Positions 1 through 64,000 of a DNA stretch of 64,000 nt are shown piece by piece; the stretch's first letter is position 1, and the number at the start of each line of letters is the position of its first letter. The notes under the pieces were generated by a model that searched no databases, was not told the DNA's origin, and saw only the letters and a program-made list of their open reading frames with translations. The translations under genes and the position numbers were made by a program. The DNA is taken from NCBI RefSeq assembly GCF_003590945.1, contig NZ_QYUK01000011.1, forward strand, positions 2,198,001-2,262,000. The letters are read 5' to 3'. This DNA is from Oleomonas cavernae. GTDB lineage: Bacteria; Pseudomonadota; Alphaproteobacteria; Zavarziniales; Zavarziniaceae.

Positions 1-1
1 G

Positions 2-937
2 TTCGGCACCATCCTGGTCTACATGGCCGCGCGACCGGTGGTGGGCGAGGGTTTCGACGGCATGGTCTGGACCTCGCTGATGGCCAAGGTCGCGGCCTTC
101 GACCCGGCCCTGCTCAATGTCGCCTTCGTGTTCCTGCTGCTGGGCTACGGCACCAAGGTCGGCCTGGCACCGCTCCATGCCTGGCTGCCGGATGCCCATG
201 CCGAGGGCCCGACGCCCATTTCGGCCGTGCTGTCGGGCCTTTTGCTGAATGTCGCCCTCTATGCCGTGCTGCGCTTCAAGCTGCTGCTGGCCGGCAATCC
301 CGGGGCGCTGGCGCCCGGGCCGCTGCTGGTTACCATGGGGCTGACCTCGGTGATCTTTGCCGGCTTCATGCTGTATCGCCGCCGCGACATCAAGCGGATG
401 TTCGCCTATTCGTCGATCGAGCACATGGGCATCATCGCCTTCGCCTTCGGCATCGGCGGCCCGCTGGCCAATTTTGCCGGCCTGCTGCACATGACCATGC
501 ACAGCCTGACCAAATCGGCGATCTTCTTCGCCGTCGGCCATATCGCCCAGGCCAAGGGTTCGCAGAAGATCGCCGACATCCGGGGCCTGACCGTCACCCA
601 TCCGCTGCTGGGCTGGGGCCTGGTGCTGGGCGTGGTGGCGATCGCCGGCATGCCGCCCATGGGCATCTTCATGAGCGAGTTCCTGGTGGTCAGTTCGACC
701 TTCGCCCGCGAGCCGCTGCTGGCCCTGCCGCTGGTCCTGGGCCTGCTGGTCGCGTTCGGCGCGCTGATGCTGCGCCTCCACGGCCTGGCCTTCGGGGAGC
801 CCAGCGGCAACAATGCCCGGGTGGAGGCGTCCTATCTGCCCCTGGCGGCCCATCTCGCCCTGGTCTTCACCGCCGGCATCTACCTGCCGCCGCCGCTGGT
901 CGAATGGTTCCAGCACGTCGCGCGGATGCTGGGCTAG
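2..937 (+). CDS. hyfF: Hydrogenase-4/complex-I-like proton antiporter subunit, 5' truncated by window
   Basis: This is the C-terminal ~311 residues of an NuoL/NuoM-type antiporter subunit, most like HyfF. The frame is open to the window edge, and the first visible Met at 23 is internal. Visible landmarks are the conserved 'PLHAWLPDAHAEGPTPISA' segment, a Lys/His-bearing helix around 'HMTMHSLTKSAIFF', and about nine hydrophobic helices. It sits in the inner membrane and would couple electron transfer to proton or sodium movement. It is followed 18 bases later by the NuoD-like subunit, so these are co-transcribed. The family is certain. The exact subunit name rests on the HyfG/HyfI neighbours. 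Confidence 0.85.
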   Translation, partial: FGTILVYMAARPVVGEGFDGMVWTSLMAKVAAFDPALLNVAFVFLLLGYGTKVGLAPLHAWLPDAHAEGPTPISAVLSGLLLNVALYAVLRFKLLLAGNPGALAPGPLLVTMGLTSVIFAGFMLYRRRDIKRMFAYSSIEHMGIIAFAFGIGGPLANFAGLLHMTMHSLTKSAIFFAVGHIAQAKGSQKIADIRGLTVTHPLLGWGLVLGVVAIAGMPPMGIFMSEFLVVSSTFAREPLLALPLVLGLLVAFGALMLRLHGLAFGEPSGNNARVEASYLPLAAHLALVFTAGIYLPPPLVEWFQHVARMLG

Positions 938-955
938 GCGCGGGAGGGAGATGCC

Positions 956-2473
956 ATGGCGACATTGCTCGATACCATCGCCGGCGGCCACCTGGTCGAG
1001 GCGCACCGGCCCTACCCCCGCCGGATCGTGGACGCGCCGCTGTGGCAGGCGCTCGGCGCCGGGCTGCACGAGGGGCACTGGCGCCTGCTGGGCCTGTGGG
1101 GCGAGCCGGCGGCGGTACACATGGCGTTGCTGGACGAGGCCGCGGGCCTGCCGGCGGTGGCCAGCCTCGCCTGCCCGGACGGGACCTTTCCCTCGGTCGC
1201 GCAATATCATCCGCCGGCCAGCCGCCTGGAGCGTGCCCTGTGCGATCTCACCGGCCTGGCCGCGACGGCGGCGCCCGATGCGCGGCCCTGGCTGGACCAC
1301 GGCCGCTGGGACCTGCGCCATCCCCTGGGCCAACGCCTGCCCGCCGCGACCGAGGTGCCGCCCTACGCCTTCCTGACCGCCGACGGCGAGGGCCTGCACC
1401 AGATCCCGGTCGGCCCGGTCCATGCCGGGATCATCGAGCCCGGGCATTTCCGCTTCACCGCCAACGGCGAGGCCGTGGTCCGGCTGGAACAGCGCCTGGG
1501 CTATGTCCACAAGGGCATCGAAGCGCTGATGACGGGGGCGTCGATCGAGCGCGCGGCCCGGCTCGCCGGCCGCACCTCGGGCGACAGCACTGTCGCCTAC
1601 GCCTGGGCCCTCGCCCGCGCCGTCGAGGCCGCCCTGGGCGCAACCGTGCCCGAGCGCGCCGTCTGGCTGCGGGCCCTGATGGCCGAACTCGAACGCCTGG
1701 CCAACCACTTCGGCGATATCGGGGCGATCTGCAACGATGCCGCCTTCGCCCTGATGCTGGCCCACTGCGGCGTGCTAAGGGAGCAGGTCCTGCGCGCGGC
1801 GAATGCCTGCTTCGGCCATCGCCTGATGATGGACCGCGTCGTGCCCGGCGGCGTCGAGGTCGCCCCCGGCCCGTTGGACACCACGCCCATCCGTAACCTG
1901 ATCGATGTCGCGACCAAGGCTTTTCCGGCCCTGGTCAAGCTCTATGACAACAAGGCCTCGCTGCAGGACCGGACGGTCGGCACCGGCATCGTCCGCCCCG
2001 CCCTGGCGCGACAATACGGCTGCGGCGGCTATGTCGGGCGGGCCTCGGGCCTGGCCTTCGATGCCCGCCGGCAGCTCGCCTACCCGCCCTACGACGGCTT
2101 GCGCTTCGAGGTGCCGGTGTTGCGCGAAGGCGACGTCAATGCCCGGGTCTGGATCCGCATCCGCGAGGTCGAACAAAGCCTCGCCCTGGTCGGCCAGATC
2201 CTGAAGGCCCTGCCGCCCGACGGGCTGACGCGCATCCCGCTGGCCGAGGTTGACGGACCGAGTGAAGGCGTGGGCCTCGTCGAAGGGTTCCGCGGCGATA
2301 TCCTGGCCTGGGTCCGCCTGGATGCCGGGGCCCGCGTCGGGCGCTGCCACCTGCGCGATCCGTCATGGTTCCAGTGGCCGCTGCTGGAGGCCGCGATCGA
2401 GGGCAACATCGTCGCCGACTTCCCCCTTTGCAACAAATCCTTCAACTGCTCTTATTCAGGGCACGATCTCTAG
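956..2473 (+). CDS. hyfG: HyfG/NuoD-like large subunit lacking all NiFe-binding cysteines
   Basis: This 505-residue protein fuses a NuoC-like N-terminus (about 1-130) to a NuoD/hydrogenase large-subunit domain, as in HyfG/HycE. The family signature 'LGYVHKGIE' is at about 181-189. The first NiFe motif (normally R-x-C-G-x-C) reads R-T-S-G-D-S at 206-211, so both cysteines are serine. The C-terminal motif (normally D-P-C-x-x-C) is replaced by PLCNKSFNC at about 490-498, and the protein ends at HDL with no C-terminal processing peptide. It therefore cannot bind a conventional NiFe centre. It belongs to the 'energy-converting hydrogenase related' (Ehr) type. The electron partner and redox reaction are unknown. 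Confidence 0.85.
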   Translation: MATLLDTIAGGHLVEAHRPYPRRIVDAPLWQALGAGLHEGHWRLLGLWGEPAAVHMALLDEAAGLPAVASLACPDGTFPSVAQYHPPASRLERALCDLTGLAATAAPDARPWLDHGRWDLRHPLGQRLPAATEVPPYAFLTADGEGLHQIPVGPVHAGIIEPGHFRFTANGEAVVRLEQRLGYVHKGIEALMTGASIERAARLAGRTSGDSTVAYAWALARAVEAALGATVPERAVWLRALMAELERLANHFGDIGAICNDAAFALMLAHCGVLREQVLRAANACFGHRLMMDRVVPGGVEVAPGPLDTTPIRNLIDVATKAFPALVKLYDNKASLQDRTVGTGIVRPALARQYGCGGYVGRASGLAFDARRQLAYPPYDGLRFEVPVLREGDVNARVWIRIREVEQSLALVGQILKALPPDGLTRIPLAEVDGPSEGVGLVEGFRGDILAWVRLDAGARVGRCHLRDPSWFQWPLLEAAIEGNIVADFPLCNKSFNCSYSGHDL

Positions 2474-2483
2474 GCGCCGCGCC

Positions 2484-2999
2484 ATGCAGAAGCTGCTGCT
2501 CGAAAGCCTGATCAAGGCCCCGTTCACCGAACCCGCGCCCCAGGCCGACACGGTGGCGCTGGCCGAACTCGCGACCCGGGTCGACCGGGCCGCGCGCGCC
2601 CGCCTGGGCCGCAGCCTGTCCATCCGTCAGGTCGATGCCGGTTCGTGCAACGGCTGCGAGCTTGAAATTCACGCCCTGGGCAACGCCTTCTACGACCTGG
2701 AACGGTTCGGGCTGCGCTTCGTCGCCTCGCCCCGCCATGCCGACGTGCTGCTGGTGACGGGCCCGGTGACCAGGAACATGCGGGAAGCGCTCCAGCGCAC
2801 CTATGACGCGACACCGGGGCCCAAATGGGTGGTCGCGGCCGGCGCCTGCGCGCGTGACGGCGGCCTGTTTGCCGACAGCTATGCCTGCGTGGGCGGGGTT
2901 GGCGCCGTCATCCCCGTGGACATCCATATCCCCGGCTGTCCGCCGACGCCGACCGCCTTGCTGGGCGGCCTGCTGGCCCTGCTGACGAAAAGCGCCTGA
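2484..2999 (+). CDS. hyfI: HyfI/NuoB-like [4Fe-4S] small subunit
   Basis: This 171-residue protein starts at ATG 2484, 10 bases after the large-subunit stop. It has the four cysteines expected for an N2-type [4Fe-4S] cluster: C55 and C58 in 'SCNGCE', C122 in 'GACA' and C152 in 'GCPP'. It would carry electrons to the large subunit at the membrane face. The iron-sulfur cluster ligands are intact even though the Ni ligands of the partner are lost, which argues that the complex still works but with different chemistry. It is the last gene of the visible operon. A convergent gene follows 5 bases later. Confidence 0.85.
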   Translation: MQKLLLESLIKAPFTEPAPQADTVALAELATRVDRAARARLGRSLSIRQVDAGSCNGCELEIHALGNAFYDLERFGLRFVASPRHADVLLVTGPVTRNMREALQRTYDATPGPKWVVAAGACARDGGLFADSYACVGGVGAVIPVDIHIPGCPPTPTALLGGLLALLTKSA

Positions 3000-3004
3000 A
3001 GCGG

Positions 3005-3385
3005 CTAGCGCGTGGCCGGCCCCAGGCCGAGCAGGCGGCGCCACCAGGAGGAGCGCACGGGAACGGGGCGACGGGTGCCGGGCGCGAAATCGCGGATGTT
3101 CTTGATCGGCGCGGCGGCGGCCGGCGCTTTCGCGGCCTGATAGATCGACGCGGGATGGCGAGGGCGCTGGACCTGGGTTTCCCACAGCAGGCGGCCGTGG
3201 AAGCGCTGGGTGTCGCCGTTGAAGCTTTCCATCGCCACCCGGACCCCGGCAATGCCGCCCTTGGCCAGCAGATCCTTGGCAACCGCCCGGGCAGCGACTT
3301 CGTCGGTCTGAATCTCGACGACCTGCCAGTCGCCGTTGCCATCCAGGACCGAAACCTCGAAATGAACCTCAGCCGGCGCGCTCAT
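3005..3385 (-). CDS. Hypothetical protein, 126 aa
   Basis: I do not recognise this protein. It begins MSAPAEVHFEV and has a mixed alpha/beta N-terminal two-thirds (about 1-75, with 'VVEIQTDEVAARAVAKDLL'). An Ala/Pro-rich linker and a basic C-terminus ending WWRRLLGLGPATR follow. There is no signal peptide or membrane helix. It is convergent with the Hyf-like operon and lies about 80 bases downstream of the arsC-like gene on the same strand, so it may share that transcript. Its codon use matches its neighbours and the frame is clean, so it is probably real. Confidence 0.6.
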   Translation of the reverse strand: MSAPAEVHFEVSVLDGNGDWQVVEIQTDEVAARAVAKDLLAKGGIAGVRVAMESFNGDTQRFHGRLLWETQVQRPRHPASIYQAAKAPAAAAPIKNIRDFAPGTRRPVPVRSSWWRRLLGLGPATR

Positions 3386-3464
3386 AGACCTGTTCCCGCA
3401 ATGCCGTCACGGCGTCAATCACCGCGCCAGCATCGGGGAAAATGCTGAAGGAATCCTTGACGGA

Positions 3465-3806
3465 TCACAGGATTTCCAGCGCCCGTTCGGGCGGCCGCGC
3501 CGCCACCACGCCCCTGGGGCCGGCGACGATCGGGCGGTTGAGCAGGACCGGGTTGGCGGCGATGGCGTCCAGAATCCTGGTGTCGCTGGCCTTGGGATCG
3601 GTGAGGCCCAGTTCCTTGGCCAGCGGTTCCTTGGCCCGCAGCAACTCCCGCGCCCCCGCTGCCTTGGCCAGCCGGCCCAGGTCGGCCCGGCTGGGCGGGG
3701 TCTTGAGGTACTCGACCACCACCGGCTCGACACCCTTGTCGCGCAGCACCGCCAGCGCCGCCCGCGACGTGCTGCACTTGGTGTTGTGATAGATCGTGAC
3801 GGTCAT
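3465..3806 (-). CDS. arsC: ArsC-family arsenate reductase-like protein
   Basis: This 113-residue thioredoxin-fold protein of the ArsC/Spx family starts at ATG 3806. The N-terminus MTVTIYHNTKCSTSRAAL carries the catalytic Cys in 'KCSTSR'. The C-terminal 'LLNRPIVAGPRGVVAARPPE' is the family signature. Glutaredoxin-coupled ArsC proteins reduce arsenate to arsenite in the cytoplasm. No arsenite efflux gene or ArsR regulator is adjacent, so a general reductase (YffB/ArsC-like) role is equally likely. The longer reading frame to 3845 lacks family similarity upstream of this ATG. Confidence 0.8.
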   Translation of the reverse strand: MTVTIYHNTKCSTSRAALAVLRDKGVEPVVVEYLKTPPSRADLGRLAKAAGARELLRAKEPLAKELGLTDPKASDTRILDAIAANPVLLNRPIVAGPRGVVAARPPERALEIL

Positions 3807-3923
3807 GGATGCCCCCTGCCAGGGTAGTGTCGACAATCGCCGCATATTCTGCGGTGAAAGGGAGATTTATTCGCCGCATAGGTCGAGCGCAAGGACGCTG
3901 CCAGATGTTTGGCAGGCTCGTGG

Positions 3924-3972
3924 CGCGTCCTTCGACAGGCTCAGGATGAGGCCAATCCTGATGGCAAAAATC
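3924..3972. repeat. Degenerate half-copy of the 113-bp palindromic repeat
   Basis: The stretch beginning GCGTCCTTCGACAGGCTCAG and running through GATGGCAAAAA matches the first half and loop of the 113-bp palindromes at 27914 and 59355, with several substitutions. The second arm is missing. It lies just downstream of the acyl-CoA dehydrogenase stop codon and touches it. Confidence 0.55.
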
Positions 3973-5098
3973 ACAGGCTGCGCGAGATCACCATGCGCTG
4001 GACATCGCTGGTGCCTTCGTAGATCTGGCAGACGCGGACATCGCGGTAGATGCGCTCGACCGGGAAATCGGCCAAGTAGCCATAGCCGCCCAGGGTCTGG
4101 ATCGCGTCGGAGCAGACCTTCTCGGCCATTTCCGAGGCGAAGAGCTTGGCCTGGGAGGCTTCGGTCAGGCAGGGCTGGCCGGCTTCGCGCAAGCTGGCCG
4201 CGTGGTGCACCATCAGGCGGGCGGCGGCGATCTGGGTCGCCATGTCGGCGAGGCGGAAGGCGACCGCCTGATGCTCGATGATCGGCTTGCCGAAGGCCAC
4301 CCGTTCGCGGGCATAGTCGCGGGCGGCCTCGAAGGCGGCACGGGCCATGCCCACGGCCTGCGAGGCGATGCCGATGCGCCCGCCTTCCAGGTTCGAGAGG
4401 GCGATGCGATAGCCCTCGCCCTCCTCGCCCAGCAACAGGTCGGCGGGCAGGCGCATGTCGTCGAAGCTGATCTGGCAGGTGTCGGAGGCATGCTGGCCCA
4501 GCTTGTCCTCGACCCGGGCGACCTGGTAACCGGGCAGGTCGGTCGGCACGATGAGGGCCGAGATGCCGCGCTTGCCGGCCGCCGGGTCGGTCACGGCAAA
4601 GGTGATCACAACGCCGGCATTCTTGCCCGAGGTAATGAACTGCTTGGTGCCCGACAGGATGTAGTGATCACCATCCCGGTGGGCACGGGTCTTCAGGCTG
4701 GAGGCGTCCGAGCCGGCCTGGGGTTCGGTCAGGGCGAAGGCGCCGATCTTCTGGCCGGCGGCTAGTGGCCTGAGGAAGCGTTCCTTCTGGTCGTCGTTGC
4801 CGAATTTGTAGATCGGCATGCAGCCCACGGAATTGTGCACGCTCATGATCGTGGAGACGGCGCCGCAGCCCGCCGCGATCTCCTCCAGCGCCAGGGCATA
4901 GGCGACCTGGCCGGTATCGGCGCCGCCCCATTCTTCGGGCACCAGCATGCCGAGGAAACCCAGTTCGCCCATCTCTTTGAGCGCTTCGGCAGGGAAGCGA
5001 TGGTCGCGGTCCCATTGCGCGGCAAAGGGTGCCAGGCTGCCCTGGGCGAAGGCCCGGGCGGCGTCGCGGATCTGGACCTGTTCTTGGCTGAGGATCAT
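3971..5098 (-). CDS. Acyl-CoA dehydrogenase
   Basis: This 375-residue FAD flavoenzyme performs the first step of beta-oxidation (acyl-CoA to trans-2-enoyl-CoA). Landmarks in order are the N-terminal helical domain, '[14 protein letters not shown]' (FAD and substrate-binding strand region), the '[22 protein letters not shown]' helix, 'QTLGGYGY', and the C-terminal '[18 protein letters not shown]'. The Glu of YEGTSD is the usual catalytic base of short/medium-chain enzymes. It is the last gene of the four-gene operon running from 8875, 10 bases after the thiolase. The short length and the neighbours favour short- or branched-chain substrates. Confidence 0.92.
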
Positions 5099-5108
5099 CG
5101 GTTCTGCC

Positions 5109-6296
5109 TCAATTCAACCGCTCGACCGCCAGCGCGGTGGCCTCGCCGCCGCCGATGCACAGCGACGCGACGCCTTTGCGCAGGCCGTATTTCTCCAGCG
5201 CGGCGAGCAAGGTCACGATGATGCGGGCCCCCGAGGCGCCGATGGGATGGCCCAGGGCGCAGGCGCCGCCGTGGACGTTCACCGTGGCAGGGTCCAGCCC
5301 CAGATCGCGGATGGCGGCCATGGCGACGACCGCGAAAGCCTCGTTGATCTCGAAGAGATCGACATCCGCCTTCGACCAGCCGGTGCGGTCGTAGAGTTTT
5401 TCGATGGCGCCGATCGGCGCGGTCGCGAACAGGCTGGGCGCCTGGGCATGGGTAGCATGGCCGCGGATCGCCGCGATCGGGGTCAGGCCGCGGCGCTCGG
5501 CTTCCGACTGACGCAGCAGGACCAGGGCGGCGGCGCCGTCGGAGATCGAACTGGCATTGGCGGCCGTCACCGTGCCGCCCTCGCGGAAGGCCGGCTTGAG
5601 CGTGGGGATCTTGTCGAGCTTGGCCTTGGGCGGCTGTTCGTCCAGGGAGATTTCGCGGGCCGCCTTGCCCGAACCGGACGTAACCGGGACGATTTCCTTG
5701 GCGAAGCTGCCGTCGCCGATGGCCTTCTGCGCCCGCGTCAGGGATTCGATCGCATAGGCGTCTTGCGCCTCGCGCGAGAACTGATAGGCCTGCGCGCAAT
5801 CCTCGGCGAAGGTGCCCATCAGGCGGCCCTTGTCATAGGCATCCTCGAGCCCATCGAGGAACATGTGGTCCATCACCTTGGCATGGCCCATGCGCAGGCC
5901 GGCGCGCGCCTTTTCCAGCAGATAGGGCGCGTTGGTCATGCTTTCCATGCCGCCGGCCACCACCACATCGGCGCTGCCGGCGACCAGCAGGTCATGGGCG
6001 AACATGGCCGCCTTCATGCCCGAGCCGCACATCTTGTTGACCGTGGTCGAGCCGGCCGACAGCGGCAGCCCGGCACCCAGTGCTGCCTGGCGGGCCGGGG
6101 CCTGGCCCTGCCCCGCCGGCAGGACGCAGCCGAACACCACTTCCTGGACGGTATCGAGGGCAAGGCCCGCGCGCTCCACCGCCGCCTTGATCGAGGCGGC
6201 GCCCATCTGGGCCGCGGTCATGTCCTTCAGGTCGCCCTGAAAGCCGCCCATGGGCGTGCGCGCGGCACCGACGATGACGATGGGATCTTCAGCCAT
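5109..6296 (-). CDS. Acetyl-CoA C-acyltransferase (thiolase)
   Basis: This 395-residue thiolase carries the nucleophilic Cys in '[10 protein letters not shown]', the '[13 protein letters not shown]' loop, the active-site His in '[16 protein letters not shown]', and the second catalytic Cys in '[11 protein letters not shown]'. It cleaves 3-ketoacyl-CoA with CoA, or runs the reverse condensation. The length and motifs are complete. It sits between the SDR (17 bases upstream) and the acyl-CoA dehydrogenase, which favours the degradative role over PhaA-type polyhydroxybutyrate synthesis. Confidence 0.93.
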
Positions 6297-6313
6297 GGTG
6301 TTGTCCTTCCAGG

Positions 6314-7072
6314 TTACTTGGCGGCCATGCGCAGGGCACCGTCCAGGCGGATGACCTCGCCGTTCAGCATGCGGTTCTCGCAGATGTGCTTGACCAGGGC
6401 GGCGAATTCCGCCGGCACGCCGAGGCGCGAGGGGAACGGCACCAGCCTGCCCAGGGATTCCCGCACCTCGGGCGCCATGCCGGCCATCATCGGGGTCTCG
6501 AAGGTGCCCGGCGCGATGGTGACGACGCGGATGCCGGAACGCGCCAGTTCACGCGCGATCGGCAGGGTCATGCCGGCCACGCCCGCCTTGGAGGCGGCGT
6601 AGGCGGCCTGGCCGATCTGGCCGTCGAAGGCGGCGATCGAGGCGGTGTTGACGATCACGCCACGCTCGCCGTCTTCGCCCGCAACACCCGTCGACATCGC
6701 CTGGGCGGCAACGCGGATCATGTTGAAGGCGCCGATCAGGTTGACGCCGATGACCTTGGCGAAGCTGTCCAGGCGATGGGGCGCGGCCTTGCCCACGACC
6801 TTCTCGCCGATGACGATACCGGCGCAGTTGGCGAGGCCGTGGAGGGTACCGAAGCGGGAGATTGCGGTATCAACCACAGCTTGAGCATCGCCCTCGCTGG
6901 TCACGTCGGTGCGCACGAAAACCGCGCGTTCGCCAAGTTCGACCGCCAGACCGCTGTCGTTGACGTCGGCGATGACGGCATTGCCGCCGCCCGCGACGAC
7001 CATGCGGGCAGTGGCGGCGCCCAGGCCCGAGCTGCCGCCGGTGACAATGAAAGTGTTACCTGCGATCTGCAT
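6314..7072 (-). CDS. SDR 3-hydroxyacyl-CoA dehydrogenase (HSD10 type)
   Basis: This 252-residue short-chain dehydrogenase has the NAD-binding glycine motif '[11 protein letters not shown]' at about 12-22, 'NCAGI' in the core, catalytic Ser in 'NTASIAAF', and the Y-x-x-x-K motif in '[12 protein letters not shown]'. The C-terminal '[17 protein letters not shown]' is typical of the type-2 3-hydroxyacyl-CoA dehydrogenase (HSD17B10-like) subgroup, which acts on short and 2-methyl-branched substrates. It lies in an operon with ligase, thiolase and dehydrogenase genes, so it fits the third step of beta-oxidation. The enoyl-CoA hydratase is not in this operon. Confidence 0.88.
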
Positions 7073-7094
7073 TCTTCACTGTTCCTTCGACTTG

Positions 7095-7242
7095 GTAGCC
7101 CTCTCCGCCCTTCAGGGGGGAGTGGGTTGGGTGAGGTGGGTGGTCCCGAAGAGCGCCGCGCTGCCCCGGAACCACCTCACCCTTCCCATCGCTGACGCGA
7201 CGGGCCCCTTCCCTCTCCCCCGCAAGCGGCGGAGAGGGATTA
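7095..7242. repeat. Palindromic 'CTCTCCGCC' intergenic repeat, copy 1
   Basis: The element is bounded by CCCTCTCCGCCC at the left and GGCGGAGAGGG at the right. It has inner arms GGGTGAGGTGGGTGG and CCACCTCACCC. It lies between the acyl-CoA ligase and the SDR inside the operon, and a near-identical element in opposite orientation is at 48036-48178. The nested arms can form a long cruciform or RNA hairpin, which may tune expression between the ligase and the three downstream genes. Confidence 0.7.
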
Positions 7243-7243
7243 A

Positions 7244-8875
7244 TCAGGCGGCACTCGCCTTGGCCACTTCCTGGTTGCGCAGGATGAAACGCTGGACCTT
7301 GCCACTGGGCGTCTTGGGCAGGTCGGTGACGAATTCGACCTCGCGCGGATAGGCATGGGTGGAGAGCCGGCGGCGGACGAACTGCTGGAGTTCCTCGGCC
7401 AGTTGCGGCGTCGGCTCGTAACCCTTGGCGAGCACGACGAAGGCCTTGACGATCTCGGTGCGCTCGGGATCGGGCTTGCCCACCACCGCGGCTTCGACCA
7501 CCGCCGCGTGTTCGATCAGGGCGCTTTCGACATCGAAGGGACCGATGCGGTAACCGGCCGAGGTGATGATGTCGTCCGAGCGGCCGACGAAGCTGATGCT
7601 GCCGTCATCGTTCAGTTCGACCGTGTCGCCGGTCCGGTAATAGTGGCCGACGAAGGACGGGGTTTCCTGGTTCAGATAACCGGGGAACCAGAACAGCGGC
7701 GACTTCGAGCGGTCGACGGCGAGGATACCCGGCTGGCCCGGCGGCAGTTCCCGGTTGGCCTCGTCGAGCACGCAGACACGGTAGCCCAGCATGGCGAGGC
7801 CGGCGGACCCTAGGCGGATCGGATGCTCGAGCTCGTGGTGGTTGTTCACCACCATGCCCAGTTCGGTCTGGCCGTAGTGATCATGGATCGGCGCTGCCAG
7901 ATGTTCGGCGAACCAGCGGATCACTTCGGGGTTCAGCGGCTCGCCGGCGCTGCTCACCGCCCGCAACTGGCCCTTCACCGCGGCGGCGGCCTGTGGCCCG
8001 GCCGCGATCAGCAGGCGGTAGGCGGTGGGCGAGCCGGCCAGGTTGGTGATGCCCAGCTTCTTGATCAGGCCATAGGTGCTCTCGACCGTGAACGAACCGT
8101 CATAGAAGGTGGTGGCATGGCCCATGGCCAGCGGCCCGGTAACCGCGTAGTAGAGGCCGTAGGCCCAGCCGGGATCGGCAATGTTCCAGAACTTGTCGTC
8201 CGGCCGCAGACCGACGGCGTCGCGCATGTAGACGATGAAGCTCAAGATCGCCTTCAGCGGCACCGGCACACCCTTGGGCAGGCCCGTGGTGCCCGAGGTG
8301 AACATCATCAAGAAGGCATCGTCGGCACCGCGCAGGACCGGCGTGAATTCGGCCGATTGGCCGGCCAGCGCCGCCTTGAAGTCGAAATCGCCGGCGCGCA
8401 GGTCGTCGGTGATGGTCACGACTGGCGGGCAATCCTTGACCTCGTCCAGCTTGCCCCGATTGGTTGCATCCGTAACCACCAGGCGGCTCTGCGCGCTGGC
8501 CACCCGATGCTCGATCGCCTTGGGGCCGAAGGCGGTGAACAGCGGCTGATAGACCGCGCCGGCGCGCCAGGTGCCCAGGATCGTGATCAGCAGTTCGGGT
8601 GTGCGCGGCAGCAGGCCCGAGATGCGGTCGCCCGGCTTCACCCCCTGGGCGACCAGGAAATTGGCGAATTTGGCCGACAGCGCCTTGAGCTGGCCGAAGC
8701 TGTAATCGGCGCTGGCGCCGTCGCGGCCTTCCCAGTGCAGGGCAAGCGCGCCCTGGTCGTGGCGGTCGCAGCATTCGATGCAGGCATTCATGCCCGCCTT
8801 CGGGTCGATGCCGAGTTCGGCTTCCAGCGCGGACACGGTGAAAGCCTTCGCAACGGTTTCATATGGTCGCTTCAT
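7244..8875 (-). CDS. AMP-forming acyl-CoA synthetase
   Basis: This 543-residue ANL-superfamily ligase has the P-loop '[17 protein letters not shown]' at about 190, the 'YGQTELG' motif, '[23 protein letters not shown]' and the C-terminal catalytic Lys in '[12 protein letters not shown]'. It activates a carboxylic acid to its CoA thioester via acyl-AMP. The sequence is closer to acetyl/medium-chain ligases than to long-chain FadD. It is the first gene of the degradation operon, and its start faces the divergent AraC regulator across 147 bases. Confidence 0.9.
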
Positions 8876-8918
8876 CGCGCCTTACCCTTTTCCGCGGTCG
8901 TTTCCTGGCCCTTGCCCT

Positions 8919-8930
8919 GGGGTTAACCCC
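8919..8930. promoter_or_regulatory. 12-bp perfect palindrome in divergent promoter region
   Basis: GGGGTTAACCCC lies in the 147-base gap between the acyl-CoA ligase (leftward) and the AraC regulator (rightward). A pair of TCGATT direct repeats with flanking CCCGAT/ATCGGG arms lies further right, at about 8970-9010. Either could be the AraC operator. AraC proteins usually bind direct repeats, which favours the TCGATT pair. No protein-DNA evidence is available. Confidence 0.4.
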
Positions 8931-9022
8931 ATTGCGGCCAAGCTACAATGGCAGCAGGCTCCAAATTGCCCGATCGATTTTGCAACATGGGTCGATTGAA
9001 CGAATCGGGAAGGTGAACCGGC

Positions 9023-10054
9023 ATGCTGCGCGGCACGATCTCCGTGCGCCTCATCGAGGAGGCCCTGGTGGAGCCGCGCCGCCGCGGGCTGGACACGGAC
9101 GCCCTGCTGGCCGCGGCGGGGATCGAGCCGGCCCTGATGGCAGACCCCGCCGCCCGCGTGCCGGCCGCCCACTACGGCGCCTTGTGGCTGGGCCTGGTGC
9201 GGGCCATGGACGACGAATTCTTCGGCATGGACAGCCATCGGATGAAGCCCGGCAGCTTCACCTTGATGACCCACGCCGTGGCCCAGGCCCAGACCGTTGG
9301 CCAGGGCTTAGGCCGGGCGCTGCGTTTCCTGGGCGCGGTGCTCGACGACATGCAGGGCCAGGTCACCCGCGAAGGCGACCGGGCCGAGGTCGTCCTGGCC
9401 GAGCCGGGCGCCCCGCGCCGCGCCTTCACCTATTGTACCTTCTGGCTGATCCTGCATGGGCTGACCTGCTGGCTGGCCGGCCGGCGCATCCCCATCATCG
9501 CCGCCGATTTCCGCTGTCCGGCGCCGGATTACATCGACGACTACCAGACCCTGTTCACCCATGACCTGCGCTTTGGCCGGGCCCGTACCCGCATCGTCTT
9601 CGACGCGGCCTTCCTCGACCTGCCGGTCAAGCGTTCGACGCCCGAGGTAAAGGCCTTCCTGCGCAAGGCACCCGCCAACATCCTGGTCAAGTACCGCTCC
9701 AACGACAGCCTGACCGTGCGGGTGCGCCGCCTCCTGCGGGCAAGCCTGCCCACGGCCTGGCCCGATTTCGACAGCCTGGCTGGCACCCTCCACATGTCCC
9801 CCTCCACCCTGCGCCGGCGCCTGGACGGCGAGGGCCAGAGCTATCAGTCGATCAAGGACAGCCTGCGCCGCGACCATGCCGTGCGCTGCCTGGGCCGCGG
9901 GCAGCAAAGCGTCGCCGCCATCGCCGAGGAACTGGGCTTCGCCGACCCCAGCTCGTTCCACCGCGCCTTCAAGAAATGGACCGGCCTGCAGCCCAACGAA
10001 TACCGGCGACGGGCCGGTGAAGGACAGGCCGGCGGCCGATTAACTGAAGCTTAA
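9023..10054 (+). CDS. AraC-family regulator with arabinose-binding-like N-domain
   Basis: This 343-residue protein has an N-terminal effector domain of the OruR/'Arabinose_bd' type (about 15-205). The C-terminal double helix-turn-helix is at about 245-333, with 'LAGTLHMSPSTLRRRLDGEG' and the second helix 'VAAIAEELGFADPSSFHRAFKKWTGLQPNEYRR'. It is transcribed divergently from the ligase-SDR-thiolase-dehydrogenase operon and is the obvious candidate activator, probably responding to the acid or CoA ester that is degraded. The start at ATG 9023 follows GGGAAGGTGAACCGGC. Confidence 0.88.
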   Translation: MLRGTISVRLIEEALVEPRRRGLDTDALLAAAGIEPALMADPAARVPAAHYGALWLGLVRAMDDEFFGMDSHRMKPGSFTLMTHAVAQAQTVGQGLGRALRFLGAVLDDMQGQVTREGDRAEVVLAEPGAPRRAFTYCTFWLILHGLTCWLAGRRIPIIAADFRCPAPDYIDDYQTLFTHDLRFGRARTRIVFDAAFLDLPVKRSTPEVKAFLRKAPANILVKYRSNDSLTVRVRRLLRASLPTAWPDFDSLAGTLHMSPSTLRRRLDGEGQSYQSIKDSLRRDHAVRCLGRGQQSVAAIAEELGFADPSSFHRAFKKWTGLQPNEYRRRAGEGQAGGRLTEA

Positions 10055-10156
10055 GGCTGCGGACCGTCATAATTGGCCACCTATCCCCTCACCGCTCGTG
10101 CGTGACAAGGCGACCATGGCCCCCAAGAAGCCGGCAGACCCAACCAAGTCCCAAGC

Positions 10157-13100
10157 GTGCAGCGCCCACGCCGGACTGCGTTGTCGCCGGCAGCAGGCTT
10201 TGTCGTGACCGCTCCCGCGACACAACGCGTCGAGGCCCGCGAGATCGCCGCCGCGCCGATCGCGGCCGGCGACAGGATCTGGCCCCACCCCGCCCAGCCT
10301 TCTCCGGCGCTGGCGGCGGCATCGGCGAACAGCCATGTCAGGCAAGGCGCCATCGTCGCCTGGCTCTATTTCATCCTGGCGGTGGCCTGCATCGCCCTGT
10401 CGCGATTGCAGGTGGGCGAGATCGCCAACCTGTGGCTGGGCAATGCCGTCGTCATCGGGCTGGTCTGGCGCAACCCGGCCTGGCATGGCCGCTATCTCCT
10501 GGGCGGCATATTCCTCGCCGCCACGGCCGCGAACCTCGTCACCGGTGCCGATATCGTACTGGCCCTGGGCCTTTCCGCCGCCAACCTGATCGAGATCGCG
10601 TTGGCCATCACCCTGCTGAACTGGCTCAGCCCGATCGGGCAACGCATAGCGACCCCCGCCTCCTACTTCATCCTGATCAGCATCGCGCTGGCGGCCGCCG
10701 CCGTCGGCGCGACCTGCGGCTCCCTGTTTCTCGCCCTGAGAGGGCAGGCCGGTTTCACCTTGAGCTGGTGGCCGTGGTGGAGCGGCAGCAGCACGGGCGC
10801 CCTGATGGCCCTGCCCCTGGCCGTCGCGGCCTCGAAAGCCGCCTGGCAGGAAATGCTCGAAGGCAGCCGGAAATGGGAAGCGCTGGCCTTTGCCCTGCTG
10901 TCGGTACCGCTGGTCAACTACGCCCTGGCCCACCTGCACTATCCGCTGGCCGTGGTGGCCCTGCCCCTGGTGTTCATGGCGCTGCGCCTGAATGCCCTGG
11001 CGATCGCCCTGCTCGCCCTGATCAAGATCAGCACGGTCATCGCCACCGGCCTGACGGGAAACATCATCAGCGTGGCCGGCCAGGCAGGCTTTCTGGGGAC
11101 ATCGCTGCAACTCTCGGCCGGGCTGGCGATCCTGCCGGCGTTCTGTGTCGCCCTGGTGATCGGCCGCCAGCGGGTCGACCAGCATGCCCTGCGCAAGAGC
11201 GAGGCGCGCTTCCGCAACGCCATGGACAATTCGGCCATCGGCATGGCGCTGGTCGGCCTCGACGGTTCCTGGAACCGGGTCAATCGATCGCTCTGCGAGA
11301 TGCTCGGCTACAGCCCGGACGAGCTGCTTCACACGACATTCCAGGCGATCACCCATCCAGACGACCTCGCCTCGGATTTGAACGAGGTCGGGCGCGTCAT
11401 TGCCGGCGAAATCGACAGCTACCGGATGGAGAAGCGCTATATCCGCAAGGACGGCAGCATCATCTGGGCCCTGCTCGCCGTGTCGATCATGCGCGATCCG
11501 CGTTCGAGGGTGCCGCTCTATTTCATTTCGCAGATCGAGGACATCGACAAGCGCAAGCAGGCCGAGGACGAGCAACGCTCCCTGACCGAAGCCCTGTACG
11601 AGGAAAAGGAGCGGCTGCGCACGACGCTCTATTCGATCGGCGACGCCGTCATGTGCACCGATGCCGAGCAGCGCGTGACCTTCATGAATCCGATCGCCGA
11701 ACAACTGACCGGATGGCTGATGGCCGAGGCCTCGGGGCGGCCGTTGACCGACGTCTTCAGGCTGGTCGAACAGGGTACGGACAAGCCCGCCCCCAGCCCG
11801 GTCGAAGCCTGCCTGCGCAGCCTGGCCCCCTACTACATCAACGGCGACCTGGTCTTGATCGCGCGCAACGGCGAACGCCGCAGCATTCAGGATTCCGCCG
11901 CCCCGATCCGCAAGGCATCGGGCGACATCATCGGTTCGGTCCTGGTGTTCCAGGATGTCACCAAGGCCAAGACCCTGCAGCGCGAACTGGAACATTCGGC
12001 ATTGCACGATGCCCTGACCGGGCTGCCCAATCGCAAGGCCCTGGAACAGGGGCTGACCGCGGCCTGCCAGCAGGCGAGCCAGCAGAACCGTGCACACAGC
12101 CTGTGCTTCATCGATCTCGACCGCTTCAAGGTGATCAACGACAGCGCCGGCCACGCCGCCGGCGATGTCCTGCTGCGCGAGGTGGCCAGAACCATCCGCG
12201 CCAATGTCCGCACCGGCGACCTGACGGCACGCCTGGGCGGCGATGAATTTGCCGTCATCCTGGCCGACTGCGCGATCGAGCAGGCCGAAGGGATCGGCAA
12301 CAAGCTGGTCGAGGCGATCGGGGCGATGTCCTTCGTCTGGGACGAGAAGATCTATACCCCGGGGGCCAGCATCGGCATCTGCGAAATCTCGCCCACCGCG
12401 ACCCTGGGCGACCTGATGAGCCAGGCCGACGTCGCCTGCTATGCCGCCAAATCCGCCGGCCGGAACCGGGTCTCGCTCTACCGCCCGGGTGAAAGTGATG
12501 CCAAGCGTCACCACCAGGACATTCATGTCGCCGCCGGCATCCGCGCGGCGATCACGGCCAACCGCTTCCGCCTGTTTGCCCAGGAAATCCTCGATCTGCG
12601 CCAGGACGGGCGGCGCCGGCCCTACTACGAGATCCTGCTCCGGCTGGAGAACGAAGCCGGCGAGATGATCGCGCCGGGCGGCTTCATCCCCGCCGCCGAG
12701 CGCTACGACCTCATGGGCGACGTCGATCGCTGGGTGGTGCGCACCCTGTTGCGCGACTACGGCCCGCGGCTGCGCGGGGCGCACGACCTGGCCCTGGCGA
12801 TCAACCTGTCGGCCAATTCGCTGAACGATCCCTCGCTGTGGCCCTTCATGCAGACGGAATTGCACGCCTCGGGCCTGGCGCCCGGGCGGTTGCATTTCGA
12901 GATCACGGAAACCGCCCTGATCAACAACCTGCAGGCGGCAAGCCAGTTCGTTTCGGCCGCGCGGGCCGCCGATTGCAGCATCACGCTCGACGATTTCGGC
13001 TCGGGCCTCAGTTCGTTCCCCTATCTGCGGCAGTTTCCGGTCGACCAGATCAAGATCGACGGCAATTTCATCCGCCAGCTCAAGACCAGCATGGCCGACC

Positions 13101-13267
13101 GCACGATCGTCGAGGCGATCAACGACCTGGGCCACCGGTTCGGCGCGACCACGGTCGCGGAATTCATCGAGGATGCCGAAACCCTGGCCATCGTGCGGGA
13201 AATGGGCGTCGACAAGGCACAGGGCTATTTCATCGGGCGCCCGGTGCCGCTCGATTCCATCCTATAA
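10157..13267 (+). CDS. MASE1-PAS-PAS-GGDEF-EAL cyclic-di-GMP enzyme
   Basis: This 1036-residue membrane signalling protein has a MASE1-like multi-helix sensor (about 63-334) and two PAS domains beginning about 348 ('SEARFRNAMDNSAIGM') and 484. The GGDEF domain has an intact GGDEF at about 694-698 and an RxxD inhibitory site (RTGD) exactly five residues before it. The EAL domain reads EIL instead of EAL at about 824, yet keeps later acidic motifs 'FEITETAL', 'LDDFGSG' and 'KIDGNFI'. It can probably make c-di-GMP with product inhibition and may also degrade it. The start is uncertain: GTG 10157 and GTG 10204 are both possible. It stands alone with no obvious operon partner. Confidence 0.88.
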   Translation: MQRPRRTALSPAAGFVVTAPATQRVEAREIAAAPIAAGDRIWPHPAQPSPALAAASANSHVRQGAIVAWLYFILAVACIALSRLQVGEIANLWLGNAVVIGLVWRNPAWHGRYLLGGIFLAATAANLVTGADIVLALGLSAANLIEIALAITLLNWLSPIGQRIATPASYFILISIALAAAAVGATCGSLFLALRGQAGFTLSWWPWWSGSSTGALMALPLAVAASKAAWQEMLEGSRKWEALAFALLSVPLVNYALAHLHYPLAVVALPLVFMALRLNALAIALLALIKISTVIATGLTGNIISVAGQAGFLGTSLQLSAGLAILPAFCVALVIGRQRVDQHALRKSEARFRNAMDNSAIGMALVGLDGSWNRVNRSLCEMLGYSPDELLHTTFQAITHPDDLASDLNEVGRVIAGEIDSYRMEKRYIRKDGSIIWALLAVSIMRDPRSRVPLYFISQIEDIDKRKQAEDEQRSLTEALYEEKERLRTTLYSIGDAVMCTDAEQRVTFMNPIAEQLTGWLMAEASGRPLTDVFRLVEQGTDKPAPSPVEACLRSLAPYYINGDLVLIARNGERRSIQDSAAPIRKASGDIIGSVLVFQDVTKAKTLQRELEHSALHDALTGLPNRKALEQGLTAACQQASQQNRAHSLCFIDLDRFKVINDSAGHAAGDVLLREVARTIRANVRTGDLTARLGGDEFAVILADCAIEQAEGIGNKLVEAIGAMSFVWDEKIYTPGASIGICEISPTATLGDLMSQADVACYAAKSAGRNRVSLYRPGESDAKRHHQDIHVAAGIRAAITANRFRLFAQEILDLRQDGRRRPYYEILLRLENEAGEMIAPGGFIPAAERYDLMGDVDRWVVRTLLRDYGPRLRGAHDLALAINLSANSLNDPSLWPFMQTELHASGLAPGRLHFEITETALINNLQAASQFVSAARAADCSITLDDFGSGLSSFPYLRQFPVDQIKIDGNFIRQLKTSMADRTIVEAINDLGHRFGATTVAEFIEDAETLAIVREMGVDKAQGYFIGRPVPLDSIL

Positions 13268-13270
13268 CGC

Positions 13271-13458
13271 TCAGCGTTCCCGCGGATACTGCTCCGGGCG
13301 CTCCTGATAGTAAGGCGGCGGGTAGTAGTTATAATAGGCGGGACCGGAACCCGCATAGTAGTCCGGCCCGCTGTCCCCGGGAACACGATGCAGCCGCCGA
13401 GCGGCGCGACGGCGGCGAGCAAAGCACCGGCCAGAATTCTTGGCCTCAATCCGGTCAT
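13271..13458 (-). pseudogene. Tyr-rich small lipoprotein, frameshifted (paralogue 1)
   Basis: From ATG 13458, preceded by GGAGGA, the frame encodes a lipoprotein signal MTGLRPRILAGALLAAVAPL with lipobox GGC, then CIVFPG. Adding one G to the GGGG run (plus strand C 13375-13378) restores 'DSGPDYYAGSG' and a Tyr/Pro-rich tail ending YPRER, stop at 13271. The restored junction CIVFPGDSGPDYY parallels CVAYPVDSGSRYY of the third paralogue at 14065-14421, which is strong evidence that the two frames are one gene of about 62 codons. This is either a true loss-of-function indel, phase variation or a sequence error. Confidence 0.72.
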
Positions 13459-13516
13459 TTTTCGTCCTCCGATCCATACTCATCGGATTCAACGCGCCGC
13501 AACGCCTTAAGGTTCG

Positions 13517-13936
13517 CTACCGGTCGTCCTTGCCCCGCTGGAAGCGGGTGGAGTCGTAGCTCACGTACCAGCGGCCATCGTCGGGACTGCGGTAGTAGTA
13601 GCGATCATCGGGGATCGCGGCGTCGTAGTAGCGCGTTGGCGGCGCCGCCGGCACATAGTAGACACCCGTTGGCGCCGGCGCCGGGGTGGGCGCGTAATAC
13701 GACGGGACGACATAGTATCCGGGTGGCGTATAGGCGGGCACGGCGCGCGCAGGTACCGTGCGCACCGGATAGTAGGTCGGTTCGCCATAGTAGGTCGGAT
13801 CGGTGCTGCCTGAATAATAGGCTCGCCCGCCGGCGTCGACCTGCTCGACACGTCTTTGGGCACAACCGGCGAGGGCGGCCGCCAGGGCGATCGCGGCCAG
13901 GCCGCCGCCGATGATTTTGGCCTGTAGTCGTTTCAT
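13517..13936 (-). CDS. Tyr-rich lipoprotein (paralogue 2)
   Basis: This 139-residue secreted lipoprotein starts at ATG 13936 with the Shine-Dalgarno GGAGGACAG. The signal MKRLQAKIIGGGLAAIALAA ends in lipobox LAGC. The mature part is dominated by Tyr-Tyr pairs, Pro and Ala ('TYYGEPTYYPVRT', 'GYYVVPSYYAPTP'), and ends RFQRGKDDR. The family is unknown. It is probably anchored in the outer membrane or periplasm. It is the middle of three paralogues that share the same leader, lipobox and ribosome-binding pattern, so the cluster arose by tandem duplication. The upstream reading frame to 14068 is not needed. Confidence 0.7.
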   Translation of the reverse strand: MKRLQAKIIGGGLAAIALAAALAGCAQRRVEQVDAGGRAYYSGSTDPTYYGEPTYYPVRTVPARAVPAYTPPGYYVVPSYYAPTPAPAPTGVYYVPAAPPTRYYDAAIPDDRYYYRSPDDGRWYVSYDSTRFQRGKDDR

Positions 13937-14064
13937 CTGCCTGTCCTCCGAAATTGCACCGACGGACCTTTGCCGGGGCAAAGGCTCGTCGGGCTTCTGA
14001 AAGGACAACGCCCCGGCAGCGACGGAGGTTTCATTCCCCGGCAATATGCCGGGGTCAAAAGGCG

Positions 14065-14421
14065 TCAATGGTTCTTGTCGTAGCGATAGCGATAGTAGGG
14101 CGAGCGGTCGTCGTCGTCGCGATCGTGGCGGCGACGGTCGTCGTCGGTGTAGCGCCGATAACGGCGGCGGTCGTCATCGTCGTCGCGCCGGTCGTAACGG
14201 TGGTAGCTGTCGTAATGGCGCGGGCGGGCGGGCGCATAATAATAGCGCGGCGCCGGTGCCGAGTAATAGCGCGGGGCTGGTGCCGAGTAATAGGATGTCG
14301 ACGGCCGGCTATAGTACCGCGACCCGCTATCCACCGGATAGGCGACACAACCGCCAAGCATAAGTGCCAAGGCCGCGGCGGCAATGCCGCCCCTCAACAC
14401 CTTCACCCGATGCAGTGCCAT
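14065..14421 (-). CDS. Tyr-rich lipoprotein with Arg/Asp tail (paralogue 3)
   Basis: This 118-residue lipoprotein starts at ATG 14421 behind AGGAGGACA. The signal MALHRVKVLRGGIAAAALAL leads to lipobox LGGC. The mature N-half has tandem units ('YYSAPAPRYYSAPAPRYYYAPA'-like). The C-half is a strongly charged Arg/Asp stretch ('YDRRDDDDDRRRYRR'). No known domain is visible. Low-complexity repeats and alternating charges suggest a disordered surface or periplasmic linker. It has the same leader architecture as the two neighbours. Confidence 0.68.
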   Translation of the reverse strand: MALHRVKVLRGGIAAAALALMLGGCVAYPVDSGSRYYSRPSTSYYSAPAPRYYSAPAPRYYYAPARPRHYDSYHRYDRRDDDDDRRRYRRYTDDDRRRHDRDDDDRSPYYRYRYDKNH

Positions 14422-14616
14422 CTTCTTGTCCTCCTGGACAATGGCCCTCGATAGGCAGCCGGAACGATCGTCGGCCGCCGATTATTGTAGCCATGCAGTG
14501 GAGAAACACGGCATCCCTGATCCGGGTTGCACGGGGCCTGCACGATTTACGCGGTGCACCGCCCCGCCCGGCTGATTACCATTGCACCACCAAGGGTTAG
14601 GCGATCGGGGTGGGTA

Positions 14617-15816
14617 ATGGGCAGATCAGGCGAGCATTCCAGCGTACTGCGCCAGCGCAAGCCGCACGAACATGGCCGGGTGACCTTCGTCGAGCTGTTC
14701 TTCGACCTGGTTTTCGTGTTCGCCGTGACGCAGCTTTCCCATTCGCTGCTGAAGCATTTCACCCCGTTGGGCGCGCTCGAGACGGCGCTGCTGCTGATGG
14801 CGGTCTGGTGGGTGTGGATCTACACCTCCTGGGTCACCAACTGGCTCGATCCCGACAAGCCCGCCGTCCGGCTGATGCTGTTCGGCCTGATGCTGGCCGG
14901 CCTGCTGCTGTCGACCTCGTTGCCGGAAGCCTTCGAGGCGCGCGGCCTGCTCTTTGCCGGCGCCTATGTCGCCATGCAGCTTGGCCGCAGCCTGTTCATG
15001 CTGTGGGCGCTGAAGCCGCACAGCCCGGGCAATTTCCGTAACTTTCAGCGTATCTCGATCTGGCTGGCCGTGTCCGGTGCCGTGTGGCTTGCCGGCGGCC
15101 TGGCCGAAGGCGAGACGCGGCTGGCCCTGTGGGTGGTGGCGCTGGCGATCGAATATGCCGGGCCGTCCCAGGGCTTCAGGGTTCCGGGCCTGGGCCGTTC
15201 CATGACCAGCGACTGGGACGTCGAGGGCGGGCACCTGGCCGAGCGCTGCGCCCTGTTCGTGATCATCGCGCTGGGGGAATCGATCCTGGTGACCGGCGCC
15301 ACCTTTGCCGAGCTGGCAGCCGATCCGGTCACGATCAGCGCCTTTCTGGCCTCCTTCATCGGCAGCGTCGCCATGTGGTGGATCTACTTCAACATCGGCG
15401 CCGAACGCGGCAGCCACCATATCGCCAGCGCCGAGGATCCCGGCCGCATCGCCCGGCTGGGCTATACCTATATCCACCTGCTGCTGGTCGCGGGCATCAT
15501 CGTGACGGCGGTGGCGGACGAATTCGTCCTGGCCCATCCCACGGGCCATGGCGAGCCGGGCGTAACCGCGGTGGTGATCGGCGGGCCGGCGCTCTACCTG
15601 CTGGGCAACATGCTGTTCAAGCGCCTGAGCGCCCCGAACCTGCCGCTGTCGCACCTGGTCGGGCTGGGCCTGCTCGCCCTGCTCGTTCCCGCCGGTTTCT
15701 TCACCTCGCCGCTGCTGCTCAGCGCCGCCACCACCGTGGTCCTGGTCGCGGTCGGGATCTGGGAGGGCCTGTCGCTGCGCACCCCGGCGGCGAGCGGCAC
15801 GCTCAGTCCGCCTTGA
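14617..15816 (+). CDS. Low-temperature-requirement A (LtrA) family membrane protein
   Basis: This 399-residue polytopic inner-membrane protein of the LtrA family starts at ATG 14617. Family landmarks are 'RVTFVELFFDLVFVFAVTQLSHSL' near the N-terminus, 'RLGYTYIHLLLVAGI' and 'ALGESILVTG'. About ten hydrophobic helices are visible. The biochemical function of the family is unknown. The name comes from a cold-sensitive Listeria mutant. The frame extends further upstream to 14527, but the extra segment has no similarity to the family and lies in the gap after the lipoproteins. Confidence 0.85.
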   Translation: MGRSGEHSSVLRQRKPHEHGRVTFVELFFDLVFVFAVTQLSHSLLKHFTPLGALETALLLMAVWWVWIYTSWVTNWLDPDKPAVRLMLFGLMLAGLLLSTSLPEAFEARGLLFAGAYVAMQLGRSLFMLWALKPHSPGNFRNFQRISIWLAVSGAVWLAGGLAEGETRLALWVVALAIEYAGPSQGFRVPGLGRSMTSDWDVEGGHLAERCALFVIIALGESILVTGATFAELAADPVTISAFLASFIGSVAMWWIYFNIGAERGSHHIASAEDPGRIARLGYTYIHLLLVAGIIVTAVADEFVLAHPTGHGEPGVTAVVIGGPALYLLGNMLFKRLSAPNLPLSHLVGLGLLALLVPAGFFTSPLLLSAATTVVLVAVGIWEGLSLRTPAASGTLSPP

Positions 15817-17634
15817 CGTTCAGGCCCAACAGCTTGGCGAGCCCCTCCATGTCTTCGATCCGGCCGCCGATCTCGGCAAAGGTGGCGATCCGGGTCGGGG
15901 CCAGGGTCAGCACGATGCGCTTGGGGTCGGCGAAGAAGCGCGTCACCTCGGTTACGGCTGCCTTGGTGATCGGCCCCGGCGCCGACAGGGAGGCATTGGC
16001 GAGGTCTTCCTGAGTCTGGGCAACCAGATCCTCGGGCGAGATACCCTGCTCCCCCGCCATGACCTTGATGAGGCGGCCGAACAGCGAATGGTCCTCGTAG
16101 CTGGCGGTCAGCGCCTCCAGCTTGGCGCCGGCCAGGGATAACGGCGGCCGCATGGCGCTCATGGCCTCGTAAAGGGCCTTGATGTCGTAGTCGACGAATT
16201 TGAACGTCAGGGAAAATGTGCCGCCGTCCGCCTGGGCAATCTCGAACTGCTTCATTTCCAGCGACTTGGTCTTGTGGTCGTAGGTGTAGGCGATGTTGGC
16301 GTCCAGCTTGATCTCGTCGTAGCCGAGGTCGGCAAGCGGCCGGCGGGCTTCTTGCGAGTCGATGATCGCGATCGGAAAGACGAAGCCCGACAGCCGCACC
16401 GAGCCGGCCGACGCGATATTGTCGACATAGTCGCTGCCCTTGACGACGAAACTTCCCAGCTTCACCGGCGGCAGCCCCTCCCGGGCGACCGCGAGATCCG
16501 CCAGTTCATAACCTTCGACACGGAAGCCGCCGAAATCGGGCGCCATGCCGGTTCCGTCGGCCCAGGGCTTGAAGAACCCGCCGAGATCCACGCCGGACAT
16601 CGCAAAGCGGCCCAGGGTGACGACGATCTTCTCGTCGCCGGGCCGGATGGTGAATTCGGACCCTTCATAGGCCATCTGCGCAAAGCTGATCCCGACCTGC
16701 CTGGTGACGGTCCACTTGGCGATCTTGCCGTCGAAGGCAGCAGCCGGGGTCTTGCCCGAGATGACGCAGTTTTCGCCGCTCGCCTGATCGACCGAAACAT
16801 CCTTGCCCATGGCTTCGAGCATCCGGGCCATCTCGCCCAAGGCTGCTTTCGGGTCAGCCTGGATCTGCTCGGGCGTCGAGGCCGGCATATCGGGCCCATA
16901 GCCGGTCATGAGGGCCAGGGAACTGGCACTGATGCCATCGTAGGTCGCGCGGTCGCAGCCCACGCGGACGGAGCCGTCGGGTGCCGCCGAGGCCCAGCCA
17001 TGGAGGTCGATCCTGCCGACCCTGGCACCGTCGAAGGCCGAAACGGCGACGGCGTGGAAGCTGACGGTCGGCTGGGTCGTGCCCGGCGGATCGAGTTGCA
17101 CTTCCCGGGCGGCGGCGCTGTCGAACGCCAGGGCGCTCAGCCAGTCGCGCAGGGTGCCTTCCTGTGCCAGTGGCCGGCCGCTGATCCCGGCCACATGCGC
17201 ATCATCGAAGGCAACGCTGCTGGCAGCACCCTCGAAGCGCACCTTGGCCGCCGTGATTTCGCCGGCCAGGGAAAGACGATCCGGCGCCGCTGTCCCCGGC
17301 GCGGCCGGGGCCAGGAACGCCTTGATGTTTTCGATGTCGAGCCCGGTCAGGACGAGGCCGGTCAGCGTGATGGTCGAGGCATCGAGCGAGACATCGGCCG
17401 GCATCAGGCGCAGTTCGGCCAGCGCCAGGCGGGTTTGCGTGCATTCGAGGCCCGAGACCGTCACCTTGCGGTCGGGCGCCAATTTGGCGATCACGGCATC
17501 GAGATCGGCGCGGATCGTGTCGCAGTTCAGCACCGCGACCCGCGGCGCCTCGCCGCTGCCCGACAGGAGCCAGCCGGCGAGGCCGATCGCCCCAGGACCA
17601 GGACGGCAACAATGCCGAGGCGCGTCTTGTTCAT
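15803..17634 (-). pseudogene. Large secreted protein of unknown function, frameshift at signal peptide
   Basis: The body (about 600 residues, 'VLNCDTIRADLDAVIAKLAP...' to 'LGLNVKAD') is an open frame of alternating beta-rich segments with no domain I recognise. It is faintly AsmA/DUF945-like in style only. Its natural start is ATG 17634, giving MNKTRLGIVAVLVLG. One G is missing from the GGGG run (plus strand C 17590-17593) to join this to 'AIGLAGWLLSGSGE', which would complete a normal N-terminal membrane anchor. Without the repair, only an odd in-frame upstream extension is available. It converges on the LtrA gene, overlapping its end by 14 bases. Confidence 0.65.
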
Positions 17635-17704
17635 GAAGCAATTCCCGATGCCAGCACTGACCGAGTGATAGCATATCCGGCCATCACGCCACCCGTGCGC
17701 ACAA

Positions 17705-17738
17705 AGAAAAACGGGGCCGGCTTGCGCCGACCCCGTCT
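17705..17738 (-). terminator. Rho-independent terminator of groESL
   Basis: Read on the minus strand, ACGGGGTCGGC and GCCGGCCCCGT form an 11-bp stem with a GCAA loop, followed by TTTTTCTTT. It lies 28 bases after the groEL stop. The GNRA loop and U-tract make this a strong call. Confidence 0.9.
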
Positions 17739-17765
17739 CTTTGGCTGCAGACTTGTGTGGCTGGA

Positions 17766-19427
<1,662 letters not shown>

Positions 19428-19445
19428 CTAATGCCGGGGCGTAGA

Positions 19446-19760
19446 TCAGGCGGCCTTCTTGCCGGCCTTCGTGGCGACGATGATCCCGAGGATGTCCGAT
19501 TCCTTCATGATCAGCAGGTCTTCGCCTTCCAGCTTGATCTCGGTGCCCGACCACTTGCCGAACAGGATGCGGTCGCCGGCCTTCACTTCGAGCGGCACGA
19601 CTTCGCCGTTCTCGTTGCGGGCGCCAGCGCCGACGGCGATCACTTCGCCTTCCTGCGGCTTTTCCTTGGCGGTGTCGGGGATGATGATCCCGCCCTTGGT
19701 CTTCTCTTCGCCTTCGATGCGACGGACGACGACGCGATCGTGCAACGGCCGAAACTTCAT
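19446..19760 (-). CDS. groS: Co-chaperonin GroES
   Basis: This 104-residue Hsp10 has the typical start [14 protein letters not shown], the mobile loop '[21 protein letters not shown]', and '[31 protein letters not shown]'. It caps GroEL. It is the first gene of the operon, with a CIRCE operator and a sigma-70-type promoter immediately upstream. Confidence 0.98.
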
Positions 19761-19806
19761 GGAAACCTCCTCCGGATGTAGACAAAGGCCTATGGGGGCC
19801 GCGTTG

Positions 19807-19833
19807 CTAGCACTCCTCAGTGGCGAGTGCCAG
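19807..19833 (-). promoter_or_regulatory. CIRCE operator (HrcA-binding site)
   Basis: CTAGCACTC and GAGTGCCAG are separated by nine bases, one or two mismatches per arm from the consensus TTAGCACTC-N9-GAGTGCTAA. It lies 47 bases before the groES start and downstream of the promoter -10, as expected for HrcA repression of groESL. Confidence 0.93.
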
Positions 19834-19844
19834 CGGACCGCGCA

Positions 19845-19873
19845 GACTTAGGCTTCGCCCCTGCCGCTGTCAA
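19845..19873 (-). promoter_or_regulatory. groESL promoter
   Basis: On the minus strand, TTGACA (19873-19868) is followed by exactly 17 bases and then TAAGTC (19850-19845). The CIRCE starts 11 bases downstream of the -10, so HrcA would sit over the transcription start. The perfect -35 favours the vegetative sigma factor. Confidence 0.75.
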
Positions 19874-20076
19874 GAACGCCAGGGCGAATTTCACAATGAA
19901 ATCCGCAATTTGGCAGTGCAGCATGGAACCTGGCTTCGATCGGAATCTGAGTGAATCGCGACAACTTCTTGATTTACTGTGATTTCTTTGGCATTTTCGC
20001 AGGCTTGGAGCAGGCATCGGGCCGATGGGGAAATCGGGGGTGGCCTGTTCTTCGTCGTGCTGCGGAGTTCCCGTCG

Positions 20077-20904
20077 GTGGATCGTCGCTCGGTCTTGAAA
20101 CTTGGCCTATCGCTCCCCTTTCTGCTGTCGGCTGGGGCGGGGGACGCGCTTGCCGCGAAACTGGCGGGCGGCGTGCCCATGCCGGGCCGCAAGCCCAAGG
20201 CGCCGGCGGCGACCACGCCCATCGACCAGCGGCCGATCATCGTGCTCGACCCCGGCCACGGCGGCCGCGACCCCGGCGCCATCGGCCCCAGCGGCGCCTT
20301 CGAGAAAACCATCACGCTTGACCTGGCCCGGCGCATCGCCGCCCGGATCGAGGCCGGCGGCACCTACCGCGTGGTCCTGACCCGGCGCAAGGACGTCTTC
20401 GTGCCCCTGCAGGAACGTGCTGCCGTCGCCCAGCGCGTGCAGGCCGACCTGTTCGTCTCGATCCACGCCGATTCGGCGCCCAACCCCGATGCCCGCGGCC
20501 TGTCGGCCTATACCCTGTCGGAAAAGGCGTCGGACGGCCTCGCCGCGGCCATCGCCGACCGGGAAAACGCCGCCGACCTGATCCACGGCATCGACATCGG
20601 CGTCGCCGACCCGGAAGTGGCCGCGATCCTGTTCGACCTGACCCGGCGCCACTCCCTGAACACCGCGCTGGCGCGCAAGGCGCACATCGTGCGGACCGCC
20701 GGCGCCAAGCTGCGCCTGCTCGACAACCCGCGCCGTTCCGCCAATTTCGCCGTGCTCAAGGTGCCCGACGTGCCGGCCCTGCTGATCGAGACCGGCTTCC
20801 TGTCGAATGTCGCCGACGAAAAGCTGCTGACCTCGGACAACAGCCGGGCCAGGATCGCCAACGTCCTGGCCGATGCCTTCGCCGGCGCCATGGCGGTCGC
20901 CTGA
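20077..20904 (+). CDS. N-acetylmuramoyl-L-alanine amidase with Tat-like signal
   Basis: This is an Amidase_3 zinc amidase that cleaves the peptide from the glycan in peptidoglycan. From GTG 20077 the N-terminus reads (V)DRRSVLKLGLSLPFLLSAGA, a twin-arginine-type export signal, so I prefer this start to ATG 19951, which adds 42 unrelated residues. Zinc and catalytic residues lie in 'LDPGHGGRDPGAIG' (His), 'FEKTITLD' (Glu), 'VSIHADS' (His) and 'LIETGFLSN' (Glu). The protein has 275 residues. AmiA/AmiC-type enzymes act in daughter-cell separation, and E. coli AmiA and AmiC are also Tat exported. Confidence 0.88.
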   Translation: MDRRSVLKLGLSLPFLLSAGAGDALAAKLAGGVPMPGRKPKAPAATTPIDQRPIIVLDPGHGGRDPGAIGPSGAFEKTITLDLARRIAARIEAGGTYRVVLTRRKDVFVPLQERAAVAQRVQADLFVSIHADSAPNPDARGLSAYTLSEKASDGLAAAIADRENAADLIHGIDIGVADPEVAAILFDLTRRHSLNTALARKAHIVRTAGAKLRLLDNPRRSANFAVLKVPDVPALLIETGFLSNVADEKLLTSDNSRARIANVLADAFAGAMAVA

Positions 20905-20912
20905 AGGGTGCC

Positions 20913-21278
20913 TTGTACCGCCTCACCCTTGTCATCGCGGCACTCGACGGCCTGGTGGGCGTGGGGCTCGGCGCCTTTGCCGCCCATGCCCTGAAAGCGA
21001 CCGCCACGCCCGAGGCCCTGGCCCTGGTCGGCACCGCCAGCCTCTACCAGATGATCCACGGGGCGGCGGCGGTAGCAGGCCTGCGGCTGGTCGACAAGGG
21101 CTGGGTCTGGGCCGCGGCACCCTTCTGCCTGGCCGCCGGCGCCCTGCTCTTTGCCGCCGCCCTCTACGGCATCGCGCTGGCCGACCTGCGCCTGGGGCTG
21201 GTCGCCCCGATCGGCGGCACCCTGATGCTGGTCGGCTGGGCCTGGCTGCTCATCGCTGCGGTATTCCGGCGCGCGTGA
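20913..21278 (+). CDS. DUF423 small membrane protein
   Basis: This 121-residue protein has four predicted helices and matches the DUF423/YgdD family ('GLGAFAAHALK', 'YQMIHGAAAV', 'IGGTLMLVGWAWL'). The likely start is TTG 20913, eight bases after the amidase stop. The function of the family is unknown. The tight spacing suggests co-transcription with the amidase and perhaps rodA, in a cell-envelope cluster. Confidence 0.83.
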   Translation: MYRLTLVIAALDGLVGVGLGAFAAHALKATATPEALALVGTASLYQMIHGAAAVAGLRLVDKGWVWAAAPFCLAAGALLFAAALYGIALADLRLGLVAPIGGTLMLVGWAWLLIAAVFRRA

Positions 21279-21349
21279 GCGCCTTTGCCCTGGCGCCTGT
21301 TCCGGGCTAGAACGGGGCATCTGCACACCATGATTTCGAGACCCGAGCG

Positions 21350-22492
21350 TTGAGCTTCTATTCGAGCCGCGACGAAAACCCGTCCCTGGGGACGCGCCTC
21401 CTGTCGATCAACTGGGGCCTCGTGCTGCTGGTGATCGCCATCGCGGCGATCGGCGTCGCCATGCTCTATTCCAGCGCCGGCGGCAAGTGGGATCCCTGGG
21501 CGGGGCGGCAGTTGGCGCGCTTCGTCGTCGGCCTGGGCGTCATGGTCGTGGTCGCCGTGATCGACGTCTCGCTCTATGCCCGCTACGCCTATGTGCTGTA
21601 CGGCGTGACCCTGGCGGGCCTGGTCGGCGTCGAGGTGATGGGCTCGATCGGCATGGGCGCGCAACGCTGGATCGACCTGGGGTTTTTCCAGATCCAGCCC
21701 TCCGAGATCATGAAACTGGCCCTGGTGCTGGCCCTCGCCCGCTATTTCCACGGCGTCATGCCCGAACAGATCGGCCGGCCGACGGTGCTGATCGTGCCCC
21801 TGCTCATGGTCCTGCTGCCGGTCGCGCTGGTGCTGAAGCAGCCCAACTTAGGCACCGCGAGCCTGCTGTTGCTGGGCTCGGGCGCGATCTTCTTCCTGGC
21901 CGGGGTGCGCCTGTGGAAATTCGGCATCATCATCGCGGCGGGCATCGGCGCCCTGCCCGTTGCCTGGGAATTCCTGCACGACTACCAGCGCCGCCGGGTG
22001 CTGACCTTCCTCAACCCGGAAGCCGATCCGCTGGGCGCCGGCTACAACATCCTGCAATCGATGATCGCGCTGGGCTCGGGCGGGGTGTTCGGCAAGGGCT
22101 ACCTGCTGGGGACGCAAAGCCAGTTGCGCTTTGTCCCCGAGGTGCATACCGACTTCATCTTCCCGCAACTGGCCGAGGAATTCGGCATGATCGGCGGCTT
22201 GCTGCTGATCCTGCTCTACGTCTGCGTCTTCGGCTATGCCCTGGCGATCGGGCTTGGTTCACGTCACCAGTTCGGGCGCCTTGTCGCGCTGGGCATCGGT
22301 ACCCAATTATTCCTCTATGTCTTCATCAACCTCTCCATGGTCATGGGCCTGATCCCGGTGGTGGGCATTCCCTTGCCGCTGGTCTCCTACGGCGGCTCGG
22401 CGACCATGACCCTGATGATCGGCGTGGGCCTGATCCTGTCGGTCTCGGTCCACCGCGAACGCCGGCTGGCGCGCCGGCTCGACCATAGTTAG
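21350..22492 (+). CDS. rodA: Rod-shape SEDS protein RodA
   Basis: This 380-residue SEDS-family peptidoglycan polymerase has about ten helices. Signatures are 'GSIGMGAQRWIDLGFFQIQPSEIMKLALVLALAR', 'KQPNLGTAS', 'ALGSGGVFGKGYLLGTQSQLRFVPEVHTDFIF', and the C-terminal 'PVVGIPLPLVSYGGSATMTLMIGVGL'. It works with a class B PBP in the elongasome. The start codon is TTG 21350. It is near the end of the amidase-DUF423-rodA group, and exoD follows directly at the stop codon. Confidence 0.93.
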   Translation: MSFYSSRDENPSLGTRLLSINWGLVLLVIAIAAIGVAMLYSSAGGKWDPWAGRQLARFVVGLGVMVVVAVIDVSLYARYAYVLYGVTLAGLVGVEVMGSIGMGAQRWIDLGFFQIQPSEIMKLALVLALARYFHGVMPEQIGRPTVLIVPLLMVLLPVALVLKQPNLGTASLLLLGSGAIFFLAGVRLWKFGIIIAAGIGALPVAWEFLHDYQRRRVLTFLNPEADPLGAGYNILQSMIALGSGGVFGKGYLLGTQSQLRFVPEVHTDFIFPQLAEEFGMIGGLLLILLYVCVFGYALAIGLGSRHQFGRLVALGIGTQLFLYVFINLSMVMGLIPVVGIPLPLVSYGGSATMTLMIGVGLILSVSVHRERRLARRLDHS

Positions 22493-23146
22493 TTGCTCAA
22501 GCGAGGCTTCGTGGCGCGTCACAAGGACAAGCACACCCTGCGCGAGCCGACCGCGGCGGAAGCCCTGGTCACCCTCGCCTTCGGCTATTCGGGCGAGCGC
22601 ATTTCGATCGGCGAGATCGTCGATCCCCTGGCCGAACGCGGCTTCGGCCTGCTGATCCTGCTGCTGGCCCTGCCCACCACCCTGCCGATCACGCCGCCCG
22701 GCCTCTCGGCCATCGCCGGCTTTCCCATCGCCTTCATCGCCCTGCAGATGGCCATCGGCCTGCCCCGGCCCTGGTTGCCGCAGCGGGTCCGGCGGCGCTC
22801 GATCCTGACCGGCGACCTGCAGCGGGTGGTGCGCGGCAGCCTGGGCGTCGTCACCCGCCTGGAGCGGGTGCTGAAACCCCGCCTGGCCTTCCTCACCGGC
22901 TGGACCCAGGAACGCCTCGTCGGCCTGCTGGTCGCGACGCTCGGCCTGATGCTGGCAAGCCCCATCCCCTTCACCAACATTCCCCTGTCGATCGCCATCG
23001 TGTTCCTGGCGCTCGGCCTGATCGAACAGGATGGCCTGATGACCCTGATCGGCGTCGTCGGCGGCATCGCCGCGATCAGCTTCCTGGTCTACATGAGCGT
23101 CATCTCGTGGGACGCCATGTCAGGCTGGATCGGGCATTTGTTCTAG
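22493..23146 (+). CDS. ExoD-family exopolysaccharide synthesis protein (copy 1)
   Basis: This 217-residue ExoD-like membrane protein starts at TTG 22493, immediately after the rodA stop. The cytosolic N-terminus is followed by 'GFGLLILLLALPTTLPITPPGLSAIAGFPIAFIALQMAIGLPRPWLP' and C-terminal helices with 'SPIPFTNIPLSIAIVFLALGLIEQDG'. In rhizobia, ExoD is needed for succinoglycan production. The biochemical activity is unknown. A second, divergent copy lies at 56995. Confidence 0.87.
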   Translation: MLKRGFVARHKDKHTLREPTAAEALVTLAFGYSGERISIGEIVDPLAERGFGLLILLLALPTTLPITPPGLSAIAGFPIAFIALQMAIGLPRPWLPQRVRRRSILTGDLQRVVRGSLGVVTRLERVLKPRLAFLTGWTQERLVGLLVATLGLMLASPIPFTNIPLSIAIVFLALGLIEQDGLMTLIGVVGGIAAISFLVYMSVISWDAMSGWIGHLF

Positions 23147-23188
23147 GGGTGCAAAGGCACCATCCCAGGGTGGAAAAGGGGCTGGCCT

Positions 23189-23680
23189 GTGACTCAGGAA
23201 TTCGACAGAGCCGAGCAAGATGTAATCGACACGGTCAAGCGGGTGGGCTGGCAGGTCAAACTGATCATTTCAGGGGAGAACGACGACCCGAATTTACCTC
23301 CCTTCGCCTACACTGTCGGCTTGGCTGTTACCTTTGGCTGGCCTGAGTTGATCTGCTTCGGCCTTCGCACGGAGTATTTGGGGCAGGTCATCAACAACGC
23401 GGTGGCAGAGCTCAAGAGCAAGGGGCAAGTGCCGGCCCCCGGCGTTCAGCTTGATCAGGTACTTGAACGCGGGCCGGTGCGGCTCGTGGAATTCTCGCCG
23501 TCTCTTTACCGGGAGCACCTGGGCTGGGCCATCTGGTTCGCCGCCTCGCAGGGACTTACACCCCGACAGTTCAGTTGCCTTCAAGTGCATTGGCCCGACA
23601 AGGCCGGGCGGTTTCCCGATGATCCGGCGTGCGACTTGGGTGCCCGCGAGTGCCAGTCGCCAACCGGGCGCCTTCAATAA
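23189..23680 (+). CDS. DUF4262 domain protein
   Basis: This 163-residue protein matches DUF4262, with 'VGWQVKLIISGENDDPNLPPFAYTVGL' near the N-terminus, then 'GWPELICFGL', and 'CLQVHWPDKAGRFPDDPAC' towards the C-terminus. The function is unknown. These proteins are often found in accessory DNA. Codon use is less GC-rich than its neighbours ('aatttacctccc', 'gagtatttgggg'), and a repeat element follows, so recent acquisition is plausible. Confidence 0.7.
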   Translation: MTQEFDRAEQDVIDTVKRVGWQVKLIISGENDDPNLPPFAYTVGLAVTFGWPELICFGLRTEYLGQVINNAVAELKSKGQVPAPGVQLDQVLERGPVRLVEFSPSLYREHLGWAIWFAASQGLTPRQFSCLQVHWPDKAGRFPDDPACDLGARECQSPTGRLQ

Positions 23681-23722
23681 GATATCCAGGGAGAGTCGCC
23701 CTGCCCTGATGCCCGCCCCATG

Positions 23723-23824
23723 CGTCATCCCGGCGAAGGCCGGGATCCATGGATGTGCAGCGAGACCTGAGACCAGCCACGACGCCTGCCAGGGCAATGG
23801 ATCCCGGCCTTCGCCGGGATGACG
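23723..23824. repeat. Inverted-repeat element with 28-bp perfect arms
   Basis: Arms 23723-23750 (starts CGTCATCCCGGCGAAGGCC) and 23797-23824 are exact reverse complements over 28 bases around a 46-base centre. Each arm contains its own shorter palindrome (CCCGGCGAAGGCCGGG). This is the 'GTCATCCCGGCGAAGGCCGGGA' type of intergenic repeat common in alphaproteobacterial genomes. It lies between DUF4262 and the deaminase 3' end and can form an mRNA hairpin. Confidence 0.9.
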
Positions 23825-23826
23825 AG

Positions 23827-25106
23827 TCAGAGAGGGCGTGTGAAATCGACCTTCACGGTTTCGTTGCCCAGGTGCACCGTTGCCTCGACCGGCGGGGTCT
23901 GGGCGATGACGCGCCCGCGGCGCACAACCCATAGACGGGCGGGTTTCAGGCGCAGGGCCTCGATCGGGTTGCGCGCCTGGAGCACCACCAGGTCGCCGTG
24001 GCAGCCGACGTCGAGGCCATAGCCGTCGAGGTTCAGGGTGCGGGCGCCGTTGGCGGTGACCGACTGGAACATCGCCTGCATTTCGCCAACGCCGGTCATC
24101 TGGCCGACGTGGAGGCCGACATTGGCCACTTCCAGCATGTCGTGGGAACCCATGGCATACCAGGGATCCATCACGCAGTCGTGGCCGCAGGCGACGTTGA
24201 GGCCGGCCGCCATCAATTCCTTCACCCGGGTCATGCCCCGGCGCTTGGGATATGTATCGTGGCGGCCCTGCAAGGTGATGTTGATCAGCGGGTTGGCGAT
24301 GACGTTCAGCCGCGCCTCCGCCATCAGGCCGATCAGCTTGCTGACATAGTAATTGTCCATGGAATGCATGGAGGTGAGGTGCGAGCCGGTGACCCGGCCC
24401 TGCAACCCCAGGCGCGTCGTCTCGGCCGCGAGGCTCTCGACATGGCGCGACCAGGGATCGTCCGACTCGTCGCAATGCATGTCGACCATCAGGCCGCGGT
24501 CGGCGGCGATCTCGCAAAGGGCGGCAACACTGGCCGCGCCATCGGCCTGGGTGCGTTCGAAATGCGGGATGCCGCCCACCACGTCGACGCCCTTGTCGAG
24601 CGCGCGCTTCAGGTTCTCGGGCGAGCGGGCATAGCGCAGGTAGCCGTCCTGGGGAACGCCACCAGTTGCAGGTCGATATAGGGCCGCAGCTCCTCGCGGA
24701 TCTCGAGCAGGGCGTCGACGGCCAGCAGGCGGTCGTCGCAGATGTCGACATGGCTGCGGATGGCGAGCGTGCCCCGGGCGATCGCCCAGTTGCAGAATTC
24801 GCGCGCATTGGCCTTGATCGCCTCGACGGTGAGATACGGCTTGAGTTCGCCCCAGATGGCGATGCCTTCCAGCAGGGTGCCGCTCTGGTTCAGGCGGGGA
24901 TTGCCCAGGCTGAGCGTCGAATCCATGTGGAAATGGCTGTCGACGAAGGGCGGCGTCACCAGCCAGCCGGCGGCATCGACGACCCTGCCCGCCGCCGCCG
25001 CGATGCCGGCCTCGACGGCGACGATGCGGCCCTTCTCGATGGCGATATCCAGCCCGGTGCGCCCGTCGGGCAGGGTGGCGTTGCGGATCAGCAGGTCGAC
25101 ACTCAT
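23827..25106 (-). pseudogene. Cytosine-deaminase-like amidohydrolase with one-base frameshift
   Basis: The N-terminal frame starts at ATG 25106 (MSVDLLIRNATLPDGR, metal motif 'PPFVDSHFHMD') and runs to 'DLQLVAFP'. The rest ('QDGYLRYARSPENLKRALDKGVDVVGGIPHFE', 'MVDMHCDESDD', 'GSHLTSMHSMD', 'CGHDCVMDPWYAMGS') is in another frame. Adding one C to the coding-strand CCCC run (plus strand G 24651-24654) gives the CodA-like junction 'VAFPQDGYL'. The repaired protein is about 427 residues, as expected for CodA/N-isopropylammelide-type hydrolases. It faces a RutR-like regulator, so pyrimidine or purine salvage is likely. It is inactive as sequenced unless the base is an error. Confidence 0.8.
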
Positions 25107-25289
25107 CTCTCTTCCTTGCGGGACACGCGGGCACAGATCAGGCACGGCGATCAGGTTCGAGGCAAGCGGGCGCGATTGCAACCGGTCTGTCCGTTCGGTC
25201 AGGTTTTCGCCGCCCGGCGATCAGCCGTGCTTGTCTTCCCAAGCGTCCTCGCATTCGATAGCCATGGTGGTGCGGCACGGCGAGGTGGC

Positions 25290-25952
25290 ATGGAGCAGAC
25301 GGTGGAGATCGAGGCGGCCAACGGCGACGGCCCGCGCGGCGGGCGCATTCGCGAACGCAACCGGCTGCGCATCATCGCCGCGGCGGAAAAGGTCTTTGCC
25401 GAACGCGGCTTCGACGGCGCCACCACGGCCCAGATCGCCGAGGCCGCGGGCCTCGCCAAGTCCAACGTCCACTATTATTTCGGCACCAAGGAGGCGATCT
25501 ATCGCGCCGTGGTCGCCGGCATCGTCGAATTGTGGCTGAAGGCCTTCGGCGACATCACCCAGGACGACGACCCGGCGGTGGCCCTGACCGACTACATCAG
25601 GCGCAAGCTGGTCTATTCGCGCAAACGCCCGCTGGCCTCACGCATCTTCGCGATCGAGATCATCCGGGGCGCCCCGATCCTCAAGCCCTTCCTGGAGGCG
25701 GACCTGAAGCCCTGGGTCGAGGCCAAGGCGGGCGTGCTGGAGCGCTGGGCGGCACAGGGCAAGATGGACCCGGTGCCGGCCCATCACTTCTTCTTCCTGG
25801 TCTGGGCGGCGACCCAGACCTATGCCGATTTCGCGGCCCAGATGACCGCGGTGCTGGGCCGCAAGAAATTGAGCGATGCCGATTTCGAGACGGCAACGCG
25901 CACGATCACCCGGATCGTCCTGAAGGGCTGCGGCATCAAGCCTGTGAGCTGA
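25290..25952 (+). CDS. TetR-family regulator, RutR-like
   Basis: This 220-residue regulator starts at ATG 25290. The N-terminal helix-turn-helix is 'ERGFDGATTAQIAEAAGLAKSNVHYYFGTKEAIYRAVV'. The C-terminal domain aligns in style with RutR/YcdC ('YIRRKLVYSRKRPLASRIFAIEIIRGAPIL', 'FFFLVWAATQTYADFAAQMTAVLG'). RutR senses uracil and controls pyrimidine use in E. coli. It is divergent from the cytosine-deaminase-like gene across 183 bases, which supports a role in nucleobase catabolism. A perfect RutR box (TTGACCA-N2-TGGTCAA) is not visible in the gap. Confidence 0.85.
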   Translation: MEQTVEIEAANGDGPRGGRIRERNRLRIIAAAEKVFAERGFDGATTAQIAEAAGLAKSNVHYYFGTKEAIYRAVVAGIVELWLKAFGDITQDDDPAVALTDYIRRKLVYSRKRPLASRIFAIEIIRGAPILKPFLEADLKPWVEAKAGVLERWAAQGKMDPVPAHHFFFLVWAATQTYADFAAQMTAVLGRKKLSDADFETATRTITRIVLKGCGIKPVS

Positions 25953-25964
25953 TGCCGCGGGTCA

Positions 25965-26285
25965 TCACTTGATCGCCGACGAGCCCTCGGTGGTGACCGG
26001 GCGCTGGGTGGCGCCGGGCGGCACCACTTCGGGCGGATACTGGGTGAAGGCGTCGGTGAAGAAATCGGTCTGGGTGCCCGGCTCGGGCTGACCGGCAGCA
26101 CCCGGCGTGCGGCGGGCCGCGGCGGCAGCGCCCGTGGGCGCCTCTTCCGGCGGCGGCGGGGCCGACAGCAGTGGCGGCCGGTCATCCTCCGGGCTTGTGG
26201 TCTGGGCGAGCGCGATCGACGCGAAGGATCCCAGCGACAGCGACAAGGCCGCACAGACGGCGGCCGCTAAACGATACTTGGCCAT
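25965..26285 (-). CDS. Small secreted Pro-rich protein
   Basis: This 106-residue protein starts at ATG 26285 behind GGAGCAGGG. It has a clear Sec signal peptide (MAKYRLAAAVCAALSLSLGS, cleavage after 'ALAQ'). The mature part is short, disordered and Pro/Ala-rich ('LLSAPPPPEEAPTGAAAAARR'), ending 'PVTTEGSSAIK'. No family is recognised. It is convergent with the RutR-like gene. Confidence 0.6.
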   Translation of the reverse strand: MAKYRLAAAVCAALSLSLGSFASIALAQTTSPEDDRPPLLSAPPPPEEAPTGAAAAARRTPGAAGQPEPGTQTDFFTDAFTQYPPEVVPPGATQRPVTTEGSSAIK

Positions 26286-26388
26286 GACCCTGCTCCTTGC
26301 GCACGTGGCCGTGCGCCGGTGGCCCCGGAATCGGGGTGCATCCATGTCCTTAAAGGTAGGGTCGCGCCCCCATCGGGGCAAGCGACGC

Positions 26389-27396
26389 TTACAATTCTAA
26401 CGAACCCGGGGCCTCGAGGTTCCCGCTGTCACCAACCGCGAAACGGGCACGATAGGCCGAAGGCGTGGTGCCCAGCCGCTGCCGGAAATGATGCCGGAGC
26501 GTGGCAGCCGCCCCGAAGCCGCATGCCTGGGCGATCGCCTCGATCGAACTGTCGCCCGCCTCGAGCAGGTCGCGGGCATGGCGCAGCCGCTCGGCCAGCA
26601 GCCATTCGCCCGGGGTCGAGCCGGTCACCTCGCCGAAGCGGCGCAGGAAGGTGCGGACACTCATGCCCGCCTCGGCGGCCAGGGCGGCAATGGAATGTGC
26701 GCGGTCCAGCCGTTGCCGCACCCGGTCCAGCAGCGGGGCCAGGCGCGCGCCCTCGGCCGGCCGGGGCACCGGCCGTTCGATGAACTGCGCCTGGCCGCCG
26801 TCACGGTGCGGCGGCACCACCAGGCGCCGGGCGACCTTGTTGGCGATCTCGGCGCCGAAATCCCGCCGCACCAGATGCAGGCACAGGTCGATGCCCGCGG
26901 CGCTGCCGGCCGAAGTCAGGATCTGGCCGTTGTCGACATAGAGCACGTCGGCATCGACGGTGATGGCCGGATAGCGCGCGGCCAGGAGCCCGGCATAGCG
27001 CCAGTGGGTGGTCGCCCGGCCGCCGTCCAGCAGGCCCGCCGCCGCCAGCACGAAGACGCCCGAACAGATCGACAGGATCCGCGCACCCCGCGCCCTGGCG
27101 GCCGCCAGCGCCGCGATCAGGGCCGCCGGCACCGTTACCGCTGCCCCGCGCCAGCCCGGCACGATGATCGTGCCCGCCTGGGCCAGCAGGTCCAGCCCGC
27201 CGTCGGCCAGGATGCGCACCCCGCCCGTGGCCCGCATCGGCCCATCGTCCACGCCGGCCACCGCGAAGCGATACCAGTCGTCCCCTATCTCCGGCCGGGC
27301 CAGGCCGAAGACTTCGACCGCGACGCCGAATTCGAAGGTACACAGGCCATCATAGGCAAGGGTGACGACCAGGCGGTTGGGCGGGTGTTTTGGCAT
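26389..27396 (-). CDS. ftrA: FtrA/GlxA-type AraC regulator with DJ-1/PfpI domain
   Basis: This 335-residue protein starts at ATG 27396 (MPKHPPNRLVVTLAYDGLCTFEFGVAVEVFGL). The N-terminal class-I glutamine-amidotransferase-like (DJ-1/PfpI) domain is at about 10-190, with 'ARILSICSGVFVLAAAGLLDG' carrying the elbow Cys. The C-terminal AraC helix-turn-helix pair covers about 230-325 ('VRTFLRRFGEVTGSTPGEWL', 'AQACGFGAAATLRHHFRQRLGTTPSAYR'). It strongly resembles FtrA. A rhodanese gene is divergent, the arrangement often seen next to ftrA. The signal it senses is unknown. Confidence 0.85.
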   Translation of the reverse strand: MPKHPPNRLVVTLAYDGLCTFEFGVAVEVFGLARPEIGDDWYRFAVAGVDDGPMRATGGVRILADGGLDLLAQAGTIIVPGWRGAAVTVPAALIAALAAARARGARILSICSGVFVLAAAGLLDGGRATTHWRYAGLLAARYPAITVDADVLYVDNGQILTSAGSAAGIDLCLHLVRRDFGAEIANKVARRLVVPPHRDGGQAQFIERPVPRPAEGARLAPLLDRVRQRLDRAHSIAALAAEAGMSVRTFLRRFGEVTGSTPGEWLLAERLRHARDLLEAGDSSIEAIAQACGFGAAATLRHHFRQRLGTTPSAYRARFAVGDSGNLEAPGSLEL

Positions 27397-27400
27397 GATC

Positions 27401-27417
27401 TTGACGATAGGTGTCAA
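27401..27417. promoter_or_regulatory. Inverted repeat TTGAC-N7-GTCAA, candidate FtrA operator
   Basis: This perfect 5-base inverted repeat with a 7-base spacer lies five bases upstream of the ftrA-like start codon, in the 85-base divergent gap to the rhodanese gene. Its position fits autoregulation and shared control. It is short, so chance is possible. Confidence 0.4.
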
Positions 27418-27481
27418 TCCTGCCGCCTACCAGCATTTCCTGCGCCGGGCGATGATCGCCCCGCCTTCTGCGAGGATCACC

Positions 27482-27892
27482 ATGCCGAGCCTGGTCACCG
27501 AAACACCCGCCGCCGCCCCGCAAGCCGCCCTCGAGCATTTCCGCCGCCGCCTGAGCCTGGAGACCGACTGCTGGGATGTGCATGAGTCCCTGCGCCGGGG
27601 GCTGCCGGATTTCGTGCTGCTCGATGTCCGTGGCCGCGCCGCCTATGCCAAGGCCCATGTGCCGGGCGCGGTCAGCCTGCCCCACCGCGACATCGACGAG
27701 CGGCGCCTGGCGGCCTGGCCGGCCGAGACCGTCTTCGTCACCTATTGTGCCGGCCCGCACTGCAACGGCGCCGACCGCGGCGCGCTCGCCCTGGCCGCGC
27801 TGGGCCGGCCGGTGAAGATCATGATCGGGGGCATGACCGGCTGGGCCGACGAAGGCCTGCCGTTCGCGAGCGGGACCGAGACGGGGACCTGA
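27482..27892 (+). CDS. Rhodanese-like sulfurtransferase
   Basis: This single-domain rhodanese has 136 residues, starting at ATG 27482 (MPSLVTETPAAAPQ). 'LPDFVLLDVRGRAAYAKAHVPGAVSLPHRDID' is the family N-terminal signature, and the active-site loop is 'VTYCAGPHCNGADRGA', with the first Cys as persulfide carrier. The active loop is longer than in classical rhodanese. It is divergent from the FtrA-like regulator and probably controlled by it. Confidence 0.85.
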   Translation: MPSLVTETPAAAPQAALEHFRRRLSLETDCWDVHESLRRGLPDFVLLDVRGRAAYAKAHVPGAVSLPHRDIDERRLAAWPAETVFVTYCAGPHCNGADRGALALAALGRPVKIMIGGMTGWADEGLPFASGTETGT

Positions 27893-27913
27893 CCGCTCCT
27901 TGGACAGGCGCGG

Positions 27914-28026
27914 TGCGTCCTTCGAGACGCCACGCTTCGCATGGCTCCTCAGGATGAGGAAAGTCTTTTTGCCATAAAGATTCTCCTCATCCTGAGGAGG
28001 CCCAAAGGGCCGTCTCGAAGGACGCA
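27914..28026. repeat. 113-bp palindromic repeat, copy A
   Basis: Outer arms TGCGTCCTTCGAGACG and CGTCTCGAAGGACGCA are perfect reverse complements, inner arms CTCCTCAGGATGAGGA/TCCTCATCCTGAGGAG likewise, and the centre is AT-rich (AGTCTTTTTGCCATAAAGA). The reverse complement of 59355-59467 is almost identical and has the same length. It lies between the rhodanese and leuA 3' ends and may act as a bidirectional terminator or MITE-like element. Confidence 0.88.
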
Positions 28027-28041
28027 GGGTGCCGGTGCAAT

Positions 28042-28069
28042 CCCCCTCCCCCCGTTTGGGCGGAGGGGG
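28042..28069. terminator. GC-rich hairpin after leuA, no U-tract
   Basis: CCCCCTCC and GGAGGGGG pair around CCCCGTTTGGGC just beyond the leuA stop. There is no run of T, so it is more likely an mRNA-stabilising stem, or part of the CTCTCCGCC repeat family, than an intrinsic terminator. Confidence 0.4.
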
Positions 28070-28078
28070 TTACATTGC

Positions 28079-30132
<2,054 letters not shown>

Positions 30133-30142
30133 TTACATGTAA
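30133..30142. promoter_or_regulatory. Palindrome TTACATGTAA, candidate MazE/MazF operator
   Basis: A perfect 10-base palindrome in otherwise GC-rich DNA, 18 bases before the preferred mazE start. Antitoxins of this type usually bind such sites for conditional autoregulation. Confidence 0.5.
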
Positions 30143-30160
30143 TCGATGATGGAGGCACGG

Positions 30161-30379
30161 ATGTCGGCCACCAGCCGCAAGACCACCCGGGAAAAGGTGA
30201 AGGCTTACCGCGAGCGCCTGCGCGCGCAGGGCCTGCGCCCGGTGCAGATCTGGGTCCCCGACGTGCGCTCGCCCGAATTCATCGCCGAGGCGCGGCGACA
30301 GTCGATCCTGGCGGCGCAGAGCCCGCATGCCGAAGATGATCAGGCCTTCGTTGATTCCATCTCCGAACTGAAATTTTGA
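30161..30379 (+). CDS. mazE: Antitoxin MazE family (DUF3018)
   Basis: This 72-residue protein starts at ATG 30161, with GGAGG five bases upstream. That choice is preferred over ATG 30146/30149, which would overlap the Shine-Dalgarno. The basic N-terminus 'MSATSRKTTREKVKAYRERLRAQGLRPVQIWVPDVRSPEFIAEARRQ' is the DUF3018 antitoxin signature, and an acidic C-tail ends DSISELKF. It would bind DNA and neutralise the MazF-like partner, whose TTG start overlaps its stop by four bases. Confidence 0.85.
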   Translation: MSATSRKTTREKVKAYRERLRAQGLRPVQIWVPDVRSPEFIAEARRQSILAAQSPHAEDDQAFVDSISELKF

Positions 30380-30708
30380 TCGCCCGCGGCGAGATTTGGA
30401 CGATTGCCGGCGGTGCCGACTATGCCGGCAAGCCGAGGCCGGTGGTGATCATTCAAAGCGCCAATTTCGATCAGCTTGATTCAGTAACGATCTGTCCCTT
30501 TACCACCGACCAAACGGATTTGCCCTTGTTCCGCTTGACCGTGGAGCCATCCGAAAGCAACGGCCTGCGGCTCAGTTCACGCGTGATGGCCGACAAGGCC
30601 ACGACCGTTCCCAAATCCAAATTGGGCCGACATGTCGGACGCCTTTCCGATCAGGACATCAAGCGTCTGGACCGCGCCCTGACCGTTTTCCTGGGGTTGG
30701 CCGGATGA
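30376..30708 (+). CDS. mazF: MazF/PemK-type endoribonuclease toxin
   Basis: This 110-residue toxin starts at TTG 30376 (MIARGEIWTIAGGADYAGKPRPVVIIQS). The 'RGEIWT' strand, 'KPRPVVI' (catalytic Arg), 'VTICPFTTD' (catalytic Ser/Thr) and 'VMADKATTVPKSKLG' are the MazF fold landmarks. It cleaves single-stranded mRNA at short motifs. The weak TTG start and four-base overlap would keep it below the antitoxin. Unusually, its stop overlaps the start of a metabolic gene (ATGA), so the toxin lies inside a longer operon. Confidence 0.88.
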   Translation: MIARGEIWTIAGGADYAGKPRPVVIIQSANFDQLDSVTICPFTTDQTDLPLFRLTVEPSESNGLRLSSRVMADKATTVPKSKLGRHVGRLSDQDIKRLDRALTVFLGLAG

Positions 30709-31598
30709 GCCAATCCGATCAGGCCTCGCCCGAAGACGCGATCCATCGCCTTCTCCTGTGGCAGGGGCCGATCGAGATCAGGCCGCTGTCGGGCGGCATC
30801 ACCAATCGCAACTACGTGGTTAAGGATCGGGCGCGGCGCGCCGTGGTGCGGGTGGGCGGGGATATTCCCGTGCATGGCATCATGCGCTTCAATGAGCACG
30901 CGGCGAGCATTGCCGCCGCCGCCGCCGGGATCTCGCCCCAGGTGCTGGCGACGGCGCCGGGCCTCCTGGTGCTGGAATTCATCGAGGGGCAGACCTTCGA
31001 TGCCGCCATGGTCAGGGCCCGGCGGGACGATTGCCTGGACCTGGTCGCCCGCACCCATCGCGAGATTCCGCAGCATCTGCGCGGGCCGGTGCTGTCGTTC
31101 AACGTCTTCCACGTCGTGCGCGACTATGGCCACACCCTGCGCGACGGCGGCCACCGCCTGCTGGGCGAATTGCCGGCCCTGCTGCACAAGGCGGCGATGC
31201 TGGAAGCAGCAGTCGGGGCGATCGAGCTCGTCTTCGGCCACAACGACCTGCTGGCGGCCAATTTCATCGATGACGGCCGGCGGCTGTGGCTGGTCGACTG
31301 GGACTATGCCGGCTTCAACACGCCCTTGTTCGATCTGGGCGGCCTGTCGTCCAACAACGGCTTCAGCGCCGCCGACGACGAGGCCATGCTGACCCGCTAT
31401 TTCGCCCGCCCGCCCGGCGACGACCTGCGTCGGCGCCTGCGCGCCGTGCAATGCGCCTCGCTGCTGCGCGAGGCGATGTGGAGCATGGTGTCCGAGCTTC
31501 ATTCCACCCTCGCCTTCGATTATGTCGCCTACACGGCCGAGAACCTTGCCCGGTTCAATGCTGCCTGGGGCAGCTTCACGGAAATGGACAAGTCATGA
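30705..31598 (+). CDS. Choline/aminoglycoside kinase-like phosphotransferase
   Basis: This 297-residue APH/choline kinase-fold protein has the nucleotide-binding 'LSGGITNRNYVVKD', Brenner motif 'VFGHNDLLAANFIDDGRRLWLVDWDYAGFNTPLFDLGGL' (catalytic Asp in HND, metal Asp in VDWD). It is likely to phosphorylate choline, ethanolamine or a similar small alcohol. It is translationally coupled at both ends (ATGA overlaps with the MazF toxin upstream and the oxidoreductase downstream). The pairing with a dimethylglycine-dehydrogenase-like gene suggests choline/betaine metabolism. Confidence 0.82.
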   Translation: MSQSDQASPEDAIHRLLLWQGPIEIRPLSGGITNRNYVVKDRARRAVVRVGGDIPVHGIMRFNEHAASIAAAAAGISPQVLATAPGLLVLEFIEGQTFDAAMVRARRDDCLDLVARTHREIPQHLRGPVLSFNVFHVVRDYGHTLRDGGHRLLGELPALLHKAAMLEAAVGAIELVFGHNDLLAANFIDDGRRLWLVDWDYAGFNTPLFDLGGLSSNNGFSAADDEAMLTRYFARPPGDDLRRRLRAVQCASLLREAMWSMVSELHSTLAFDYVAYTAENLARFNAAWGSFTEMDKS

Positions 31599-34036
31599 GT
31601 TTGTTGCCCTCGAGTGCCAAGGTCGTCGTCGTCGGGGGTGGCATCGTCGGCTGTTCCACCGCCTATCACCTGGCCAAGCGCGGGATCGAGGTGCTGCTGA
31701 TCGAGCGCCACCAGCTCACCGCCGGCTCGACCTGGCATGCGGCGGGCCTGGTCGGGCAATTGCGTACCAGCGCCAACATCACCCGCCTGCTGGGCTATTC
31801 CGTCGATCTCTACCGTAAGCTGGAAGCGGAGACCGGCCAGGCCACGGGCTGGAAGATGAACGGCGGCCTGCGCCTGGCCTGCAACCAGGATCGCTGGATC
31901 GAGGTCAAGCGCCAGGCCACCACGGCGCGCAGCTTCGGCCTGGAGATGCACCTGCTGTCGCCTAAGGAAGCGCTGGACCTGTGGCCGCTGATGACCATCG
32001 ACGACCTGGTCGGCGCCGCCTTCCTGCCGACCGACGGCCAGGCCAGCCCGTCCGACATCACCCAGGCCCTGGCCAAGGGGGCCCGCATGGCCGGGGCCAA
32101 GCTGGTCGAAGGCGTGTCGGCCCAGGATTTCGTGATCGAGAACGAACGGGTGGCGGGCCTGGTCACCGACCAGGGCACCATCCGCACGGAGAAGGTCGTG
32201 CTGTGCTGCGGCCTGTGGACCCGCACATTGGCCGCCAGGGCCGGGGTCAACGTGCCGCTGGCCCCGGTTCATCACCAGTACCTGATGACCGAGACGATCG
32301 CCGGCGTCACCGGCAGCCTGCCCACCCTGCGCGATCCCGACCGTCTCACCTACTACAAGGAGGAAGTCGGCGGCCTGGTCATGGGCGGTTACGAGGCCAA
32401 CCCGATCCCCTGGAAGGGCGAAAGCGCGCCCGACGACTTCGCGTTCCGCCTGCTCGACGACGATTTCGACCATTTCGAGCCCTTGATGGAACTGGCCCTG
32501 GGCCGGGTGCCGGCGCTGAGCACGGTCGGCGTCAAGCAGATGATCAACGGGCTGGAAAGCTTCACGCCCGACGGCAACTGGATGATCGGCGAGGCGCCGG
32601 AGCGCAAGGGCCTGTTCGTGGGCGCCGGCTTCAATGCCTTCGGCATCGCCTCGGCCGGCGGGGCCGGCATGGCGCTGGCCGAATGGGTGGCGGACGGCGA
32701 GCCGCCCTACGACCTGTGGCCGGTCGACATCCGCCGCTTCGGCCGCAACCACCTGGACACGGATTTCGTGCGCAACCGCACGCTGGAAGCCTATGGCAAG
32801 CACTACACCATCGCCTGGCCGGCGGAGGAGTATCGCTCGTGCCGGCCGCTGCGCCGCTCCCCGCTTTACGAGATCCTGAAGGCCAAAGGCGCCTGCTTCG
32901 GCGAGAAGATGGGCTTCGAGCGGCCCAACTGGTACGCCGGCCCCGGCGAGGTGCCCGGGGACGAATATTCCTTCACCCGGCCCAACTGGTTTGCGGCGGT
33001 GGGGCGCGAGCACAAGGCGGCGCGGGAGGCGGCCGTGCTGTTCGACCAGACCAGTTTCGCCAAGGCCATGCTGGTGGGCCACGGGGCGGAAGCCGCGCTG
33101 TCGTGGATCGCTGCCAACGATGTCGCCAAGCCGGTGGGCAAGGTGATCTATACCCAGATGCTGAACGCCAGGGGCGGCATCGAATGCGACCTGACCGTCG
33201 CCAGGCTGGGCCCTGACCGCTATTACGTCGTCACCGGCACGGGCTTCGTTACCCACGATTTCGACTGGATCCGCAGCAATATCCCGGCCGGGCTGGACGC
33301 GACCCTGGTCGAGGTCACCTCGGCCTATGCGACCCTGGTACTGATGGGCCCCAACGCCCGCCGCATCCTGGAAAAGATCACGCAGGACGATGTCTCGAAT
33401 GCCGGCTTCCCCTTTGCTTGCGTGCGGGAAATCCGCATCGCCGGCGCGCCGGTGCTGGCGATCCGTATCACCTATGTCGGCGAATTGGGGTGGGAGCTGC
33501 ATGTGCCCGCCGAATTCGCGGTGACCGTCTACGAGGCGTTGACCAGGGCCGGCGCCGACCAGGGCCTGGTCGATGCCGGCTACCGCGCGCTGGAAACCCT
33601 GCGCCTGGAGAAGGGCTACCGCGCCTGGGGCTCGGACATCGGGCCCGACCACTCGCCGCAGATGGCCGGCCTGGGCTGGGCGGTGAAGCTCAAATCCGGC
33701 ATTCCCTTCCTGGGGCGCGAGGCCCTGATTGCGGCGAAGGACAAGCCCCTGCCCCGCCTGATGGCCGGCTTTGCCGTCGACGACCCGCGCGCCGTGCTGC
33801 TGGGCCGCGAGACCATCTATCGCAACGGCGCGCGGGTGGGCTGGCTTTCCAGCGGCGGCTTCGGCTATACCGTGGGCCACGCAGTGGGTTACGGCTATGT
33901 CCGCGATGCCGCCGGGGTCGACCGTGGCCATGTCCTGTCGGGCAGCTACGAGCTGGAAATCGCGACGGAGCGGTTCCCGGCCCGCGTTTCGCTGGAGCCG
34001 TTCTACGACCCCAAGGGCGACAAGGTCAGGGCCTGA
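31595..34036 (+). CDS. Dimethylglycine/sarcosine dehydrogenase-like FAD protein with GcvT domain
   Basis: This 813-residue protein starts at ATG 31595 (MSLLPSSAKVVVVGGGIVGCSTAYHLAKRG). The N-terminal DAO/FAD domain (about 8-380) includes 'GSTWHAAGLVG', whose His is the site of covalent FAD attachment in dimethylglycine dehydrogenase. A linker FAO_M-type domain (about 385-440) and a GcvT aminomethyltransferase domain (about 445-810, 'DSPHSPQMAGLGWAVKL'-like region) follow. It oxidatively demethylates N-methylglycines and passes C1 units to tetrahydrofolate. It is last in the mazEF-kinase operon. Confidence 0.88.
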   Translation: MSLLPSSAKVVVVGGGIVGCSTAYHLAKRGIEVLLIERHQLTAGSTWHAAGLVGQLRTSANITRLLGYSVDLYRKLEAETGQATGWKMNGGLRLACNQDRWIEVKRQATTARSFGLEMHLLSPKEALDLWPLMTIDDLVGAAFLPTDGQASPSDITQALAKGARMAGAKLVEGVSAQDFVIENERVAGLVTDQGTIRTEKVVLCCGLWTRTLAARAGVNVPLAPVHHQYLMTETIAGVTGSLPTLRDPDRLTYYKEEVGGLVMGGYEANPIPWKGESAPDDFAFRLLDDDFDHFEPLMELALGRVPALSTVGVKQMINGLESFTPDGNWMIGEAPERKGLFVGAGFNAFGIASAGGAGMALAEWVADGEPPYDLWPVDIRRFGRNHLDTDFVRNRTLEAYGKHYTIAWPAEEYRSCRPLRRSPLYEILKAKGACFGEKMGFERPNWYAGPGEVPGDEYSFTRPNWFAAVGREHKAAREAAVLFDQTSFAKAMLVGHGAEAALSWIAANDVAKPVGKVIYTQMLNARGGIECDLTVARLGPDRYYVVTGTGFVTHDFDWIRSNIPAGLDATLVEVTSAYATLVLMGPNARRILEKITQDDVSNAGFPFACVREIRIAGAPVLAIRITYVGELGWELHVPAEFAVTVYEALTRAGADQGLVDAGYRALETLRLEKGYRAWGSDIGPDHSPQMAGLGWAVKLKSGIPFLGREALIAAKDKPLPRLMAGFAVDDPRAVLLGRETIYRNGARVGWLSSGGFGYTVGHAVGYGYVRDAAGVDRGHVLSGSYELEIATERFPARVSLEPFYDPKGDKVRA

Positions 34037-34039
34037 GGC

Positions 34040-34444
34040 TCAGAAGTCCACCAGCACCGTCATCGGCTCGCCGCGGACGGCCGAGGCCAGCGCGACCACT
34101 TGGGTGAAGCGGCAGGCGGTGTGACGCGTGGCGGCGTGGGCGCCGTTGCCCACCTGCGCGCTGGGTACCACCGCCACGGTGGCGAGGCAGGCGACACTCG
34201 ACGAGCAGTCGACCCCCAGGCCGGCGAACTGGCCGGTCGTCACATCGGCCGAGACCCCGCAGCGCGGCGCCACCTCGGCCGTGACCCTGAAGGTGGTGGC
34301 GCGAAAACGCACCGCCTGGTCGATCCCGTCGACGGCACTGCCGGCCGACAACCGGTCACGCGGGCCGATCACCTCGTCGCCCAGCGCGCCGGCAAGCGGC
34401 ACCCCGACGATGAAGAGAATGGCGAGCAGGCGGGCCGCGGTCAT
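34040..34444 (-). CDS. Secreted pilin-like protein, last gene of Csu-type operon
   Basis: This 134-residue protein has a signal peptide (MTAARLLAILFIVGVPLAGA). The body ends in 'AVRGEPMTVLVDF', similar in form to the terminal strand of SCPU/Csu pilins, and four Cys could form disulfides. The family match is weak. It begins two bases after the stop of the preceding SCPU gene, so it belongs to the pilus operon and may be a minor subunit or tip component. Confidence 0.6.
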   Translation of the reverse strand: MTAARLLAILFIVGVPLAGALGDEVIGPRDRLSAGSAVDGIDQAVRFRATTFRVTAEVAPRCGVSADVTTGQFAGLGVDCSSSVACLATVAVVPSAQVGNGAHAATRHTACRFTQVVALASAVRGEPMTVLVDF

Positions 34445-34446
34445 GA

Positions 34447-35001
34447 TCAGTAGCTCAAGGTCCAGGTGAGAGTGTCGTTATAGGTGCCTGGCACCAGGCT
34501 CGTCTGGCCATAGAAAACGCGGCCGTAGAAATTGTGGACGATGCTGCAGGCGGATTTTCCCAGGATGAGGATGGAGCCGATGTCGCAGGTGCCGGTCACC
34601 GTCGATGTCGACGAGGTCCCGTTGCCCAGAATCTGCGTACCGGCGGTGTCCTTGAAAATATTGTAGTTGGCCAGCGTGCTGCCGGTCGTGAGCTTCAGCT
34701 TGCGCGGCGTGAAACTGGAACTCGAATTGATGCCCGCATTGAGGCTGAGGGTGTAGGGGAAGCTGGTCGAGAGGATGCCGGTTGCCTGGCAGGCGACCGT
34801 TATGGTCCCGCCGACTGTCGCATCGGTCTGGGAGAACGGGTCATAGGCGCCAAAATTCAGGCTGCTGGCCGTCGAGAGCGTGCAGGTGCAGGTGGTCAGC
34901 AGGCCGCAGATGATCGCTTGGGCGTCACGCGCCTGGAACAGCAGCGCACCCGCGCACAGGATCGCGAAACCGGCCAGCCGCTTGAGGGCGTGCAGGCTCA
35001 T
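34447..35001 (-). CDS. SCPU (spore coat U)-domain pilin, possible tip subunit
   Basis: This 184-residue exported SCPU-domain protein has a signal 'RLAGFAILCAGALLFQARDAQA'. Its Cys-rich N-strand 'CGLLTTCTCTLSTASSLNFGAYDPF' and C-terminal 'LVPGTYNDTLTWTLSY' are typical. The start overlaps the usher stop (ATGA). A position after the usher corresponds to CsuE, the tip adhesin, in Csu operons, although this protein is shorter than usual CsuE (about 330 residues). Confidence 0.8.
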   Translation of the reverse strand: MSLHALKRLAGFAILCAGALLFQARDAQAIICGLLTTCTCTLSTASSLNFGAYDPFSQTDATVGGTITVACQATGILSTSFPYTLSLNAGINSSSSFTPRKLKLTTGSTLANYNIFKDTAGTQILGNGTSSTSTVTGTCDIGSILILGKSACSIVHNFYGRVFYGQTSLVPGTYNDTLTWTLSY

Positions 35002-37399
35002 GGCGGCCCCTCCACGCAGGTCACCGGCCCGAGCTTGGGCAGGGCTTCGGAGTCCGCAGGCTTGGCCGGGGCCGTGAAGCGGCAGGTTCCACCGCCGAAG
35101 GCGATGCTGCCCGCCACCGCCTGCGACAGATCCGAGATGAAAACCTCGCCGTCATAGCCGGTGAAGGAGGCGTCGACGCCGCCCTCGAACGTCACCTCGG
35201 CGCCGGCCGGCGGCCAGGTGCCGTCGGCGCGCTTGACGATCACGATGGCGCTGGACTGGCGCTTGACCGGGAACCGCGCCACCACCGCCCCGCGCGAGCG
35301 CGGCACGATCAGCACCCGGTCGGAATCGACCGTGGCATCGATCGGCAGGTCGCGCGGTTCAAGGCGCACGTCGTTCTGTTCATAGGCGCGGACATTGGGG
35401 ATCAGCAAACGGCCGTCGGCATCGGTCTTGCCCACCGCCTGGTTGTCGCGATAGACCGTGACATCGCCGTAGCCCGGCACCGTGACGACCGAAACACTGT
35501 CATGGATCTGTTCGGTGGCGAAGACGCCGCCACCCGCGGCGACAACCCCGCCCGAGGCCGCGAGCTGCAGCCCATACTGGTCGCCGTCGATGCTGGCCGT
35601 CGCATCGAAGGCGCCGTGCGGCGTGGTCCAGTCGACCCGGCCGATGCCGCGGTCGAGCAGGTCGCCGTTGCCCAGGTCGGCGCGAAGCTCGTAGTCGAAG
35701 CCGTAGAGGCCGTCGCGCTGCTGGCGCAGGTCGACGCTGCCATAGGTGCCGGTATTGTCGTGACCGACCTGGGCCGTGGCGCTGCGGCGAGAGCCGAACA
35801 CCGTCGTCCACAGCAAGGCGAGCGTGCGCTGATCATCGCTGTTGCCGACATCGTTGGGCTGAGATTCCGCCGCGATCAGGCTGAGCGTGGTGCGATCGGT
35901 CAAGCGCACGGCATAGGTGGCGGTTGAAACCGTGGGCAGCGATCCATCGGAAAAGCGCAGCCGGCCATAGCCCACCGACAGGCTGCCCAGGGTGCCCAGA
36001 TTGACCCCGACATTGGCCTGGGCGCGCCCGATCAGGCGGCGGTCGTCAGGCTCCGCCGGGTTGGCGTCCATCTGGGTGAAATTCTCGCTTGCCCGTTCCC
36101 ACACGCCCGAGACCGAGCCGATGCTGCCCAGGCGCTGAAAGCCGACATTCCACAGCCAGCCGTCGCCGAAGCGATCGCTTTGCGATATCGCATAGGTTCC
36201 CGAGAGCTGGCCGATACGGGGCAGGATCAGCACGGCCCCCCGCCGAGCTGGTAGCGGTCGGCCTGCAGCTCGCCATGTACCTCGGCGGTCAGCCAATCGG
36301 TCAGTCCCAGCCGGTGGGTGCCCGACAGGAAGGCGTCGCCATAGTCGAAGCTGCGGCGGCCATAGTCGTCGCGCAGGGCACCCAGCTCGTAGGAATATTC
36401 CTGCGTCCCGGCCGCCAGCGCGTCGCCGCTGACATAGTAGGACGAGGTGATGACCTGCTCACGCCCCAGCAGGTCGCGCACCACCAGGCGCGTCTCGCCC
36501 GCCCCGGTGGTAACCGGCAGATCGTTGAACGAGAACGGGCCGGCCGGCAGGCTGCCCGTGTAACGCAAGACATTATCGACGTAGAGCGCCACCGACGCGT
36601 CGTTGTCGAGGTAACCGGCCAGGCCCGGGGCGCCGAACTTGTACTGCCCGGGACGCAGGTTGAAATCGGTCGAGAACTGGATGCCGCCGAAGCGGACCTG
36701 CTGGGCAAAACTCGAATAGCCGGAAACGGAATCGCCCACCCGCAGCCGGGTCAGGTTGTCGGGATTGTCGTAGGTATAAGTGCTCTCGAGACGTACCGCG
36801 CTGTCGGTGGATTGGGTATCGCCACTGCGCGCCCCGCCCCCGATCCCGCCATCCAGCCGCATCCGCCCCAACCCGCTGTTGGTCAGCGAGCCGTAGGGGC
36901 CGGACAGTACTCCCTCGACCGCGCCGCTGCCCAGCGCGTAGGTCTCGGTGGTGGCAAGTGCCGCATCGTAATTGAGGAACAAGGACCAGTCGCGGCTGGT
37001 GGGCGGTACCAGCGGGCCACGGCCGAAGTTCACGCTGGTCGCCTGCATGGCCGTCTGGGGCAGGCTCAAGAGCAAGACCTGCCGCCCCTCGTCCAGCGAT
37101 ACGGCCATCGGCTGCAACGCCGACAACAGCCGATAGACATCGCCATCGATTTCGAGCGCCACACCATCGGGGATATTGAGGCGCAGGGCGGCCAGGTCCG
37201 CATCGCGGATCAGGTAGTCGCCCCCCCGGCGGCGCACCACCGCGGCCAGGTCGCTGGGCCGGCCATTGATCTCGAAGCCGACGAACAGGGTCTCGTCCGC
37301 TGCCGCACCGTCGCCGGCCGGCAGCGGTTGCTGTGCCCGGGACAGGCCGGGCTGCATGGCCAACGCGGCCAGAAGCACGGCGGCCCTGGCGGCGGACAA
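34998..37399 (-). pseudogene. Outer-membrane fimbrial usher (CsuD type), frameshifted
   Basis: Two overlapping frames together encode one usher of about 800 residues. The first has 'LFVGFEINGRPSDLAAVVRR', 'VNFGRGPL', 'LRYTGSLPAGPFSFNDLPV' and 'LVVRDLLGREQVITSSYYVS', and stops after 'ADRYQLGGG'. The second resumes at 'AVLILPRIGQLSGTYAISQSD' and ends with a plug/C-terminal domain 'GYDGEVFISDLSQAVAGSIAFGGGTCRF'. One G missing from a run of six (plus strand C 36236-36241) explains the break. The start is TTG 37399, just after the chaperone stop. The usher forms the secretion pore for chaperone-bound pilins. Confidence 0.82.
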
Positions 37400-37403
37400 T
37401 CGC

Positions 37404-38135
37404 TCAATGCCCGCCGATGACCTGCTCGACGCCGCCCTGATCGCTTTCGGCGGCGATCTTGGCCCCGGCCGGCAGCGAGCCGACCCCGGCGAGCGGCCAG
37501 TCGCGTGTCTGTCCCGGCAGGACATAGCCCCCAACCTCGATCGTTGCCAGGGTCCGCTCGCCGTCGACGACGCGCATCTTGCCCAGCTGCAGGTGGATAT
37601 TACCGGTGTTTTGGAAACGCAACACGACACTGCCGCCCTGTTTGGCGGCCGCCCACGCACCGCCCGGCCGGGCACCGCCGTTGGGGGCAATGAAGACAGG
37701 CACCGAGATGCGCAGGACGGTTTGCAGCGCCGTTGCGCCCTGCGGCGGGGTTTCGGGGACTTCCTGGAGGAAGGCACGATAGCTGCCCTCGTTCGGCCCC
37801 AGGATCTGGCGATTGGCGAGACCAAAGCGGACAAGCTGCTGCTGGCCGGGTTCCAGACGGAACTGGGGCGGGTTGACCAGCACGTCGCGCGTGGCGGCAT
37901 ATTCATCCTCGCCCGCTGCCTGGGCCCAGCTCATCACGCTGGCCTGGACGAGCAGCGCGGCGGGGCCGTTGTTGGTGACATAGATCGCCATGACCGGCTG
38001 ATCGCCCGAAAGCTCCACCCGCACCGGCGAGACCTGAATCGAACTGGCCGAGGCCGGGTGGCTGGCGAAGGCAGCGCCGCAAAGGACAAGGGCGGCAAGC
38101 CATTGCACCAGCGGCAGGCGCCACAACCGACTCAT
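37404..38135 (-). CDS. Periplasmic pilus chaperone (CsuC/PapD-like)
   Basis: This protein of about 243 residues starts at ATG 38135 behind AGGAGGGGATGTG. After the signal peptide ('WLAALVLCGAAFASHPASA') come two Ig-like domains. The first contains 'ISVPVFIAP', and the G1 donor-strand region follows 'IQVSPVRVELSGDQP'. 'QQQLVRFGLANRQILGPNEGSYRAFLQEVP' is typical of archaic (Csu) chaperones. It delivers pilin subunits to the adjacent usher, whose start lies just beyond its stop. Confidence 0.9.
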   Translation of the reverse strand: MSRLWRLPLVQWLAALVLCGAAFASHPASASSIQVSPVRVELSGDQPVMAIYVTNNGPAALLVQASVMSWAQAAGEDEYAATRDVLVNPPQFRLEPGQQQLVRFGLANRQILGPNEGSYRAFLQEVPETPPQGATALQTVLRISVPVFIAPNGGARPGGAWAAAKQGGSVVLRFQNTGNIHLQLGKMRVVDGERTLATIEVGGYVLPGQTRDWPLAGVGSLPAGAKIAAESDQGGVEQVIGGH

Positions 38136-38192
38136 CACATCCCCTCCTCGAACGGCATCCCCGATGGAAGGTTAGAGGATGTGCCGGTTACA

Positions 38193-38705
38193 TCAATACC
38201 AGACCGTGACCGTCACGGTGTCGGCATAGCTGCCGGGGGCCACATACTGCGCTGCAGCAACCGAGCCGTTGATCGTGACGTTGACCGCGGCACCGGTGCC
38301 CGTACCGTCGACCGTGTCCGTGCCGCCCGTCGTGTCGTTGCCCCAGTTGCTGCCCAGATGGGAGCCGCCATTGGTGCCGATCGTCAGCGAGTAGGCCAGC
38401 AGGTCGGTGCCGGTGGTCAACTCCATCTGGCGCGTGGTCACCGAAGCGCCGTTGACGCCTTCATCGGCGCCGACCCGGTAGGCGGTGCCATTGGTGCAGG
38501 TCACCACCAGGGTGGTCGAACCGCTGCGGGCCGACCCCGGGTCATAGGCGCCGAAGGCCAGGTTCCCGATCGACGTGCTGCAGGACGCCGCCACCGAGGC
38601 CGTGACCTGGAAGCTTGGACCGGCGTGGTCGCTGGCCGCCTGGGCCGCGCCGATCGCCAAGGCTGCGAGGCCCAAGGCCCCGATAACCGCTGATGCCGAA
38701 CGCAT
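38193..38705 (-). CDS. SCPU-domain pilin subunit
   Basis: This 170-residue exported SCPU-domain protein starts at ATG 38705. The signal ends 'AIGAAQAASD'. 'FQVTASVAASCSTSIGNLAFGAYDPGSARSG' is the family N-strand and 'VAPGSYADTVTVTVWY' the terminal strand. It is probably a structural or linker subunit (CsuA/CsuB-like). It lies 57 bases upstream of the chaperone stretch, in the same orientation. Confidence 0.85.
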   Translation of the reverse strand: MRSASAVIGALGLAALAIGAAQAASDHAGPSFQVTASVAASCSTSIGNLAFGAYDPGSARSGSTTLVVTCTNGTAYRVGADEGVNGASVTTRQMELTTGTDLLAYSLTIGTNGGSHLGSNWGNDTTGGTDTVDGTGTGAAVNVTINGSVAAAQYVAPGSYADTVTVTVWY

Positions 38706-38886
38706 GCGCTTAGTCTCCCATAGTGTAGCCCAGGCCGCCAATGACGGCATGCCCAGCCACCTTTCCGCAGCCTCTGCGCATAAAGTTAAAATCGGGTAAA
38801 GTCCGCAATAGAGTCCCGAATAGGCTGACAGCACCGTTCATCTATTCGGATGGCCGGGGACATACAGCCCATCCAGGATCGGCCAT

Positions 38887-39387
38887 TCAATAATTGATCG
38901 TGACGTTGACCGTATCCTTGTAGCTGTCGACGCGGGGAAACTGGCCGATCGGGATCCGCCCGTAGACGGTCAGAGTCTGGGCCGTGCCGCTTCCCGTCCC
39001 GGCGGCGGTGCCGGAGCCGCCCGTTCCGTCGCCCCACAATTGCGAGCGTCCCGCATCGGTGTAGAGGGAATAGATCAGCGTCTGGGTGGTAAAGGTCAGT
39101 CCGGTCATCCGGCGCTGGGCAAACGTCGCCCCGGCCCCGGTCCCCAGCCCCAGCTTCACCGCATAGGTCGTGGTATTGGTGCAGGTCACCTGCAAGGTGG
39201 TCGCGGCGTCGCCCGGCGCCGGCGCCAACGGGTTGTAGGCGCCGAAATCGAGATCGCTGGCGGTGACGATGCAGTTGGCCGCGACAGTCATGGTCGGCGT
39301 CATCACCGCGGTGGCGGTATCCGCATGCGCCGTCGATGCCATGGCGAGAACGGCGACAATCGTCGACAGGCCGGCCGGGCTTCGCAT
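38887..39387 (-). CDS. SCPU-domain major pilin (CsuA/B-like)
   Basis: This 166-residue exported SCPU pilin starts at ATG 39387 with GGAGG at a good distance. The signal is 'LSTIVAVLAMASTAHAD', the family strand is 'MTVAANCIVTASDLDFGAYNPLAPAPGD', and it ends 'RVDSYKDTVNVTINY'. It is the first gene of the pilus operon, as CsuA/B is. Only 15 bases separate it from the stop of the upstream crotonase gene, so a private promoter must lie inside that gene, or the pilus is read through from it. Confidence 0.87.
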   Translation of the reverse strand: MRSPAGLSTIVAVLAMASTAHADTATAVMTPTMTVAANCIVTASDLDFGAYNPLAPAPGDAATTLQVTCTNTTTYAVKLGLGTGAGATFAQRRMTGLTFTTQTLIYSLYTDAGRSQLWGDGTGGSGTAAGTGSGTAQTLTVYGRIPIGQFPRVDSYKDTVNVTINY

Positions 39388-39402
39388 GGTTGCCTCCATC
39401 CC

Positions 39403-40239
39403 CTAGCCGAACAGGCGCCCGGTCACCGGCTGCAGGTCCTCGTAGACCGGGGGCCGTTTCGCCGCCTTGGCCGCGAAAGCCTCCGCCATGTCGTTGCCGA
39501 TGAACATCGCCGCATTCCAGGTCGCGATATAGTTCAGGCTGTCGCTCACCGAATGGTCGCGGGCGTAGTTCAGCATCTCCTTGGTGCCGGCCACGGCCAG
39601 CGGGCTGTGCCCCGCGATTTCCGCCGCGATCGCCAACACGCCGTCGACCAGCGCATCATGCGTCTCGAACACCTCGTTGACGAGGCCGAAGGCCAGGGCC
39701 TGCCGGGCCGACAGGCGCCGGCCGGTATAGGCCAATTCCCGCACCATGCCCGACGGCAGCACATGCGGCAGGCGTTGCAGCGTGCCGACATCGGCGGTCA
39801 TGCCGATATTGATCTCGGCCACCTGGAAGAAGGCGTCGGCGCTGCAATAGCGCATGTCGCAGGCCGTCACCATGTCGACCCCACCGCCGATGCAGCCGCC
39901 CTGGATCGCCGCCAGCACCGGAAAGCGCGCCTTCTCGATGACGTTGAAACATTCCTGGATGGTCAGCACGATACGGCGGAGTTGCTCGCGCAGGCGGCCC
40001 TGGTCGCCCGTGGCCGGCACCAGGCTGGTGAATACCGACAGGTCCATGCCGGCGGTGAAGTGGCGGCCGGTCGACGAGATGACCGCGGCCCGGACCGTAG
40101 GATCCTGCTCCAGCGTCTTGAAGATCTCGACGATCTCGGTCCAGAAGGCCGGGATCATGGTGTTGAGCTTGCCCGGCCGGTTCAGCGCCAGATGCGCGAC
40201 ATGATCCTTGACCGTCAGTTCGAACGCCTCATAGGCCAT
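39403..40239 (-). CDS. Crotonase family, dienoyl-CoA isomerase/enoyl-CoA hydratase-like
   Basis: This 278-residue protein starts at ATG 40239 after GGAGGAGACGGG. 'ISSTGRHFTAGMDLSVF' is the oxyanion loop, followed by 'GGCIGGGVDMVTACDMRYCSADAFFQVAEINIGMTADVGTLQRLPHVL'. The Asp in 'GMTADVG' and the sequence style match ECH1-type delta3,5-delta2,4-dienoyl-CoA isomerase more than hydratase. It could supply the missing unsaturated-acyl-CoA step for the beta-oxidation operon elsewhere in the window. It is directly upstream of the pilus genes. Confidence 0.85.
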   Translation of the reverse strand: MAYEAFELTVKDHVAHLALNRPGKLNTMIPAFWTEIVEIFKTLEQDPTVRAAVISSTGRHFTAGMDLSVFTSLVPATGDQGRLREQLRRIVLTIQECFNVIEKARFPVLAAIQGGCIGGGVDMVTACDMRYCSADAFFQVAEINIGMTADVGTLQRLPHVLPSGMVRELAYTGRRLSARQALAFGLVNEVFETHDALVDGVLAIAAEIAGHSPLAVAGTKEMLNYARDHSVSDSLNYIATWNAAMFIGNDMAEAFAAKAAKRPPVYEDLQPVTGRLFG

Positions 40240-40311
40240 TACCCGTCTCCTCCCGGTTTTCACCGAGAGATAGCACGGCCGCGGGGCGGCGCCAGCCCCA
40301 AGCTTGGGCGT

Positions 40312-40863
40312 CTACCGTCCCCGGCGCTTGCGGCTTTCGGCGAATTGGGCGGGGGTGAGCTGAATCCCCGTGAGCACCTCGAAGGCATAAGGCGACTTGC
40401 CTTCCAGCGGCACCGTCACGGTCACGTTTTCGATCACGCCGCCGCTCGACTTGCCATTGCCGAATTCCACCTGGCTGTTGTAGGTGGCGCGGCTGAGGAC
40501 CCGGGTGTTGGTTTCGGTCACGGTGACGAAATAGGGCACGGTGACCTCGGTCAGGCCTTTGCCGGCCGGGCCCTTGCGGACATAGATCGACAGGCCGACC
40601 TGGGCCGTCACCTGGCCGCCCTGCGGGCCGTCGCACAGCAGCTTGGCGTCCAGCACCTCGACGTCGTAGACCACGTCGTCGGGGGTGCGGCCGGGGCCGT
40701 CGCGGAACTGCTGCAGGCTGGCGGCATCGCTCAGGACCGACATGGCCGGGCACTCGGCCTTGGCGGTCTCGGCTTCCTTGCTCGACGAGCAGCCGGCCAG
40801 CAGGACGGTGGCGAGCAGGGCGACGGCGGCGGCCTGGCTGAACCTTTGCGGCACAATGCCCAT
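40312..40863 (-). CDS. Putative lipoprotein
   Basis: This 183-residue protein starts at ATG 40863 with signal 'FSQAAAVALLATVLLAGCSSS', lipobox LAGC. The mature domain contains 'LQQFRDGPGRTPDDVVYDVEVLDAKLLCDGPQGGQVTAQVGLSIYVRKG' and 'FVTVTETNTRVLSRATYNSQVEF', and ends 'FAESRKRRGR'. Similar lipoproteins are common in alphaproteobacteria but have no assigned function. It is divergent from ispH. Confidence 0.75.
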   Translation of the reverse strand: MGIVPQRFSQAAAVALLATVLLAGCSSSKEAETAKAECPAMSVLSDAASLQQFRDGPGRTPDDVVYDVEVLDAKLLCDGPQGGQVTAQVGLSIYVRKGPAGKGLTEVTVPYFVTVTETNTRVLSRATYNSQVEFGNGKSSGGVIENVTVTVPLEGKSPYAFEVLTGIQLTPAQFAESRKRRGR

Positions 40864-40968
40864 CACTTTGCTTCCCTTTCGCAGGCCTGACGGATTATGG
40901 TGCGGCGCGGATACAGGCGCCGCCGGCCGCACTCTAGACAAGCAGCCGGGCGGGCACAAGGCGACCCC

Positions 40969-41943
40969 ATGGCGATCCCGGAAACCCTGATGGACGGCAG
41001 CAGCAAGCCCCCCTTGACCATCCTTTTGGCGGCGCCGCGCGGCTTTTGCGCCGGGGTGGACCGGGCGATTCAGATCGTCGAACTGGCATTGGAGCGGTTC
41101 GGCCCGCCGATCTATGTGCGCCACGAGATCGTCCACAACCGCACCGTCGTCGAATCACTGGAAGCCAAGGGCGCCGTCTTCGTCGAGGAATTGGACGAGG
41201 TGCCGGCCGACGCCCGGGTGGTATTCTCGGCCCATGGGGTGCCCAAGGTGGTGCCGGCGGAAGCCGCGCGGCGCGGCCTGTTCTATCTCGATGCCACCTG
41301 CCCGCTGGTCTCCAAGGTTCATGTCGAGGCCGAGCGGCTGCACGAGCAGGGCATGCACCTGCTGATGATCGGCCACGCCGGCCACCCGGAAGTGGTCGGC
41401 ACCATGGGGCAACTGCCCGAAGGGGCGATCACCCTGGTCGAAACCGTCGACGATGTGGCGCGGCTCACCCCGGCCGACCCCGGCCGCCTGGCCTTCATCA
41501 CCCAGACCACCCTGTCGGTCGACGATACCGCCAGCATCGTCACCGCCTTGCAGCAGCGCTTCCCCGAAGTCCGGGCGCCGCACAAGGAAGACATCTGCTA
41601 TGCCACCACCAACCGCCAGCAGGCGGTGAAGGCGATCGCGCCGCGCTGCGACGCGCTGATCGTGATCGGCGCACCCAATTCGTCCAATTCCGTCCGTCTG
41701 GTCGAGGTCGGCGCCCGTGCCGGCGCCCAGAAAGCCCTGCGCATCCAGCATGTCGGCGAACTCGACTGGAACCAGGTGGCAGGGGCCAAGGTGGTGGGCA
41801 TCACCGCCGGCGCCTCCGCCCCCGAAAGCCTGGTCGAGGCGCTGATCGACGGTTTCCGCGCGCGTTTCGCCGTCACGGTCGAATTGGTGACGGTGACCGA
41901 GGAGCACATCCAGTTCAAACTGCCGCGCGCGTTGTCCGCCTGA
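40969..41943 (+). CDS. ispH: 4-hydroxy-3-methylbut-2-enyl diphosphate reductase
   Basis: This protein of about 324 residues (start ATG 40969, or 40990) catalyses the last step of the MEP isoprenoid pathway, using a [4Fe-4S] cluster. Cluster Cys lie in '[14 protein letters not shown]', '[13 protein letters not shown]' and '[11 protein letters not shown]'. 'FSAHGVP' and '[11 protein letters not shown]' carry substrate-binding residues. It is first in the ispH-thrB-rnhA operon, a gene order characteristic of alphaproteobacteria. Confidence 0.96.
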
Positions 41944-41953
41944 GTAGCCCCTG

Positions 41954-42922
41954 ATGGCCGTCTATACCGATGTCGACGACGACGCGCTCGCCCAGTTCCT
42001 GACCGAATATAACCTGGGCGAAGTGCTCTCCATGAAGGGCATTGCCGAAGGCGTGGAGAATTCCAACTTCCTGCTGGAGACGACGCGCGGCCGCTTCATC
42101 CTGACCTTGTTCGAGAAGCGCGTGGCCGAGGCCGACCTGCCCTTCTTCATCGGCCTGATGGATCACCTGGCCCTGGCCGGCCTGTCCTGCCCCACGCCGA
42201 TCCATGGCATCGACGGCCGCGCCCTGCGCCGCCTGGCCGGACGGCCGGCGGTGATCGTCTCGTTCCTGACCGGCATGTCGCCACGCCGGCCGACGGTGAA
42301 ACAATGCGCCAGCGTGGGCACCGCCCTGGCCGGCCTGCACGAGGCCGGGCGCGGCTTTGCCCTGACGCGCGAGAATGCCCTGTCCCTGGCCGGCTGGCGT
42401 CGCCTGGTGGCCGATTGCGTCACCCGGGCCGACTCGGTGCGCGACGGCTTGGGCCGGACCATCGCCGACGAACTGGCCTTCCTCGAATCCCATTGGCCGG
42501 CCGATCTGCCGCGCGGCGTGATCCATGCCGACCTGTTCACCGACAATGTCTTCTGCATCGGCGACGACGTCTCCGGCATCATCGACTTCTATTTCGCCTG
42601 CAATGATTTCTATGCCTACGACCTGGCGATCTGCCTGAATGCCTGGTGTTTCGAGCCGGACGGCGCCTTCAACGCGACCAAGGCGATGGCCCTGTCGCGC
42701 GGCTATACGGCGGCGCGGCCGCTGTCGGTGGCGGAGGCCGCGGCGGTGCCGGTGCTGGCCCGCGGCGCGGCGCTGCGTTTCCTGCTGACCCGCCTCTACG
42801 ACTGGCTGAACCAGGTGCCCGGCGCCCTGGTGCGGCCCAAGGACCCGATCGAGTATCTCAACAAGCTGCGTTTTCACGCCCAGGCGTCAGGACCCGAGAC
42901 CTATGGCATCACCAGCGCCTGA
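41954..42922 (+). CDS. thrB: Homoserine kinase (APH-fold)
   Basis: This 322-residue phosphotransferase-type homoserine kinase has '[38 protein letters not shown]' near the N-terminus and the kinase motif '[39 protein letters not shown]'. It makes O-phosphohomoserine for threonine synthesis. This fold differs from the GHMP homoserine kinase of E. coli. Its 3' end overlaps rnhA by 20 bases. Confidence 0.94.
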
Positions 42923-43358
42923 CACCGCCGAGCTGATCGAGATCCACACCGACGGCGCCTGTTCCGGCAACCCCGGCCCCGGCGGCTGGGGCGCCATCAT
43001 GCGCTGGCGCGGCACCGAGAAGGAACTTTCGGGCGGCGAGGCGGCGACCACCAACAACCGCATGGAACTGATGGGCGCGATCGCGGCGCTGGAGGCCTTG
43101 AAGAAGCCATCGAGCGTGCGCCTGTTCACCGACAGCCGCTATGTGATGGACGGCATCACCAAGTGGATCCTGGGGTGGAAGCGCAACGGCTGGAAGACCG
43201 CCGACAAGAAGCCGGTGAAGAACGAGGACCTGTGGCGCCGCCTGGACGCCGCCACCGCCGGCCACAAGATCGACTGGCGCTGGGTCAAGGGCCACAATGG
43301 CGATCCCCTGAACGAACGCGTCGACGAAATCGCCCGCGCCGCCACGCCGCGGCGGTAG
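42903..43358 (+). CDS. rnhA: Ribonuclease HI
   Basis: This 151-residue endonuclease degrades the RNA strand of RNA-DNA hybrids. Active-site acidic residues are in '[19 protein letters not shown]' (Asp), '[10 protein letters not shown]' (Glu), '[12 protein letters not shown]' (Asp) and '[13 protein letters not shown]' (Asp), plus 'WVKGHNG' (His). It is the last gene of the ispH-thrB-rnhA operon. Confidence 0.96.
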
Positions 43359-43379
43359 GGACTCCTACCGCCCCATCCC

Positions 43380-46190
43380 TCAAGGCGCGACCTTGCCGTC
43401 CAGATCGAGCTTGTCGGCCGGGATCAGGGTCAGCTTGGGGTAGCGGGCCTTGAGCGGTTCGATGAAGGCCTTGGCATCGCCGTAGAAGACCAGGTCGATG
43501 CGGTCTTGTCCGAAGAAGCGGCGGGCGGCTTCCTGGATCTGGGCCGGGGTAACCGCCCTGATCTTGGGCGCGTAATCGGCCAGTTCGCTCAGGGGCCGGC
43601 CATAGAACACCATGGCGGCCAGCGTACCGCCCAGGCCGTCGGCGGTTTCCAGGCTGCGGGCGAAACCGCCGATCAGCGGTTCGGTGCGCGCGTCGATCTC
43701 GGCCTGCGGCACCGGGCTTTCCGCCAGCCGCGCGAATTCCCCCAGCATCAGGGTCGAGACTTCGGCCGCGGCATCGTTGCGGGTCTGGGCATAGGCGGAA
43801 AGCGAGCCGCCGGCACTGCCCGAGGCCAGGGAAGCCCAGGCGCCATAGGACAGGCCGCGCTCGATCCGGATCGCCTTGTTCAGGCGGGCGCCGGTGCCGC
43901 CGCCCAGGATCGCGCTGGTGACCAGCAGGGGATAATAGCTGTCGTCGTTGTATTTGACCGCGGGTACCCCGGCCATCACCGCCGCCTGCCCCGCCCCGGG
44001 CTGATCGACCACCACCACCCGCGGGCCCGGCTGCGGATCGACCGCCGGCGGCGCCGCCACGGCCTGCGTATCATGCCAATCGCCGAAATTGCGCTGGGCC
44101 AGGGCAAAGGCCCGATCGGGTTCGATGTCGCCGACAAAGATCAGGGTGGCGGTCGCGGGCCGCCAATGCGCGCGATAGAAGGCCACGACATCGTCGCGGC
44201 CGATGCGTGCCAGCGACTGGGCCGTGCCGTCGGTCGAGGCACCGTAGCGGCCGGTGCCGTACAGCAGCCGCTTCAGAACCAAGTGGGTTACCATGCCGGG
44301 ATCGGTCCGCGCCCACTGCACCCCGTCGATCGCCTGTGACCGCGACAGCGCGAGATCGTCCGCGCCCAGGGCCGGGCTGCGGATCATCTGCGTCATCAGG
44401 TCCAGGCTCTGCTCGAAGACGCCGACCGGCGCATTGGCATAGACATAGGCGAAATCCGAATTGGTCTCGGCCCCGACCACCGCGCCCAATTGTTCGGTCT
44501 GGGCGGCCAGGACCGGCGCCGGCTTGTCGGTCGTGCTGGTCGTCACCAGTTCCGCCACCAGCATGGCGAGGCCCGCCTTGTCGGCCGGATCGAAGCTGCT
44601 GCCGGCGTCGAATACCATCCAGGCCGAGGCCAGCGGCACCCGGGACGAGGGCGCCACGACGATGCGCAGGCCGTTGTCCAGGGTCCGGCTGACCACGTCG
44701 GGTGTCGGCACCGCCACCACCGGCCCCGCCGGCGGCAGGGGGAGACGGGACGCCGGGGGCGCCAGCGTGACCACCGGGGCCGTCGCATCCAGGTCACTCA
44801 GGGTGATCACGGCCCGGCCAGGTGGGGGTGTCGCCGCCTGGCCCGCGCGGCTGCTCTCGTCGAGGTAGCGCAGGGTGACGCGCTGGCTGTCGACCAGGTA
44901 TTTTCGCGCCACGCGCTGCACGTCGGCGGCGGTCACGGCGCTCAGGCGCGCGGTCTCGCCGTCGCCATAGGCCGGATCGTCGGTCATCATCGTCGAATAG
45001 CCGAGCTGGAAGGCCCGGTCGACCGCGGTTTCCTGGTTGCGCAGGATCGAGGCGATCAATTCGTTCTTGGCCTCGTCCAGTTCCGCGGGGGTCACCGGTT
45101 CGTCGCGCAGGCGCTGCACTTCCACCGCCAGCGCCGCCTCCCCTTCCGCGACCGTATGGCCGCCGGTCATCACCGCGACCAGCGCGAACCAGCCGCCCAG
45201 GCGCATGGTTTGCAGGCTCGCGCTGGCGCTGTTGGCCAGCTTTTGCTCGTAGACGAGGTGGTTGTAGAGGCGCGACGAGCCGCCGGCCGAGAGAATGGCG
45301 TTCAGCACGCTGAGCGCCGGCCGGTCGGGATCGCCGTAGCCCGGCGCGGGATAGGAGAGGACCGTCGCGGGAAACGGCAGGTTGGGGGCGTAATAGGTCG
45401 ATACCGAGGCTGCGGTGCGCACCGGCACGGGCGCATCATTGGCCGGAATCGGCCGCGCGGGCCTGGCGATCGGGGCGAAATAGCGATCGACCAGCGCGTC
45501 CAGTTGCGCCGGGTCGAAGCGGCCCGCGATCACCAGGACGGCATTGTCGGGGCGATAGAACGTGGCGTGGAACCGCCGCACCTCGTCCAGGGTGGCGGCA
45601 TCGAGGTCCACGATCGAACCGATGCTGGGCCTGCCATAGGGATGCCCTCGGAAACTCTCCTGCGACATGTAGAGGCCGAACAGCGCGCCATAGGGATCGG
45701 CCAGAATGCGCTCGCGGTACTCCTCCTTCACCACGTTGCGCTCGGCGTTGAAGGTCGCCTCGTCGATCACCAGCGAGGCCATGCGATCGGCCTCGGCGAA
45801 CAGGATGCGTTCCAGGTGGTTGGCCGGGACGACCGCGTAGTAATCGGTGAAGTCGTTCCAGGTCTGGGCGTTGTTGGTGCCGCCCACATCCTCGGTCAAC
45901 TGGTCGAGCATGCCGTCGGGCAGGTTGCGCGAGGCCTTGAACATCATGTGCTCGAACAGATGGGCAAAGCCCGAGCGGCCCTGCGGGTCGTCCTTCGAGC
46001 CGACCCGATACCAGACCTGGACGGTAACAGTGGCCGTGTCCTGGTCGGGGGCGCTGAGGACGGTGAGGCCGTTGGCCAGCACGCGCTGGTGATAGTCGGT
46101 GGTTGCCGCCGCCGGCTGGGCCGCCAGCTCGCCGCCGCCAACCGCCACCAGCAGCATCAGTGCCGCGACGGCCGCCAGAAAGACTCTCAC
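43380..46190 (-). CDS. M16 family zinc metalloprotease, double domain
   Basis: This 936-residue exported insulinase-like protease has a signal (MRVFLAAVAALMLLVAVGGG, cleaved after AAQP). The first M16 unit has inverted zinc motif HxxEH in 'GFAHLFEHMMFKAS' and a downstream Glu in 'ERNVVKEEYRE'. A second, inactive-type M16 unit ('VVSRTLDNGLRIVVAPSSRVPLASAWMVFDAGSS') follows from about residue 490. Such periplasmic enzymes degrade peptides. It converges on rnhA. Confidence 0.9.
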   Translation of the reverse strand: MRVFLAAVAALMLLVAVGGGELAAQPAAATTDYHQRVLANGLTVLSAPDQDTATVTVQVWYRVGSKDDPQGRSGFAHLFEHMMFKASRNLPDGMLDQLTEDVGGTNNAQTWNDFTDYYAVVPANHLERILFAEADRMASLVIDEATFNAERNVVKEEYRERILADPYGALFGLYMSQESFRGHPYGRPSIGSIVDLDAATLDEVRRFHATFYRPDNAVLVIAGRFDPAQLDALVDRYFAPIARPARPIPANDAPVPVRTAASVSTYYAPNLPFPATVLSYPAPGYGDPDRPALSVLNAILSAGGSSRLYNHLVYEQKLANSASASLQTMRLGGWFALVAVMTGGHTVAEGEAALAVEVQRLRDEPVTPAELDEAKNELIASILRNQETAVDRAFQLGYSTMMTDDPAYGDGETARLSAVTAADVQRVARKYLVDSQRVTLRYLDESSRAGQAATPPPGRAVITLSDLDATAPVVTLAPPASRLPLPPAGPVVAVPTPDVVSRTLDNGLRIVVAPSSRVPLASAWMVFDAGSSFDPADKAGLAMLVAELVTTSTTDKPAPVLAAQTEQLGAVVGAETNSDFAYVYANAPVGVFEQSLDLMTQMIRSPALGADDLALSRSQAIDGVQWARTDPGMVTHLVLKRLLYGTGRYGASTDGTAQSLARIGRDDVVAFYRAHWRPATATLIFVGDIEPDRAFALAQRNFGDWHDTQAVAAPPAVDPQPGPRVVVVDQPGAGQAAVMAGVPAVKYNDDSYYPLLVTSAILGGGTGARLNKAIRIERGLSYGAWASLASGSAGGSLSAYAQTRNDAAAEVSTLMLGEFARLAESPVPQAEIDARTEPLIGGFARSLETADGLGGTLAAMVFYGRPLSELADYAPKIRAVTPAQIQEAARRFFGQDRIDLVFYGDAKAFIEPLKARYPKLTLIPADKLDLDGKVAP

Positions 46191-46305
46191 CGATGCCTCC
46201 GATCCAGCCCGGGCGGCCGAATCGAGACGATGGGGCGGCCGCCCTGGGACGGCAAGCTAGCACAGGCCTGAATCCGCGACAAAATCCCGCGGATCGAGGC
46301 CGGGC

Positions 46306-47430
46306 CTAGAGCCTGAACGATGCCGAGAGGACGCCGAACAGGTCGCGCTTCTTCTGGCCGACATATTCCTCGGTCCGGTAGACCTGGGTATAGGTCAGCC
46401 GGACCTTGCCGATGGTAACGACCGCACCGGCCTGGAAATCGGCGACCAGGGTCTTCTTGTCGACGTGCTGGCTGTCCGAGAAGGTATTGCCGTCGAGGAA
46501 GATGTTGCGGGCCACGGCGCGGCCCTCGACCCCGGCGAAGACGTACCACTCGAAATCGTCGACCGGCTTGAAGGCGCCGGTACCCGACAGGGCCGGGCGA
46601 ACCCGGGGCGGGCCCCAATCGCTGGAAACGTCGCTGCCGACCTTGAGCATGCCGCCGACCGCCGCATAGGTGAAGACGTTGCCGATCGCCGCCCCCACCG
46701 ACGGCTCGAAGGCGATGCCTAAGTCGCCGGGTGCCCGCTCCGCCATCAGGCGCCATTTGCGCTCGTAGGCCACGACCACGCCCAGTTCGTCGCTGAGCTG
46801 GTAATCCCAGCCGCGAAACCGATTGGACCCGGTCGTATCGTGATAGAAGTCCTGCACCGCCTCGGCGCCGGCGCTGGGCCCGACCACACCCAGTTGGATC
46901 TCGAAACCGTCGAGCTGCTTGCCGGTATCGTTGGTCAGTTGCACCCCGCCATAGAGCCAGCCGGCAAAGGGCCGCCCCTTGTTGACATGGCGCCAGACCT
47001 CGCCGTGATGGGGCGTGAAGATGCTCTGGCCGATCGAGAAGCCCAGCCGGACATCGCCCTCCTCGGGAAAGAACGGCAGGCCGCGCGCGATCTCCACCAC
47101 CGCCACCGGCGTATCGTGCGAGGACAGCAGATAGCTGGCGCGCAGGCCGTTGGTATAGTGCTGATCGGTATTGCCGCCGAACTGGTCATTCTCCCATTGC
47201 AGCGACAGGGTTCCCCTGTCGTCGGTGGGATCCTCGCCGGCGGTCGCGGTGACCTGGGCCGGCGCTTGTGCTGGCACCGTCAGGGACGCCAGCACGGCGG
47301 CCTGCAGATCGGGGGCGTCGGCCTGCGCCCGCGCGGTATCGGCAGCGGCAGTGGCGAAGGCAGCGACGAGCAAGGCCGCCGCCGATGAAGACAAAAACAT
47401 CCCGTTCCCGACCGCGCGCACTGCGATCAT
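46306..47430 (-). CDS. LpxR-like lipid A deacylase / DUF2219 outer-membrane protein
   Basis: This 374-residue beta-barrel protein starts at ATG 47430 behind AGGAG. The signal peptide is at about 20-36. 'TLSLQWENDQFGGNTDQHYTNGLRASYLL' matches the catalytic Asn-Asp and 'TDxxYTNG' of the LpxR family, which removes the 3'-acyloxyacyl chain of lipid A. It ends 'FGVLSASFRL', a terminal outer-membrane strand. A function on lipid A is inferred from the family only. Confidence 0.82.
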   Translation of the reverse strand: MIAVRAVGNGMFLSSSAAALLVAAFATAAADTARAQADAPDLQAAVLASLTVPAQAPAQVTATAGEDPTDDRGTLSLQWENDQFGGNTDQHYTNGLRASYLLSSHDTPVAVVEIARGLPFFPEEGDVRLGFSIGQSIFTPHHGEVWRHVNKGRPFAGWLYGGVQLTNDTGKQLDGFEIQLGVVGPSAGAEAVQDFYHDTTGSNRFRGWDYQLSDELGVVVAYERKWRLMAERAPGDLGIAFEPSVGAAIGNVFTYAAVGGMLKVGSDVSSDWGPPRVRPALSGTGAFKPVDDFEWYVFAGVEGRAVARNIFLDGNTFSDSQHVDKKTLVADFQAGAVVTIGKVRLTYTQVYRTEEYVGQKKRDLFGVLSASFRL

Positions 47431-47694
47431 GGCAATTACTCCTACTGGGAAAGTCTGAACGGCTTGAACCGCCGATGTGGGTTCAATCTGCCTCGGAACG
47501 GCGACAGATTCAGCCGTAAGACCACCCGTTTTTCAGGCGAATAGCGGTCTTTCCGAACCGCTTCGGCGGGGGTATGGCTAACGCTTGGTTAATTGCCCAA
47601 GGCTTGGGCAGCGCGCCGGTCTCGCCGCGTTACGCTGTAGCGCGGGAGTCGTTAAAATACGGTTTCCGTTGAAGCCGGCGGCGGCGGCTCGCGC
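47431..47694. other. Intergenic region with no recognised feature
   Basis: About 260 bases between the LpxR-like and MazG-like genes. AT-richer than the surroundings around 47520-47660. No open frame, tRNA or clear hairpin with U-tract was seen. It presumably carries the LpxR-like promoter. Confidence 0.4.
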
Positions 47695-48015
47695 TCAGCG
47701 ATTGTCGCCCGAACCGGCGATCACGCCGCGCGCCTTGCGGTCCTGGAGTTTCTTCATATTGGCGGCGAAGACGGCTTCGAGATCGAGACCGGTGGCATTG
47801 CACAACTGCGCCAGGTACCAGCAGACGTCGCCCAGTTCTGCCGCGATCTTGTCCGCGACCACGGGCGGTGCAGCGCCGTCGCGGATCCACTTCTTGACCA
47901 CCCCGGCCACCTCGCCCGCCTCGCTGGCCAGGCCCAGCGCCAGATATTCGAGCTCGCGCTCGGCCGGATAGACCGCCGTGGTCGGCGTGAAGGCCTGATA
48001 CTCTCTGAGGTTCAT
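47695..48015 (-). CDS. MazG-like nucleotide pyrophosphohydrolase
   Basis: This 106-residue all-alpha NTP-PPase has the metal motif E-x-x-E in 'LASEAGEVAGVVKK' and E-x-x-D in 'AAELGDVCWYLAQL'. It hydrolyses nucleoside triphosphates to monophosphates and may clean up damaged nucleotides. It is a single-domain MazG. The unrelated mazE/mazF toxin system in this window shares only part of the name. Confidence 0.87.
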   Translation of the reverse strand: MNLREYQAFTPTTAVYPAERELEYLALGLASEAGEVAGVVKKWIRDGAAPPVVADKIAAELGDVCWYLAQLCNATGLDLEAVFAANMKKLQDRKARGVIAGSGDNR

Positions 48016-48035
48016 GGGAAGCCTTTCCAGTCACA

Positions 48036-48178
48036 CCTCTCCGCCGCTTGCGGGGGAGAGGGAGGGGCCCGCTGCTGCCAAGCAGCGGGAGGGTGAGGTG
48101 GTGGCCGGGACAGAACGCGTTCTACGCCGCCGACCCACCTCACCCAACCCTCTCCCCCAAAGGGCGGAGAGGGCTTTT
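48036..48178. repeat. Palindromic 'CTCTCCGCC' intergenic repeat, copy 2
   Basis: This is copy 1 (7095-7242) in the opposite orientation, with CCTCTCCGCCGCTTGCGG at the left and CCCTCTCCCCCAAAGGGCGG at the right. The right-hand hairpin followed by CTTTT may terminate transcription in the plus direction. It lies upstream of the MazG-like gene and after the peroxiredoxin stop. Confidence 0.8.
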
Positions 48179-48180
48179 CC

Positions 48181-48666
48181 TTACAGCAGCTTCAGCACCG
48201 CTTCGGCCGACGAGACGTCGAGCGCCGAGGGGTTGGGCTCGATCGCCAGGGCGGCGACCTTGCCGTCCTTCACCACGACGGCATAGCGCTTGGAGCGGGT
48301 GCCCATGCCGAAGCCGGCCAGGTCGAGGTCGAGGCCGGCCTTCCTGGTGAAGTCGGCATTGCCGTCGGCCAGCATCAGGACCTTGTCCTCGACCTTCTGG
48401 TCCTTGCCCCAGGCGCCCATCACGAAGGCGTCGTTGACCGAGATGCAGGCGATGGTGTCGACACCCTTGGCCTTCAGGGCATCGGCCTGACCGACGAAGC
48501 CCGGCACATGCTTGGCCGAACAGGTGGGGGTGAAGGCACCGGGCAGGCCGAACAGCACCACGGTCTTGCCGCCGAACAGCTCGGCCGAGGGCACCGGCGC
48601 CGGGCCCTTGTCGGTCATGGTCATGAAGGTGGCTTCGGGAACGCTATCGCCAACCTGGATCGTCAT
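48181..48666 (-). CDS. Peroxiredoxin (Prx5/hybrid type)
   Basis: This 161-residue thiol peroxidase starts at ATG 48666 (MTIQVGDSVPEATFMTMTDKG). The peroxidatic Cys lies in 'GLPGAFTPTCSAKHVPGF', the classic P-x-x-x-T-x-x-C motif. 'SVNDAFVMGAWGK' is typical of the Prx5 subfamily. It detoxifies H2O2 and alkyl hydroperoxides in the cytoplasm. The neighbouring glutathione peroxidase suggests a small oxidative stress cluster. Confidence 0.92.
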   Translation of the reverse strand: MTIQVGDSVPEATFMTMTDKGPAPVPSAELFGGKTVVLFGLPGAFTPTCSAKHVPGFVGQADALKAKGVDTIACISVNDAFVMGAWGKDQKVEDKVLMLADGNADFTRKAGLDLDLAGFGMGTRSKRYAVVVKDGKVAALAIEPNPSALDVSSAEAVLKLL

Positions 48667-48726
48667 GGGATCTCTCCTTGGGAATCTGGGCCGGGCGCCG
48701 ATCGGCGCCGACCGCGGCATTAAGCA

Positions 48727-49218
48727 TCAAGCGGTGGGGGTCGCCAAGGCCGCCTCGATCGCCTCGACCACTTCGGGTGCCTCAGGCGCCGTGCGCGAGC
48801 CGAACGAGGCAGCGAGCGTGCCGTCGGGCGCGATCAGGTACTTGTGGAAATTCCATTTGGGCGTGCCCGCCTCGCCCAGTTCCGCCGCCGCCCAGGCATA
48901 GAAGGGATGGGCACTGCCGCCGATCACCGGCTGCTTGGCGGCCATGGGGAAGTCGACCGCGAAGCGGGTTTCGCAGAAGGTCTTGATCTCGGCCTCGGTC
49001 CCCGGCTCCTGGGCGCCGAAGTCGTTGGCCGGCACGCCCAGGACCACCAGGCCCTCGCCGCCGTACTTCTTCCACAGGGCTTCGAGCCCCGCGTATTGCG
49101 GCGTCAGCCCGCAGGCCGAAGCGGTATTGACCACCAGGACCGGCTTGCCGGCGAAATCTCTCAGGCGGATTTCCCCGCCGTCGATCCCTGGAAAACTGAA
49201 ATCGTGTGCATTTGCCAT
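48727..49218 (-). CDS. Glutathione peroxidase family protein
   Basis: This 163-residue Cys-type glutathione peroxidase has 'VLVVNTASACGLTPQYAGLEALW' with the peroxidatic Cys, 'LGVPANDFGAQEPGTEAEIKTFC', and 'PKWNFHKYLIAPDG' (catalytic Trp/Asn). It probably uses thioredoxin like most bacterial homologues. It is 60 bases upstream of the peroxiredoxin on the same strand, so probably co-transcribed. Confidence 0.92.
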   Translation of the reverse strand: MANAHDFSFPGIDGGEIRLRDFAGKPVLVVNTASACGLTPQYAGLEALWKKYGGEGLVVLGVPANDFGAQEPGTEAEIKTFCETRFAVDFPMAAKQPVIGGSAHPFYAWAAAELGEAGTPKWNFHKYLIAPDGTLAASFGSRTAPEAPEVVEAIEAALATPTA

Positions 49219-49299
49219 GACATCCTCCCGGATTGGGCCTCGCCACCATAGAAAGGGGGGCTCCCTCCTGCTATTTCAAGCCCATAAGGAGAAGGCAGC

Positions 49300-50670
49300 A
49301 TGTGCGACACCATGGTCGTGCCGCCCGCGGTCTCAGGCGGCGCCATGCTGTTCGCCAAGAACAGCGACCGTGAGGGCAGCGAAGCACAGGTCATTGAAGT
49401 CCATCGGCGGCGCCGCGCGGCGCCCGGTGCGATGCTGCACGCCACCTATCTGAGCCTGCCCGAGGTCTATGAGACCGCCGCCGTCCTGATCTGCCGCCCC
49501 TACTGGATGTGGGGCGCCGAAATGGGCGTGAACGAACATGGCCTGGCGATCGGCAACGAGGCGGTGTTCTCGCGCGTCAGGCCGGCCAAGGACGCCGCCC
49601 CTGCCCTGTCGGGCATGGACCTGGTGCGCCTGGGCCTCGAGCGCGCCCGCTCGGCCGAATCCGCGGTCGCCGTGATCACCACCTTGGTCGAGCGCTATGG
49701 CCAGGGTGCCGATGGCGGCCACAGCCGGCCCTTCCACTATGACAGCGCCTTCCTGATCGCCGACAGCCGCGATGCCTTCGTGGTGGAGACGGCCGGCCAG
49801 CATTGGGCGGTGGAACGGGTGACCGGTGCGCGGGCGATCTCCAACGCCTATTCGATTCATGGCCGCTTCGAACGCCTGTCGGGCAATGCCAAGGCCTTTG
49901 CCGTCGAGCGCGGCTGGGCCAGGGCCGACGCCCCGTTCGACTTCGCCCGCGCCTTCGCCGACCCGTTCAGGAGTTTTGCCGCGCGCGGTCGCCAGCGCGC
50001 CTGCCGGGCCCGCGGCCTGATCGACGCCCAGGCCGCCAAGGGCTCGGTCCATCTGCGCGACCTGATGGGCGTGCTGCGCGACCACGGGCCGCGCGGCCAT
50101 CGTGCCGGCTGGCGCCCGGACGGCCTGCTGCCGTCCAGCATCTGCGCCCATGGCGGCCACGGACCGGCGCGCCGCGCCGCGCAGACCACCATGAGCCTGG
50201 TCGCCGCCCTGGACCGCGCCTTGAGCGAAATCTGGGCCACCGGCGGCTCGGCCCCCTGCACCGCCCTGTTCCGGCCCTTCTTCATCGAGACCGGCCTGCC
50301 CGTCGCCGAGCCGGCGCCGACCGACCGGGCGGACGGCGCGTGCCTGTGGTGGCGGCAGGAGCGGCTGCACCGCGCGGTGATCCAGGATCACGGCAGCCGG
50401 CTGGCGCTCTATGCCCCTGCCCGCGACGCGCTGGAAGTGGCCCTGATGGCCGAAATCGAGCGTGCCCGCGCGGCGGCGGCCGACAGGCCTGCCGCCGAAC
50501 GGCGCCATCTGCTGTCCCAGGTCGGCCAGGCTGCCTGGACGGTGGCCGAGGATGCCCTGGCCCGCTGGACCCGCATTGCCGAGGACGGGCCGATCGCCCG
50601 CCGCCCCGGCGCCTTGTTCCGCTATCATTGGCGCCATCTTGCCAAGCGCGCCCATACCCAACCCATGTGA
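49300..50670 (+). CDS. C69-family (secernin-like) N-terminal Cys hydrolase
   Basis: This 456-residue Ntn hydrolase begins MCDTMVVPPAVSGGAMLFAKNSDREGSEAQ. The Cys directly after Met would become the N-terminal nucleophile, and 'AKNSDRE' is the conserved C69 motif. 'MWGAEMGVNEHGLAIGNEAVFS' and 'AFVVETAGQHWAVERV' follow the family pattern of secernins and dipeptidase A. The substrate is unknown and is probably a dipeptide or acylamide. A small membrane gene follows, almost overlapping. Confidence 0.87.
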   Translation: MCDTMVVPPAVSGGAMLFAKNSDREGSEAQVIEVHRRRRAAPGAMLHATYLSLPEVYETAAVLICRPYWMWGAEMGVNEHGLAIGNEAVFSRVRPAKDAAPALSGMDLVRLGLERARSAESAVAVITTLVERYGQGADGGHSRPFHYDSAFLIADSRDAFVVETAGQHWAVERVTGARAISNAYSIHGRFERLSGNAKAFAVERGWARADAPFDFARAFADPFRSFAARGRQRACRARGLIDAQAAKGSVHLRDLMGVLRDHGPRGHRAGWRPDGLLPSSICAHGGHGPARRAAQTTMSLVAALDRALSEIWATGGSAPCTALFRPFFIETGLPVAEPAPTDRADGACLWWRQERLHRAVIQDHGSRLALYAPARDALEVALMAEIERARAAAADRPAAERRHLLSQVGQAAWTVAEDALARWTRIAEDGPIARRPGALFRYHWRHLAKRAHTQPM

Positions 50671-50675
50671 CCCCG

Positions 50676-50957
50676 ATGCCCCTGTCCATCCAGATCCTGG
50701 CCATCATCTCCTATGCCCTGGTCGCCGCCGCGGCCGGCTTTGCCACCCACGACCTGTGGCCGGGTGTCAACGGGACGGTGGTGGGGATCGGCGTCTTCTT
50801 CGCGGCCCTGCAGGGCCATGTGCTGTTCCTGCGCGCCGGCGACCGCGCCGATTTCCTGGCCGAAATAGACCTTCTGCGCCGCAGCCACGGTGAAACCCTG
50901 AAGGAACTGGCCGAACTGAAACTGATGCTGGCGCGCCGGGTCGCCAAGGACGACTGA
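50676..50957 (+). CDS. Small membrane protein with C-terminal coiled coil
   Basis: This 93-residue protein starts at ATG 50676 (or GTG 50667, overlapping the C69 stop). It has two helices ('ILAIISYALVAAAAGFA', 'VNGTVVGIGVFFAALQGHVLFL') followed by a charged helix likely to form a coiled coil ('FLAEIDLLRRSHGETLKELAELKLMLARRV'). I do not recognise the family. The layout resembles the N-terminal anchor of larger signalling proteins, but no catalytic domain follows. It ends three bases before the HAD gene. Confidence 0.65.
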   Translation: MPLSIQILAIISYALVAAAAGFATHDLWPGVNGTVVGIGVFFAALQGHVLFLRAGDRADFLAEIDLLRRSHGETLKELAELKLMLARRVAKDD

Positions 50958-50960
50958 AGC

Positions 50961-51803
50961 ATGCCTGTTGTAACGATTGTCGATCACCTCGCCCCCCTGC
51001 TCGAGAAGCCCGAGGGCGCCGTCGTCGACCTGTGGGGCGTGGTCCACAACGGGATCGCCGCCTTTCCCGAGGCCCTCGATGCACTGACCCGGTTCAAGGC
51101 GAAGGGCGGCCGCGTGGTCATGCTTTCCAACGCCCCGCGCCCCTCGAGTTTGGTCTATCTGCAACTGGACCGGTTGGGCGTGCCGCGCAACCTCTATGAT
51201 GCCGTGGTGACCTCGGGCGATGCGGCGCGCACGGCGCTCGAGGCGCAGGGCCTGGGCGCCGTCCTGCACATCGGCCCCGAGCGCGACCGGCCCCTGTTCG
51301 ACGGCCTTCAGATGGACCTGGTCGAGACGGCCGAGGCGGCGGACCTGATCGTCTGCACCGGCCTGTTCGACGACGATACCGAGACGGCCGAGACCTACCG
51401 CGACCAGCTCGAAGCCTGCCAGGCCCGCGGCCTGACCCTGGTCTGCGCCAATCCCGATCGCATCGTCATGCGCGGCGACAAGGTCATTCCCTGCGCCGGG
51501 GCTGTGGCCAAGCTGTACGAGGCCCTGGGCGGCCGGGTCGACTGGCACGGCAAGCCCTATCCTTCCGTCTATGACCGCTCCCTGGCGATCCTGGGCACCT
51601 TGCCGGCCGACACCATCGCCATCGGCGACGGGATCGAGACCGATATTCCCGGCGCCAATGCCCAAGGCATCCCCGCGATCCTGGTGACCGGCGGCGTCCA
51701 TGCCGACCTGTGGAACGACCCGCCGGACGGGGCACGGCTTGGCCAGGTGCTCGACAGCCACGGCATCCACGTAACCGCCGCGATCGATCGGTTCAGGTGG
51801 TAG
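50961..51803 (+). CDS. HAD-superfamily hydrolase (TIGR01459/NagD-like)
   Basis: This 280-residue protein starts at ATG 50961. Motif I reads 'GAVVDLWGVVHNG' (nucleophile Asp; the second Asp of D-x-D is Trp, as usual for this subfamily), motif II 'VVMLSNAPRP', motif III 'WHGKPYPSVYD' and motif IV 'IAIGDGIETDIPGANAQGI'. The cap domain makes it NagD/phosphoglycolate-phosphatase-like. The substrate is unknown. A bidirectional hairpin follows. Confidence 0.85.
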   Translation: MPVVTIVDHLAPLLEKPEGAVVDLWGVVHNGIAAFPEALDALTRFKAKGGRVVMLSNAPRPSSLVYLQLDRLGVPRNLYDAVVTSGDAARTALEAQGLGAVLHIGPERDRPLFDGLQMDLVETAEAADLIVCTGLFDDDTETAETYRDQLEACQARGLTLVCANPDRIVMRGDKVIPCAGAVAKLYEALGGRVDWHGKPYPSVYDRSLAILGTLPADTIAIGDGIETDIPGANAQGIPAILVTGGVHADLWNDPPDGARLGQVLDSHGIHVTAAIDRFRW

Positions 51804-51805
51804 TT

Positions 51806-51839
51806 CCCTCTGCCCCCCAAAGGGCGGAGAGGGCTTTTA
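51806..51839. terminator. Hairpin terminator between convergent genes
   Basis: CCCTCTGCCC and GGGCGGAGAGGG form a stem with a short loop, followed on the plus strand by CTTTTA. It follows the HAD gene stop by three bases and sits next to the convergent methyltransferase stop. It is one arm of the CTCTCCGCC repeat family. Confidence 0.65.
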
Positions 51840-52643
51840 GCGGCCGAGCTTCAGCGCCAGGACCCGGTAGGCGCTGCGCAGCACCGGGTTCAGGCGGCCG
51901 AGCCAGCCCAGCGGGCCATAGACGGCGTTGAGGTGGCGGGCCAGCGAGACATCCTCGATCAGGCGCCAGCCCGGGCCCCAGGACTCGACCGTTTTGGGCT
52001 TGTCCAGGCCCCAGGTGAAGCGGGCGCCGGTGACCGCGATCGAGGGATAGAGGGCCGAGCCGCGGGCGATCCACGAGGCGAGAATGTCGAAGACGAAGGT
52101 GGCGCCGGGGAAGCGCGCGGCGATGCGAGCGGCCAGGTCGCGCATCTTGTCTTCCGACAGATACATCGAGACGCCTTCGAGGATGACGATGGGCACCCCG
52201 CCCTGGGGCACCGCCAGCGTGTCGAACAGGTCGGCCTGCTCGACCGAGCCGCGCACGAAGCGGCGCCGGCTGTCGTGACCGGCAAAGGCCTCGTGCCAGA
52301 TCGGCTCGACCGCGGCGAGGTCGATGTCGATCCAGGTCACCTTGCCGTCGTCGAGGCGGTCGAAGCGGCTGCACAGGCCGCAGCCCAGGTTGATCACCGC
52401 GGCGCGGCCGGCGTGGCGGCGCAGGTGATCGGCGACCAGCCGGTCGATGATCTTCTTGCGCAGCACGATCAGGATGCGCTCGACCGCGCTGGGCATGAAT
52501 TTGGCGAAGCTGACCCCTAGGCGCTCGACGATCTCGTCCACCTTGGGGTCCTGCAGGACCGGCCGGCGGCGACGGTTCTCGCGCCACTGGGCATAGAGCG
52601 GGATCAGCAGCGTTTCCGAAACGCCCGTCAAATCAACCGCCAC
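51837..52643 (-). CDS. Class I SAM methyltransferase, LCMT/Tcmp O-methyltransferase family
   Basis: This 268-residue protein of the leucine carboxyl methyltransferase/polyketide O-methyltransferase group has the SAM motif 'AAVINLGCGLCSRFDRLDDGKVTWIDIDLAAVEP' and 'VPIVILEGVSMYLSEDKMRDLAARIAARFPGATFVFDIL'. The acceptor is not predictable. No polyketide genes are nearby. Confidence 0.83.
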   Translation of the reverse strand: MAVDLTGVSETLLIPLYAQWRENRRRRPVLQDPKVDEIVERLGVSFAKFMPSAVERILIVLRKKIIDRLVADHLRRHAGRAAVINLGCGLCSRFDRLDDGKVTWIDIDLAAVEPIWHEAFAGHDSRRRFVRGSVEQADLFDTLAVPQGGVPIVILEGVSMYLSEDKMRDLAARIAARFPGATFVFDILASWIARGSALYPSIAVTGARFTWGLDKPKTVESWGPGWRLIEDVSLARHLNAVYGPLGWLGRLNPVLRSAYRVLALKLGR

Positions 52644-52691
52644 CCGATTCTCCCCGGCCAGAAGACGCCAAGGATAGTCGAGGCGGCGGGA

Positions 52692-53357
52692 TCAGTCGAA
52701 CAGCGCGTCGATATCGGCCTGGCTGGCCTGGGGCTTGGCCGGCGCCGGGGTCCCCATCAGGCGGTCGACCTCGTCCTGGGCGATGCCCTCGCCCTCGAGG
52801 GCGGGGCCGTTCAGCAGGGCGCGGTCGCCGGTGGGCGGGGCCTCCGGGGGCGGTGCATCATGCTCGGCGCCCAGGGCGTCTTTCAGGCGCGCGACCCGGT
52901 CCTCGATATAGGTCAGGGTTTCGACCACCTTGGAAATGCGCTGGCCGGTGATGTCCTGGAACGAGCAGGCCTCGAAGATTTCCATGCAGCGCTCGCTCAC
53001 GGCCGGGGCCGGGTCGCTGGCCATGATCGCCTCGGCCGCGGCCATGATGGTGTTGGTCGCATCCTCGGTCGAGCGGACGATGGCCTCGAGTTCGCGCCCG
53101 GCGCGCGGCAGCCGCTCGTTCTTCAGGTCGCTGGGACGCAGCGAGGCGATCTCGCCCCGCGCCCGGGCGATATAGTCAGAGAGATTGCGGAATTCCCGGT
53201 AGATCTCGGTGTCGATCGAGCGGAAATAGGCCTGCATGGTGCCGATCAGCACCTCGGTCACCGCCGCGATGTCGACCAGGCTGGGCGGCGTCGCCCGGGT
53301 GTTGCGCAGGTGATCGACCAGATCGCCGACCTTGGTATGGAGGGCGTCGGCCAGCAT
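52692..53357 (-). CDS. cheZ: Chemotaxis phosphatase CheZ
   Basis: This 221-residue CheZ has its catalytic segment 'CSFQDITGQRISKVVETLTYIEDRVARL' at about 131-158 (Asp and Gln of QDITGQ position water for CheY-P dephosphorylation). The flexible C-terminus carries two FliM-like CheY-binding peptides, 'IAQDEVDRLMG' and the terminal 'SQADIDALFD'. It overlaps the cheY stop by one base (TGATG), so the two are translationally coupled. It speeds the off-signal to the flagellar motor. Confidence 0.93.
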   Translation of the reverse strand: MLADALHTKVGDLVDHLRNTRATPPSLVDIAAVTEVLIGTMQAYFRSIDTEIYREFRNLSDYIARARGEIASLRPSDLKNERLPRAGRELEAIVRSTEDATNTIMAAAEAIMASDPAPAVSERCMEIFEACSFQDITGQRISKVVETLTYIEDRVARLKDALGAEHDAPPPEAPPTGDRALLNGPALEGEGIAQDEVDRLMGTPAPAKPQASQADIDALFD

Positions 53358-53743
53358 CAGAAATCGCCCAGGACGGCGCGCATCTTGGTCTTGAGCGTCT
53401 CGGCGTTGAACGGCTTGACGATGTAGTTGTTCACGCCCGCCTGCTTGGCCGCGATGACGTTTTCCGTCTTCGATTCCGCCGTGATCATGATGAACGGCGT
53501 CTTCTTGAGCTGGTCGTCGGCACGGACTTCCTTGAGCAGGTCGTAGCCGGTCATCGGCTCCATGTTCCAGTCCGAGATCACCAGGCTGTAGGGCTTGGCC
53601 TTCAGGCGGGACAGCGCCTGCTGCCCGTCGGTGGCTTCGTCGACATTATCGAAGCCGAGCTGCTTCAGCAGGTTGCGGATAATGCGCAGCATCGTCTTGT
53701 AGTCGTCGACGATCAGGATCGGCATTTGCAGGTCGACGGACAT
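53357..53743 (-). CDS. cheY: Chemotaxis response regulator CheY
   Basis: This 128-residue single-domain receiver starts at ATG 53743 (MSVDLQMPILIVDDYKTMLRII). The phosphorylated Asp lies in 'YSLVISDWNMEPMTGYDLL', with acidic pocket 'VDDY', Thr in 'FIMITAES' and Lys in 'YIVKPF'. It carries the signal to FliM at the motor. The longer frame to 53902 is not needed. It is in an operon with cheZ. Confidence 0.95.
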   Translation of the reverse strand: MSVDLQMPILIVDDYKTMLRIIRNLLKQLGFDNVDEATDGQQALSRLKAKPYSLVISDWNMEPMTGYDLLKEVRADDQLKKTPFIMITAESKTENVIAAKQAGVNNYIVKPFNAETLKTKMRAVLGDF

Positions 53744-53897
53744 GTGCTTCTGGTCCTGTGCTTTGTCACGAACATGGGCCGCGGATGCGGCGACTGAGGG
53801 TGATCGTCGCCGCTGATGCTTGAGAAACGGTAAACTGTTCGCGGGGGGTTCGACCCCGTTGCCACCGCTGCCGGACCGCCTTGGCATCATCTCGCCG

Positions 53898-54053
53898 GCC
53901 ATCCGTGGCGCTGAATGGTATTTGTTCAGGGATGGGAAGATTGCTGAAATCCGTGCCTATTATGTCGGATACGAGACGCTAGGTGCCGGTAAATGTGAGC
54001 TGGAAGGCTTCCTCCGTACCGAGCGGGGCTGCCCGATGCTCCGGAAAGGCTGA
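53898..54053 (+). pseudogene. 3' remnant of a SnoaL-like (NTF2-fold) gene
   Basis: Only the last ~51 residues of an NTF2/SnoaL-like protein are present: 'AEWYLFRDGKIAEIRAYYVGYE' then 'CELEGFLRTERGCPM' and a stop. The N-terminal two-thirds and start are missing, and the sequence upstream reads into the cheY promoter region. Eleven bases later the flavin monooxygenase starts, so this fragment and that gene probably came in together, with the junction near 53890. Confidence 0.65.
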
Positions 54054-54064
54054 ACGGACGATCG

Positions 54065-55498
54065 ATGCGCAGGGCAGCGGCTGGTACTCGATCCGCGCGA
54101 ATTGGTGTTGTCGGAGCCGGCATTGCAGGACTCGTCGCGACCAAAGTGTTGCGGCGTGTCGGCCATGAGGTCTTGACCTTCGACCGAACGCCTGACGTCG
54201 GTGGTGTGTGGAGTACGATGAGGCACTATCCAGGCCTGAAGACCCAAAACACCCGTCACACCTATACGTTCACCGATCACGAGCCGCCGAGCTCATGGCC
54301 CGACTTCCCGTCAGCCGCGCAATGGCAGTCTCACATCGCGGCGTATGTCGAGCGCTTCGACCTCGCTGACAGCCTGAAGTTGAGCACGGGCATCGCGCAT
54401 GCTGCGCCAACCGCCGACGGTTGGACGCTGACGACCGAAGCCGGCGAGAATCACGGTATAGACCACCTCGTTGTCGCCAACGGAGTCTTCTCCGTGCCGC
54501 GGATTCTACAGTGGCCAGGCGCCGACACCTACGCTGCGTCTGGCGGCATCGTCAAGGCGCCATCGCAGCGCCTGACGCTGGACGAGGCGCGCGGCCGGAA
54601 CGTGATCGTGGTCGGCTACGGCAAGTCTGCGTGCGACGTTGCTGTCTCCCTCTCGACGGTCGCTGACTCGGTGACGATCGTTGCGCGGCGCCTCTTGTGG
54701 AAGGGTTCCAAGCGGATGCTGGGCCGAGACATTGAAGACATCGCAATGACTCGCATGACGGAAACGATGTTCGCTCACCCCGGCGTCTTCCGGCCGGCGT
54801 GGTCCCTCATCCGCCGCTTGACGATCGCGGACCAGCATCTCGGTGATGTGGGCTTGATACCGGATGGACGGTTCGAGGACATCGGCCAAAGCACCAGCAG
54901 CATGATGTCGGACGGCTTCATTCAGTCTGTTCGCTCCGGTGCTATTGTCGTCAAACGTGACAGAGCAGTCGTCTCATTGGGCGCCGGGCGAAATGCACAA
55001 CTCGACGACGGAGCAGTCATTCCTGCTGACCTAGTTGTCGCCGCGACCGGATTCGAACAGGCCGTGCCGTTTCTCGATGGGGCGGTAAACATCCATGATG
55101 AAGACGGCAACTTCGAGTTGTTCCGGCGGATTCTGCCGCACGATGTTCCGAACCTGACGTTCTGCGGCTACAACTCGTCTGTGTTCAGCACCATCAACGC
55201 CGAAATCGGCGCAGTATGGACCGCCGCGTATCTGGCAGGTGCGCTACAACTCCCGCCAGTCGAGCAGCGGCGAGAGCAGGTCGCTCTCGAACTCGCATAC
55301 ATGAAAGCTCGGACCAACGGCAATCACGCCCGCGGAACCAGCGTCATCCCGTTCTCCATTCGAAACATCGACGAGATGTTGGCCGATCTCGGTGTCCCTC
55401 TCAGCCGCTGGAAGCGGCTGGCGCAATGGGGACGGCGGGTCCTGCCGCGCGATTACCGCGACGCAATCGAGGGCGTGCTTCGCGATATCGGCGCGTGA
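54065..55498 (+). CDS. Flavin-containing monooxygenase
   Basis: This 477-residue FAD/NADPH monooxygenase has FAD motif 'IGVVGAGIAGLVATKVLRRVGHEVLTFDRTPDVGGVW' near the N-terminus, NADPH motif 'NVIVVGYGKSACDVAVSL' at about 180-197, and 'VVAATGFEQAVPFL' as the ATG-containing motif. It would oxygenate a soft nucleophile (N or S) or a ketone. Its base composition and codon use (e.g. 'tctacagtggcc', 'ttgttccgg') are less GC-skewed than its neighbours, and a truncated SnoaL-like gene precedes it, so horizontal transfer is likely. Confidence 0.85.
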   Translation: MRRAAAGTRSARIGVVGAGIAGLVATKVLRRVGHEVLTFDRTPDVGGVWSTMRHYPGLKTQNTRHTYTFTDHEPPSSWPDFPSAAQWQSHIAAYVERFDLADSLKLSTGIAHAAPTADGWTLTTEAGENHGIDHLVVANGVFSVPRILQWPGADTYAASGGIVKAPSQRLTLDEARGRNVIVVGYGKSACDVAVSLSTVADSVTIVARRLLWKGSKRMLGRDIEDIAMTRMTETMFAHPGVFRPAWSLIRRLTIADQHLGDVGLIPDGRFEDIGQSTSSMMSDGFIQSVRSGAIVVKRDRAVVSLGAGRNAQLDDGAVIPADLVVAATGFEQAVPFLDGAVNIHDEDGNFELFRRILPHDVPNLTFCGYNSSVFSTINAEIGAVWTAAYLAGALQLPPVEQRREQVALELAYMKARTNGNHARGTSVIPFSIRNIDEMLADLGVPLSRWKRLAQWGRRVLPRDYRDAIEGVLRDIGA

Positions 55499-55573
55499 GG
55501 CGGGGCCGCCCTTGCACCCGCCCTATGGCGCCATTAAGGTCGCCCACCTTGAGCACACGCAGATGAAGGGCGG

Positions 55574-56014
55574 ATGATGTCGCAGTATCAGGGCATCTAT
55601 TTCGAAGACCTCACCATCGGGCAGGCCGCCCGCTTCTCCAAGACCGTGTCGGAAGCCGACATCCTGATGTTCGCCGGCGTCTCGGGCGACACCAACCCGG
55701 TGCACCTGGACGCCGAATATGCCGCGACCACCCCGTTCAAGGAGCGCATCGCCCACGGCATGCTGTCGGCCGGGCTGATCTCCGCCGTGCTGGGCACCAA
55801 GCTGCCCGGCCCGGGTGCCGTCTATGTCGGCCAGACCCTGAAGTTCAAGGCGCCGGTGAAGATCGGCGACACCGTGGTGGCCGAAGCCAAGGTGATCGAG
55901 CTCGACCCCAACAAGAAGCGCGCCGTCTTCGCCACCACCTGCACCGTGCGCGGCAAGGTGGTGGTCGAGGGTGAAGCCACGATCATGGTGCCCGGCCGGC
56001 CCGTGGCCGCCTGA
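55574..56014 (+). CDS. phaJ: MaoC-like (R)-enoyl-CoA hydratase
   Basis: This 146-residue hot-dog-fold protein (start ATG 55574 or 55577) has the MaoC/PhaJ motif 'FAGVSGDTNPVHLDAEYAATTPFKERIAHGMLSAGL', with the catalytic Asp and His of D-x5-H. It hydrates trans-2-enoyl-CoA to (R)-3-hydroxyacyl-CoA, which can feed polyhydroxyalkanoate synthesis. Followed by ribF with 14 bases between. Confidence 0.88.
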   Translation: MMSQYQGIYFEDLTIGQAARFSKTVSEADILMFAGVSGDTNPVHLDAEYAATTPFKERIAHGMLSAGLISAVLGTKLPGPGAVYVGQTLKFKAPVKIGDTVVAEAKVIELDPNKKRAVFATTCTVRGKVVVEGEATIMVPGRPVAA

Positions 56015-56028
56015 TCCCTCAAGCAGTC

Positions 56029-56970
56029 GTGCTTACCGTTGATCTTCGCGACGACATCCCGCCCCCGGCCCAGGGGGCGGTGCTGGCGCTCGGCAATTTC
56101 GACGGCGTGCATCGCGGCCACCAGAGCCTGATCGCCCGGGTCCAGCAGATCGCGGCGCCCATGGGCGCGCCGGCCGGGGTGATGACCTTCGAGCCGCACC
56201 CCCGGCAGTTCTTCCGCCCCGACACCCCGCCCTTCCGCCTGACGCCGCTGGCCGACAAGGCGCGCCTGTTTGCCGCCTGCGGCCTCGACGTGATGGTGGT
56301 GCAGCCGTTCGACGAGCAGCTTTCCAACATGCTGGCGGCGGATTTCGTCATCGACCTGCTGGTGGACCGGCTGCGCGTCGTGCACATCGTCATCGGCTTC
56401 GACTTCTGCTTTGGCCGGGGCCGGGGCGGCGATGTCCCCCTGCTGCGCCACATGGCCGAGATCGAGGGCTTCGGCCTGACCGTGGTCGACCCCATCGGCG
56501 ACAACGACTGCAGCCCGGGCGAAAGCTATTCCTCCAGCGGCATCCGCCGCGCGCTGGAGACCGGCAATATCAAGTCGGCGACCGCGCAACTGGGCCGCCC
56601 CTGGTCGATCACCGGCACGGTGATGCAGGGCGACCAGCGCGGCCGCACCATCGGCTTTCCCACCGCCAATGTCGCCATGGGCGACTACCTGCGCCCGGCG
56701 CTCGGCGTCTATACGATCGAGGCGGTGCTGGACGACGGCCGCACGGTGGGCGGGGTCGCCAACATCGGCCGCCGGCCGACCTTCGGCAAAGAGGATGTGA
56801 ACCTGGAAGCCCACCTGTTCGATTTCGCCGAGGATCTCTACGGCCGCACCATCGAGGTGCGCCTGATCGGCCATGTGCGGGCCGAGCGCAAATTCGCCGG
56901 CCTCGACGAATTGAAGGCCCAGATCGCCGCCGACAGCGCGACCGCAAGGCAGATGCTCGCAGGCCGGTAG
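56029..56970 (+). CDS. ribF: Bifunctional riboflavin kinase/FAD synthetase
   Basis: This 313-residue protein (start GTG 56029) has an FAD synthetase N-domain with 'VLALGNFDGVHRGHQSLI' and 'FVIDLLVDRLRVVHIVIGFDFCFGRGRGGDVPLL', 'YSSSGIRRALETG', then the kinase C-domain 'GRTIGFPTANVAMGDYLRPALGVY' and 'VNLEAHLFDFAEDLYGRTIEVRLIGHVRAERKFAGLDELKAQIAAD'. It converts riboflavin to FMN and FAD. Confidence 0.96.
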   Translation: MLTVDLRDDIPPPAQGAVLALGNFDGVHRGHQSLIARVQQIAAPMGAPAGVMTFEPHPRQFFRPDTPPFRLTPLADKARLFAACGLDVMVVQPFDEQLSNMLAADFVIDLLVDRLRVVHIVIGFDFCFGRGRGGDVPLLRHMAEIEGFGLTVVDPIGDNDCSPGESYSSSGIRRALETGNIKSATAQLGRPWSITGTVMQGDQRGRTIGFPTANVAMGDYLRPALGVYTIEAVLDDGRTVGGVANIGRRPTFGKEDVNLEAHLFDFAEDLYGRTIEVRLIGHVRAERKFAGLDELKAQIAADSATARQMLAGR

Positions 56971-56994
56971 CCCGCGGGACAGCCAGGAGCAGCG

Positions 56995-57606
56995 ATGAGC
57001 GCGCCGACCGCGCCCGGCACCGGGCCGCACACCCCGACCTCCACCATCCTGGAGCGGCTGATCAGCGAGGCCCCCGCCGGCGACGTCACCATTGCCTGGC
57101 TGATGAACCAGCTTCGCCCGCGCTCGTTCGGCATCATCCTGCTGCTGCTGGGGGTGTGCGGCATGCTGCCGCTGCTCTCGCCCGTCGCCGGGCTGCTGCT
57201 GGCGGTGCCCGCCTTCCAGATGATCCGGGCCGATCCCGGGCCGATCTTCCCGCGCCGACTGAGCCAGCGCCCGGTGCCGACCGACAAGCTGGCCGCCCTG
57301 CTGGCGCGCCTAATCCCGGCGCTGCGCTGGCTCGAACGCTTCGTGCGGCCGCGCTGGCCGACGCCGTTCCAGGCCACCAAGCGGGTGATCGGCGTGGTCG
57401 TCCTGCTGCTGGGCCTGGGCCTGTTCGTGCCCATCCCCTTGAGCAACGTGCCGGTGGGCCTGACCATCATCCTGGTCGCCTTCGCCTATCTCGAGGAGGA
57501 CGGCGTGCTGCTGGCACTGAGCCTGGCCGCGGCGCTGGTGCTGTTCGCCGTGGGCGGCGTCGCCCTGTGGGGCACGATCGAGGCGACGGACTGGCTGACC
57601 GCGTAA
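56995..57606 (+). CDS. ExoD-family membrane protein (copy 2)
   Basis: This 203-residue ExoD-like protein starts at ATG 56995. 'SFGIILLLLGVCGMLPLLSPVAGLLLAVPAFQMI' and 'GLFVPIPLSNVPVGLTIILVAFAYLEEDG' align with the family. It is a divergent second copy of the protein at 22493-23146. Different N-terminal tails suggest the two copies have separate partners. It follows ribF by 24 bases. Confidence 0.85.
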   Translation: MSAPTAPGTGPHTPTSTILERLISEAPAGDVTIAWLMNQLRPRSFGIILLLLGVCGMLPLLSPVAGLLLAVPAFQMIRADPGPIFPRRLSQRPVPTDKLAALLARLIPALRWLERFVRPRWPTPFQATKRVIGVVVLLLGLGLFVPIPLSNVPVGLTIILVAFAYLEEDGVLLALSLAAALVLFAVGGVALWGTIEATDWLTA

Positions 57607-57817
57607 TTTGTCGCAAGCCCGCCCAAGTAACGATCGTGCTTTCGCGCGACAAACAGCTTACTGTCCGCCGCGCGTATTGATCCCAAGTCGGCCGACGCCG
57701 TTCATCCAATTTTAGACACTTCGGCGCATTATTGGGGCGCTGCGAATTTACCCCCTGAACATCGAAGATCCGCCCACGACGCGCGATCCAGGTGCGCTGA
57801 GAGACGGAGAGGCGGCC
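57607..57817. other. Intergenic region upstream of the desaturase
   Basis: About 210 bases. TTTGTCGC near 57608 and GCGACAAA near 57645 pair imperfectly over a large loop and could form a weak terminator for exoD. AT-richer DNA at 57700-57750 may hold the desaturase promoter. No gene seen. Confidence 0.4.
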
Positions 57818-58864
57818 ATGCCGGCAGTCGAAGCCAAGACCCCGAAAACCGAACCCGAAAGCTGGATCGCCAAGCTGAACGCCTATCGCCAGGCCAGCCC
57901 CTGGCGCGGCACCTTCGAGCTGGTGATCACCGTGGTGCCCTTCGCCCTGGCCTGGGTGGCGATGCTGCTGGCCGTCGATTTCGAGCAATACTGGCTCTAT
58001 GCCCTGCTGCTGCCGCCGACCGCGGGCCTGCTGGTGCGCCTGTTCATGATCCAGCACGATTGCGGCCATGGCGCCTTCTTCCCCAATACCGCCGGCAACA
58101 ACTGGACCGGCCGCGTCATCAGCGTGCTGACCTTGACCCCCTACGACGTGTGGCGCCGCGCCCATGCCATCCACCATGCCACCGCCGGCAACCTGGACCG
58201 GCGCGGCATCGGCGATGTCGATACCCTGACCGTGCGGGAATACCAGGCCCGCTCGCGCTGGGGCCGCTTTGCCTATCGCCTGTACCGCAACCCGGCGGTG
58301 CTGTTCGGCTTGGGGCCCATCTACCTCTTCATCCTGCAAAGCCGGGTGCCCCTGGGCTTCATGCGCAAGGGCTGGACGCCGTGGCTGTCGGCCATGGCGA
58401 CGAACCTGGCGATCGCCGTGGGCACCGGCCTGATCGTCTGGACCCTGGGGCCGGCGGCCCTGCTGATGGTGCACCTGCCGGTCGTGCTGCTGGGGGCGGC
58501 GGCCGGGGTCTGGCTGTTCTATGTCCAGCACCAGTTCGAGGGCACCCACTGGTCGGGCAGCGAGAACTGGAATTTCTACGACGCGGCGCTGCACGGCAGT
58601 TCCTACTACGTCCTGCCGCGGATCCTGCGCTGGTTCACCGCCAATATCGGCATGCACCATGTCCACCACCTCTCGAGCCGGATCCCCTATTACCGCCTGC
58701 CCGAAGTGCTGCGCGACCATCCCGAGCCCAACAATGTCTCGCGCCTGACCCTGTGGCAGAGCTTGAAGTGCGTGCGCCTGACCCTGTGGGACGAGAGCCA
58801 GCGCCGCCTGATCTCCTTCAAGGAAATGCGCGCCCTCTATGGCACGGGCGGCGCCCTGGCCTGA
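57818..58864 (+). CDS. Membrane fatty acid desaturase
   Basis: This 348-residue di-iron desaturase has three histidine boxes: 'QHDCGHGAF' (about 82-86), 'RAHAIHHATAGN' (about 118-122) and 'GMHHVHHLSSRIP' (about 283-287), plus four predicted helices. It resembles omega-6/delta-12-type bacterial desaturases and would insert double bonds in membrane acyl chains. It is preceded by GGAGAGGCGGCC. Confidence 0.9.
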   Translation: MPAVEAKTPKTEPESWIAKLNAYRQASPWRGTFELVITVVPFALAWVAMLLAVDFEQYWLYALLLPPTAGLLVRLFMIQHDCGHGAFFPNTAGNNWTGRVISVLTLTPYDVWRRAHAIHHATAGNLDRRGIGDVDTLTVREYQARSRWGRFAYRLYRNPAVLFGLGPIYLFILQSRVPLGFMRKGWTPWLSAMATNLAIAVGTGLIVWTLGPAALLMVHLPVVLLGAAAGVWLFYVQHQFEGTHWSGSENWNFYDAALHGSSYYVLPRILRWFTANIGMHHVHHLSSRIPYYRLPEVLRDHPEPNNVSRLTLWQSLKCVRLTLWDESQRRLISFKEMRALYGTGGALA

Positions 58865-58879
58865 TCGCCATCGGCTAAA

Positions 58880-59332
58880 ATGATTGGCGCGGCCGGGCCG
58901 TTTTCCGCTTTCATGAGGGTGGCGCGTTCTCTGGCCGGGACGGTTGCGGTGGCTCAGCACACGGACAAGGTGAAACAGGCGATCTGGCTTGCCGCGGGGC
59001 TCGTCATGGTTGCCCTGGGCGTGATCGGCGCCTTCCTGCCGCTGATGCCGACCACGATCTTCCTGATCATGGCCGGCTGGTGCTTCGCCCGCTCCTCGCC
59101 CCGGCTGGAAGCCTGGCTGCTGAACCATCCCCGCTTCGGCGGCCTGCTGCGCGACTGGCGCGACTACCGTGCCATCCCGCGCCGGGCCAAGATCGCCGCC
59201 TGCGCCGGCATGGTGCTGGGCTTTTGCCTGTTCTGGCTGGGCGTCCACCCCGCCCCCCTGCTGGCCGTGGCCGTCGCCGCCGGCCTGGCTGCCTGCGGCG
59301 CCTATGTGGTGACCCGGCCGGGGCGGCCTTAG
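58880..59332 (+). CDS. DUF454 (YbaN-like) membrane protein
   Basis: This protein of about 150 residues has a DUF454/YbaN core of three helices with 'KQAIWLAAGLVMVALGVIGAFLPLMPTTIFLIMAGWCFARSSPRLEAWLLNHPRFGGLLRDW'. The N-terminal ~30 residues are poorly conserved, so the true start may be ATG 58913. The function of the family is unknown. It may be co-transcribed with the desaturase 15 bases upstream. Confidence 0.84.
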   Translation: MIGAAGPFSAFMRVARSLAGTVAVAQHTDKVKQAIWLAAGLVMVALGVIGAFLPLMPTTIFLIMAGWCFARSSPRLEAWLLNHPRFGGLLRDWRDYRAIPRRAKIAACAGMVLGFCLFWLGVHPAPLLAVAVAAGLAACGAYVVTRPGRP

Positions 59333-59354
59333 CGCGTTCCTTGCGGAGACGCCC

Positions 59355-59467
59355 TGCGTCCTTCGAGACGGCCCTTCGGGCCTCCTCAGGATGAGGAAAA
59401 TCTTAATGGCAAAAAGACTTTCCTCATCCTGAGGAGCCATGCGAAGCGTGGCGTCTCGAAGGACGCA
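59355..59467. repeat. 113-bp palindromic repeat, copy B (inverted)
   Basis: Reverse complement of copy A (27914-28026) with only a few substitutions, same length and same loop (loop written AGTCTTTTTGCCATTAAGA on the minus strand). It lies between the DUF454 and pyruvate kinase 3' ends, again a convergent or end-of-gene site. Confidence 0.9.
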
Positions 59468-59476
59468 CGATGCCGA

Positions 59477-60895
59477 TCAGGCGCCGACCTGCACCACGCG
59501 CAGGTTGTTGGTGGTCCCCGCCTGGGCGAAGGGGATGCCGGCGACGACCACGATCAGGTCCATCGGCTTGGCGAATTCCTCGACCCTTGCGCGGGCCGCC
59601 GCCTGCTCGACCATTTCCTCGTAGGTGTGGACATTGTCGGCCAGGACGGAGTGCGCGCCCCACAGCAGGCACAGGCGGCGCGACACCTTCTCGCTGGGCG
59701 TGATCGCCAGGATCGGCACGGCCGGGCGCTTGCGGGCGATGCGCGCCGCGGTCGTCCCGCTCGAGGTATAGGCGACGATGGCGGGGCACTGGATCGCCAC
59801 CGCCAGGTCGGCCGCGGCGGCGGCGACAGCGTGGGGCGGGGTGTGCTCCACATCCGGCTGCGAGACGGCGACGATCGAATGATACAGCTTGTGCTGTTCG
59901 GTGCTGCGGATGATGCGGTCCATCATCTCGACCGCCTCGACCGGGTAGCGCCCGGCCGCCGATTCGGCCGACAGCATGACCGCATCGGCGCCGTCATAGA
60001 TGGCGGTGGCCACGTCCGAAGCCTCCGCCCTGGTGGGCGTGGGCGCCGCGACCATCGAATCGAGCATCTGTGTCGCCACGATCACCGGCTTCACGGCCAG
60101 GCGGCAGGCCCGCACCAGCTCCTTCTGCCGGCCCGGCACATCCTCGTGCGGGATCTCGACCCCCAGATCGCCGCGCGCCACCATGACCGCGTCCGAGAGC
60201 AGAATGATATCCTCGATATGGGCCAGGGCCTGGGGCTTCTCGATCTTGGCGACCAGCCCGGCCCGCTCGCCGATCAACCCGCGCGCCTCGATCATGTCGC
60301 TGGGCTTCTGCACGAAGGACAGCGCCACCCAGTCGACCCCCAGTTCCAGGCCGAAGGCGAGATCGGCCCGGTCCTTCACGGTCAAGGGCGACAGGTTCAG
60401 CATGGTACCGGGCAGGTTCACGCCCTTGCGGTTGGAAATCACCCCGCCGACGATGACGCGCGCCTCGATGAAATCGCTTCCCAAGCCGGTCACGCGCACG
60501 CGCACGCGGCCGTCGTCGATCAGCAGGTCGTGGCCCGGCGCCACCGCCGCGAAGATTTCCGGGTGCGGCAGCGGGATGGCCGACCTGTCGCCCTCCGCCC
60601 CCGCCAGGACGAAGCGGATGGTCTCGCCGGCCTCGACCTCGATCTTGCCGTCCTTGATCGTGCCGACGCGGATCTTGGGGCCCTGGAGATCCTGCAGGAT
60701 ACCGATGGGCCGCCCCGTCTCCTGTTCCAGCGCGCGGATGGCGGCGTGGACCTTGGCGTGATCCTCGTGGGTGCCGTGGCTGAAGTTCAGGCGGAAAGTA
60801 TCGACCCCCGCCAGGAACAGCGCTTTCAGCATCGCCGGCGAATTGCTCGCCGGCCCGACGGTGGCGACGATCTTGGCTCGGCGATGACGGCGCAT
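59477..60895 (-). CDS. pyk: Pyruvate kinase
   Basis: This 472-residue glycolytic enzyme has 'RAKIVATVGPASNSPAMLKALFLAGVDTFRLNFSHGTHEDH', 'DLQGPKIRVGTI', the B-domain, 'DWVALSFVQKPSDM', 'KIEKPQAL', 'VMVARGDLGVEIPHEDVPGRQKELV' and 'DGADAVMLSAESAAGRYPVEAVEMM'. It converts PEP and ADP to pyruvate and ATP. Full length, standard. It faces the accessory region to its right. Confidence 0.97.
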   Translation of the reverse strand: MRRHRRAKIVATVGPASNSPAMLKALFLAGVDTFRLNFSHGTHEDHAKVHAAIRALEQETGRPIGILQDLQGPKIRVGTIKDGKIEVEAGETIRFVLAGAEGDRSAIPLPHPEIFAAVAPGHDLLIDDGRVRVRVTGLGSDFIEARVIVGGVISNRKGVNLPGTMLNLSPLTVKDRADLAFGLELGVDWVALSFVQKPSDMIEARGLIGERAGLVAKIEKPQALAHIEDIILLSDAVMVARGDLGVEIPHEDVPGRQKELVRACRLAVKPVIVATQMLDSMVAAPTPTRAEASDVATAIYDGADAVMLSAESAAGRYPVEAVEMMDRIIRSTEQHKLYHSIVAVSQPDVEHTPPHAVAAAAADLAVAIQCPAIVAYTSSGTTAARIARKRPAVPILAITPSEKVSRRLCLLWGAHSVLADNVHTYEEMVEQAAARARVEEFAKPMDLIVVVAGIPFAQAGTTNNLRVVQVGA

Positions 60896-61040
60896 GGTTC
60901 AATCGGCCAGGAGGCCGCCCTTTGGCTGATCAGGAGGGAGGGGCGATGGCTAGGGATAGCACCGGCAGCGCCAGGGGTGAAGGTGCGGCGGCGGGGGGCC
61001 GTGACGGGCGCCCCCTCAAGCCGCCGGAAACCGGCCAGAC

Positions 61041-61123
61041 GATAATCCAAAAGTTATCGAAAAGTTGCCCGCCCATAATCCATGGGTTATTTTTTCGGCC
61101 AAACCAATAACCCAAAGATTATC
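61041..61123 (+). promoter_or_regulatory. Three phased operator-like palindromes upstream of the regulator
   Basis: Sites GATAATCCAAAAGTTATC (61041), CATAATCCATGGGTTATT (61074) and AATAACCCAAAGATTATC (61106) share the pattern RATAAYCC-N4-GRTTAT or a near match. Their starts are 33 and 32 bases apart, about three helical turns each. The last site touches the start codon at 61124. This is the expected layout of cooperative autorepression by the HTH protein encoded next. Confidence 0.75.
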
Positions 61124-61585
61124 ATGAAAAGCCATGTTCTCGCCCGCCGCGCCCTGGACCAGCGCCTTTCCGCGCTTCGCGGCAGTGAAGCCCTGGCCCG
61201 CCCGCCCCGCGGCTGGGTCAAGGCGGTGCGCGAAGCCCTGGGCATGACCACGGGGCAGTTTGCCGCACGCTTGGGCGTCTCCCAACCCCGCATCCCGGCC
61301 CTCGAAAAAGCCGAAACCGAAGGCCGCATCACCCTGAACTCCCTGCGCGAGGCGGCCCAAGCCATGAACTGCACCCTGGTCTACGCGCTGGTGCCCAACC
61401 AACCGCTGGAAGCGATGATCGAGGCGCGGGCTGCCGCGGTGGCCGAGCGGCGGCTGGCGGCGGGCGGGGATGGTGGGGCGGTGGAGGATCGGGGCTTGAC
61501 CGCTTATGGCCTAGTGACGGAGCGGGAGCGGCTGATCGACGAACTGCTGTGTGGAAATCCGAAGCGGCTGTGGGATGAGCAGTGA
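61124..61585 (+). CDS. Mobile mystery protein A (HTH regulator), orphan
   Basis: This 153-residue protein starts at ATG 61124 (MKSHVLARRALDQRLSALRG). 'RPPRGWVKAVREALGMTTGQFAARLGVSQPRIPALEKAETEGRITLNSLREAAQAMNCTLVYALVPN' is the 'mobile mystery protein A' pattern with an XRE-type HTH. These proteins normally precede 'mobile mystery protein B', a Fic-domain partner. No such gene follows here (next is an AAA ATPase), so it is an orphan or the partner was lost. The operator array upstream suggests tight autoregulation. Confidence 0.82.
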   Translation: MKSHVLARRALDQRLSALRGSEALARPPRGWVKAVREALGMTTGQFAARLGVSQPRIPALEKAETEGRITLNSLREAAQAMNCTLVYALVPNQPLEAMIEARAAAVAERRLAAGGDGGAVEDRGLTAYGLVTERERLIDELLCGNPKRLWDEQ

Positions 61586-61724
61586 GATACATGCTGTGTC
61601 CCGGGAATCTTCCCGGAATCCTCGCATACTGTGTCTCCGCAAATTTCGATGGCGGTCCGAGCAAGATACCGTCAGGCGGCTCAATACTGAAGCGCATCCC
61701 CAGGGGGCAAAGTGCATATTTTTC

Positions 61725-61763
61725 TTGCTATTGCGCATGAATATGCCATAAATTCGCATGAAT
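61725..61763 (+). promoter_or_regulatory. Candidate promoter with two CGCATGAAT direct repeats
   Basis: TTGCTA (61725) and ATAAAT (61748) are separated by 17 bases. CGCATGAAT occurs at 61734 (within the spacer) and again at 61755, with starts 21 bases apart, about two helical turns. A protein bound to both would block this promoter. The -10 match is weak. It lies upstream of the AAA ATPase. Confidence 0.45.
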
Positions 61764-61778
61764 TTGTTAGAGGTTTGC

Positions 61779-62981
61779 ATGCCCATGGAGCATTTTGCGG
61801 TCATTCAGTCGCTTTGCCGCGTCGGCTTGGCGACGCAGGACGACAAGTTCCGCAAACAGGTCGAGAGGCTGCTTGAGCGGCTGAAGAAGGCTGGGGACGC
61901 CGAATCGGCCGAGAGCCTAGACCGCCTCCTTGAGGCTCAGCAGCAATCGCTCGCGCTGCAGCCTAGCAAGGTCGAACTCTCGCGCGCCGCCGTTGGCGAG
62001 CGGCTCACTAATTCCGTTAACCCGCCCCACGATCGCGAGAGCAGTTCCCCGTTGGCCCAGATTATCATGGATCCTGGGAGCGAAACTCCGCCACCAGTCC
62101 TGACGCCAGACTTGCAAAGTGCCTTGGACAGTTTGCTCCAGGAGTGGGTCGACTACGACGAACTACGCACTTTAGGGGTGGCGCCGACCCAGTCTTGCCT
62201 GATCTTCGGAGAACCCGGCACCGGCAAGACCGTGACCGCCATGTACATCGCCACAAGACTTGGGCTGCCAGTAGTACTCGCCCGGCTCGACGGCATGATG
62301 AGTTCATTCCTTGGCACCACAGCGCGCAATATCGGTGCCTTGTTTGAGTTTGCGAACCGATACCGTTGCGTGTTGCTACTCGACGAATTCGACGCGCTTG
62401 CAAAGCTGCGGGACGACCCGCAGGAAGTCGGAGAGATTAAGCGGGTAGTGAACACATTGCTGCAATGTCTCGATACGCGCGCGGACCTTGGCTTGACGAT
62501 TGCCATCACCAACCACCCAAACCTCCTCGACCCAGCGATTTGGCGACGCTTCGAGGTGAAAATCGAAATGCCTTTGCCGCCGCCTGACGAGCGCGAGCGG
62601 CTCATCGCCGGCTTCCTGCGGCCTCTTTCGGTGCAGGATAGCGGCGTGGACTTGCTCTCGTGGGCCTCTGAGGGCGCTACGGGCGCCGAGGTCAGGTCAA
62701 TGGTAAACGCCATCAAGCGTTACAGCGTCCTACAGAAGACGGGCGAACAACGCGGCAAACTGGATCCTCAGGACATCCTGGCTGCATTGCAGCGCTACTA
62801 TATTACCAGTGCCAAATTGGAAGATCGCTCGCGGCTTGGAACGCTGCGTGATGATCCTAAGAGCCTAGCCCGCGCGCTGCTGACCAGCGAGGACGGAAAG
62901 TTCACCCAGTCAACGGTTGCGCATTTGCTCGGTCGTGATCAGGGCACAATCAGCCGGTGGATGCGGGAGGAGCCGGCTTAG
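61779..62981 (+). CDS. AAA ATPase with C-terminal HTH, IetA-like
   Basis: This protein of about 400 residues starts at ATG 61779 (AGAGG seven bases upstream; the frame is open from 61758). An N-terminal helical domain (1-100) precedes an AAA core with Walker A 'IFGEPGTGKTVTAMY', pore-loop/'GMMSSFLGTTARNIGALFEFA', Walker B 'VLLLDEFDALAKL', sensor 'ITNHPNLLDPAIWRRFEV' and a lid domain. The last ~30 residues 'FTQSTVAHLLGRDQGTISRWM' look like a helix-turn-helix. The downstream S8 protease suggests an IetAS-like two-gene phage-defence module. Base composition is lower in GC than the core genes. Confidence 0.83.
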   Translation: MPMEHFAVIQSLCRVGLATQDDKFRKQVERLLERLKKAGDAESAESLDRLLEAQQQSLALQPSKVELSRAAVGERLTNSVNPPHDRESSSPLAQIIMDPGSETPPPVLTPDLQSALDSLLQEWVDYDELRTLGVAPTQSCLIFGEPGTGKTVTAMYIATRLGLPVVLARLDGMMSSFLGTTARNIGALFEFANRYRCVLLLDEFDALAKLRDDPQEVGEIKRVVNTLLQCLDTRADLGLTIAITNHPNLLDPAIWRRFEVKIEMPLPPPDERERLIAGFLRPLSVQDSGVDLLSWASEGATGAEVRSMVNAIKRYSVLQKTGEQRGKLDPQDILAALQRYYITSAKLEDRSRLGTLRDDPKSLARALLTSEDGKFTQSTVAHLLGRDQGTISRWMREEPA

Positions 62982-62995
62982 TTGCCGGGATGTAG

Positions 62996-64000
62996 ATGGC
63001 GGAAAACAATCCGGTTCAGATCGTCCTCAATGACAACGACTATATTACCGCCCCGGAGCCAGGCCGGTCCGGGCCGCCGTTCGACTTTTTTGCTGGGCGT
63101 GATGCGGCGTTTGCTAAGCATAAGGCCAAGTTGGCCGGCCGGTTGTCAGAGGTTTCTAAAACGCTAGAGAAAGTCGGCGTTGATGGCCAAGGCTACATCA
63201 AGGTGCGTCTTCGCGAGGAGGCGCTCGCCAAGTCACACCGTCCCATTCGATCGATGTTCGTCCCTTCGGAGTTTCCATGCGTGGGGGCTGCGGGACTTGG
63301 CGAGTTGTTCTACTTGGCTAGTGCGAAGAATATCGGCGGCCTGATCAACGTGGTTGCCGAAGCCGAGTTGACCACCAACTGGGTGGAAGGCCGCGATGGA
63401 AAGGTGCGCGCTCAGCCGTCAAAGGTCAGGTCGGATGTCGGTGCGATCGAGGACGTGAGCCTTCCCGACCCCATAGCCAAGCGCGATTTCGACGCGAAGA
63501 CGGCTGTAAGTTGGCTCTCGGATCCGAGGACTGGCGGCTTCTACATTGTCGAGTTGTTCGAGAACCCGGTGTTGGCCCAACGTCGCACTGGACGCAGCCG
63601 TGGTCGCCTCGCCGAAAGTGTTCAGAGCCTGTTCAGTCAACTTGGCGCTGGCGTTGTTGCTTGGCCCATGCCTGCGGCGGGTGGTGAACTACCCTTAGCC
63701 TTGCGTCTGACGCTTAGCCAGGATGTGGCAAGGCTCGTCAGCGCACCGAGCAACGAGGGGCTTCCCGTCGAGATCGACCCCAATCCTGCTCGTCACGAGC
63801 AGGCCTTGCAGCACTTGGCTAGCCATCCGGCAGTCCGGCGAATTTCATTACCGCTCCGGCTTGAACTGTCCACCGCTGACAGCGCCCCTCTTTCTCGAAC
63901 CCCTGCGGTTCCAGTGCCTAACCCCGAGGTCAATTACCCAAAAATAGGCGTGATCGACACTGGTCTTGGCCCTGCACTCCACGACTGGGTGATCGGCAGA
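62996..64000 (+). CDS. Subtilisin-like (S8) serine protease, IetS-like, 3' truncated by window
   Basis: The frame is open from ATG 62996 to the window end (335 residues seen). The N-terminal ~300 residues are a non-catalytic domain of the type found before the protease in ATPase-linked S8 proteins ('ENNPVQIVLNDNDYITAPEPG', 'MFVPSEFPCVGAAGLGELFYLASAKNIGGLINVVAEAEL'). The catalytic Asp appears at 'PKIGVIDTGLGPALHDW'. The His and Ser of the triad lie beyond 64000. It begins 14 bases after the ATPase stop. A defence role is inferred from the pair only. Confidence 0.8.
   Translation, partial: MAENNPVQIVLNDNDYITAPEPGRSGPPFDFFAGRDAAFAKHKAKLAGRLSEVSKTLEKVGVDGQGYIKVRLREEALAKSHRPIRSMFVPSEFPCVGAAGLGELFYLASAKNIGGLINVVAEAELTTNWVEGRDGKVRAQPSKVRSDVGAIEDVSLPDPIAKRDFDAKTAVSWLSDPRTGGFYIVELFENPVLAQRRTGRSRGRLAESVQSLFSQLGAGVVAWPMPAAGGELPLALRLTLSQDVARLVSAPSNEGLPVEIDPNPARHEQALQHLASHPAVRRISLPLRLELSTADSAPLSRTPAVPVPNPEVNYPKIGVIDTGLGPALHDWVIGR

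Follow-up and report, generated by a model that had tools for sequence, protein, structure and literature searches.

How is a complex I-type pump powered if it is complete but holds a single recognised cluster and lacks a [NiFe] site? This question is raised by an operon at the edge of the 64,000-nucleotide stretch of Oleomonas cavernae DNA analysed here (hereafter the window). In our best reading of the sequences, this operon, headed by an XRE-type regulator gene, would specify a NiFe-less complex of six subunits that belongs to the hydrogenase/complex I superfamily.

A six-gene hyf operon behind an XRE-type regulator gene

The start of the window falls inside a six-gene operon, which is completed by 10 kb of upstream DNA. 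In the extended locus, L004 (the window plus these 10 kb, with coordinates equal to window coordinates plus 10000), the gene order is XRE regulator–hyfB–C–E–F–G–I. The regulator gene (L004 5573–5875, 100 amino acids) is recognised by weak HTH matches, under the Pfam cut-offs. It is followed by (i) hyfB, starting at about 5880–5886 and ending at 7883 (NF005086, 894 bits, above cut-off); (ii) hyfC at 7880–8830 (PF00146); (iii) hyfE at 8830–9492 (best match NF008556, 84 bits, below its cut-off of 136); (iv) on the forward strand at 9489–10937, a hyfF-like gene for a NuoN/M-type antiporter subunit (NCBIfam NF005043, 883 bits, above cut-off), which starts 512 bp upstream of the window edge and has its C-terminal part at window positions 1–937; (v) the gene for a HyfG-like large subunit of 505 amino acids (window 956–2473, L004 10956–12473, forward strand; PF00346, 129 bits, with PF00374 also matched); and (vi) that for a HyfI/NuoB-like small subunit of 171 amino acids (window 2484–2999, L004 12484–12999, forward strand; PF01058). 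The initial annotation had placed the last two genes correctly and had advised looking upstream for HyfB, HyfC and HyfE, all three of which are there, with the XRE gene ahead of them. Three of the five hyf–hyf junctions overlap by 1 to 4 bases, and the other two are gaps of 18 and 10 bases. As named by eye from translations, the operon is preceded by purC, purQ and purL together with transglutaminase-like and BolA-like genes, and followed, on the opposite strand, by arsC-like, acyl-CoA dehydrogenase and thiolase genes.

This layout is constant in the close group, by which we mean the best 80 of at least 581 relatives of the large subunit (65 to 72% identical; 81 alignment rows with the window). 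All 68 close loci with a length of at least 15 kb carry hyfB, C, E, F and the genes for the large subunit and HyfI, and 65 of them the XRE gene.

The large subunit has lost the [NiFe] ligands

The nearest solved relatives of the two soluble subunits are those of E. coli FHL-1/Hyf, namely HycE (PDB 7z0s_E) and HycG (7z0s_G), and the large subunit is homologous to Group 4 hydrogenases (HycE, E 3e-45; MbhL, 6cfw_L, E 3.6e-35). Unlike the E. coli enzyme, it lacks the NiFe ligands. As the initial annotation had noticed, the segment R206-T-S-G-D-S211 (window 1571–1588, forward strand), which reads R-x-C-G-x-C in hydrogenases, has S208 and S211 in place of the first cysteine pair when aligned with HycE; these two columns read SS in 80 of the 81 close rows and CS in one. 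The same annotation described C492 and C498 as a C-x5-C standing in place of the C-terminal C-x-x-C. The two residues are where it put them, but they adjoin the ligand columns rather than occupying them, so that the description is inexact: by alignment column census, the C-terminal ligand columns are S499 and G502 within C492-N-K-S-F-N-C498-S499-Y-S-G502-H-D-L (window 2429–2470, forward strand), with which the protein ends. HycE rows continue for about 35 residues past the last ligand cysteine, whereas the window protein has no such C-terminal extension.

Taken together, the residues in the four ligand columns are SSSG in 79 close rows, SSAG in one and CSSG in one. The absence of all four nickel-ligand cysteines from 79 of the 80 close relatives (the remaining one has a single cysteine) rules out the sequence error at the motif that had been named as a possible refutation. 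In a broader alignment of 58 large subunits, the columns are CCCC in all five true HycE/HyfG proteins; the 53 NiFe-less rows, the window among them, have no cysteine in 50 cases and one in three. Of these 53 rows, 50 retain E161, the hydrogenase glutamate of the E-P-G-H-F-R stretch, 52 retain R206, and 44 have D210, which is new with respect to hydrogenases by column comparison; the roles given here to the ligand and pocket residues (the cysteine columns, the glutamate and Arg206) are those generally assigned to them in these families. C492 and C498, which align with Ile and Pro in all five true HycE/HyfG, are cysteines in 81 and 76 of the 81 close rows, and in only 23 and 25 of the 53 NiFe-less rows, with Ile and Leu at these positions in the betaproteobacterial members. 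The redox role suggested for the pair is thus not supported family-wide.

A tree built from the 58-row set minus six near-duplicate rows, plus NuoD, places the true hydrogenases and NuoD on one side of a branch and the NiFe-less rows on the other (support 99/96); the exact placement of the long branches (VarA, Allo, Mycobacterium branderi, Alicyclobacillus and NuoD) is unsure, and the joining of M. branderi may be false. An AlphaFold model of the large subunit (30 sequences) has a mean pLDDT of 72 and HycE as its best Foldseek match. Since most pocket motifs lie in residues 127–186 and 483–505, where the pLDDT is below 50, no geometry was taken from the model.

No maturation peptidase or electron wire found near the complex

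True Hyf/Hyc loci differ from the window's locus in carrying HyfA, HyfH, HycH and HycI. Queries for these four proteins, taken from the true Hyf cluster of an Azospirillum locus (L169), matched in all four true Hyf/Hyc loci (the query source included) and in none of the 80 close loci, 12 of which are under 15 kb. Among 27 distant loci, the HyfH query matched once, in L120, where there is a second, divergent complex with a ferredoxin-like domain in HyfI. By eye, L004 contains no gene for a HyfH wire or a HycI peptidase, and its 20 kb examined hold no formate dehydrogenase or NuoE/NuoF-like gene. No electron partner was recognised near the operon.

In the rest of the genome, PF00346 has a single further match, NuoD, at a distance of about 0.7 Mb, and a PF00374 hydrogenase sits about 2 Mb from the operon; genome-wide matches to these two families gave no second large subunit in the operon, another finding that had been named as able to refute the reading. 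HypD is encoded in the genome, and we rejected missing maturation as the cause of the ligand loss for that reason. The presence of HypD and of the separate NiFe hydrogenase gene could be taken to favour a hydrogenase with unusual nickel ligation. Against this reading stand the Cys-free ligand columns of the window protein and 79 of the 80 close relatives, the lack of a HycI-type peptidase near all 80 and the missing C-terminal extension, and we consider it scarcely credible. With no ligand cysteine in its large subunit, the complex is almost certainly not a hydrogenase, as had been proposed.

The ion-translocating arm and the HyfI cluster cysteines are conserved

One survey of channel-residue conservation was restricted to rows in which the best match covers over 60% of the query. 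In HyfF, E134, K223, H334, H338, K342 and E397 are found in 79 of 79 close rows at five sites and in 78 of 79 at the sixth, the exception being a gap; the E/K/H/H/K/E set of HyfB is complete in 76 of 76 rows at all six sites, as are E140, E191, E205, E211, E216 and E281 of HyfC in 74 of 74 and E161 and E179 of HyfE in 75 of 75. In the distant rows, too, the channel sites of all four subunits are kept, exceptions being few. The intact ion-pumping arm expected from the earlier reading is borne out by these residues, and the complex very probably moves ions. Two histidines of HyfC, H203 and H210, are invariant in the 74 close rows and present in 26 (H203) and all 27 (H210) of the distant rows; the corresponding residues are Glu and Gln in all four true Hyf/Hyc and His and Glu in the Burkholderia-type fluoride rows (see below). 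We take this stretch to align with the NuoH loop at the cavity mouth.

HyfI, as had been stated, has kept the four cysteines of its [4Fe-4S] cluster (55, 58, 122 and 152), which are present in all 100 aligned rows, the window included (101 were sought, one being without a row). In our best reading, this cluster would be the only recognised cofactor of the complex.

A proposed redox-driven pump and its alternatives

In the large subunit, the [NiFe] ligands have turned into a conserved Ser/Asp/Ser set, with E161 and R206 staying in place. These features suggest the following mechanism. Since no HyfH-type wire is encoded nearby, we infer that the HyfI cluster/HyfG pocket would itself be the site of electron exchange with a soluble or membrane partner; the resulting change at this pocket would be relayed through HyfC to the antiporter-like subunits, coupling a non-H2 redox reaction to H+ or Na+ transport, with a probable role in low-oxygen or stress energy conservation. 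We hold it reasonably probable, though far from assured, that the pump is redox-driven in this way; electron transfer is read from the kept cysteines alone, and two relatives have lost those four. Of the H+- or Na+-coupled redox machine that the initial annotation envisaged, the non-hydrogenase character, the ion arm and the kept HyfI cluster stand, and redox chemistry through C492/C498 as a family-wide trait does not.

The membership of HyfG and HyfI in the NuoD and NuoB families and the intact membrane arm are also what a miniature complex I would show, in which a soluble donor would reduce the HyfI cluster and a membrane quinone would then be reduced in the HyfC/HyfG/HyfI cavity. D261 aligns with an Asp of Nqo4 that we take to be the partner of the quinone-site His. 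However, His38 and Tyr87 of Thermus thermophilus Nqo4, presumably the quinone-site residues, correspond to I160 and G209 in the window protein, and none of the 53 NiFe-less rows has His at position 160, while position 209 is Gly in 49 of them and Ala in four. We give this alternative a small but real chance.

A second alternative dispenses with electron transfer: the HyfG/HyfI cap would bind a ligand or partner and drive or gate the antiporter-like arm conformationally, or the ion gradient would drive chemistry in the cap. It would agree with the lack of a HyfH wire near the close relatives and with two HyfI sequences that have lost all four cluster cysteines: those of M. branderi, a member of the fluoride cluster described below (SNGSDEWE / GTDAISGG / GAPASP), and of Allomeiothermus silvanus (NTGLDDTE / GNEAIGG / GSPARP), to be compared with SCNGCELE / GACARDGG / GCPPTP in the window. 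Both relatives also lack the NiFe set, save one ligand-column cysteine in M. branderi, and in A. silvanus the twelve channel sites examined in HyfB and HyfF are all intact, with a deviation at HyfC 216 (Glu to Asp). Against this alternative, the window's family keeps the four HyfI cysteines in every row, and each of these two HyfI comes from a single plasmid record. M. branderi further deviates at HyfB 336 and HyfC 211 and 281, and its complex may be decaying, given T211 and N281 where others have Glu. Moreover, both HyfI keep, by eye, C-x-x-C-x-x-C plus C-P in an extra N-terminal ferredoxin-like domain; these cysteines would be enough for one [4Fe-4S] cluster, and therefore these complexes need not be redox-free. 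We judge a redox-free machine clearly unlikely for the window. The finding of two relatives that lack all four pocket-side cluster cysteines, each with cysteines for one cluster in an extra domain, is new, and relatives keeping or losing the pocket-side cluster form a natural series on the need for redox.

A widespread family of Ehr-type complexes

Group 4 homology, the absence of all four NiFe cysteines and the presence in the operon of two Mrp/NuoL-type antiporter genes, hyfB and hyfF, mark the complex as Ehr-type (energy-converting hydrogenase-related), as the initial annotation had it; by these three features it fits the Ehr kind. It departs from hydrogenase-4 or formate hydrogenlyase in its missing NiFe cysteines and the lack of HyfH and HycI at the locus, and from complex I in the Ile and Gly of the Nqo4 quinone-site columns. 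The MBS sulfane sulfur reductase (PDB 6u8y) is a non-hydrogenase of the complex I superfamily; the window large subunit scores 102 bits to MbsL, lower than to HycE, MbhL and Nqo4.

The family is widespread, common and already named, not new. An even sample of 398 Pseudomonadota genomes, among them that of the window, gave matches at E up to 1e-30 in 80 genomes, and 63 of these have one at 43% identity or more (a hand count that includes the window's genome and one partial match). Ten matches lie at 30–32%, and the three that were read (G110, G166 and G240) are HycE with all four cysteines; three others (G039, G295 and G363; 27–30%) belong to a fast-evolving NiFe-less group, and four resemble NuoD by extent. 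The annotated records examined label such relatives hydrogenase 4, formate hydrogenlyase, nickel-dependent hydrogenase or NADH-quinone oxidoreductase. No relative was found in viral contigs. The actinobacterial relative from Rhodococcus sp. WAY2 (39.5% identical) differs in having the HyfI gene first in the operon.

We take Rv0082–Rv0087 of Mycobacterium tuberculosis to be the same kind of complex as the window's. These six genes likewise bear oxidoreductase, hydrogenase and formate hydrogenlyase names, and the passages on the operon describe it as regulated by Rv0081, an early hypoxia response factor (PMC6901956). The same six genes, hyfBCEFGI, occur in Cupriavidus metallidurans CH34 and in C. 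necator H16, where the passage concerned names the locus an incomplete hydrogenase-4 operon (PMC2864759). The large subunit of C. metallidurans FDAARGOS_675 is 47.6% identical to the window's and also NiFe-less; Cupriavidus differs in a nearby CopG-type regulator gene in place of XRE and in Ile/Leu at the C492/C498 positions. Compared with the FDH-Ehr proposed for Margulisbacteria, the window has, by eye, no formate dehydrogenase or NuoE/NuoF-like gene and no HyfH wire. For Nitrospira moscoviensis, Ehr expression is reported, in the section concerned, not to be raised by H2 (PMC12342949). A search of the C. necator and Mesorhizobium bacteroid literature returned nothing on this complex.

Fluoride-riboswitch-linked relatives are also NiFe-less

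One related branch lies within bacterial gene clusters for fluoride defence. A 30%-identical relative on a Burkholderia cenocepacia plasmid (L125) is a NiFe-less complex beside genes for CrcB, an inorganic diphosphatase, a DUF190 protein and a chloride-channel-type protein, and an RF01734 fluoride riboswitch (55.9 bits) lies 240 bases ahead of its first gene. Five further large subunits are linked to such a riboswitch: (i) in L154 (G466), by a NiFe-less large subunit with enolase, diphosphatase, DUF190 and channel-type genes near, by eye; (ii) in an unannotated Caballeronia record (L170), about 3.4 kb ahead of a NiFe-less large subunit; (iii) in B. multivorans (L171), 235 bases ahead of the first gene, again with a NiFe-less large subunit; (iv) in M. 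branderi (L167), ahead of both the complex and a NUDIX gene, in the vicinity of enolase, DUF190, Usp and mismatch-repair genes; and (v) in Alicyclobacillus (L124), about 145 bases ahead of the large-subunit gene, no membrane subunits being annotated in the 25 kb read. The six large subunits have no ligand cysteine, save one in M. branderi, and form one clade (100/98) on the window's side of the NiFe split. The antiporter arm is present in five of the six, and the channel sites are complete in four of the six rows of the fluoride set. No riboswitch match was obtained in A. silvanus (L166), B. pyrrocinia (L172), L119, L120, L121, L123, L151–L153 or L155–L157.

These complexes differ from the window's by the riboswitch itself, by their gene order and, in the Burkholderia, Caballeronia and Mycobacterium members, by an extra N-terminal ferredoxin-like domain on HyfI. 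Fluoride regulation of the window's own operon was rejected: L004 gave no Rfam match at gathering scores, and no RF01734 lies above cut-off anywhere in the genome.

Formate hydrogen lyase appears in the list of crcB-motif genes of Weinberg 2010 (PMC2864571), and a passage of a 2024 review reads the riboswitch-controlled genes as a formate-oxidising FHL (PMC11139923). The NiFe ligands that the reading in that passage needs are absent from the six members we examined. Among the titles and abstract openings returned by our searches of an open-licence library, none calls the fluoride-riboswitch complexes NiFe-less. That these six 'formate hydrogenlyase' relatives are NiFe-less too is new, and the fluoride link offers a handle on the function of NiFe-less complexes. 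As a long shot, the NiFe-less Hyf family, fluoride members included, might represent a line of the complex I superfamily on its way out of redox chemistry: the NiFe site would have been lost first, then in some lineages the pocket-side cluster too, while the ion arm stayed and the former active site turned into a sensor, or into a catalyst of non-redox chemistry, that is coupled to ion transport under stresses such as fluoride and low oxygen.

Regulators and neighbouring genes

The regulator gene is of XRE type in the window's group. In 20 loci from other Pseudomonadota genomes, an XRE-cupin gene is present in eight, directly upstream of hyfB in L139 and L144, and a CopG-type gene in four; the latter type is found in seven of ten plasmid or Burkholderiaceae-type loci. 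We scanned 74 close and 30 distant loci, those with too little upstream sequence being dropped, for what we take to be the FNR-type box consensus. The link to low oxygen is an indirect one, since such upstream boxes are only weakly enriched in the close group (four of 74 loci with up to one mismatch, 0.69 expected; 18 with up to two, 8.2 expected) and not in the distant loci (none of 30, 0.33 expected; three, 3.15 expected). The parts of the literature found on the low-oxygen lxa locus of Burkholderia do not state that it is the home of the betaproteobacterial version.

Among the 68 close loci, SpeE-like (spermidine-synthase-like) genes occur in 18, DUF4365 in 14, YoaK in 12, and SulP and YjdM in six each. 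The SulP transporters, and a hexapeptide-repeat protein with the look, by eye, of a gamma-carbonic anhydrase directly upstream of hyfB in L140, would suit a bicarbonate/CO2 machine, for which we take the DAB and NDH-1MS complexes as the comparison. Five of the six SulP loci are from Competibacteraceae, the hexapeptide protein is seen in one locus and neither is beside the window's operon in L004, making such a function very unlikely.

In 14 genomes that carry the complex (about 94 Mb by printed sizes), the SpeE-like gene is found at seven places, six of which are within 7 kb of the large-subunit gene, where about 0.02 would be expected by our own arithmetic. For the YoaK/DUF1275 gene, four of seven places in 15 genomes are within 7 kb of the complex. 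At that threshold the genome of the window lacks both genes, so neither can be required. A SpeE-like match occurs in 77 genomes of the 398-genome sample, and five places adjoin the complex, far above chance, the query having been drawn from such a neighbourhood. The linkage of a SpeE-like gene to the operon, a new observation, is seen both in alphaproteobacteria (Mesorhizobium, Bradyrhizobium) and in betaproteobacteria (Variovorax, Paraburkholderia, Burkholderia).

Signature residues and genetic context of the NiFe-less complexes

The family of Hyf-like complexes whose large subunit lacks the [NiFe] ligand cysteines is marked by two histidines in the NuoH-type subunit, at positions 203 and 210 of HyfC (7880–8830 in L004, the window extended by 10 kb upstream), whereas all four true Hyf/Hyc systems used as reference carry Glu and Gln at these positions. 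In alpha- and betaproteobacteria, the six-gene operon is tightly linked with a SpeE-like gene (2556–3305 in the comparison locus L021, and its homologues), in operons with different regulators. About 80 bases upstream of the XRE regulator lies a palindrome, TGATGTTTTATACATCA (L004 5477–5493), which is a possible operator. Two other loci (L143 and L144) contain a NiFe-less operon with two hyfB-like genes in tandem.

NiFe-less complexes are preceded or adjoined by fluoride riboswitches on a B. cenocepacia plasmid (L125; riboswitch at 6167–6237, complex at 6477–13893), in M. branderi (L167), Caballeronia (L170) and B. multivorans (L171), on an Alicyclobacillus plasmid (L124) and at locus L154. 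Annotation names the genes of these complexes NADH-quinone oxidoreductase or hydrogenase; passages of the literature take such riboswitch-linked genes as formate hydrogenlyase (PMC2864571; PMC11139923). No membrane subunits are annotated around the Alicyclobacillus large subunit (L124 11875–13371) within the 25 kb read.

Divergent homologues and a separate hydrogenase

All four pocket-side [4Fe-4S] cysteines are lost in the HyfI/NuoB homologues of M. branderi (L167 12498–13292) and A. silvanus (L166 12263–13135); their N-terminal ferredoxin-like domain retains the cysteines for one cluster, and the surrounding gene sets are of the complex I type and otherwise complete. Three small genomes, all from the same family, carry a very fast-evolving NiFe-less version with the motif R-I-N-A-x-D-S (L151–L153). 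This version retains the HyfI cysteines within the aligned stretch. Two of its three members were included in the tree, where they nest inside the window's group with a branch length of 4.9 changes per site.

The window's genome also encodes a NiFe hydrogenase large subunit (L174 8181–9750, about 200181–201750 of contig C11), preceded by a small-subunit-like gene and followed about 9 kb later by hypD. Both cysteine motifs are found, the second in a different reading frame; the gene is apparently frameshifted, either genuinely or through an assembly error.
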